Below, piece by piece: positions 1 through 35,551 of a stretch of 35,551 nucleotides of DNA. The notes under the pieces were generated by a model. It did no database searches and was not told the DNA's origin. It saw nothing but the letters and a program-made list of their open reading frames with translations. Where the stretch lies: positions 1-35,551 of the forward strand of contig JAGVGD010000133.1 of assembly GCA_020057245.1 (NCBI GenBank). Direction: 5' to 3'. How positions within the stretch are numbered: position 1 is the first letter of the stretch; every line of letters begins with the position of its first letter. This DNA is from Thiobacillus sp. (GTDB lineage Bacteria; Pseudomonadota; Gammaproteobacteria; Burkholderiales; Thiobacillaceae). A program made the translations under genes and the position numbers.

Positions 1-2679
1 CAAGCCGACGAAACCGGCCTGCGGGCGCGAGAAGGTGACGCCGCAGTCCTTGTCCTGGTCGTATTCGGACGCGTGGCCCAGCAGGTTGTTGGCGGCGACG
101 CGGCCCTGCGTGGCGGCGGTGTGGGCGAGCATGTAGCCGCCGACCACGTCGCCCACCGCGTAGATGTGCGGCACGCTGGTCTGGCCGCGCGTATTGACCT
201 TGATCGCGGCGCCGTCGAGTTCGACGCCAGCCTTGTCGATGCCGAGCTTGCTGGTGTCGGGACGCTTGCCGGTGGCCATCAGCACGATGTCGCAGGCAAA
301 GGTGTGCGCTTCTCCGGCGGCGTTTTTGTAGGCGACGCTCATGCTGCCCGGCGTACCTGTCGCGCCATCGATCGACGCGTTGGTGACGACGGTGATTTCC
401 TTTTCCAGCAGGCCGATCAGGGTCTTGCCGATCTCGTCCTCGATTTCGGCGAGGATGCGCTCGTTGCGTTCCAGCATCAGGATTTCGGTGCCGAAGTCGC
501 GGAAGATCTGCGCCATTTCGACGCCGATGACGCCGCCGCCGATGATCGCCATTTTCTTCGGCGGTTGGGCCAGGTTCCAGATGGTGTCGGAGGTGACGAC
601 GCCACCCGTCGCCAGGTTCTCGCGCGCGCCTGGGATCGGCGGCACGAAAGCGGGTGCGCCGGTGGCGATGACGGCTGCGCCGAAGCTGACCGTGTAGGGC
701 TCGCCTTCAACCGGGGTGATCTTCAGGGTGTGGGCGTCGACGAATTCGCCGAAGCCTTCACGCACGTCGATCTTCATGCCCTTGTCGGCCTTGAGCGCCA
801 TTTCGCCGCGGCTGGTTTGCACCCAGCGGCGGTGCTTTTCCACCTGCGCCCAGTTGAGTGCCGGGGTCTGGGTGCCGTCGACGCCGATTTCAGCATCGTG
901 GCTGCGGTTGCGGATGACGTCGGCCGCCGCGCGCCAGGCCTTGGAAGGAATACAGCCGCGCCACAGGCATTCGCCGCCGGGGAAGGGCTCGTTGTTGACC
1001 ATCATGACCTTGATGCCGTGGTCGGCCAGATCGCGCGCGCAATCCTCGCCGCCGGGACCGCCGCCAACAACGACGACCGGGAAGTCCCAATTACCCTCGG
1101 GGATGGGCGACACCGGTGCGCTGTGGGTGGCGGGGGCGGCCACGGATTCCGCCACTGCGCCGCCCGCGCTGAGCCAGGTGTCGGGCGCTTCGATGGTTTG
1201 TTTCAGCGCATTGAGATACAGCGCCACTTCGGCGCCGTTCAGCACGCGGTGGTCGCAGGTCAGGGTGAACGGGGTGCCCTGCGGGCCATTCGCAGCAATC
1301 GCCAGAATCGCGGCGATGCCGGGCGTGGGGATGGCGGTGAAGTGCGACACGCCCATCATGCCCATATTGGAAATGGTGAAGGTGGGGTTGGCGTATTCGG
1401 CCGGCGCGAGCTTGCGCACGCGGGCGCGTTCCACCAGTCCGGCCCAGTCGCCTTGCAGCGCGGCCAGGGATTTCTTTTCGATACCGTGAAGGATGGGTAC
1501 CACCAGGCCGCCGTCGTTCGAGGTGACGGCGACGCCGAAGTCGTGGTTGCTGCGCTCGACCAGTTTGTCGATCGGCTGGTATGCCCAGTTCATGCGGGGG
1601 AATTTCGCCATCGCCACCGAGCAGGCTTTGGCGATCGCCACCGTGACCGACACTTTGTTGGCCTTGGCGGCTGCGGTCAGCGCGGCGGTGCTGATATTCA
1701 TTGTGGCGTGGAAGGTCGGCAGCGTCAGCGAGGTGGTCATCGCGTGGCTGACGGCTTTTTCCATCGAGGTCATGGCGCGGCCCTGGCCGGGTACATCCAC
1801 CTGCGGTAGCGAATGGGCGACGGCCTGCATCGACGGCCGTGCGCGGGCGACGTCGGCGGCGATGATCACGCCGGCCGGGCCACTGCCGGCCAAGCCGCTG
1901 AGGTCGACATTCAGTTGTGCCGCCACCTTGCGTGCATAGGGACTGGCCTGACGGCCTTGCGGGCGCGCCACCGGCGCGGCGTTGCCGCTGGCGGCGATTT
2001 GCGCCGGGGTGGTTTTGGGCGTGGGGATATGCGCCGGCTTGTCGGCTGCGTGCGGGGCGACCTGATGCGATTCCTTGACCTTGTGGTCGGCGCCGATGGT
2101 GACGCCGGTATCGTTGGCCTTGGACGCGTCGTCGACGATGAAGCCCATCGGATGGCCGACCTCGACCACGCTGCCGATGTCGGCGATGGGGCCGGAGAGG
2201 AAACCGTCCTGGAAGACCTCGACGTCCATGATGGCCTTGTCAGTCTCCACCGTGGCGACGATGTCGCCGCGCTTGATGACATCGCCCGGCTGTTTTTCCC
2301 AGGTGACGACCACGCCTTCGGTCATGGTGTCGGACAGCTGCGGCATCACGATGGGCGTGCCGGCATGGTGCGGAATCATCTCGGTCTGCGCGAGTTCGGC
2401 CACCACTTCGCCGGCAGCAATCGCCATGTCGCCCGCCGTGTCGGTGATGTAGCCGAGCGCCGCGCCGACGGCAATGGTCGCGCCGATATCCGCCAGCGGG
2501 CCGGCCAGATAACCGGCCTTGAACACCTCGACATCCATGATGGCCTTGTCGGTTTCCACCGTGGCGACGATATCGCCGCGCTCGACGCGATCGCCGGCTT
2601 GTTTTTCCCAGGTGACGACCACGCCCTCGGTCATGGTGTCCGAGAGTTGGGGCATCGTAATTGCGTAGTGTTGGGACAT
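1..2679 (-). CDS. pdhC: Pyruvate dehydrogenase E2-E3 fusion (dihydrolipoyl acetyltransferase + dihydrolipoyl dehydrogenase), partial at C-terminus
   Basis: I translated the minus strand codon by codon from the ATG at 2679 and met no stop in 893 codons to the window edge. Domains in order: lipoyl domain 1 (about residues 5-80, lipoyl Lys45 in ETDKA), lipoyl domain 2 (about 108-183, Lys148), an E1/E3-binding type domain (about 246-281, SPYARKVAAQLNVDLSG), an E2 catalytic domain to about 505 with DHRVLNG at 476-482, a short Ala/Pro linker, then an E3 flavoprotein: FAD fold GGGPGG at 539, redox pair C571/C576 in GGECLWRGCIPSK, NAD fold GGGVIG at 714, and YAVGDV at 840. The E3 dimerisation domain lies outside the window. 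The E2 motif has Asn481 where HxxxDG enzymes usually have Asp. No ATG occurs between residue 442 (E2 core) and 559 (inside the E3 Rossmann fold), so a separate E3 start is unlikely. It should convert acetyl groups and reoxidise lipoate in the cytoplasmic PDH complex. AGGA precedes the ATG. Confidence 0.93.
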   Translation of the reverse strand, partial: MSQHYAITMPQLSDTMTEGVVVTWEKQAGDRVERGDIVATVETDKAIMDVEVFKAGYLAGPLADIGATIAVGAALGYITDTAGDMAIAAGEVVAELAQTEMIPHHAGTPIVMPQLSDTMTEGVVVTWEKQPGDVIKRGDIVATVETDKAIMDVEVFQDGFLSGPIADIGSVVEVGHPMGFIVDDASKANDTGVTIGADHKVKESHQVAPHAADKPAHIPTPKTTPAQIAASGNAAPVARPQGRQASPYARKVAAQLNVDLSGLAGSGPAGVIIAADVARARPSMQAVAHSLPQVDVPGQGRAMTSMEKAVSHAMTTSLTLPTFHATMNISTAALTAAAKANKVSVTVAIAKACSVAMAKFPRMNWAYQPIDKLVERSNHDFGVAVTSNDGGLVVPILHGIEKKSLAALQGDWAGLVERARVRKLAPAEYANPTFTISNMGMMGVSHFTAIPTPGIAAILAIAANGPQGTPFTLTCDHRVLNGAEVALYLNALKQTIEAPDTWLSAGGAVAESVAAPATHSAPVSPIPEGNWDFPVVVVGGGPGGEDCARDLADHGIKVMMVNNEPFPGGECLWRGCIPSKAWRAAADVIRNRSHDAEIGVDGTQTPALNWAQVEKHRRWVQTSRGEMALKADKGMKIDVREGFGEFVDAHTLKITPVEGEPYTVSFGAAVIATGAPAFVPPIPGARENLATGGVVTSDTIWNLAQPPKKMAIIGGGVIGVEMAQIFRDFGTEILMLERNERILAEIEDEIGKTLIGLLEKEITVVTNASIDGATGTPGSMSVAYKNAAGEAHTFACDIVLMATGKRPDTSKLGIDKAGVELDGAAIKVNTRGQTSVPHIYAVGDVVGGYMLAHTAATQGRVAANNLLGHASEYDQDKDCGVTFSRPQAGFVGL

Positions 2680-2703
2680 GCTTGGATCCTAAGTCTTTGT
2701 TTA

Positions 2704-2778
2704 TCCGCGAAGGACGCGAAGGGACGCGAAGAAAACCTTATAGAAGATATCTTCGCGATCCTTCGCGTCCTTCGCGGA
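2704..2778. repeat. Palindromic intergenic repeat between pdhB and the E2-E3 gene
   Basis: A 28-bp inverted repeat (2704-2731 against 2751-2778, two mismatches) surrounds a 19-base AT-rich loop. Each arm is built from iterations of CGCGAAGGA-type units. It fills most of the 109-bp gap between the pdhB stop and the E2-E3 start and would form a stable hairpin in the operon mRNA. It looks like a REP-type intergenic element and could also act as an attenuating or mRNA-stabilising hairpin; the sequence alone does not decide which. Confidence 0.8.
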
Positions 2779-2788
2779 CAAAAAGGTT

Positions 2789-3772
2789 TTACGCTTTTCC
2801 GAACAGTTTCAGAACGGCCTTGACCACATCTTCGTGGTCGGGAATGGCTGCTTTTTCCAGCGTGTGGTTGTACGGCTGCGGCACCAGCGCCGAGTGCACG
2901 CGCACCGGGGCGGCGTCCAGTTCGAAGAAGCATTCTTCGTTGATGATGGCGATGATTTCGGCGCCGACGCCCACCGGCGCTTCGTCTTCTTCGGCGATGA
3001 CGGCACGGTGGGTTTTGCTGACCGACTGCTTGATGCCGGCGCGATCCAGCGGCGACAGCGAATAGAGATCGATGACTTCAGCCGAGATGCCGTACTGCTT
3101 GTCGAGGATTTCGGCGGCCTTCAGACACCAGTGCACCGAGATGTTGTAGCCGAACAGGGTGACATCGGTGCCGGAGCGTGCGATGTCGGAGCCTTCCAGC
3201 GGGTGGAAATATTCGCTGTCAGGCACTTCGCCCTTCATGTTGTACATCAGCTCGTGTTCGTTGATGAACACCGGGTCGTTGCTGCGGATGGCCGATTTCA
3301 GCAGACCGTAGGCCTGCTTGGGGTTGGACGGCGTGACCACGCGCAAGCCGGCGATGCCCATGAACACTTTTTCCATCCGGGCCGAGTGCTGCGCGCCGAG
3401 CTGGTGCGCCGCACCGCCGGCCGAGCGGAACACGCACGGCGCTTCGAGCTGGCCGCCCGACATGTAGCGGATCTTGGCGGCGGAGTTGAACATCTGGTCC
3501 ATTGCCAGCCAGGCGAAGTTGACCGACATGATTTCGACGATCGGACGCACGCCGAGGAAAGAGGCGCCGATGGCCAGTCCGGTGAAGCCGCCTTCGGAAA
3601 TCGGCGTATCCATCACCCGCAAGGGGCCGTATTTTTCGAACAGACCTTTGGTCGCCTTGTAGGTGCCACCGGCCACGCCGATGTCTTCGCCCATACAGAT
3701 GACCATCGGGTCGCGTGCCATTTCTTCGTCGTGAGCGCGCTGGATCGCTTCCCACAGCATGATTTGAGCCAT
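2789..3772 (-). CDS. pdhB: Pyruvate dehydrogenase E1 component, beta subunit
   Basis: This 327-residue protein is the usual length for an E1-beta subunit of the alpha2beta2 type. It starts MAQIMLWEAIQRAHDEEMARD and carries the conserved MGEDIGVAGG stretch (about residues 27-36), DTPISEGGFTGLAIG and the transketolase C-terminal region with a conserved EEDEAPVG. With the alpha subunit it forms the thiamine diphosphate site that decarboxylates pyruvate (or a related 2-oxoacid) and acetylates the E2 lipoyl arm. The ATG follows a strong AAAGGAAA. It sits 54 bp downstream of the alpha gene and upstream of the E2-E3 fusion on the same strand, so the three form one operon. An acetoin or branched-chain dehydrogenase role is possible from sequence alone. 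Confidence 0.92.
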   Translation of the reverse strand: MAQIMLWEAIQRAHDEEMARDPMVICMGEDIGVAGGTYKATKGLFEKYGPLRVMDTPISEGGFTGLAIGASFLGVRPIVEIMSVNFAWLAMDQMFNSAAKIRYMSGGQLEAPCVFRSAGGAAHQLGAQHSARMEKVFMGIAGLRVVTPSNPKQAYGLLKSAIRSNDPVFINEHELMYNMKGEVPDSEYFHPLEGSDIARSGTDVTLFGYNISVHWCLKAAEILDKQYGISAEVIDLYSLSPLDRAGIKQSVSKTHRAVIAEEDEAPVGVGAEIIAIINEECFFELDAAPVRVHSALVPQPYNHTLEKAAIPDHEDVVKAVLKLFGKA

Positions 3773-3826
3773 TTTGTTTCCTTTAATTCGAGTGTCGCGT
3801 CAGCGCCGGGATTAAACAGTCCGCAC

Positions 3827-4828
3827 TCAGGCGGCTTGGCCGGTAAGCCATTGCTGCTGGCTTGCGCGGTCGGCGAGAACGTATTTTTCGAGGTCTTCGA
3901 CGCGCGGTTCAGGCGACTCTTCGGAGAACTTGATGACTTCGTTTTCGATGTAGGCGTCGGTTTCTTTTTCCAGCGCCTCGTAGGCTTCCATGGTCAGCTC
4001 GCCGGCCGCAATCAGGCGGTCGCGCAGGATGAAGATGGGGTCGCGCTGCTTCCACAGTTCTTCTTCCTCGCGCGTACGGTAGCCGCGCGAATCCGACATC
4101 GAGTGGCCGCGATAGCGGTAGGTCATGAGTTCGAGGAAGTAGGGGCCCTTGCCCGAGCGGACGTGGTCGACCGCCTTGCGGGCGTGTTCGTAGACGACTT
4201 CCACATCCTGGCCGTCGCACTCGGATGCCTCGATGTTGTAGGCCGCCACGCGCTTGTGCTGGTGGACCACGGCGGTGGAGCGCTCGATCGAAGTGCCGAT
4301 GCCGTAGCGGTTGTTTTCGCAGACGAACAGCACTGGCAGGTTCCACAGCGCAGCCATGTTGAGCGTTTCGTGGAACACGCCCTGGTTGTTGGCCGCATCA
4401 CCGAGGAAGCAGATGGCGATTTCGTCGCCGCCCTTCAGCTGGATCGCTTTGGCGATGCCGGCGGCCAGCGGGAAGGGGCCGCCGACCAGTGCATAGCCGC
4501 CCATGAAACGGTGCGCCGCATCGAAGATGTGCATCGAACCGCCGCGGCCCTTGGAGGAACCGGTTTCCTTGCCGTACAGCTCGGCCATCACTGCTTTCGG
4601 GTCGGAGCCGCATTTGATCGCGTGGACGTGATCGCGGTAGCCGGTGATCACGTAATCGTGGCCGGGACGGGCGGCTTCCATCACGCCGTTGCAGCACGCT
4701 TCCTGGCCGGGATAGAGGTGGAGAAAACCGCCAATCTTGCGTTCGATATAGGCCTGGTAGCAGCGCTCTTCAAAACGGCGATGCAATACCATTTCGCGTA
4801 AGACGCGTTTCTTGTCTTCGATCTTCAT
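3827..4828 (-). CDS. pdhA: Pyruvate dehydrogenase E1 component, alpha subunit
   Basis: This 333-residue protein is a typical short bacterial E1-alpha. It shows the thiamine diphosphate/Mg motif from Gly143-Asp144 (GDAANNQGVFHETLN), the FLHLYPGQEA entry region, GRGGSMH and the YRYRGHSMSD phosphorylation-loop-like segment. I chose the ATG at 4828 (MKIEDKKRVLREM). A GTG at 4930 would extend the frame through the intergenic promoter region with no conserved sequence, so it is rejected. First gene of the operon pdhA-pdhB-E2E3. PDH alpha is more likely than acetoin or branched-chain enzymes because of the whole cluster, but substrate specificity cannot be proven here. Confidence 0.92.
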   Translation of the reverse strand: MKIEDKKRVLREMVLHRRFEERCYQAYIERKIGGFLHLYPGQEACCNGVMEAARPGHDYVITGYRDHVHAIKCGSDPKAVMAELYGKETGSSKGRGGSMHIFDAAHRFMGGYALVGGPFPLAAGIAKAIQLKGGDEIAICFLGDAANNQGVFHETLNMAALWNLPVLFVCENNRYGIGTSIERSTAVVHQHKRVAAYNIEASECDGQDVEVVYEHARKAVDHVRSGKGPYFLELMTYRYRGHSMSDSRGYRTREEEELWKQRDPIFILRDRLIAAGELTMEAYEALEKETDAYIENEVIKFSEESPEPRVEDLEKYVLADRASQQQWLTGQAA

Positions 4829-4886
4829 TCGGTTACCCTTGGAGGATTGGGGCGGAAAATGCGCTGGAAAAACAGCAAACTCTTGA

Positions 4887-4915
4887 ATTATCCCGTAAAG
4901 CCCGCCTGCCATCAA
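4887..4915 (-). promoter_or_regulatory. Candidate sigma-70 promoter of the pdh operon
   Basis: On the minus strand TTGATG (4915-4910) and GATAAT (4892-4887) are separated by 17 bases, close to the sigma-70 consensus. They lie about 60 bases upstream of the pdhA ATG, in the 113-bp gap shared with the divergent aminopeptidase gene. Prediction only. Confidence 0.5.
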
Positions 4916-4941
4916 GAAAATGCCACCCACAAGGAAGACTC

Positions 4942-6405
4942 ATGCTGCCCAAACTGGCTGTTAACAAACAGGAAATCACCGAGAAATCGCTGCATGTAGC
5001 GGGCCATGCCTTGCTGCTGCTGCCGGTGTCGAAAACCTTCCCCGAGGTGCCAGGCTGGATTGAACTCAAGGCGGCGTTGAAGCGGCGTGACCTGAAACTG
5101 GATGCTCTGGCCAAATCGCCGGTGGCGGTGCAGCTGCCCGGCGGCACGCTGGCGGTCTATGCCATGCTGAAACCGGATGCGAGTACCTTCGAGGCGCACG
5201 AATTGGTGCGCAAGGGTCTGGCACTGCTGCTGGGCGAACACCCCAAAGCGCTGACGCTGGCCGTGTTCGGCGAGGCCGAATTCAGGGCGCGCGCGGCCGA
5301 TGCTGCGGTCTATGCGGCATTGGTCAACGCGGTGCAGCTGCCGTCGAGAAAGTCCAAGTCCGACGCCACGCTGAAATCCGTGCAGGTGTTCGGCGAACAC
5401 GCTGCCGACGGCTTCGCCCGCGTCAAAGCGCTGGCCGAAGGCAACAGCCTCACCCGCAGCCTCACCGTACAGGGTCCGGATGAGCTGACTCCGGGGGTTT
5501 ACCGCAAGCGCATCAAGGCGCTGGCCAAGGAATATGGCTGGACGGTCGAGGAATACGGTTTCGACAAGCTGAAGAAAATGGGCGCCGGTGCGTTCTGCGC
5601 CGTGGCGCAAGGCTCGCCCGCCAAAGATGCTGCCATCGTGCGCGTCAGCTATCGGGGTAAAGCGGGCAAGTCCGGCAAGAACCAGCCGGTTGCATTTGTG
5701 GGCAAGGGCATCTGCTTCGACACCGGCGGCCACAACCTCAAGCCCGCCAAGTACATGCAGGGCATGCACGAGGACATGAACGGCTCGGCGGTGGTGCTTG
5801 GCATCCTGGCGGCGGCATCGAAGCTGAAACTGCCGGTCGCGCTGGACGGCTGGGTTGCGCTTGCCGAGAACCACATCAGCCCCGAGGCCTATCGCCAGAA
5901 CGAAGTGGTCAAAGCGCTCAACGGCACCACCATCGAAATTGTCCACACTGATGCCGAAGGCCGCATGGTGCTGGCCGATACGCTGACCCTGGCTGCGCGC
6001 GCCAAGCCGCGCCTGATCGCCGATTTCGCGACCCTGACCGGCTCGATGCATTACGCCCTCGGCAGCCGCATGTCGGGCGTGTTCGCCACCTCCAGCGCGC
6101 TGGCGCACCAGGCCTCGCGCGCTGCCATCGCCAGCGGCGAACGCATCGTCGTGTTCCCTTATCCCGAGGATTACGACAGCCACCTCGATTCGACCGTGGC
6201 CGACGTCAAGCAATGCAGCATGGAGGGCGAGGCCGACCACATCCTCGCCACGCGTTTCCTGTCGCGCTTTGTCGGCGACACGCCGTGGCTGCACATGGAC
6301 CTGTCGGGTCACAACTGCAAAGGCGGGCTGGGCGCGGTGATGAGCGACGCCAACGGCTTTGGCGTGGCATGGGGGATCGCGCTGCTGGATGGATTGCAGT
6401 CTTAA
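4942..6405 (+). CDS. Leucyl aminopeptidase family protein (peptidase M17)
   Basis: This 487-residue protein keeps all M17 metal ligands at the expected spacing: Lys255 and Asp260 (GKGICFDTGG), Asp278 (MHEDMNG), Asp337 and Glu339 (HTDAEGR). The signature reads HTDAEGRM rather than the common NTDAEGRL. The N-terminal domain is divergent, so it belongs to an M17 side branch and not to classical PepA. It should be a cytoplasmic di-metal aminopeptidase for peptide turnover. AAGGA lies 8 bases before the ATG. It is transcribed away from the pdh operon and followed closely by a pseudouridine synthase gene. Confidence 0.9.
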   Translation: MLPKLAVNKQEITEKSLHVAGHALLLLPVSKTFPEVPGWIELKAALKRRDLKLDALAKSPVAVQLPGGTLAVYAMLKPDASTFEAHELVRKGLALLLGEHPKALTLAVFGEAEFRARAADAAVYAALVNAVQLPSRKSKSDATLKSVQVFGEHAADGFARVKALAEGNSLTRSLTVQGPDELTPGVYRKRIKALAKEYGWTVEEYGFDKLKKMGAGAFCAVAQGSPAKDAAIVRVSYRGKAGKSGKNQPVAFVGKGICFDTGGHNLKPAKYMQGMHEDMNGSAVVLGILAAASKLKLPVALDGWVALAENHISPEAYRQNEVVKALNGTTIEIVHTDAEGRMVLADTLTLAARAKPRLIADFATLTGSMHYALGSRMSGVFATSSALAHQASRAAIASGERIVVFPYPEDYDSHLDSTVADVKQCSMEGEADHILATRFLSRFVGDTPWLHMDLSGHNCKGGLGAVMSDANGFGVAWGIALLDGLQS

Positions 6406-6430
6406 AGTCCGGCCATCAACAGCGGTGCAG

Positions 6431-7096
6431 ATGCCGATGGCTGCTGTTGTGTCGGGTCAGGCCATCGAGCCGCTTTACGTCGACGATACCCTGTTGATAT
6501 TCGACAAACCCGGCGGCCTGCTGGCGGTGCCGGGACGCGGCGCCGACAAGCAGGATTGCCTGAGCGCGCGGGTGCAGGCGCGTTACCCCGACGCCCTGAT
6601 CGTGCACCGCCTCGACATGGCCACTTCCGGGCTGATGGTGATGGCGCGCGGTGCGGCGGCCCAGCGCGCATTGAGCCAGGCGTTTGCAGCGCGCACGGTG
6701 AACAAGCGTTACATCGCCGTGGTCGCTGGACGGCTGGAGGCGCCGCCCGGAGAGTGGGGCGTGATCGACCTGCCTATCATTGTCGACTGGCCGAACCGGC
6801 CCCTGCGCATCGTCGATCATCAGCATGGCAAGCCGAGTCTCACGCGCTGGCGTGTGCTGGGATATGAAGCAGACGGCGCCGCGACGCGCATCGAACTCGA
6901 ACCCGTCACCGGCCGCTCGCACCAGTTGCGGGTCCACCTGCGTGCACTGGGCTACCCGATACTCGGCGACGCTTTGTACGCGCCGCCGGAAGTGCAGGCA
7001 AAGGCAGGCCGTTTGTTGTTGCACTCGGCCGCGCTGGGATTTGCGCATCCGCTGACGGGTGAGGCGATGCGCTTTACGTCCGGGGTGCCATTCTGA
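6431..7096 (+). CDS. rluA: RluA-family pseudouridine synthase
   Basis: The 221-residue protein has the RluA catalytic motif HRLDMATSG with Asp62, the early VDDTLLIFDKPGGLLAVPG segment, KRYIAVV, and a late GRSHQLRVHLRALGYPILGD motif. Length and lack of an N-terminal S4 domain match RluA, which modifies 23S rRNA and some tRNAs, better than RluC/RluD. The frame is open upstream into the aminopeptidase gene, but the ATG at 6431 (or 6437) fits family length. Its 3' end overlaps the convergent O-antigen ligase gene by about 23 bp. The exact RNA target is an inference from family resemblance. Confidence 0.85.
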   Translation: MPMAAVVSGQAIEPLYVDDTLLIFDKPGGLLAVPGRGADKQDCLSARVQARYPDALIVHRLDMATSGLMVMARGAAAQRALSQAFAARTVNKRYIAVVAGRLEAPPGEWGVIDLPIIVDWPNRPLRIVDHQHGKPSLTRWRVLGYEADGAATRIELEPVTGRSHQLRVHLRALGYPILGDALYAPPEVQAKAGRLLLHSAALGFAHPLTGEAMRFTSGVPF

Positions 7097-8387
7097 AGGC
7101 GTCGGGCGTTTTTTGCAGCGGCAGCAGCGCCGCGCACAACATGGCAAGCAGCAGCCAGATCATGACGGACCACTGGGCGGTGTAAAAGGAAGGATGGGTG
7201 TTGAGTGGAAATATCCAGGCCATGACCGCCATGGCAAACGGCAGCGCAAGCAGCCTTCGTTCCGCGTCCGCCGCGCGCCAGTATCTGACCAGGAGGGCGT
7301 AGAACAGGCCCAGTCCGAGCAGGCCGATCAGGCCGGTTTCCGAGGTGACTTCCACGACCATCTGATGGGCATAGAAAGCGCCAGTCAGCCGGCCCGATTT
7401 TTCGTCGGTGGATACAAAAATATCGCCCGGCTGGGCAAACTCGGGATAGGCGTAGCGGAACGCCCGCGCCCCCACGCCGTTGACCGGGTGCGCCTCGATC
7501 ATGGCGAAAGCGTCTTTCCAGAGCGTCCAGCGGAGCGAAAGCGCCTGGTCGATTTTGGCCTCGTCGCCGGAAAACAGCAGCAGGGTCTGGTCCAGCCGCT
7601 GTTTCGCAGCCGGGTTCTCGAATGCGGCAAATGTGCCGACGATGCCGACCACGGCGGCGACTGCGCCCATTTTCCACAGCGGCACGCCGCGTCGCCGGGT
7701 TTCCGAAAACAGCAACCACACACAGACCAGGCCGAAGCTGACCCAGCCGCCCCGGCTGCCCGCAAGGACGACAACCGCACCGGCCATGGCTGTCGCCAGC
7801 AGCATCAACACCGGTTTGCTGCGCAGTGCGAGCATGATGAAGGGCGCAAGCACGGGCATGGCGTTGCCCAGCTTGGGTTGGCCCTCGCCAAATACGCCGT
7901 TGAGGCGGGTGGGCGATAGCGCAAAACCGAGGAAATCATGTCCGGCCGCGGCCTGGAACAGTGCGTCCACCACCCAAAACGCGGCCAGTCCGGCCATGAG
8001 CTTGAAGAGTAGCGCCACCTGGTTCGGCTTGCTCAATGCCCAGATCACGAACAGCCCGGCGAGATAGAGCCGGATGAACGACAGGCTGGTGCCCCCGGAC
8101 TTCTTCAGGTCGTAGCTGTCCGGAAAGGAAATCAGGATGGGAATCCAGATGCAGGCAAACAGCAGGGTGAAAAACCGGATGCCCGGTTCCTGAAAAAATG
8201 CCCGGCCGGAGCGGTAGGCCAGCACGCCGCCGCCTATAGTCATGAACAGGAGCGGCAACTCGACTGATCGGCTAAACGGAAACAGCAGGAAGCAGGAAAA
8301 AACCAGCCAGGTGTAGTGCTGCGCTTGAAGGGATCGTGTCATAGGCAGGGTGGGCCGTGCCGGATCGGTGGCCGGGCAGTCGCTCAT
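7074..8387 (-). CDS. O-antigen ligase / polymerase-like membrane protein (Wzy/WaaL family)
   Basis: This is a polytopic inner-membrane protein of about 437 residues with around ten hydrophobic segments and a large loop near residues 230-330. That loop contains ALSLRWTLWKDAFAMIEAHPVNGVGARAF, split here only for naming; its RW..W..A....P..G.G.G pattern is typical of the Wzy_C (O-antigen ligase) domain. Such proteins polymerise or ligate undecaprenyl-linked glycans on the periplasmic side. The start is uncertain: ATG at 8387 or at 8342 (MTRSLQAQHYTW), neither with a good ribosome site. It follows a glycosyltransferase gene by 84 bp on the same strand, which fits a surface polysaccharide operon. 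Confidence 0.82.
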   Translation of the reverse strand: MSDCPATDPARPTLPMTRSLQAQHYTWLVFSCFLLFPFSRSVELPLLFMTIGGGVLAYRSGRAFFQEPGIRFFTLLFACIWIPILISFPDSYDLKKSGGTSLSFIRLYLAGLFVIWALSKPNQVALLFKLMAGLAAFWVVDALFQAAAGHDFLGFALSPTRLNGVFGEGQPKLGNAMPVLAPFIMLALRSKPVLMLLATAMAGAVVVLAGSRGGWVSFGLVCVWLLFSETRRRGVPLWKMGAVAAVVGIVGTFAAFENPAAKQRLDQTLLLFSGDEAKIDQALSLRWTLWKDAFAMIEAHPVNGVGARAFRYAYPEFAQPGDIFVSTDEKSGRLTGAFYAHQMVVEVTSETGLIGLLGLGLFYALLVRYWRAADAERRLLALPFAMAVMAWIFPLNTHPSFYTAQWSVMIWLLLAMLCAALLPLQKTPDAFRMAPRT

Positions 8388-8471
8388 TCGGGTTGCAGCA
8401 AGGATTCGGGTGCCCGGCAGCTGCGCCAGGCCGCAGCATTATGCCGGATTAAATCCGCCAACATACGAGGC

Positions 8472-9530
8472 TCAGGTTGGCAGACCGGCAAGCGCGGCCT
8501 GTAATTGCTGACGCACCACCGACTCGGAGAAATAGTGCTGGCTGGTCATGGCCGCCGCGTCGCCCAGCAGGGGCAGTTCGCCCGGGTTTGTCGCCAGGGC
8601 GGCCACACGATCGGCCAGGGATTGGGCATCCCCCGCCGGAGTCCAGACGAGCCCGCTATGTCCGGCCGCGCTCAGGACTGCAGGGTAGGCATCGGCCGAA
8701 CGCGTGATCACCGGCCGGCCGCAGGCCAGCGACTGGAATACCTTGTTGGGTATGACCCGGCCCGCCTTGGGTGTGGCGCCGAATACGCCCAGCAGGATAT
8801 CGGCCCGGTGAATGCGTGCGGGAAGGATTTCGTAAGGCAGCCAGTTTTCAAAGCGCACGTTCGCCAGCCCGTGCGCCTGCGTTTCGCATCCGGCGCGCAG
8901 GGGGCCTTGCCCCAGCAGCACCCAATTGACCGGCGGTCCCCGATAGAGACGGGCCGCCTCGACGACGACCTGGGGGCCCTGAAGCGGGATGAAACTGCCA
9001 TAAAACAACAACTCCAGCGGATCGTCCGGTCCCCGGGCGGGTTGCGGCTGCGGTTTGAACAGCGCTTCTTCGGCGCCGACATAGACCACAGCGAGTTGCT
9101 GCCTGGGGACGCCCAGCACGTCGGCGAAATAATCGGCGTGAGCGGGGGTGTCGGCGATCACACGGCTGGCGCGTTGAAACAGCGTGCGCTCCCAGCCCAG
9201 CAAGCGTTTTGCACGCGCGCTGCCGGGGCTGAGTTTTGCCCGTTCGTCCACCTGCTTGTCGTACGCGGAGATGAGCGGATCGAAAACCAGGGGAACGCGA
9301 TGACGCTGCGCCCAGCGATCCGCTGCCGCCAGGTCGCGCTGCCTGAAGCACGGCACCCAGACCAGATCGGGCCTGGGCAGGCGGGTCAGTCTTGCTTCCC
9401 AGTCGGCCACGCCGGCAAACCGGGGATGGAAATCCCGGACCTGCCAGCCCAGGCTCGCGAACAGCTTGCGCAGGATGCGGTTGCGTGAATAGGCAGGATC
9501 GAAACGCCCCCACCAGAGAACACTCGGCAC
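8472..9530 (-). CDS. Glycosyltransferase, GT4-like
   Basis: A protein of about 352 residues with a GT-B pattern: an N-terminal acceptor half (VLWWGRFDPAYSRNRILRK) and a C-terminal nucleotide-sugar half (LELLFYGSFIPLQGPQ, then GRVIPNKVFQSLACGRPVITR). I chose the GTG at 9530 because AAGAAAGG lies just upstream; the frame also opens at a TTG at 9560. It probably adds a sugar to a lipid-linked surface glycan at the cytoplasmic membrane. It is followed by an O-antigen ligase-like gene. Sugar and acceptor are unknown. Confidence 0.82.
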   Translation of the reverse strand: MPSVLWWGRFDPAYSRNRILRKLFASLGWQVRDFHPRFAGVADWEARLTRLPRPDLVWVPCFRQRDLAAADRWAQRHRVPLVFDPLISAYDKQVDERAKLSPGSARAKRLLGWERTLFQRASRVIADTPAHADYFADVLGVPRQQLAVVYVGAEEALFKPQPQPARGPDDPLELLFYGSFIPLQGPQVVVEAARLYRGPPVNWVLLGQGPLRAGCETQAHGLANVRFENWLPYEILPARIHRADILLGVFGATPKAGRVIPNKVFQSLACGRPVITRSADAYPAVLSAAGHSGLVWTPAGDAQSLADRVAALATNPGELPLLGDAAAMTSQHYFSESVVRQQLQAALAGLPT

Positions 9531-9724
9531 ATGTACCTTTCTTGTTGGCGAATAATTCAATGTCGGTCAGCCCACCTTCGCCGGGGCGATGACTTCGGGC
9601 AAACAGGCTTCGAGGTTCTGTCGATGCCGCAAACGCGATAGAGTGCTGCGCTGATTGCGGGGTTGGGCGCAGCCTTCCAGACCCGCGTTTTTCCTGGCGG
9701 ACACTTTAATTTATTTTCAAAAAA

Positions 9725-10465
9725 ATGATGAAACAGATTGTTTGCATGAAGTGGGGAACCCTTTACCCGGCCGGGTATGTGAACAAGTTGTATGGCATGG
9801 TCCGCAGAAACATCCAGGGGCCGTTGCGCTTCGTCTGTTTGACCGACGACCCATCGGGCGTGCGCAGCGAAGTGGAATGTCTGCCTTGTCCGACGGTTGC
9901 GCTACAGCCGCCCTACAACAATACCGGGTGGCGCAAGATCGCGCTGTGGGCCAGCGAACTGCCGGGCATGGACGGCGACTGGCTTTTCCTCGACCTCGAT
10001 GTCATCGTCACCGGCAGCCTGGATGATTTTTTCAGCTTTGCGCCGGAGAAGTCGTTCGTGGTCATGCAGAACTGGACCCAGCCGGGGCGAGGCATCGGCA
10101 ACACCTCGGTCTTCCGTTTCAGGGTCGGCCAGCACCCCTATATCTATGACCGGCTCGTTCCGGAGTTCAAAACGATCCTCGCCCAGCACAAGATCGAGCA
10201 GATCTACATTTCGCGCACGATTTCCGAAATGGCGTTCTGGCCCGACGCATGGTGCGTCCTGTTCAAGACGCATTGCGTCCCGCCCATGCCGCTGCGCTGG
10301 TGGAAGACGCCCACCCGGCCCGCAACCGCCCGCGTGATCGCCTTTCCGGGCGACCCCAATCCGCACGACGCGGTGCGCGGAATATGGCCGGTCAAGAAAC
10401 CCTACAAGAAGTTTTACAAGTTCATTCGGCCTGCAACCTGGATCGCTGATTACTGGCGTGAGTGA
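9725..10465 (+). CDS. Small GT-A type glycosyltransferase with a DxD motif
   Basis: This 246-residue protein begins MMKQIVCMKWGTLYPAGYVN and contains DWLFLDLDVIVTGSLDD, with Asp90 and Asp92 forming a DxD metal and nucleotide-sugar site at the end of a beta strand. The pattern YVNKLYGMVRRN and RFVCLTDD near the start is seen in uncharacterised GT8/capsular-type transferases. No signal peptide or membrane segment is seen. The 5' region is AT-rich and without a clear Shine-Dalgarno site. It is divergent from the GT4-like gene and probably part of the same polysaccharide locus. Sugar specificity cannot be assigned. Confidence 0.75.
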   Translation: MMKQIVCMKWGTLYPAGYVNKLYGMVRRNIQGPLRFVCLTDDPSGVRSEVECLPCPTVALQPPYNNTGWRKIALWASELPGMDGDWLFLDLDVIVTGSLDDFFSFAPEKSFVVMQNWTQPGRGIGNTSVFRFRVGQHPYIYDRLVPEFKTILAQHKIEQIYISRTISEMAFWPDAWCVLFKTHCVPPMPLRWWKTPTRPATARVIAFPGDPNPHDAVRGIWPVKKPYKKFYKFIRPATWIADYWRE

Positions 10466-10508
10466 GCCGGTGGCGTCGAGGAGCACCTCGGCGCATCTAT
10501 TGGTCCGG

Positions 10509-10676
10509 GCTAGTGGTCTGCTTCCGAAATACTTGAACATGAAATGGCGTCTTTTTCCGCATGGCCGCGTTGCTCGTCGTTGCCATAGAGCCGGCTATGT
10601 CGCCTCCTCACGCCTTGCCCTGCGAAAAAATCCATCCGTTTCATTCGTCCAACTATTTCGGAAGCAGTCCACTAGC
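10509..10676. repeat. 168-bp near-palindromic element (MITE-like) between convergent genes
   Basis: The two ends are inverted copies: 27 of 30 outer bases match (10509-10538 against the complement of 10647-10676), beginning GCTAGTGG. The symmetry continues, with decay, to the centre AGCCGGCT at 10589-10596, which is exactly the midpoint. The element lies 43 bp past the glycosyltransferase stop, and its right end overlaps the stop codon of the convergent ThDP enzyme gene. It has no coding capacity of its own. A non-autonomous mobile repeat or a large bidirectional terminator are the two plausible readings. Confidence 0.8.
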
Positions 10677-12324
10677 GCGCCGACAGGTAGCGCGGGAAGG
10701 CATGCTTGTCGAGCAGGATTTCGATGAGGTTGATGCTGCCGGCGAGGTCGGCATGGGCAAACAGGGCGTCGAGGTCGGCTTCGGTCTCGATGCGATGGTG
10801 GCGGATGCCGAACGACTGGGCGAGCAGGCCGAAGTCGGGGTTCACGAAGTCGCAGTCGATGTAGCGTTCGCCGTACAGCTGGAACTGATTCTTGCGGATC
10901 AGGCTCATGGTGCCGTTGTTGATGACGACGATATTGAGCGGGATGGCGTAATTGACTGCGGTCATGATTTCCATGCAGCACATCTGGAAGCCGCCGTCGC
11001 CGAGAATGGCGAACGTGGGGCTGTCCTTGGCGAAGCAGCGCGCGCCGATCGCGGCCGGGATGGCGTGGCCGAGCGAGGAAATGCCGGAGTTGGGGAAATA
11101 GTGGTTGCGGTCGGAAACGTCGAACCAGCTCTGCGCGAATACGATGTTGTCGTCGAACACCAGCGCATTGTGCGGAAAGCGCTGTGCCAGCTGGCGGTAA
11201 AAAACCTGCATCAGGCGAAACGCCTGGTTTGTGCTGTCCAAGCTGACGGGCGCTGCCGCGCTGGCCTGATGGCGGTCTAGCAGGTCGCGCGATTTGGGCG
11301 GCGTGGCATCGGCCTGGAGCGTGGCGTAGACGTCTTCCATCACCGCTCGGATGTCGCCGCAAATCGCCACGTCGGGCTGGAACACGCGGCCGAGCTGTGC
11401 GGCGTCGCAATCCACCTGGGCGATTTTCTTGCCGGCCAGCAATTGGGCATCCCACAGATAGCTGGTGCGTTCGTTGAAGCTCGCGCCGAGAAACAGCAGC
11501 AGGTCGGCATGCTCGACCATATAGCGGTACGCCTCGCCGTTGGAGGTGACGCCGAGACAACCCAGCGACAAGGCGGTACCTTCGGCCACCACGCCCTTGG
11601 CCTTGAGGCTGGTGGCCACCGGGATGTTGAAGTTGTCGGACAAGGCCGCAACGATGTCGCGTGCGCCGGCCTGGATGCAGCCGTGACCGGCGATGATCAC
11701 CGGCGACTGCGCTGCCTGCAGCAGTTCGGCGAGCTCGCTTGTCGGCGAACTGTGGCGCGCGGATACACGACGCGGGAAATGCACGCTGTCGAGCACGCTG
11801 GCGTCGACCGTTTCCTTTTGCACGTTGTACGGGATCGACAGCAGCACCGGCCCGGGCTCGCGCCCCAGCAGGGCTTGCGTTGCCTGGTTCAGCACCTGGC
11901 CGAGATAGTCGGTGCGCTCGATCAGCTTGTGATAGCGCGTGATGCTGGCGAACAGCGCGCCCTGGTCGATGGCGCCGCCTTCGCCCGAGCTTTCCTGCAG
12001 GCCGCCTTTGCCGAAAATATAGGTCGAGGTTTCACCGGTGATCGCCAGCACCGGCAAGCGCTCGGCATAGGCGTTGGCGATGCCGGTGATCAGGTTGGTC
12101 GCGCCGGGGCCGGCGGTGGCGATGCAGGCGGAAGGCTGGTGCGATACCCGCGCATAGCCGCCGGCCATGAAGGCTGCGCCCTGTTCGTGCTTGACCAGCA
12201 CGCTGGCGATGCCGGAATCATGCAGGCAGTCGTAGATGGGCAGCACGTGTGCGCCCGGCATGCCGAAGATCGTGTCGATCCCCAGGCGTTGCAGATAGCG
12301 GACGATTAATTCGCTGACGGTCAT
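10672..12324 (-). CDS. Thiamine diphosphate-dependent enzyme, acetolactate synthase-like
   Basis: About 550 residues from the ATG at 12324 (MTVSELIVRYLQRLGI); an ATG two codons upstream is also possible. The catalytic Glu47 (VKHEQGAAFMAGGYAR), the FAD/central domain and the ThDP-binding motif from Gly442-Asp443-Gly444 (GDGGFQMCCMEIMTAVNY ending in INN) are all present. The family includes acetolactate synthases, sulfoacetaldehyde acetyltransferase, benzoylformate decarboxylase and relatives. No regulatory small subunit gene is adjacent, so a biosynthetic IlvB role is not supported and the substrate is unknown. The TAG stop lies inside the terminal repeat of the 168-bp palindrome, so the extreme C-terminus may have been reset by insertion. 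Confidence 0.85.
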   Translation of the reverse strand: MTVSELIVRYLQRLGIDTIFGMPGAHVLPIYDCLHDSGIASVLVKHEQGAAFMAGGYARVSHQPSACIATAGPGATNLITGIANAYAERLPVLAITGETSTYIFGKGGLQESSGEGGAIDQGALFASITRYHKLIERTDYLGQVLNQATQALLGREPGPVLLSIPYNVQKETVDASVLDSVHFPRRVSARHSSPTSELAELLQAAQSPVIIAGHGCIQAGARDIVAALSDNFNIPVATSLKAKGVVAEGTALSLGCLGVTSNGEAYRYMVEHADLLLFLGASFNERTSYLWDAQLLAGKKIAQVDCDAAQLGRVFQPDVAICGDIRAVMEDVYATLQADATPPKSRDLLDRHQASAAAPVSLDSTNQAFRLMQVFYRQLAQRFPHNALVFDDNIVFAQSWFDVSDRNHYFPNSGISSLGHAIPAAIGARCFAKDSPTFAILGDGGFQMCCMEIMTAVNYAIPLNIVVINNGTMSLIRKNQFQLYGERYIDCDFVNPDFGLLAQSFGIRHHRIETEADLDALFAHADLAGSINLIEILLDKHAFPRYLSAR

Positions 12325-12474
12325 GTGCATACGATGTGGACTCGCTCCAGGCCGGCGGCTCTTGTGGCGCGCTCGGAAGCATGGGATTGGAGCACAAGAC
12401 GCCGCGCGGGGGAACCTTGATGCGGTGTGGTCAAACCAGTTTGGCCACCTGCCTTGGCCCTCGGTTGCGCACAT

Positions 12475-13128
12475 TCACAGCAGCGTCACCGGGTCGCCCG
12501 GCTGCCAGGGGACGCGTTTGGGCATGATCGAGACAAACAGCGCTGACTGCGTCAGGGTGTCCCGCCACTGGCGCAATGCGGGGAGGGGCGCGGCCGCAAA
12601 CCAGTCCGCATCGACGCCGGCGAACTGGCGGATGAACGGCACGATCGCCAGGTCAGCCAGGGTGGGCGTTTCGCCGAGCAGATAGCGCGAAGCGCGCAGG
12701 CGTTGATCCAGCGGCGCGACAAAGAGCTCGACTGCCGCATCGCGATAGCTTTCAGCCGGGCGAGCCGATTGATGGGTGGCGTATTTATAGCCGTCGAGCA
12801 GGCGTTTGAACGCCCCGTCGTTGAGCGCAATCAGTGCTTGCTCGTCAGTAGAATCCGTGTGCCAGCGCAAGGCCGGCTGAGTGGGCACTGCCTGGCTTGA
12901 TGCCCAGTGCATGATGTCGAGGCTTTCTTCCAGCACGCTGCCGTCTGCCAGCTGCAATACCGGCACCGTGCCTTTGGGCGACAGCGTCAACATCGCTGCG
13001 GGCTTGTGCTTGAGCGCCACCTCGCGCAGCTCGGCGGGGATGCCTGCATGCTTCAATGCCAGCCGGGCGCGGATGGCGTAGGGGCAGCGTCGGAAGCTGT
13101 AGAGAATGGGCAGGGCTGTCATGGGCAT
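12475..13128 (-). CDS. Glutathione S-transferase, Cys-type
   Basis: A 217-residue two-domain protein starting MPMTALPILYSFRRCPYAIR. The thioredoxin-like N-terminal domain has the active-site RRCPYA (Cys13 if counted from the ATG at 13122), and the glutathione-binding KGTVPVLQL plus LEESLDIM follow. The C-terminal helical domain contains LGETPTLADLAIVPF, the GST N-capping region. The Cys points to omega/beta-like or glutaredoxin-like thiol transferase activity rather than Tyr/Ser conjugation. Two adjacent ATGs (13128, 13122) are equally possible. It is in the same direction as the ThDP enzyme and CBS genes but separated by 77-150 bp, so co-transcription is uncertain. Confidence 0.85.
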   Translation of the reverse strand: MPMTALPILYSFRRCPYAIRARLALKHAGIPAELREVALKHKPAAMLTLSPKGTVPVLQLADGSVLEESLDIMHWASSQAVPTQPALRWHTDSTDEQALIALNDGAFKRLLDGYKYATHQSARPAESYRDAAVELFVAPLDQRLRASRYLLGETPTLADLAIVPFIRQFAGVDADWFAAAPLPALRQWRDTLTQSALFVSIMPKRVPWQPGDPVTLL

Positions 13129-13205
13129 TCGGCTGGAAGGATGACGTGCTGAAAAGCGCCGGGCATGTCGGAGCCGGCAAGCTGGCCGGCCTGTTTGCCG
13201 ATGCC

Positions 13206-13793
13206 TCAGACGTGCGCCAGGTGTTGCTCGATGGCGGCAAACGTCAGGGCGACTTCGGTGGTTTGCACCGTAATGCCGAGCTGCTTGCATAACTGCGAAA
13301 GCGACAGCAGCCCGCGAACCGATTTCTTGCCATCGATCTGCTCGAATACCAGCGCGTGCTGGCGGCCGCTTGAGCGGAGCGTTTCCAGCACATGTCCAAC
13401 GTTTGCATGGGACAGATCGTTAAAGTCGGCCGCTTCGAGCTGGTCGACCGGCGTCATGATGTCAGCCACCAGTACATCCCCGCGCAGGATGCCCCGGCTA
13501 TGCACCACTTGCATGGGTTTTTCACCATGGATGTCGGTGCTGGTGATCAGCCCGACCACCCGGTCTTCGGTATCCATCACGAACAGCAGGCGAACTTTGC
13601 GCCGCATCATCCGCGCTTCCACCTGCTCAATGGTGTCGCCCGGGAGCGCAATATAAGCCGTCACGCGCCGGAAGTCGGTCATCACATCGAGTGCGGGATT
13701 TGCCAGCGTGACGCGGTCGGGCAATACACAGGTCGGGCGCTGCAGCCCGGCAGATTGATCGAGATGGCTGGTGGCTAAACGGTTGAAGTTCAT
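13206..13793 (-). CDS. CBS-domain pair protein
   Basis: The 195-residue protein starts at ATG 13793 (MNFNRLATSH), preceded by a clear AAGGAG. CBS domain 1 contains VTAYIALPGDTIEQVEARM and ends in DRVVGLITSTDI; domain 2 begins VADIMTPVDQLEA and ends in VRGLLSLSQLCKQLG. Paired CBS domains bind adenine nucleotides and act as energy sensors, but no catalytic partner domain is fused. Close relatives are annotated only as CBS-domain proteins. It lies 75 bp downstream of the S-formylglutathione hydrolase gene on the same strand. Function beyond nucleotide sensing is unknown. Confidence 0.85.
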   Translation of the reverse strand: MNFNRLATSHLDQSAGLQRPTCVLPDRVTLANPALDVMTDFRRVTAYIALPGDTIEQVEARMMRRKVRLLFVMDTEDRVVGLITSTDIHGEKPMQVVHSRGILRGDVLVADIMTPVDQLEAADFNDLSHANVGHVLETLRSSGRQHALVFEQIDGKKSVRGLLSLSQLCKQLGITVQTTEVALTFAAIEQHLAHV

Positions 13794-13868
13794 GGTGACT
13801 CCTTGATTGGGTTCAAAAAGACTTGTTTGCAGAGACAACATTCATATGCGAAGCATGATGCGTATCGG

Positions 13869-14705
13869 TCAACGCGCCAGTGCCCGCGCGTGAAACGCCA
13901 GGTGTTCGCCGATGAACGTGGCGATGAAGTGGTAGCTGTGATCGTAGCCGTCCTGCATCCTCAATGCGAGAGGGATGCCGCGGGCCGCACAGGCGGCCTG
14001 CAGGTTCTGGGGATGCAGCTGTTCGGACAGAAATTCGTCGGCCGTGCCGTGGTCGATCAGGGCGGGAGGAAGCGTCGCGCCCGCCAGGATCAGACAAGTG
14101 GCATCCCAGATTTCCCACGCCGTTTTGTCGTCGCCGAGATACGCGCTGAAACAGCCTTGTCCCCACGGGCTGATCACCGGGTTGCAGATGGGGGCAAAGG
14201 CCGAGACCGAGGCGTACATGCCGGGGTTTTTCAGCGCGCAGATCAGCGCGCCGTGGCCACCCATCGAGTGCCCGCTGATGGCGCGCTTGCCGGGGATGAC
14301 CGGAAAATGGGCCTCGACCAGCGCGGGCAGTTCGCGGGTGACGTAGTCGTACATCTGGTAGTGCGTCGCCCACGGAGCCTGCGTGGCGTTGACGTAGAAG
14401 CCCGCGCCCTTGCCGAGGTCGTAGCGCTCGGGCACATCGGGTACGTCGTCGCTGCGCGGACTGGTGTCGGGCATCACCAGAATCAGCCCGAGCTCGGCGG
14501 CGTAGCGTTGCGCGCCGGCCTTCGTCCGCACATTGTCGTCGGTGCAGGTGAGGCCGGACAGCCAGTACACCACCGAACAATCCTGCGTGGCGGCCTGCGG
14601 CGGCAGGTAGACCGAGAAGGTCATGTTGCACTGGCAGGTCGCCGATGCGTGTTGCCAGCGTTCGAGCCAGCCGCCGAATTCCTTGATTTTTTCGACTTGT
14701 TTCAT
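13869..14705 (-). CDS. fghA: S-formylglutathione hydrolase
   Basis: This 278-residue alpha/beta-hydrolase has the nucleophile motif GHSMGGHGAL with Ser147, the early LSGLTCTDDN oxyanion region, and the acid and base of the triad in IDHGTADEFL and GYDHSYHF. Length matches the family. It hydrolyses S-formylglutathione to formate and glutathione, the second step of glutathione-dependent formaldehyde oxidation in the cytoplasm. The gene starts 7 bp after the stop of the formaldehyde dehydrogenase gene, and its Shine-Dalgarno GAGG overlaps that stop, which suggests translational coupling. Confidence 0.95.
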   Translation of the reverse strand: MKQVEKIKEFGGWLERWQHASATCQCNMTFSVYLPPQAATQDCSVVYWLSGLTCTDDNVRTKAGAQRYAAELGLILVMPDTSPRSDDVPDVPERYDLGKGAGFYVNATQAPWATHYQMYDYVTRELPALVEAHFPVIPGKRAISGHSMGGHGALICALKNPGMYASVSAFAPICNPVISPWGQGCFSAYLGDDKTAWEIWDATCLILAGATLPPALIDHGTADEFLSEQLHPQNLQAACAARGIPLALRMQDGYDHSYHFIATFIGEHLAFHARALAR

Positions 14706-14712
14706 CGCCGCC

Positions 14713-15822
14713 TCAGAAAATGATGACCGAGCGGATGCTCTTGCCCGCGTGCATCAGGTCGAAGGCGCGATTGATGTCTTCCAGCGGCATAGTGTGGGTG
14801 ACCAGCCTGTCGAGTTCGATCTTGCCGTTCATGTAGTTCTCGACGTAGCCCGGCAGTTGCGAGCGGCCCTTGACGCCGCCGAATGCGGTGCCTTTCCAGG
14901 TGCGGCCCACCACCAGGTTGAACGGCCGGGTGCAGATTTCCTGGCCGGCGCCGGCCACGCCGATGACGGTCGATACGCCCCATCCCATGTGGGTACATTC
15001 GAGCGCGTCGCGCATCACATTGACATTGCCGATGCATTCGAACGAGTAGTCGACGCCACCGTGGGTGAGGTCGCGGATGTATTCGGAAACCGAGCCGTTG
15101 ACGTCTTTGGGATTCAGGAAATCCGTTGCGCCAAGCGCTTTAGCCATCTCGAACTTGTCCGGGTTGAGGTCGATGGCGATGATGCGTCCCGCCTTGGCCA
15201 TCACCGCGCCCTGGATGCACGACAGGCCGATGCCGCCGAGGCCGAACACCGCGACGGTGGAACCGGGTTCGACCTTGGCGGTGTTGAGCACTGCGCCGAT
15301 CCCGGTGGTGACGCCGCAGCCGAGCAGGCAGACCTTGTCCAGCGGCGCAGCGGGGTTGATCTTGGCGAGCGCGATTTCCGGCACCACGGTGTATTCGGCA
15401 AACGTCGAGCAGCCCATGTAGTGAAAAATCGGCTTGCCGTTTTTCGAGAAGCGGCGGGTGCCGTCTGGCATGTAGCCGGTCCACACGGTGGATGCGATCG
15501 ACTGGCACAGGTTGGTCTTGGGCGAGGCGCAGTATTCGCAGTGTCCGCACTCGGGGATGTAGAGCGGGATGACGTGGTCGCCCGGCTTCAGCGTTGTCAC
15601 GCCGGGGCCGCACTCCACCACGATGCAGCCGCCTTCGTGGCCGAGAATGCAGGGGAAGGCGCCTTCCGGGTCGTCGCCCGACAGCGTGAAGGCGTCGGTG
15701 TGGCAGACGCCGCTAGCGACGACCTGCAACAGCACTTCGCCCTCGCGCGGGCCTTCTACGTCGACCTCTTCGATCGACAGCGGTTTCTTGGGTTCCCAGG
15801 CTACGGCGGCGCGTGCTTTCAT
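14713..15822 (-). CDS. frmA: S-(hydroxymethyl)glutathione dehydrogenase / class III alcohol dehydrogenase
   Basis: The 369-residue zinc alcohol dehydrogenase starts at ATG 15822 ([16 protein letters not shown]) behind AAGGA. The catalytic zinc region [12 protein letters not shown] and [12 protein letters not shown], the structural zinc cluster [15 protein letters not shown] and the NAD fold [15 protein letters not shown] are all intact. The protein oxidises the spontaneous adduct of formaldehyde and glutathione to S-formylglutathione, using NAD. It lies between transaldolase and fghA; with fghA it forms a complete formaldehyde detoxification pair. Confidence 0.96.
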
Positions 15823-15862
15823 GGTGGCGTCCTTGTTTGAAATGGGCTGATGTGGAGAGACT

Positions 15863-16942
15863 TCAGGCGGTTTGCTGGAGCAGCTTCTGGAAGGACACCT
15901 CAAACAGCTTGACGCCATCGTCCTGCAGGGTCTGGCCGACCTGGTCCATGTCGATGCCCAGTCGCGCCAGTCCGGCCAGCCGGGTCGCGGATTCGGCGAG
16001 GTCCTGCTCGACCTGCAGCGCCGGCTTGCCGTGATCGGCCAGCGCGGCCAGCGTCTTGTCGGGCAGGGTGTTGATGGTTTCCGCGCCGATCAGCGGCTCG
16101 ACATACAGCAGGTCGGAATAGTCCGGGTTCTTGACCCCGGTGCTCGCCCACAGCAGCCACTGCGGCATGGCGCCGCGTTGCGCCAGCGCGGCAAACGCTT
16201 CGCCGTGAAAAATCGCCCGATAGCGCTGGTAGGCGAGTTTGGCCATCGCCACCGCCGCCTGGCCGCGCAGCGCCAGTGCCTCGGGCGTGCCGATGGCCGC
16301 CAGCTGCGTATCGACCAGGGTGTCGACGCGCGACAGGAACAGGCTTGCCACCGCGTGGCTGGCGCACAGGTCGGCGCCGCTCTGCGCGCGCGCGTCGAGC
16401 CCGCGGATATAGGCCTTGAACACGGCTTCGGTCTGTGCCACCGAAAACAGCAGGGTCACGTTGACGTTGATACCGAGCCGGGTCAGCGTTTCGAAGGCGC
16501 TGACGCCCGCCGGCGTGCCTGGCACCTTGACCAGCAGGTTGCGGCGATCGACGGCTGCCGACAGGCGCTGCGCTTCCGCGACCGTGCGTTCGGCATCGTC
16601 CGCCCAGCGCGGCGCGACTTCCAGACTGACGTAGCCGTCGCGGCCGTGGCTGGCATCAAAGGTGGGCCGCAGCAGATCGCAGGCGGCCTGGATGTCGGGG
16701 ATGGCCAGCGCTTCGTAGCGGCGTTCGGCGTCGGGCTCGCTGCCGCGCAGCCTGGCCAGGTCGTCGGCGTAGTAGGGGCTGCTGGCGAGCGCATTCTGGA
16801 AGATCGACGGGTTGGAGGTCACCCCGGTCACGCCGTTTTCGGCGATGTGGCGAGCCAGCGTGCCCTCCTGGATCAGGCTGCGCGAAAGGTTGTCGAGCCA
16901 CAGGCTCTGGCCAAGGGCGGCGGTGCGTTGGGCGGCGTTCAT
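15863..16942 (-). CDS. tal: Transaldolase
   Basis: The start at ATG 16942 ([18 protein letters not shown]) has a strong AGGAG and gives 359 residues, right for the long TalA/Tal-type family used by many proteobacteria and actinobacteria. [14 protein letters not shown] and the Schiff-base segment [11 protein letters not shown] (Lys139) are present. It transfers dihydroxyacetone units between sugar phosphates in the pentose phosphate pathway. It is 40 bp upstream of frmA on the same strand, so sugar-phosphate rearrangement and formaldehyde oxidation are probably co-expressed; a reason for the pairing is inference. Confidence 0.93.
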
Positions 16943-17114
16943 GGAGACTCCTCGATTGCTTGAATGGGTAAGCATAGCGGTTAAGCCGGATGCCGGGTTA
17001 CGACAACGCAGGCAGCGGGAAGTGCCCGCCGTCGCGGCAGGCCGAAGCCGCGCCTGTGCTAGACTTCGAGGCAATCTTTGGCCCGGACGGCTTCATTTTT
17101 CTCAGGTTATTTCC

Positions 17115-18212
17115 ATGTCAGGCAGCACTCTCGGCAAGCTCTTTTGTGTCACCGTGTTCGGCGAATCTCACGGTCCCGCCATCGGCTGCGTGGTGGACGG
17201 CTGTCCCCCGGGGATGGCGCTGTGCGAAACCGATATCCAGCATGATCTCGACCGCCGCAAGCCCGGTACCTCGCGCCATGTCACCCAGCGCCGCGAGTCC
17301 GACACCGTGGAAATCCTTTCCGGGCTGTACGAAGGCAAAACCACCGGCACGCCGATTGCGCTGTTGATCCGCAACGAAGACCAGCGCAGCAAGGACTACG
17401 GCAACATCGGCGAGACCTTCCGCCCCGGCCACGCCGACTACACATACACGCAGAAATACGGCTTTCGCGACCCGCGCGGCGGCGGACGTTCCTCGGCGCG
17501 GCTGACCGCGCCCATCGTCGGCGCCGGCGCCATCGCCAAGAAATGGTTGGCCGAACACCATGGCATCGTGATCCGCGGCTACATGAGCGCGCTGGGGCCG
17601 CTCGACATCCCGTTCGAGTCATGGGATGCCATCGACGACAACGCCTTCTTTTCGCCCAACGCCGCCATGGTGCCCAAGCTCGAGGAATACATGGACGCGT
17701 TGCGCAAATCGGGTGACTCGGTGGGCGCGAAGATCAGCGTGGTGGCCGACAATGTGCCGCCGGGCTGGGGCGAACCGCTGTACGACAAGCTCGACGCCGA
17801 CCTCGCGCATGCGCTGATGGGGCTCAACGCAGTCAAGGGCGTGGAAATCGGTGACGGCATGGAGGCTGCCCGGCAATTGGGCACCGAGCACCGCGATGAA
17901 ATCACCCCCGACGGCTTTCTCAGCAATCACGCCGGCGGCGTGCTCGGCGGCATTTCCTCCGGTCAGTCCATCGTCGCCCACATCGCAATCAAGCCCACCT
18001 CGTCGATGCGCCTGCCGGGCCGTTCGATCGACCTGCACGGTCAGCCGATCGAGGTCGTCACCCATGGCCGCCACGACCCCTGCGTCGGCATCCGTGCCAC
18101 CCCGATCGCCGAGGCGCTGATGGCCATCGTGCTGATGGATCATGCGCTGCGCCATCGCGCGCAGTGCGGCGGCGTGACGAGCGGGACGCCGGTGGTGGGT
18201 AGCGCTGCCTGA
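17115..18212 (+). CDS. aroC: Chorismate synthase
   Basis: The 365-residue protein starts [20 protein letters not shown] and holds the family signatures: [18 protein letters not shown] near the start, the central [12 protein letters not shown], and [17 protein letters not shown] near the end. It is a reduced-FMN-dependent enzyme that makes chorismate from EPSP, the last shared step to aromatic amino acids, folate and quinones. The frame is open far upstream, but this ATG matches the conserved N-terminus; AGG lies 9 bases before it. It is divergent from transaldolase and converges with a methyltransferase gene, with only 6 bp between the stops. Confidence 0.97.
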
Positions 18213-18218
18213 GTGCTG

Positions 18219-18890
18219 CTAGGCCGCAGGCTTTTGCGCGATCACTGTTTGGAAGTAGCGCGGTCCACCTGGAAACAGGCGGTGGCGGGCCACCTCGCTG
18301 ACGCTGAGTCCATGTCGCGACAGGATCGCTGAATAATCGTAAATCGGGTGCAGGTCGCTGTTCGAAATCACCCAATACAATACATTGGCAATCCGGTAAT
18401 AGAATGCATGGGTCGCGCGCTGCAGTGCGTTGCCCTGCGGCACGGCAAAGTCGGCCACCAGCAGCAGCCCGCCTGGTTTGAGCAGACTGATCAGATGCCC
18501 CAGCATTTTTTGCATGACGTCGGTGGTGAACACGTTCAGAAAATAATTGGCGCAAATCACGTCGTAGTGCCCGGTGCGGTTATGCAGCAGCAGATCGCCG
18601 CAAATCAGTTCGCCAGTGACCCCGGCATCCTCCAGTTTCTGGTCAACGCGTGCCAGCATGGCTGAGGCCAGATCAATGCAGGTGATCTTCGCGCCTTTCT
18701 CCGCCGCGCGTACCGCGTCTTCGCCGCCCCCCACCCCCGCATACAGCACGTTCTGTCCGGGCTGCATGTATTGCAGTTCATGCAGCTTTGACGCGCGGAT
18801 CTTGCCGAACGAATACAGGGCGGCCGTGGGCTCGTAGAACCATGCCGTGTGGTTGTAGCGGTTTTTTGCAGTGGCAGTCAGGGTATTCAT
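18219..18890 (-). CDS. Class I SAM-dependent methyltransferase
   Basis: This 223-residue protein has the Rossmann SAM motif NVLYAGVGGGEDAVRAA (about residues 48-64), an acidic IDLASAML, the DVICANYFLNVF motif and LKPGGLLLVADF. The fold matches UbiE/COQ5-type or small-molecule methyltransferases, but no substrate motif is recognised. It follows YggS by 30 bp with its own AAGGA, and is the last gene of the oxoamine synthase-yggS operon. The substrate could be a lipid or other small molecule; that is speculation from context. Confidence 0.82.
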   Translation of the reverse strand: MNTLTATAKNRYNHTAWFYEPTAALYSFGKIRASKLHELQYMQPGQNVLYAGVGGGEDAVRAAEKGAKITCIDLASAMLARVDQKLEDAGVTGELICGDLLLHNRTGHYDVICANYFLNVFTTDVMQKMLGHLISLLKPGGLLLVADFAVPQGNALQRATHAFYYRIANVLYWVISNSDLHPIYDYSAILSRHGLSVSEVARHRLFPGGPRYFQTVIAQKPAA

Positions 18891-18920
18891 GTGGGTTCCT
18901 TGTTGTTGAGTGCATCAAGA

Positions 18921-19634
18921 TCAAAGGGATGCATACGTGCGCGCGCCGAAAATGGCGGTGCCGATGCGTACCATGGTCGAACCTTCGGCGATGGCGGCTT
19001 CAAAGTCGCCCGACATGCCCATCGACAGCGTGTCGAGTTTGAGCCCGTGGGCGTTCAGCGTGTTGAATAGCGTACGCACCTGATAAAACGCCGAGCGCTG
19101 CTGCACCAGATCGGTGCTGGGCGCGGGGATCGCCATCAGGCCACGCAGGCGTACGCGCGGAAGATCGGCGATCTGCTCGGCCAGCCACAGAACGCTGTCG
19201 GGCGTCGCGCCGCCCTTGCTGGCTTCGCCGCTGACATTCACTTCGATGCACAGATTGAGCGGCGGCATGCCGTCCGGGCGCTGCGCCGACAAGCGTTCTG
19301 CGATCTTCAGGCGGTCGACGCTGTGCGCCCAGGCAAAGTTTTCGGCGATGCCGCGCGTCTTGTTGCTCTGGATCGGGCCGATGAAGTGCCAGACCAGATT
19401 GGGGTTGGCGACGGCCTTCTGCTTGTCCAGCGCTTCCTGCAGATAGTTTTCGCCGAAATCCCGCTGGCCCGTCAGCGCGGCCGCTCGCACTGCGGTGTGG
19501 TCGTAGGTCTTGCTCACGGCCAGCAGGGTGATGTCGCCCGGCTTGCGGCTGAACGCGAGCGCGGCGCGGGCAAGCCGGTCATGTACGGCCATGACGCGGT
19601 CGGGAATGTGTTCAATCACCGCGTGTTCAGACAT
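18921..19634 (-). CDS. yggS: YggS/PLPBP family pyridoxal phosphate homeostasis protein
   Basis: At 237 residues this is a standard single-domain PLP-binding TIM barrel. PLP Lys42 lies in LLAVSKTYDH; GQRDFGENYLQE, WHFIGPIQSNK, LCIEVNVSGE and the late LSMGMSGDFEAAIAEGSTMVRIGTAIFG are all family hallmarks. It buffers and distributes pyridoxal phosphate rather than catalysing a known reaction. It starts 12 bp after the stop of a PLP-dependent enzyme gene, a sensible partnership if that enzyme needs PLP loading. YggS genes more often neighbour proC or pilT, so this location is somewhat unusual. Confidence 0.95.
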   Translation of the reverse strand: MSEHAVIEHIPDRVMAVHDRLARAALAFSRKPGDITLLAVSKTYDHTAVRAAALTGQRDFGENYLQEALDKQKAVANPNLVWHFIGPIQSNKTRGIAENFAWAHSVDRLKIAERLSAQRPDGMPPLNLCIEVNVSGEASKGGATPDSVLWLAEQIADLPRVRLRGLMAIPAPSTDLVQQRSAFYQVRTLFNTLNAHGLKLDTLSMGMSGDFEAAIAEGSTMVRIGTAIFGARTYASL

Positions 19635-19646
19635 CTCGCGCCCCGC

Positions 19647-20954
19647 TCAGTGGATCAGACCCATGGCGCGGCCATGCCGCTCACACGACTCGATCACGCG
19701 ATCCATGTCGGCAATCGTGTGTTCGGAACTGAGGCTGATGCGCACGCGCGGCTTGTTGCGCGGACACGCCGGATAAATCACCGGGCTGGCAAAAATGTCG
19801 TCGGCATCCAGCCGTGCCACCAGTTCGAACATCGTGGTTTCATCGCCGAGGATGATGGGAATGATCGGCGTTTCGCTGACGCCGGTATTGAAGCCCACGG
19901 CTTTCAGGCCGTGCAGCAGGTGATGGGTGCAGGCCCACAGGTTGACGCGCTTGTCCTGTTCGATTTCGATGATGTCGACCGCCTTGATCAGGGCTGAGGT
20001 CACGGAGGGGCTCATGCTGGTCGAATAGATGAAGGCGCGCGAGTTGTATTTGATGAAATCCATCACGTCTTTCTTGGCGCCGACGAAGCCGCCGATGCAA
20101 CCGAATGCCTTGGACAGGGTGCCGGTGACGATGTCGGGTTCGTCGATGCCGAAATGGTCGGCTGTGCCGCGGCCGTGCGGTCCGGCCACGCCGGTGGCAT
20201 GGGCGTCGTCGACCATCACACGCGCGCCGTAGCGCCGGGCCAGCGCCATGATTTCCGGCAGTTTGGCGAAATCGCCGTCCATGCTGTAAATGCCGTCGAC
20301 CACGATCAGCTTGCAGGCCTTGTAGCCGACTTCCTGCAGCACCCGTTCCAGCGATTTCATGTCCTGATGCCTGAAGGTGCGCACCTGCGCCCCGGCCAGG
20401 GTGCAGCCATCGATGATGCTGGCATGCACCAGCTTGTCGACAATGGCGACGTCGTCCTTCGACAGCAGTGCGCTGATTGCGCCCAGATTGGCCATGTAGC
20501 CGCTTTGAAAGGCCACCACCGATTCCAGCTGCTTGAACTTCGCCAGCTTGCGTTCCAGTTCTTCGTGGAGTTCGTTGGTGCCGTTGAGCAGGCGGCTGCC
20601 GCTGGTGCTGTTGCCCCATGCCTGAATGGCCTGGATGCCGGCGCCGGACAGGCGCGGATCGCTGGCCAGCCCGAGATAGTTGTTGGACGACAGCATCAGC
20701 ATCCTGCGGCCGTCGAACACCACTTCGCGCTCGCTGACCGCGTCGATTTTGCGCATGCCCAGCGCGATATGCTCAGGCTTGACCCGGTTCAACGCGCTGC
20801 CCTTCTTGGCGAAAAACGCCTTGGCGAACAGATCGCCGTAGACCATGGCGCCGGAGATCGATCCGGCTTGCTCAAGCGGGTCAATTGCGGGCTCCATTTC
20901 ATTCAGGGCGGCTTGCACGGTGTCGAGAACGGGGGCGCTGGCAAAGTCATTCAT
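19647..20954 (-). CDS. Alpha-oxoamine synthase family PLP enzyme (serine palmitoyltransferase/KBL/BioF-like)
   Basis: The 435-residue protein is a fold-type I PLP enzyme with PLP Lys282 in TGTLSKAFGCIGGF, the cofactor-stacking DKLVHASIIDG, and VDDAHATGV. SSNNYLGLASDPRL and GSRLLNGTNELHEELE fit enzymes that condense an amino acid with an acyl-CoA or acyl-ACP thioester. A roughly 55-residue N-terminal extension ahead of the core resembles serine palmitoyltransferases more than BioF. No other biotin genes are near, so BioF is less likely. A strong AAGGAGA precedes the ATG. The operon continues with yggS and a methyltransferase. Product could be a sphingoid-like base or an amino ketone signal (CqsA/LqsA are relatives); undecided. 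Confidence 0.83.
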   Translation of the reverse strand: MNDFASAPVLDTVQAALNEMEPAIDPLEQAGSISGAMVYGDLFAKAFFAKKGSALNRVKPEHIALGMRKIDAVSEREVVFDGRRMLMLSSNNYLGLASDPRLSGAGIQAIQAWGNSTSGSRLLNGTNELHEELERKLAKFKQLESVVAFQSGYMANLGAISALLSKDDVAIVDKLVHASIIDGCTLAGAQVRTFRHQDMKSLERVLQEVGYKACKLIVVDGIYSMDGDFAKLPEIMALARRYGARVMVDDAHATGVAGPHGRGTADHFGIDEPDIVTGTLSKAFGCIGGFVGAKKDVMDFIKYNSRAFIYSTSMSPSVTSALIKAVDIIEIEQDKRVNLWACTHHLLHGLKAVGFNTGVSETPIIPIILGDETTMFELVARLDADDIFASPVIYPACPRNKPRVRISLSSEHTIADMDRVIESCERHGRAMGLIH

Positions 20955-21323
20955 CGGTGTCTCTCCTTAAGTTGCTGTTTTTTTGAGCGTTATGGGGTAG
21001 TGGGCTCAGCAACGGGGCAACGCAAAACCTCACTGCTTGCGACAGCCAATGTATCGAGCGCGCGGTGCCGCAACAATCTGGACATGTAGCTATTTCTTGC
21101 AGGCAAAAACCCATACATTTGGTACAGATGTACCAGCCTGTCACCCTTGGCAAAGGGTTAGGTGGACTCGCCGGAAAACCTGTCCAAATGGCCAGGGTAT
21201 ATATTTAAATTATTGATTGAGTTGAAAAATTTGATGTTTTTGGCAGGGCGTGGCTGTTCCGGGACGGGCATAATCGACCGGCGGCATGCATAGAAAGAAC
21301 CCCGGAGGAGACGCATAAATAAA
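20955..21323. promoter_or_regulatory. Divergent intergenic region with a 7-bp-arm palindrome
   Basis: This 369-bp non-coding stretch separates the oxoamine synthase operon (minus) from the LuxR-type regulator (plus). It holds a perfect inverted repeat at 21120-21135, TGGTACA-GA-TGTACCA, with the shape of a repressor or activator operator. An AT-rich tract (21198-21240) and GGAGGAG at 21304-21310 precede the regulator ATG. The 13-base gap from GGAGGAG to the ATG is long. No gene or RNA was recognised. Confidence 0.55.
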
Positions 21324-22142
21324 ATGGATAACGGCACTGAACTGGCACAGCCGACCGCGCTGGCCAACGCGACGACCCGGGTATTTGTCCTGGCCAATCC
21401 GGACTTTTATCTGGAGGGTCTGCTGGCCGTGCTGGCGCGCTCGGCCGACAGCGAAGTGGTGGCATGCGTGAAGCCCGGGGAAGGCTGCTGGGAGACCTTT
21501 ATTGCGCAGCCTGCCGATGTGCTGCTGGTTCACCGGCAGGCGGTGCAGGATGCGCCCGATGGCTTCAGCCGCTTTCTGCAGCACGCGCCCAATCTCAAGA
21601 TCATCGTTTTCGGCCACGACATGCCGGACGAGTTTCTGCTGAAGATCGTGCGTTCAGGCGCGGCCGGCTACATCAACGAAAAGATGAGCGGCGATCATTT
21701 GCTGAAAGCGGTCCGCACCGTGCTGGAAGGCGAGCTGTGGGTGGAGCGGCGCATCCTGCAAAGGCTGATCCTGCGGGTGGTTGAAATCGAGGGCATCATC
21801 AATCAGGCGATCGAGTTGATCCGCAGCGTGCTGACCAGGCGCGAGGCGGAGATTTATCGCCATGTGCTGGGCGGTTTGTCGACCAAGGAAATCGCGGGCG
21901 AAATGAACCTGTCGGAGCAAAGCGTCAAACTGCACCTCCGCAATATCTTCAAGAAATTCGACGTCAGCAACAAACAGCAGCTGATCCTGCTGACCTTCCA
22001 GAAGGTGTGCCCCGTCTCCAATGTGCTGCGCCTGTTCCGCATCGTGATGGACCGTAACCAGATCGCGCAGGGCAAGCCGCCGCTGATCGAGGATCCGCTG
22101 GCAGAGCTGACCGTGCTCACGGACAACCGCGAGGGCGTATAA
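21324..22142 (+). CDS. LuxR/NarL-type regulator with a degenerate receiver domain
   Basis: The 272-residue protein has a response-regulator layout: receiver-like domain (about 18-135), linker, and a LuxR helix-turn-helix (about 170-220: LTRREAEIYRHVLGGLSTKEIAGEM and SVKLHLRNIFKKF). The receiver lacks the phosphorylation site: beta-1 reads VFVLANPDFYL where an acidic pair is expected, and beta-3 reads ADVLLVHRQ where the phospho-Asp should be. FGHDMPD and GAAGYINEK retain the rest of the fold. A tail of about 45 residues follows the HTH. It likely binds DNA without phosphorylation control. The nucleotide cyclase gene follows by 82 bp on the same strand. Confidence 0.85.
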   Translation: MDNGTELAQPTALANATTRVFVLANPDFYLEGLLAVLARSADSEVVACVKPGEGCWETFIAQPADVLLVHRQAVQDAPDGFSRFLQHAPNLKIIVFGHDMPDEFLLKIVRSGAAGYINEKMSGDHLLKAVRTVLEGELWVERRILQRLILRVVEIEGIINQAIELIRSVLTRREAEIYRHVLGGLSTKEIAGEMNLSEQSVKLHLRNIFKKFDVSNKQQLILLTFQKVCPVSNVLRLFRIVMDRNQIAQGKPPLIEDPLAELTVLTDNREGV

Positions 22143-22224
22143 CCCACTGCTTTCCGGGGACGATTGACGAATCCGCTGCGTGCGATCAGGCTGTGCCGTA
22201 TCGCGCACTTTCCGGTCTGGCGCC

Positions 22225-23949
22225 ATGCGACTCCCCATTAGTCTGAAAATCTTCATCATCACCCTCGCGCTGCTGGCGTTGATGGTGGTGGTTACCTGGC
22301 TGTCGGTGCTCAATTTCCGCCAGCTCAACAACCAGGTACGTGCGTTGGCCGATTACTACCTGCCGCTGCAGCAGCAGGTGGCCAGCGTGGAAATCCTCAT
22401 TCGCCAGCAGATGGTGCACATGGAGCGGGTGATGGCGGGCAGGGAGGTGGCCAACCCCGATCCGGCGTTTCTTGCCAGTGAATCCAGCAGCTTCGACATG
22501 CGCGGCATCAACGCCGACCAGATCGTCGATTCCTCGCTGCGCATGCTGAATGATGCCGAAGCGGAAAAAGGCATCGAGCTCGACCGCGTGACGCTCGCCA
22601 TACTGGGCAAGCAGCTGCCGGCGATCCAGACCGCACGCCAGCACTTTCACATGAGCTTCCGCCTGTTCCAGATCGAGGCGGAGGAGGGCACCCCGCGTTC
22701 GCAGAAAATCGTCCGCGAAACACTTTTGCGCGAGAAGGACACCGTCGATATCGAAATCGGCAAGACCATCGATATTCTCAACAAGCTGACCCAGGACACC
22801 GCCAGTCGCGCCAAGGCCGAAGAGGCGCGCGCCACCACCCTCAACTGGATCATCACCGCCCTCGCCACCCTGCTCGGGCTGATCTTTGCCGGCTTCGTCA
22901 CGCGGTCGTTGGTCGACCCGGTCAAGCGTCTGCTAACCGGTACGCGGGCGGTGGAAGCCGGCGATCTGGAGGTGGAAATCCTGGTGCGCACCCACGACGA
23001 GCTGGCCACGCTGGCCACCTCGTTCAACCACATGGTGATCGGGCTGCGCGAAAAGGAGCGCATCCGCGATACCTTCGGCCAGTACGTCGACCCGCGCATC
23101 GTGAAGAGCCTGCTGGAAAACCGCATCCCGGCCGAACGTGGCGAGCGCCAGGTGATGACCGTGTTCTTCTCCGACCTGCAGGACTTCACCCGCCTGTGTG
23201 AGAGCCTGACGCCGGACGCCGCGGTGCGTTTTCTCAACCGATACTTTTCGCTGATGTCCGAGGTGATCCGGACCCGGCAGGGCATCGTCGACAAGTACAT
23301 CGGCGATTCGGTGATGGCATTCTGGGGGCCGCCCTTCACCGATGCCGCCGACCACGCCACCCTGTGTTGCCTCGCCGCCCTGGAACAGATGGCCCGCATG
23401 GAAGCCTTCCGCGCCTGGTTGCCCGAGATGTTCGGCGTCGCCCATGGCCTGCCCGTGGTCAACGTGCGCATGGGCATCGCCAGCGGCGAGGTGACGGTGG
23501 GCAACATCGGCTCCGAAACCTCGCGCGGCTACACCGTCATCGGCGACACCGTGAACCTGGCTTCGCGGCTGGAACAGGCCAACAAGTTCTACGGCACGCG
23601 GATTCTCGTCAGCGAAACGACGCGGAATCTGGCGGGCGACACCCTGGCCTTCCGCGAAATCGACAGCCTGCGCGTCGCCGGCAAGCTGGAGCCAGTGAGG
23701 GTGTTTGAACTGCTGGGACTTGCAGCGGATTTGAGCGAAAGCGACCGGCAGCGGGTGCAGGTCTATGAAGCGGGATTGGCACGCTATCGCGCGCAGGATT
23801 GGGATGCGGCTGAAGCGGCATTCAGTGAATGCCTTGCGATCGAACCGAAGGATCTGCCCAGTCAGGTCATGGTGGAGCGGGTTGCTGCGTTCCGGCAGGC
23901 GTCGCCGGAGGCGGGATGGGATGGGGTTTGGGTGGCGGGGAGTAAGTGA
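22225..23949 (+). CDS. Membrane-bound class III adenylate/guanylate cyclase with HAMP domain
   Basis: From ATG 22225 (MRLPISLKIFIITLALLALM) the protein has 574 residues: membrane helix 1 (about 7-28), an extracytoplasmic helical sensor region, membrane helix 2 (about 206-228), HAMP (about 229-280), then the class III cyclase domain. The two metal-binding aspartates are Asp317 (FFSDLQDFT) and Asp361 (DKYIGDSVMAFWG); GDTVNLASRLEQAN and the substrate loop follow. A TPR-like C-terminal stretch (about 500-574) ends the protein. It should make cAMP in response to an envelope signal. Lys357 fits adenine specificity but this is not proof. The frame opens at a GTG at 22180; the ATG matches a typical membrane start. 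Confidence 0.9.
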   Translation: MRLPISLKIFIITLALLALMVVVTWLSVLNFRQLNNQVRALADYYLPLQQQVASVEILIRQQMVHMERVMAGREVANPDPAFLASESSSFDMRGINADQIVDSSLRMLNDAEAEKGIELDRVTLAILGKQLPAIQTARQHFHMSFRLFQIEAEEGTPRSQKIVRETLLREKDTVDIEIGKTIDILNKLTQDTASRAKAEEARATTLNWIITALATLLGLIFAGFVTRSLVDPVKRLLTGTRAVEAGDLEVEILVRTHDELATLATSFNHMVIGLREKERIRDTFGQYVDPRIVKSLLENRIPAERGERQVMTVFFSDLQDFTRLCESLTPDAAVRFLNRYFSLMSEVIRTRQGIVDKYIGDSVMAFWGPPFTDAADHATLCCLAALEQMARMEAFRAWLPEMFGVAHGLPVVNVRMGIASGEVTVGNIGSETSRGYTVIGDTVNLASRLEQANKFYGTRILVSETTRNLAGDTLAFREIDSLRVAGKLEPVRVFELLGLAADLSESDRQRVQVYEAGLARYRAQDWDAAEAAFSECLAIEPKDLPSQVMVERVAAFRQASPEAGWDGVWVAGSK

Positions 23950-24552
23950 GAGAACCTTCTACTTATTGAGTACCGCACTTCTCGATGATTTGAGTTATCA
24001 ATTCGCGGTTCTGGGAAATCCCGTTCGGGTTTCCATCGAGAATGGCCTTTGAAGCGTTATTCAATTCTGCTTGAGCGGCTGCAGCTGCATTACTGATAGT
24101 TGTTTCTGTTGCAGCTTTGGCTTGTGTCTGCACACATTGGCAGAAGGATTCCCGGTCAGTTACACCAGCAGGTAACTGAAATTTAGAAGACAAGCAACTT
24201 GCGTTAATCGTTGAGCGGATATACGCGGCGAGGCATTTTTCTTCAACCGACGGACTCGCAAGGCTGACGAACTGACTGAGTGATACTGTTTTGCGCAGGT
24301 TCTCCGGAGTGAGCGAGTCTGCATATGCTTTGAGGCCAGCTGGTGCGCAGTTGCAAAAAAACTCATTACCGGACATCGCATGTTTACGTTGCTCGGTTGG
24401 CTCTACTTTTCTTGTTTGGCGATCACACTCGGTTTTGTAGTAGGCATCCTGAAACGTTATCCAGTTCTCAACAGGGAAATGTTGCTCGGTAGTGAGAGCA
24501 GCGTTGCTGGAGCCATGAACAAAGCACAGGAATATCGGTAGGAAGGTTCTCT
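23949..24552. repeat. 11-bp inverted repeat flanking a low-GC gene
   Basis: AGAGAACCTTC at 23949-23959 is repeated perfectly in inverted orientation at 24542-24552. The left copy begins on the last base of the cyclase stop codon and the right copy lies in the first codons of the enclosed gene. The enclosed DNA is visibly richer in A+T than both sides. No direct target duplication was found outside the repeats. Confidence 0.6.
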
Positions 24553-24562
24553 TAGCGATCAT
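23963..24562 (-). CDS. Exported hypothetical protein with two CxC-containing repeats
   Basis: I do not recognise this 199-residue protein. A signal peptide is evident (MIAKRTFLPIFLCFVHGSSN, cleavage near residue 21). The mature part has eight cysteines in two similar units: C46-x23-C70xC72-x37-C110, then C123-x17-C141xC143-x52-C196; each unit has an FCxC step and a later E-K-C. The cysteines suggest disulfide-stabilised or metal/heme-related periplasmic protein; no CxxCH heme motif is present. An Ala-rich helix lies at about 150-172. Base composition is clearly lower in GC than neighbours, a sign of acquisition. It is convergent with the cyclase gene. Confidence 0.65.
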   Translation of the reverse strand: MIAKRTFLPIFLCFVHGSSNAALTTEQHFPVENWITFQDAYYKTECDRQTRKVEPTEQRKHAMSGNEFFCNCAPAGLKAYADSLTPENLRKTVSLSQFVSLASPSVEEKCLAAYIRSTINASCLSSKFQLPAGVTDRESFCQCVQTQAKAATETTISNAAAAAQAELNNASKAILDGNPNGISQNRELITQIIEKCGTQ

Positions 24563-24631
24563 TGATCATTGGGCGCGGCTTGAGTCTTGGCTCGTGCAAA
24601 GAAACCGCATGGATGGAGCAAAATCCGTACT

Positions 24632-24928
24632 CTATTCCAACAGTCCTTCATCTCCATGACAAGTACACCCCGGCTCCTTGCTGGTGGAGTTGTCGCAGCA
24701 CACGATCTTGCCGGCGCGGCAGCCGCAGATGCCTTTGTGGTCCTTGCAGCATGCTGTCTGGACCTGGGCGAGATTCATGCCTTTCGCGTTCGCAAGACAA
24801 GCCTCGGGTGAAATCGTTTGCAGTTGCGTAGCAGCAGGTGGGGTATTCACCGTCGAGTCGGCGGTGGCGGGGAGCAGGAAACAGGCTGGAACAAAAGCCA
24901 ATACGGCGAGCAGGGTAGGGATGCGCAT
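24632..24928 (-). CDS. Small exported cysteine-rich protein
   Basis: This 98-residue protein has a strong AAGGAG before the ATG at 24928 and a signal peptide (MRIPTLLAVLAFVPACFLLP, cleavage near ATA-D at 23). The mature part has nine cysteines: C44, then CC-x6-CxC-x6-CC-x9-CxC (60-90). It ends CTCHGDEGLLE. It is no named family that I recognise; the dense, evenly spaced thiols suggest metal binding or a disulfide-knotted periplasmic peptide. It follows the MFS transporter gene by 32 bp, so co-transcription is likely. A much longer overlapping reading frame here is an artefact of the neighbouring gene's antisense frame choice; codon position, SD and signal peptide support the short gene. Confidence 0.72.
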   Translation of the reverse strand: MRIPTLLAVLAFVPACFLLPATADSTVNTPPAATQLQTISPEACLANAKGMNLAQVQTACCKDHKGICGCRAGKIVCCDNSTSKEPGCTCHGDEGLLE

Positions 24929-24960
24929 GGAAGTCTCCTTGGGCGAAACGGGCTGCCTCA

Positions 24961-26142
24961 CTATAGCTGATCGGGTAGGGCCTTGGCGTCGCGCAGCAGC
25001 AGTCCCAGCATCAGCGCGGCGAGCGCCAGAATCGCCGCCAGCAGGCCAAAGGCGCTGCCGTAGCCGGCGAAACCGATCATGAAGCCCGTGAGGACCGGGC
25101 CGATGGACTGGCCGACGTCCATGACGGTTCTGAGCACGCCCATCGACGAGCCGAAGCGGCCGTCGCGGGTGAGGTCGGCGACCAGCGCGGTGGTGGACGA
25201 GGTGACGGTGGCAAAGCCGATGCCGAACACCAGACTCAGTACAGTCAGGCTGATGAAGCCGGAGGCGAACGGCAGCAGCGCGATGCTCGCCGCACCGACC
25301 AGCAGCCCCGGCAGAATGACGGCGGTGCGGCCGACGCGGTCGGAAATCCGCCCCATGACGGGTTTGGCGAACACGATGCTGACCAGCTGCACGCCGAGGA
25401 TGATGCCGATCTGCCAGGCCGGGATACCGAGCGAGGCGGCGTACAAGGCGAGAAAGGCTTCGACCGCGCCGAACACGAGGTATTGCGCGGCTTCGACGGC
25501 GCTCACCAGCATGATGCCGCGATCGCGCAGCACGGTGGTGAGGTTGGCCCAGAAGTGCGGCCGTTCGCGCCGGGTGGCTGCGGCGTGATCGCCATCGCGC
25601 AGCAGCAGGCCCGCCGCAAGGGCGATCACGCCGCTGATGGCGCAGGCGATATAGACCGCCTGGTAGCTCGCCAGCGAGATCAGCGCGCCGCCGAGAAAAG
25701 GCGCGACGGAGCGGCCGACGATGGTGACCGAGGAATAGGTGGAAATGCGCGCCGCGCGGTCGGCAGTGTAGCGCTCGGCGATGGCCGCGGTGGCCACGGT
25801 GCCGAAAATGGCGGTGGCAAAGCCGTGGTAGAAGCGCACCGCCATCAATTGCCAGGCGTTGTCGATCAGCAGGTACAGAAATGGCGCGGTGGCAAATACG
25901 ACCAGCGACGCCAGCAGCAGCCGCCGTTTGCCGAAGCGGTCGGACAGCACCCCCGCCGGGTAACTGACCAGGACGCCGGGGATCGTCGAGGCCATGATGA
26001 TCCAGCCGATCTCGCTGGGCGTGGCGTGAAGCGACTGGGCGAACAACGGCAGCACCGGCGTTTTCGACAGGGTCGAGCTGAGGATGGCCAGCCCGCCGAT
26101 GATTGAGATCAGAATGAAAAAAGTGGGGTGGGCGGGCTTCAT
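24961..26142 (-). CDS. Major facilitator superfamily transporter
   Basis: From ATG 26142 (MKPAHPTFFILISIIGGL) the protein has 393 residues and about twelve membrane segments. The MFS loop 2-3 signature appears as GVLSDRFGKRRLL (about residues 62-74) and its counterpart in the second half as GRISDRVGRTAVILPG. It is an inner-membrane secondary transporter, probably a drug/metabolite exporter type; no substrate motif is visible. The frame continues upstream to an ATG at 26259, which would add a Cys/His-rich 39-residue N-terminus (CRHCSC, DACVHTPH, DACCP). That extension overlaps a palindrome at 26184-26197, so the shorter start is favoured but not certain. A Cys-rich exported protein gene follows. 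Confidence 0.85.
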   Translation of the reverse strand: MKPAHPTFFILISIIGGLAILSSTLSKTPVLPLFAQSLHATPSEIGWIIMASTIPGVLVSYPAGVLSDRFGKRRLLLASLVVFATAPFLYLLIDNAWQLMAVRFYHGFATAIFGTVATAAIAERYTADRAARISTYSSVTIVGRSVAPFLGGALISLASYQAVYIACAISGVIALAAGLLLRDGDHAAATRRERPHFWANLTTVLRDRGIMLVSAVEAAQYLVFGAVEAFLALYAASLGIPAWQIGIILGVQLVSIVFAKPVMGRISDRVGRTAVILPGLLVGAASIALLPFASGFISLTVLSLVFGIGFATVTSSTTALVADLTRDGRFGSSMGVLRTVMDVGQSIGPVLTGFMIGFAGYGSAFGLLAAILALAALMLGLLLRDAKALPDQL

Positions 26143-26183
26143 CGGGCAGCAGGCGTCGGGTGCGTTGAGGTCGGGTTTTTCCC

Positions 26184-26197
26184 CACACTGTAGTGTG
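26184..26197. promoter_or_regulatory. Candidate operator palindrome upstream of the MFS gene
   Basis: CACACT-GT-AGTGTG is a perfect inverted repeat with a 2-base spacer, 42 bp upstream of the favoured MFS start. More GTGTG units follow on its right. It looks like a repressor binding site. If the longer MFS start is used it would be coding. Confidence 0.4.
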
Positions 26198-26376
26198 AAA
26201 GTGTGCGGCGTGTGAACGCAAGCGTCGGGCGGGCAGCTGCAATGGCGGCATGGCTGCATCGGCAAGCGTTCTCAGGTACAGTCCGCGCTGCTGCTGCAAG
26301 CGTATCGGGCCAGCTTTTCGATACGTGAATAACGGCCGCTTTGACATTGGATCAACGATTTTCAAGTGGACGCTCG

Positions 26377-27102
26377 ATGGAGTCACCCCTGCCAGATCGC
26401 CTCAAGAACCCCCGTATCCTGCTGGCGGACGATGACGAATTCATTCGTCGCGTGGTGCGGCATGTGTTGCTGGGACTGGGTTTTGAACACATCAGGGAAG
26501 TCGAGGATGGCGACGGCGTCAAGGCGCTGCTGGGAACGACTCCTTTCGATCTGTTGATCTCCGATGTGCAAATGCCGGGGATTAATGGCGTCGAGCTGCT
26601 GCGCCAGATTCGCTGCGGGCAGACCGATGCTCCCGCCGATCTTCCCGTCATTATCCTGACCTCTTTTTCCAATACCGATGTGTTGACCGCCACCCTGGCG
26701 CTGGATGTGAATGGTTTCCTGGTGAAGCCGATCAAACCTGCGACGGTTCAGGCCAAGATCAATCAGGCGCTTGGCGAACGGGCTCCAGTACGCCCTGCGC
26801 AAGCGTATGCGGGGGTCAATACTTCGCTTGCCAGTCTGGCGACCAACCAGGCCCCCAGCCCGCCTGTGGCCAGTGTCACCCGCCCCGTTGCCAAGCCGGA
26901 TGCCGGTTCGAATGAGGCGGACGAGGTAAGGGTGCGCGATCTGAGCCCCGGCATGGTGCTGGCCCGGGCGGTCTATCTGGGGGATGGAACCTTGCTGCTT
27001 GGCAGCGGCCATTCGATCGGGCGTATTACGATCAATCGCCTTCAGGAAATGCGCGAAGTGCTCAGGGACGATACGTGTTGGGTGATGCGGCGTAGCGCCT
27101 GA
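26377..27102 (+). CDS. Response regulator (CheY-like receiver plus short C-terminal domain)
   Basis: A 241-residue protein from ATG 26377. The receiver is complete: acidic cluster ADDDE (18-20), phosphoacceptor Asp63 (LLISDVQMPG), Thr in ILTSFS and Lys117 (LVKPIKP). After a Pro/Ala linker comes VRDLSPGMVLARAVYLGDGTLLL (about 185-210), a segment that normally sits in front of, or beside, HD-GYP domains. Here no HD-GYP follows, so this is a stand-alone adaptor. It converges with the hybrid kinase gene (9 bp between stops), a likely phosphorelay partner. The frame also opens at a TTG at 26341. Confidence 0.88.
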   Translation: MESPLPDRLKNPRILLADDDEFIRRVVRHVLLGLGFEHIREVEDGDGVKALLGTTPFDLLISDVQMPGINGVELLRQIRCGQTDAPADLPVIILTSFSNTDVLTATLALDVNGFLVKPIKPATVQAKINQALGERAPVRPAQAYAGVNTSLASLATNQAPSPPVASVTRPVAKPDAGSNEADEVRVRDLSPGMVLARAVYLGDGTLLLGSGHSIGRITINRLQEMREVLRDDTCWVMRRSA

Positions 27103-27111
27103 CTTATCCAT

Positions 27112-30100
27112 TCACGCCGATGTTGACTGGGTGTAGCGGTCGACCCATGCGCGAACCTGGCAAAAAAGCGCAGGAAATGCACCCATTTGGGTATCGATGA
27201 CCGGCAAGTCCGCCTGCTTGCCTGCCTGTTCCAGCGCCAGACAGCAATCCGCCAGGGCGTGTGCGCCGACCGTGCGGGCCGATGATTTCAGGCGATGTGC
27301 CAATCGTCCGATTTCGTCGGAGTTGTGGTCCTGGTAGGCCTGCTGCATCTCGATTACGGTGCTTTCTCCGCTGCGCAAAAAGTCCCTGTAAAAATCGGCA
27401 AGCATGGCCGGGTCATCCATGCCGAGCACCTCGACCAGGGATTGCACATCCACGACTGCCGTGTCATCGCCCGTATCGATTGCAACCGATGTTTCGGGCG
27501 CCGATTCCGCTGCCGGTTCGGTGGGGTCAACCCACTCGACCGGTTCGGTCATGGCGGGCGCGGGCATCCACTTGAGTATTTTGTCCCTGAGCAGTTCCAG
27601 CTGGATGGGTTTGGTGAGGTAATCGTCCATCCCGGCGGCAATGCATTTTTTGTCGGTTCCTTTCAGGGCATCCGCCGTGATTGCGACGATAGGCAGACGC
27701 CGGCCCTCGTCTTCCTCGGTGCGTATGGCGTGTGACAGTTCATAGCCGTCCATTTCTGGCATGTGACAGTCAGTCAGCAGCAGGCTATAACGGCCGCTTC
27801 GCCATTTCTCCAGGGCAATCCGCCCATCTCCGGCAATCTCGGCTGCGTAGCCCAGCACGCCTAGCTGGTGCAGCAAAACCTGCTGGTTCGTTTCGTTGTC
27901 TTCAGCGATCAGAATCAGCTGCCCAAGCGCTTCGGCTTCATCTACCGTCATCGGCGCGCGGCGGGTTTCAGCCGATTGCGCGGGTTGTTCAGCTTCGAGG
28001 GGAATGCGACCCGAAGCGGCTGCAACAGCGAGGAGAAATTTCTCGCGATGCAGCGCATCCAGATCGATTGCCAGGTCGTCGGCGCCGTCGGGACGCGGAT
28101 AGCGCCGCTGGCCGCGCTCCAGGAAAACGAAATGGACCGGAGTCCCGGGTAAATCTTCGACGACGCACTCCCTCAGCAGTTGCCCAATGCGGCTGTCGCC
28201 CATCGTGTCGATGACGATGACCAGTGCTGCATGGCTGGCGGCCAGTTCTTTCGCCAGCAGTGACAAGGCTTCCGAATCCGGAACGGGCCAGACCGCTGCA
28301 CCTGCATGGGTCAGATAACGTTCAAGGAAACCCGCAACGGCCTGATCTGGACACAACAAGGGAACGGACAGTCCCGTCAGGTCGTATCGGGCGTGTCCGT
28401 GTTCCTGGGGGACGGTTTCAAGGTCCAGGAACACGCTGAACAGGGAGCCTTTGCCGTCTGTGCTCTGGAGTTCAATTTGCCCGCCCATCATGTCGGTCAG
28501 GCGCCGGCAAATGGTCAGCCCCAGACCCGTGCCGCCATATCGCCGCGTGGTGGAACTCTCGGCCTGGCTAAACGGGCGAAAGAGTTTGGCTTGCCCCTCT
28601 GGGCTGATGCCGATCCCATTGTCTGCAACATGCATCGCCACGCGGATGCGTCCGGGCACAGGGGAAGGAACGGCTTCAATCCGCATCTCGACGCGCCCGG
28701 TCACTGAAGCAGCGTTGCCGGTGAACTTGGCCGCGTTGCCTCCCAGGTTGAACAAAATCTGGCGCAGGCGAACGGGGTCGCCGTAGACCTGGGGCAGTGC
28801 GGGGTCGCAATAGGTGAACAGTTGAATTTTTTTCCTGGCCGCAAGCGGGTACAGGGTGTCGCCCACGCCTTCGAGAACGGCGCTCAGATCGACTGGCAGA
28901 TGCTCGATTTCGAGGCGACCAGCTTCTATCTTCGAGAAATCAAGAATGTCGTCAATGATGCTCAACAGGCTGAAAGCGGAGTCGCGGATGGTTTTGGTGA
29001 GGTCTTGCTGCTCGCCATTCAGCGGGGTGTGGCATAACACATCGATCATGCCGACCACGCCATTCATCGGCGTGCGGATTTCATGACTCATGGCGGCGAG
29101 GAATGACGATTTTGCCTGGTTGGCAATTTCTGCACTTTCCTTGGCATTGCGCAGCGCAATCTCGGTGTCCTTTTCGGCCGTCACATCGAAATTGAGTCCG
29201 TAGGCTGCGAGCGGGGCACTGTCCTGATCTCGCTCGATGTTGGCGGTCACGTGAAGGTGACGCAGGGTGTCGTCGGGTTGGACGATGCGATAGTCCCAGA
29301 CGAAGTGGCTGGTTTGCTCGTCACTCATGGCCTCCATCAATGCGCCCTGGGTCCACGGAAAATCATCGGGGTGGATCCGTTCCGCCCAGTCTGCATATCG
29401 ACCGCCAAATGCCTCTCTGTTCAGGCCCAGCATGGCCAAGGCATGATCATCCAGGGTGAGCGTGCCCGTTGAAAAATCCAGGTGCCAGTATCCCGCGCCC
29501 GCGCCCAGGAGCGAAAGCTCGATGACCCGCTCCTTTTGCATCAATTGGGCCAGGGTCTGTTCGGCAAGGTTCCTGGCCTGACTCAAGTTTGACTCGGCCA
29601 GAACCCGGCGGGTGATGTCGTGCAGCGAACAGACAACATGGCGGTTGACTTGCGTGATTTCGCTGGCGGAGAGGTGGATCGGAAAATGCGTTCCGTCTGC
29701 CCCGCGGGCATCTATTTGTGCAGTAAATGGCGTGATGGAAGGAGATGAGGTTTCAGGATGGTTGCGCAAAAACCCCTCAATCTGGCTGCGGCCCTGCTCG
29801 GACACAAGCATGCCGATGTCCTTGCCCAGGAGGCTGCGGCTTCCATATCCAAACAGTCTGCTTGCAGCGTCGTTGATGGATACGATATGCGCTTGGCGAT
29901 CCAGGACCACTATGCTTTCTGCAACCGCGTTGATAATGGATTCACACCGCTGTTCCGAGGCCAGCCTCTGATTGAGCCTGGAGAGGTAATACCCAATCAG
30001 TGCGGTCCAGATCCCGGCGCTGAGCAGGATGCCCGCCACGCGATAGGCCGGATTGAGCGGTATCGCGAGGGAGGCCAGAAACAGCCCGCAAGCGCTGCTG

Positions 30101-30171
30101 GCCAAGGCCACGAAACCGAACAGTTTGGTTGGGCTTACTGAATGCTGTTTGTCGCCATCAAATCTATGCAT
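27112..30171 (-). CDS. Hybrid sensor histidine kinase with PAS, receiver and Hpt domains
   Basis: About 1019 residues from ATG 30171 (a GTG at 30180 is also open). Order: two membrane helices (about 15-65), PAS 1 (about 77-190), a PAS/PAC 2 (about 220-335), HisKA with His363 ([11 protein letters not shown]), HATPase with [15 protein letters not shown] and GGTGLGLTI, a degenerate receiver-like region (about 600-715), a receiver with phospho-Asp801 ([13 protein letters not shown]) and Lys in LTKPIQ, and Hpt with His959 ([14 protein letters not shown]). It is a BarA/ArcB-type four-step phosphorelay on one inner-membrane chain. The signal is unknown. The convergent CheY-like gene may be its target. 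Confidence 0.94.
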
Positions 30172-30489
30172 GTCTGGCACTTCAAGAATGCCGCTGTGTT
30201 CTCGGCGTATTCACAGTCGTGAGGAAAGAGGTGGAGAGGTTAATGGTCGCGTCCATACGTGTTCCAGGCGCTCGTCAGCAACAATAAGCGGAGTGTAACA
30301 ACCGGCTTGGGCTTTGGTGTGTCCGTCAATCAATATGATCACCGCCGCTGTGAGCTGATGTGTAAGCAGGTTAACGGGCCATGATTCGTCCGTGAGTAGA
30401 CTGGGCTTCGGACACCTCACAGCAATGGCGTTCGGGCAGCCAGTCTTGCGCAATAATCAGGGAACTTCATACAGGCCTGAAACCACACC
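30172..30489. other. Intergenic region, no gene recognised
   Basis: This 318-bp gap separates the divergent hybrid kinase and Lon-related protease genes. An 80-codon minus-strand frame at 30211-30453 lacks a ribosome site and resembles no known protein, so I do not call it. No convincing promoter, palindrome or terminator stands out, though at least one promoter for each flanking gene must lie here. Confidence 0.6.
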
Positions 30490-32931
30490 ATGCCGATAGC
30501 CACGCTCACGCCTGCCGAACTCCGCCTGACCATCGACCCCGCTTCGCTGGGGTTTGCCGACACGGCCGAGCTGCAGCAGGAGCCGCTGCCGTGGATCGGC
30601 CAGGCGCGCGCGGAAGCCGCCGCGCGATTCGGCCTGGGCATGGATCAGCCCGACTACAACCTGTTCGTGCTGGGCGAGGTCGGCAGCGGCCGCTCGTCGC
30701 TGCTGAAACAGGCGATGCAGGCAGTGGCCGCAGGCAAACGGGTGCCGCCCGATCTCTGTTATCTGTACAACTTCGACGCACCGGAGCGCCCGCTGGCGCT
30801 TCGCCTGCCGGCGGGCGAGGGCCGGCTGCTGCGCCAGTTGCTGGCGCAGGCGGTGAAAACCCTGCAAGCCGAAATCCCGCAGCGGCTGGAAGGCCAGGAT
30901 TACAAGGCCGAGAGCGAACGCATCGAGCAAGCCTGGAAAGACGACGTGGCCCAGCACTACGCTGCGCTGACGGCGTTTGCCGAGGCGCGCAGCTTTTCGT
31001 TGCATCGCGACGAGGGGCGCATGGTGTTCACCCTCACGGGCAAGAAGGGCCAGGCGCTGACCGAGGACGAAGTGCTGGCGCTGCCAAAGACGCGCCGTGT
31101 CGAAGTGGAACGGGCCGAGCAGGAGCTGCGCGCCGAGATCACCCGTTACATCGAGAAAACCCAGCCGCTCGAGCGCGCGATGAACGAGGCCCTGGCAGCG
31201 TTGCGCCGGCAGGTGGTGAAGCCGCTGCTGGACGGCGAAAAGCAGGCTATCCGTGCCGGCCTCAAAAAGCAGATCAAGGACGCCGCCAAGCTCAACGCCT
31301 GGCTTGATGCGATCGGCCAGGACGTGTTCGACAACCTGGAGCTGTTTCAGCGCCAAGGCGAGGTGGAAGGCCAGCAGGAAGCGCTGCAGATCGTGCTGGC
31401 GCGTTATCGCGTCAATCTGGTGGTCGACAACAGCGGGCTTGCCGGCGCGCCGGTGATCGTCGAGGACAACCCGCTGTTTCGCGCGCTGTTCGGCAGCATC
31501 GAATACCAGTCCGAAAACGACGTGCTGATGACCGATTTTTCGCGCATCCGCGCCGGCAGCCTGCTGCAGGCGCACGGCGGCTTTCTGATGCTGCATCTGC
31601 ACGACGTGCTGGCCGATCCGCTGGTGTGGGAAAAGCTGCGGCGCTTCCTGCGCAGCGGCCGCTTGCAGATCGAGGAGCCGGGCGTGTCGTTTTCGCCGAT
31701 TGCGGCGGTGTCGCTGGTGCCGGAAGCGATCGATATCGAGGTCAAACTGGTGATGATCGGTTCGCGCGAACAGTATTACGAACTGCAGGAGGCGGCGCCG
31801 GAGATTTCCCGGCACTTCCGCGCCAAGGTGGATTTCGCCGAGAGCTTTGCGGCGAGTGCCGACAGCCATCGCGCTTCGTCGATTTTCGTCGCGCACGCCT
31901 GCCGCGAGCATGGCCTGCCGCATTTTTCCGCAGCGGCGGTGGCGCGTCTGCTGGAAGAATCGCACCGCGAAGCGGGTGACCAGACGCGCGAAAGCGCGAT
32001 CTTTGCGCGCACCGAGGCGTGGGTGATGGAAAGCGCGGCGGTCTGCCGCGCGCGCGGACCGGGTCTGGTCACCGCGGCCGATGTCGAGGCGGCGCTGGTG
32101 GCCCACACGGCGCGGCACGATTACCCGGAGCAGCGGCTGCGCGAAGAAATCGCGAATGGCGATGTGCTGATCGAACTGCGCGGCGAGCGGGTGGGGCAGA
32201 TCAACGGGCTCACCCAGATCGATCTGGGCGATTACCGCTTTGGCCTGCCGGTGCGCCTGTCCGCCCACACCTACGCAGGCGAAGACGGCCTGCTCAACAT
32301 CGAGCGCGAAGTGGAGTTGTCCGGCCCGATCCACGACAAGGGCGTGTTCATCCTGCAGAACTATCTGGCGGCGTTGTTCGCGCACCTGGCGCCGCTCTCG
32401 CTCAATGCCTCGATCGTGTTCGAGCAGCAGTACCACGGCGTCGAGGGGGACTCTGCGTCGTGCGCCGAACTGTATGCGCTGCTGTCGGCGCTGTCTGGCT
32501 TGCCGCTCAAGCAGGGCATCGCCGTCACCGGCGCGGTCAACCAGCACGGCGAGGTGCTGCCGGTGGGCGGCATCAACGAAAAAATCGAAGGCTGGTTTCG
32601 CGTCTGCGAGGCCGCCGGCCTCGATGGCAGCCAGGGGGTACTGATCCCGCAGCGCAATCGGCGTCATCTGATGCTGGCGCCACCGCTGCTGGAAGCGGTC
32701 GCACAGGGGCGCTTCCACATCCACACCGCCGCCCACGTGAGCGAAGGCATCGAGCTGCTGACCGGCCTCGCAGCGGGCGAGCCCGGCGTGGCGGGGCACT
32801 ATCCCCATAACAGCGTGCTGGGACATGCGCAGGAGGCCCTGCAGGCGTTTCGCCGCGCCTGCCAGCAGCAGGAGCATCCACGGCCGCCGCGCCGGCATTT
32901 TCGAAACGGCGATGCGCCCAGGAAACGCTAG
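30490..32931 (+). CDS. Lon-related ATP-dependent protease (AAA family, YcbZ/LonH-like)
   Basis: This 813-residue protein belongs to the Lon-related putative protease group. It has a P-loop region LFVLGEVGSGRSSLLKQ (Arg in place of the usual Walker A Lys, which is frequent in this group), a long helical insertion (about 130-300), the second half of the ATPase (AHGGFLMLHLHDVL, Walker B-like), and a C-terminal Lon proteolytic domain with the Ser-Lys dyad Ser655 (VEGDSASCAEL) and Lys698 (GGINEKIEGW). It lacks the Lon N-terminal substrate domain. A basic tail ends the protein. It is likely a cytoplasmic quality-control or regulatory protease; substrates are unknown. Confidence 0.9.
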   Translation: MPIATLTPAELRLTIDPASLGFADTAELQQEPLPWIGQARAEAAARFGLGMDQPDYNLFVLGEVGSGRSSLLKQAMQAVAAGKRVPPDLCYLYNFDAPERPLALRLPAGEGRLLRQLLAQAVKTLQAEIPQRLEGQDYKAESERIEQAWKDDVAQHYAALTAFAEARSFSLHRDEGRMVFTLTGKKGQALTEDEVLALPKTRRVEVERAEQELRAEITRYIEKTQPLERAMNEALAALRRQVVKPLLDGEKQAIRAGLKKQIKDAAKLNAWLDAIGQDVFDNLELFQRQGEVEGQQEALQIVLARYRVNLVVDNSGLAGAPVIVEDNPLFRALFGSIEYQSENDVLMTDFSRIRAGSLLQAHGGFLMLHLHDVLADPLVWEKLRRFLRSGRLQIEEPGVSFSPIAAVSLVPEAIDIEVKLVMIGSREQYYELQEAAPEISRHFRAKVDFAESFAASADSHRASSIFVAHACREHGLPHFSAAAVARLLEESHREAGDQTRESAIFARTEAWVMESAAVCRARGPGLVTAADVEAALVAHTARHDYPEQRLREEIANGDVLIELRGERVGQINGLTQIDLGDYRFGLPVRLSAHTYAGEDGLLNIEREVELSGPIHDKGVFILQNYLAALFAHLAPLSLNASIVFEQQYHGVEGDSASCAELYALLSALSGLPLKQGIAVTGAVNQHGEVLPVGGINEKIEGWFRVCEAAGLDGSQGVLIPQRNRRHLMLAPPLLEAVAQGRFHIHTAAHVSEGIELLTGLAAGEPGVAGHYPHNSVLGHAQEALQAFRRACQQQEHPRPPRRHFRNGDAPRKR

Positions 32932-32984
32932 CAGAGCGGGGTGGCTGGACTATATTTAAAGCCATTCAACGCAAGGAGATGATC

Positions 32985-33461
32985 ATGAATCCACTGCATC
33001 GTATGGAACGTTTTCTCGACCAGCACATGATTCCGTTTGACCTGGTCGCGCACCCGCACACCCAAACCAGTGCCGAGACCGCCCGCGCGACCGGCGTGTC
33101 CCCCAGCCGGGTGGCCAAGGGCGTGTTGCTCGATGGCGTTGGCTGCCAGATGGTGGCGATGATTCCCGCCGACCAGGAAGTCCACCTGGGCAAGCTGGGG
33201 CTGGATCATGGCGTGGAATTCAGCCTGGCCGACGAGGCCAGCGTAAGCCGGCTGTTCACTGAATGCGAACCCGGCGTGGTGCCCGGTTTGCCGAATGCGT
33301 GGGGGGTGGAAATGGTGTGGGACGACGCACTGATGACGCAGCCCGACATTTATCTGGAGGCCGGCGACCACGAGCGCCTGCTGCATATCGAAACCCGCTA
33401 CCTGCGTGAAGCCTTCGGCGACGCGCCGCATTGCAGCTTCAGCCACGCGCGCATGCGCTGA
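32985..33461 (+). CDS. YbaK/EbsC-type aminoacyl-tRNA deacylase
   Basis: A 158-residue single-domain protein with the YbaK/ProRS-INS fold: SAETARATGVSPSRVAKGVLLD with the conserved Lys45, MIPADQEVHLGKL, and a GVVPGLPNAWGVEMVWD stretch in place of the usual G-SP.G. It should hydrolyse mischarged aminoacyl-tRNA in trans. I chose the second ATG (32985) because AAGGAG lies directly against the first ATG (32979) and six bases before the second. It follows the protease gene by about 50 bp. Which tRNA it edits cannot be told. Confidence 0.85.
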   Translation: MNPLHRMERFLDQHMIPFDLVAHPHTQTSAETARATGVSPSRVAKGVLLDGVGCQMVAMIPADQEVHLGKLGLDHGVEFSLADEASVSRLFTECEPGVVPGLPNAWGVEMVWDDALMTQPDIYLEAGDHERLLHIETRYLREAFGDAPHCSFSHARMR

Positions 33462-33574
33462 GGACGGGGCGCCTGCCGTGAGGTCAAGGCAGGGTGTTTT
33501 AAGCGCGGGTGATTTGCATTAGGCTTGCTCGTCCGGTGCGTCGCGGTGTTTGATCGTGGGCGTGCCGAACGAAC

Positions 33575-34141
33575 ATGGGTCTAATCGGTCACTCAGCTGT
33601 GAATTCAACTTCATCTGATTCTTCATCCAATCCGCATCGCGCAATTGGTCGCGGCATGGCGTGGCTCGCCAGCCTGGCCTTGCTGGGCGTGCTGTACCTG
33701 TTTTTCGACAGCAGCCTGCAGGCGCGCAACAACCCCAACCGGGCGTTGCAGATTGCCCCCGGCGCCGAGTTGGTGCTGCAGCGCAGCCGCGATGGTCACT
33801 ATGTTTTTCCCGGCGAGATCAACGGGCGACCAGTCAGTTTTCTACTGGATACCGGCGCAACCCTGGTGTCCGTTCCCGCACACCTGGCAGCAGGACTTGG
33901 GCTGGAGGCAGGAGCCCCGCAGCAGTCTATTACCGCGAATGGAACTGTGCTGACGCGCGCCACGCAAATTGGCATGCTGGCCTTCGGCCCGTTCAAACTG
34001 AGCGATGTGCGCGCCAGCATCAACCCCGGTATGCGGGACGATCAAGTTTTGCTGGGCATGAGCGTTTTGAAACAGCTGGAGTTCACCCAACGCGGAGATA
34101 CGCTGGTGCTGCGCTCCATGGACAATGAAAAAGAGTTTTGA
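33575..34141 (+). CDS. Membrane-anchored retropepsin-like aspartic protease (TIGR02281-type)
   Basis: The 188-residue protein has a short cytoplasmic tail, one membrane helix (about 29-47), then a single aspartic-protease domain with the catalytic LLDTGATLVSVP (Asp92) and a late DDQVLLGMSVLKQLEF. A single D-T-G lobe means it should work as a homodimer, as retropepsins do, on the periplasmic side. This clan AA family is common in proteobacteria, but substrates are largely unknown. An internal ATG at 33656 would drop most of the tail. Confidence 0.86.
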   Translation: MGLIGHSAVNSTSSDSSSNPHRAIGRGMAWLASLALLGVLYLFFDSSLQARNNPNRALQIAPGAELVLQRSRDGHYVFPGEINGRPVSFLLDTGATLVSVPAHLAAGLGLEAGAPQQSITANGTVLTRATQIGMLAFGPFKLSDVRASINPGMRDDQVLLGMSVLKQLEFTQRGDTLVLRSMDNEKEF

Positions 34142-34278
34142 CATCCCGGTTTTTTGTGATATTTATACGTTGTCAATTGGATTCAAGCTTTAAATTGCGG
34201 TACCTCTGGTAAGCGTTTTCCTTGAAATTCGATGGATAGAGCATGTTGCTCAATTTTTTTTGATAGATAGGAAATAAG

Positions 34279-34485
34279 ATGGAAACGGGTACTGTTAAGT
34301 GGTTTAACGACGCAAAAGGTTTTGGCTTTATTACCCCGGACAACGGCGGCGAAGATCTCTTTGCACACTTCTCCGCAATCAACTCCAGCGGCTTCAAGTC
34401 CCTGCAGGAAAACCAGAAAGTCAGCTTTGAAGTGACGACTGGCCCCAAGGGCAAGCAAGCATCGAACATCCAGGTTGTGTCGTAA
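34279..34485 (+). CDS. Cold shock protein, CspA family
   Basis: This 68-residue single cold-shock domain carries RNP1 KGFGFI and RNP2 DLFAHF, with the invariant GTVKWFND start. It binds single-stranded RNA/DNA and loosens mRNA structure. A 137-bp AT-rich upstream region with a run of eight T (34253-34260) and a short GATAGATAGGAAAT before the ATG resembles the long leaders of csp genes. A strong terminator follows. Whether this copy is cold-induced or constitutive cannot be told. Confidence 0.96.
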
Positions 34486-34506
34486 TACTTCCGACCTGAT
34501 GTGAAG

Positions 34507-34532
34507 AAACCCCGGTTCGCCGGGGTTTTTTT
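34507..34532 (+). terminator. Rho-independent terminator of the cold shock gene
   Basis: A 9-bp stem (34507-34515 with 34520-34528) closes on a TTCG tetraloop, AAACCCCGG-TTCG-CCGGGGTTT, and is followed by more T residues. It lies 22 bp past the csp stop. The UUCG loop gives unusual stability. Confidence 0.92.
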
Positions 34533-34611
34533 ATTTATGCCCTCCGGGTGCATATGCCCCTCGAATCAGCCTCGCACTACAATCCGCCGCCTTCCTCACG
34601 AGTGAACCGAC

Positions 34612-35154
34612 ATGGCGCTCAAAGCCACCATCTACAAAGCCGACCTGCAGATTGCCGACATGGATCGCCATGTCTACGGTGACCACGCGCTGACCATTGC
34701 GCGGCACCCTTCCGAAACCGACGAGCGCATGATGGCGCGCGTGCTGGCTTACGCACTGTATGCGGAAGAGGGCATCGCGTTCACCAAAGGTCTGTTCGAT
34801 GTCGACGAACCGGAAGTCTGGGTCAGGAATCTGGTCGGCGAGATTACGCTGTGGATTGATCTCGGGCAGCCCGACGACGCGCGCATCCGCCGCGCCTGCA
34901 GCCGCGCCGATCAGGTGATCGTGCTGTGTTACGGCAGCGGCTGCGAAGTGTGGTGGAAACAGATTGCCAGCAAGCTCACGCGCTTTACCAATCTGACCGT
35001 GCTGCAACTGCCTGCGGCCACCAGCCAGGCGCTGGCTGCACTGGCTGCGCGCAGCATGCGTCTGCAATGCATGGTGCAGGACGGCGAAATCTGGCTCAAC
35101 AGCGAGACCGAGAGCGTGCCGGTGACGCTGACGCGCCTGCAGGTGCCGCGTTAA
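34612..35154 (+). CDS. yaeQ: YaeQ family protein
   Basis: The 180-residue protein starts MALKATIYKADLQIADMDRH and shows YaeQ hallmarks: HPSETDERMMARVLAYAL, EVWVRNLVGEITLWIDLGQPD, and a late CMVQDGEIWLNSE. The fold is a PD-(D/E)xK nuclease-like variant by family knowledge; a physiological role has not been established. Length is right for the family. It converges with a methyltransferase gene, with 9 bp between the stops. Confidence 0.94.
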   Translation: MALKATIYKADLQIADMDRHVYGDHALTIARHPSETDERMMARVLAYALYAEEGIAFTKGLFDVDEPEVWVRNLVGEITLWIDLGQPDDARIRRACSRADQVIVLCYGSGCEVWWKQIASKLTRFTNLTVLQLPAATSQALAALAARSMRLQCMVQDGEIWLNSETESVPVTLTRLQVPR

Positions 35155-35163
35155 GGCTTGGGG

Positions 35164-35551
35164 TTAATCCTGGGCGGGCGCGAGAAAACGTTCTTCCAGT
35201 TCCTGCAAATTCAGTTCCTGCAAAATCTGTTGCAGGCGTTCGCGCGCATTGCCGCGCGGTGCGCCGGCCTGGGTGGCGATGATGAGTTCGTTCTTCATCG
35301 AGTGTTCCCAGCCCACCAGTTCGGTGACGGTGAGCTGATAGCCGTGCGATTCCAGTTGCAGGCAGCGCAGCACGTTGGTGAGCTGGCTGCCGAACTCGCG
35401 GGTGTGGATTGGGTGACGCCAGATTTCCGACAGCGGCGTTTTGCCGAAGGATGCGTTCTTGTGTTTGCGCAGCACCGTGGCAACCTCGGCCTGGCAACAC
35501 GGCACCAGCACGATGTGGCGCGCCTGTTTGGCCAGCGCAAACTGGATTGCG
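35164..35551 (-). CDS. SAM-dependent methyltransferase C-terminal part (partial, runs off the right edge)
   Basis: The frame is open to the window edge, so this is a C-terminal piece of at least 128 residues. It reads AIQFALAKQARHIVLVPCCQAEVA, then FGSQLTNVLRCLQLESHGY and an EHSMKNELI segment. The VPCCQAE step resembles the Methyltransf_32-type methyltransferases, where SAM-binding residues lie upstream, beyond the window. The substrate is unknown. A shorter GTG start inside (35511) would cut the conserved strand and is not favoured. Confidence 0.6.
   Translation of the reverse strand, partial: AIQFALAKQARHIVLVPCCQAEVATVLRKHKNASFGKTPLSEIWRHPIHTREFGSQLTNVLRCLQLESHGYQLTVTELVGWEHSMKNELIIATQAGAPRGNARERLQQILQELNLQELEERFLAPAQD

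Follow-up and report, generated by a model that had tools for sequence, protein, structure and literature searches.

In the textbook pyruvate dehydrogenase (PDH), E3 is loosely held by a large self-assembling core, and active sites require that E2 forms trimers and E3 forms dimers. A stretch of 35,551 nucleotides from Thiobacillus sp. (contig JAGVGD010000133.1; hereafter the window) raises the question of whether both enzymes can be made as a single chain and, if so, what kind of complex such a chain would build. The minus strand of the window, read from position 2679 to position 1, is a single open frame of 893 residues without a stop codon. Along this frame, Pfam matches and the ORF translation place two lipoyl domains, a peripheral-subunit-binding domain (PSBD), an E2 core and an E3 region, in this order (Table 1). 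A first-pass annotation, made from the sequence alone, had proposed that E2 and E3 of PDH are joined here in one polypeptide; the frame and the order of the Pfam domains agree with this proposal, as do the relatives described below. The genome is a draft MAG of 2.59 Mb and 81.9% completeness. The contig ends within the fusion gene, at position 1 of the window, so that the C-terminus of E3 is missing. The leftward extension recommended in the first-pass annotation could be made on a protein of Thiobacillus sp. MAG_77 (L098), which is 98% identical to the window protein and 1000 residues long. Its E3 end is complete, with a Pyr_redox_dim domain at residues 881-986 and an HPTQTE motif. The dimerisation domain (PF02852) was found in both L098 and a second relative (L099), in the region that lies past the window edge, and full-length fusion proteins of relatives generally have about 1000 residues, with the E3 dimerisation domain and HPTxxE.

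Table 1. Positions of the fusion gene, its parts and the neighbouring E1 genes in the window.
Feature	Position	Strand	Basis
pdhA, PDH E1 alpha; start 4828 chosen from the open frame	3827..4828	-	TIGR03182 above cut-off
pdhB, PDH E1 beta	2789..3772	-	NF006667 above cut-off
E2-E3 fusion gene, 5' 893 codons; 3' end past the contig edge	1..2679	-	Open frame, Pfam
Lipoyl domain 1, residues 7-77	2449..2661	-	PF00364
Lipoyl domain 2, residues 110-178	2146..2352	-	Two PF00364 stretches; range taken from L098
PSBD lacking the Arg and Lys of GR..K, residues 244-277	1849..1950	-	PF02817 (E3_binding)
E2 catalytic core with short H2 region and interior hairpin, residues 302-503	1171..1776	-	PF00198 (2-oxoacid_dh)
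E2 active-site motif DHRVLNG, Asn replacing the usual Asp of HxxxDG	1234..1254	-	Motif search
E2-E3 linker, residues 504-532	1084..1170	-	Motif positions, AF2 model
E3 FAD and NAD domains, residues 533-859	103..1083	-	PF07992 (Pyr_redox_2), fold comparison
Redox-active disulfide of E3, motif GGECLWRGCIPSK, starting at residue 568	940..978	-	Motif search
Beginning of the E3 dimerisation domain, truncated where the contig ends	1..39	-	L098 Pyr_redox_dim from 881

The same architecture, for which a search had been advised, proved to be widespread. Among 60 genomes searched, one frame runs across the E2-E3 junction in 31 of the 36 that belong to the same genus (the window's own included). The remaining five comprise one in which the gene is split over frames (G008), two in which only the E3 end was found (G017, G027) and two without such a gene (G007, G022). 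In the same search, a genome of another family (G043) gave a junction-spanning frame at 62% identity. Within the window's class, a spanning frame is present in at least 75 of 369 genomes, the window's own included; this is a lower bound, as at most two candidates were scored per genome. Four genomes were kept out of the 75 carriers and are therefore counted among the 294 others: G092 is frameshifted, with one piece crossing the junction, G268 has an unfused E2, G274 has an E3 fragment at a contig edge, and in G344, assembled as one contig at 72% completeness, the two pieces of the gene (L155 and L156) lie 2.1 Mb apart with the break inside the E2 core, owing either to a rearrangement or to an assembly error. 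When 398 genomes of the phylum were sampled, the matches at E ≤ 1e-80 contained the fusion only in G000 (the window's own genome), G626 and G043, and no fused match was found beyond the class. Finally, a pattern scan was run over the whole GTDB genome collection, and the best 80 of 330 loci, which were kept, include Thiobacillus thioparus DSM 505, T. denitrificans RG, Sulfuriferula multivorans TTN and a Thiohalobacter MAG.

Altogether we collected 161 fused frames (gene repeats included, the window's own being counted three times), corresponding to 122 distinct E2core-E3 segments. The fused frame is kept in relatives as distant as about 54-55% identity, which takes it beyond chance. The draft state of the MAG and the contig edge within the gene could by themselves suggest that a sequencing or assembly error had joined two genes, yet with 122 distinct fused segments, those of T. 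thioparus DSM 505 and T. denitrificans RG among them, this explanation deserves practically no credence. An indel or misassembly at the linker, named in the first-pass annotation as a refutation, is excluded because one and the same frame recurs across many independent genomes. We conclude that the E2-E3 fusion is genuine and old.

A single frame could nevertheless yield separate E2 and E3 proteins, by internal re-initiation or by proteolysis, and the fusion would then exist on paper only. The linker of the window has three GTG codons in frame, and the linkers of 68 of the 122 distinct relatives contain an ATG, preceded or not by an SD-like sequence (found in 11 of them). However, 17 of the 122 linkers have no ATG, GTG or TTG at all, and the combination of a start codon with an SD-like sequence occurs in only 14 of the 122 and not in the window, which makes separate proteins very unlikely. 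An internal E3 start was considered as such and rejected, no conserved start codon with SD being found in the 122 linkers. In the window translation, the Met residues near the junction are 439, 441, 442 and then 559, and the absence of an ATG between residues 442 and 559, noticed in the first reading, thus stands.

Trees were built from the E2 core (50 rows) and from E3 (73 rows, quick method). In the E2-core tree, the 31 fused rows fall into one group, which also holds an unfused E2 (L154, from G268) that is sister to a fused E2 of the same family with a support of 100/99. In the E3 tree, the 30 fused rows make up one side of a branch. Both trees fit a single origin of the fusion and one visible later loss. 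The unfused E2 (L154:1584-2894) has one lipoyl domain, ends directly past the knob position defined below (ENPGRWLIRGIS) and is not followed by an E3 half. About 2.7 kb containing unrelated genes, one of them read as GGDEF-EAL-like, separates it from the preceding pdhB. Its E3 half was most likely lost secondarily.

We next turn to the identity of the complex. The gene order pdhA-pdhB had been noted from the start; it was found in the window, and the pair is directly upstream of the fusion in 69 of the 70 loci having at least 2.6 kb of upstream sequence. The sole exception is L075, where the frame is broken inside the gene. The window protein has both a PSBD (PF02817 above cut-off) and a CAT-like core (PF00198), as in a PDH E2p. 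The active-site HxxxDG is changed to Asn at the Asp position; as Asn is also found there in the PDH E2p of Azotobacter vinelandii (PMC8421416), this change by itself does not speak against a PDH E2p. The complex might instead be another 2-oxoacid dehydrogenase (acetoin or branched-chain), as could be read from this Asn and from an E2 half that scores under the NCBI equivalog cut-off for PDH E2 (TIGR01349; 283 vs 445 bits in L098). We see a slim chance of this, since pdhA and pdhB of the window both exceed the NCBI cut-offs for PDH E1-alpha and E1-beta, the best-scoring E2 models and solved chains for the E2 half are those of PDH E2, and the Asn is shared with Azotobacter PDH E2. E1 alpha, E1 beta and the fused E2-E3, which form one cluster, are thus predicted to encode a pyruvate dehydrogenase.

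Compared with known enzymes, the E2 half resembles mitochondrial-type PDH E2p in its lipoyl-PSBD-CAT-like core order, its catalytic His and its PDH E1 partners, but differs by the C-terminal E3, the shortened H2 region and hairpin, the active-site Asn and a PSBD without GR..K. The E3 half is similar to Lpd in its CxxxxC and HPTxxE motifs, its FAD, NAD and dimerisation domains and its fold (Z 45); unlike Lpd, it is not encoded by a free gene, forms its own clade marked by GGECLWRGC and lies below the NCBI equivalog cut-off TIGR01350 (362 vs 408.8 bits in L098). Best matches and solved chains also relate it to the E3 part of Neisseria P64k. That protein carries a lipoyl domain and E3 within one chain and is not known to have a PSBD or an E2 core.

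The catalytic residues are well kept across the fused proteins. GGECLWRGC[IV]PSK, with the CxxxxC disulfide, is present in all 122 distinct segments, as is the E2 catalytic His in the form HR[VIL]xNG, with Asp at the Asn position in none of them (0/122). The HPTxxE motif (His-Glu dyad) was found in 113 of 122, the nine misses being cut or frameshifted upstream of it, and the glycine patterns fit in 116 of 122 segments for the FAD site and in 121 of 122 for the NAD site. Among the 161 fused frames, the TDKA lipoyl motif occurs twice in 142, once in 10, three times in two and not at all in seven; two lipoyl domains are present in 144, one in 10 and none in seven, the latter located mostly at contig edges or frameshifts. 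Eight fused frames (L158-L161 and L167-L170) have one lipoyl domain in place of two.

In canonical E2 cores, a 3-10 helix at the C-terminus (H7, the knob) links one trimer to the next by entering a socket of the partner, to which H2, H7 and the beginning of H4 contribute; H2 of bovine E2p is 14 residues long, and an interior hairpin connects strands I2 and J of E2p (PMC9681731). The strand-to-H3 span, which holds H2, measures 18-20 residues in 117 of the 122 fused E2 cores (five not measured), compared with 27-29 in 21 of 26 unfused E2s, a set mixing E2p and E2o. The other five unfused cores consist of L154 (20 residues), one value of 57 due to a misplaced motif and three not measured. Likewise, the interior hairpin spans 21 residues in 121 of 122 fused cores (one not measured), compared with 32-33 in 23 of the 26 members of the same E2p and E2o mixture, where one has 21 (again L154) and two were not measured. 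At the end of E2, ExPxxW is present in 122 of 122 fused segments, with a hydrophobic residue next to it in most aligned rows. From this motif to the GGG motif of E3, the distance is 20 to 46 residues in the 116 segments where the latter motif fits; the minimum of 20 is found in 36 of the 116, and Thiobacillus reaches 46.

These measurements were complemented by an AF2 model of the monomer (762 residues, 89 rows, pLDDT 91.9); an earlier full-length model (16 rows, pLDDT 67.6) was set aside as poor. In the model used, H2 has nine residues and pLDDT drops below 50 in the linker only. Fold comparison matched the E3 half to solved E3s at Z 45 and gave E3-type chains only (E3, mercuric reductase); for the E2 half, the comparison with known E2s was made through sequence and literature. 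Because the spans are short and the C-terminus runs on into E3, we infer that the socket and the hairpin are reduced and that the knob position has probably been turned into a tether to E3. The altered core geometry expected in the first-pass annotation gains support from this at the level of sequence, through the short H2 region and hairpin and the knob position that continues into E3. Since ExPxxW (122/122) and a mostly hydrophobic next residue remain at the E2 C-terminus, some knob-like packing may persist there.

We propose that such a chain would work as follows. Two swinging lipoyl domains would take acetyl groups from E1, pass them to CoA in the trimeric E2 core and be re-oxidised by the E3 half, active as a dimer. 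Given that H2 is shortened and that the C-terminal knob position serves as a tether, E2 trimers would be linked via E3 dimers and no longer via knob-and-socket contacts. The smallest closed form would be hexameric, with two E2 trimers bridged by three E3 dimers, by analogy with OdhA, a fusion of E2o to a dimeric E1o whose six chains form two trimers and three dimers (PMC10415282). The likeness to actinobacterial OdhA/KGD concerns an E2 catalytic domain C-terminally fused to a dimeric partner enzyme and three-fold and two-fold demands combined in one chain (PMC10415282). The two systems differ in that the partner here is E3 and not E1, the E2 is of the PDH type, the lipoyl domains are kept in the chain and the E1 of the fusion is encoded apart, by pdhA and pdhB. 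On this analogy, an OdhA-like hexamer would be the likeliest assembly of the E2-E3 fusion.

The fusion could also be real and yet leave the canonical cage of 24 or 60 E2 subunits intact, with E3 dimers hanging outside by the linker. The retention of ExPxxW in 122 of 122 segments, with a hydrophobic residue next in most rows, would suit such a cage, and the up to 46 residues between W and GGG in Thiobacillus could suffice for a hanging E3. However, the H2 region, which forms one of the socket walls, is short in each of the 117 fused cores for which a value was obtained, as is the interior hairpin in each of 121, and just 20 residues separate W from the GGG of E3 in 36 of 116. We consider a canonical cage unlikely. 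A genuine and old E2p-E3 fusion with the proposed working and trimer-dimer assembly is, as a whole, the best explanation, with a probability of roughly 0.7. At somewhat less than even odds, we tentatively put forward a more specific version, namely a cage-less PDH with E3 dimers as edges (a D3 hexamer or an E3-edged polyhedron), whose E3 in some carriers would also serve glycine cleavage and 2-oxoglutarate dehydrogenase in trans.

The PSBD bears on how E3 is held. Helix 1 of this domain is reported to recruit E3 through its charged side chains (PMC9974300). In the PSBD alignment, the usual Arg and Lys of GR..K are absent from 63 of 63 fused rows, the Arg position being occupied by Val, Glu, Ala, Ile, Leu or Met and the Lys position by Ala, Gly or Ser; unfused rows keep the Arg in 12 of 13 and the Lys in 13 of 13. 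Since both residues are gone, docking of E3 on the PSBD of the fusion may be weakened. An overall loss of charge was also considered and rejected: mean net charge is +0.94 in the 63 fused rows vs +0.38 in eight unfused ones, and the GR..K positions alone differ. The Arg of helix 1 is present throughout the fused rows (63 of 63). The early guess that the PSBD had been released from holding E3 is therefore borne out only in part: the conserved Arg and Lys are lost, but the helix-1 Arg is retained and the domain is no less basic overall.

A literature search on such fusions and on PDH of these organisms returned, among the entries listed, no title or abstract start naming a 2-oxoacid dehydrogenase in which E2 and E3 are fused. 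Solved chains matched at E ≤ 1e-60 number 48, and each of them covers at most one of the two halves. PDH genes of Thiobacillus ferrooxidans were reportedly studied in the 1990s. The fusion genes themselves are already in public genomes; what appears new relative to the searched literature is the architecture of an enzyme whose predicted function is that of PDH. If true, this would be a second independent departure from the textbook PDH plan, after that of Actinobacteria, in a lineage that welded E3 to E2 with the core-building parts worn down. Such a lineage would offer a direct way to examine the need for a cage and the reason for the usual sharing of E3.

Where the fused E3 is the sole E3, it would also serve glycine cleavage in trans and possibly 2-oxoglutarate dehydrogenase. 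In a genome of the same genus assembled as one contig at 99% completeness (G024), TIGR01350 matches nothing but the fused E3 at E ≤ 1e-30, yet the genome has gcvH and gcvP. In the window genome (81.9% complete), the only other TIGR01350 match is a mercuric reductase. This incomplete assembly also has a sucA-sucB pair without an adjoining E3 gene (L261:4511-8288), and its SucB, of 365 residues, has no Pfam E3_binding match. The 2-oxoglutarate dehydrogenase of the window genome may rely on the fused E3. Not all carriers depend on the fusion for their E3, since a separate standard E3 above the TIGR01350 cut-off was found in five of 15 genomes checked (G005, G013, G016, G093 and G139). In three of the same genus (L174 of G005, L175 of G016 and L176 of G013), the second standard E3 lies right beside GcvH-like genes, which possibly encode lipoate-binding proteins of sulfur oxidation.

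PDH architecture may also be linked to way of life: RuBisCO is encoded in 71 of the 75 fusion carriers vs 111 of the 294 other genomes, and sucA in 39 of 75 vs 241 of 294, these being raw genome counts that include kin, with carriers numbering at least 75.

The gap between pdhB and the fusion gene is filled by a long palindrome (window 2690-2785; RNA fold -61.7 kcal/mol, z -10.6), and Rfam gave nothing at the gathering threshold for window 2600-2900. In the window's genome (G000), further copies were found at three places, all of them gaps of the glycine cleavage operon. A tie of the palindrome to lipoyl operons, striking in G000, was rejected, the palindrome being an interspersed repeat of the genus, with a match in 25 of 33 genomes searched and up to 70 matches per genome in relatives.
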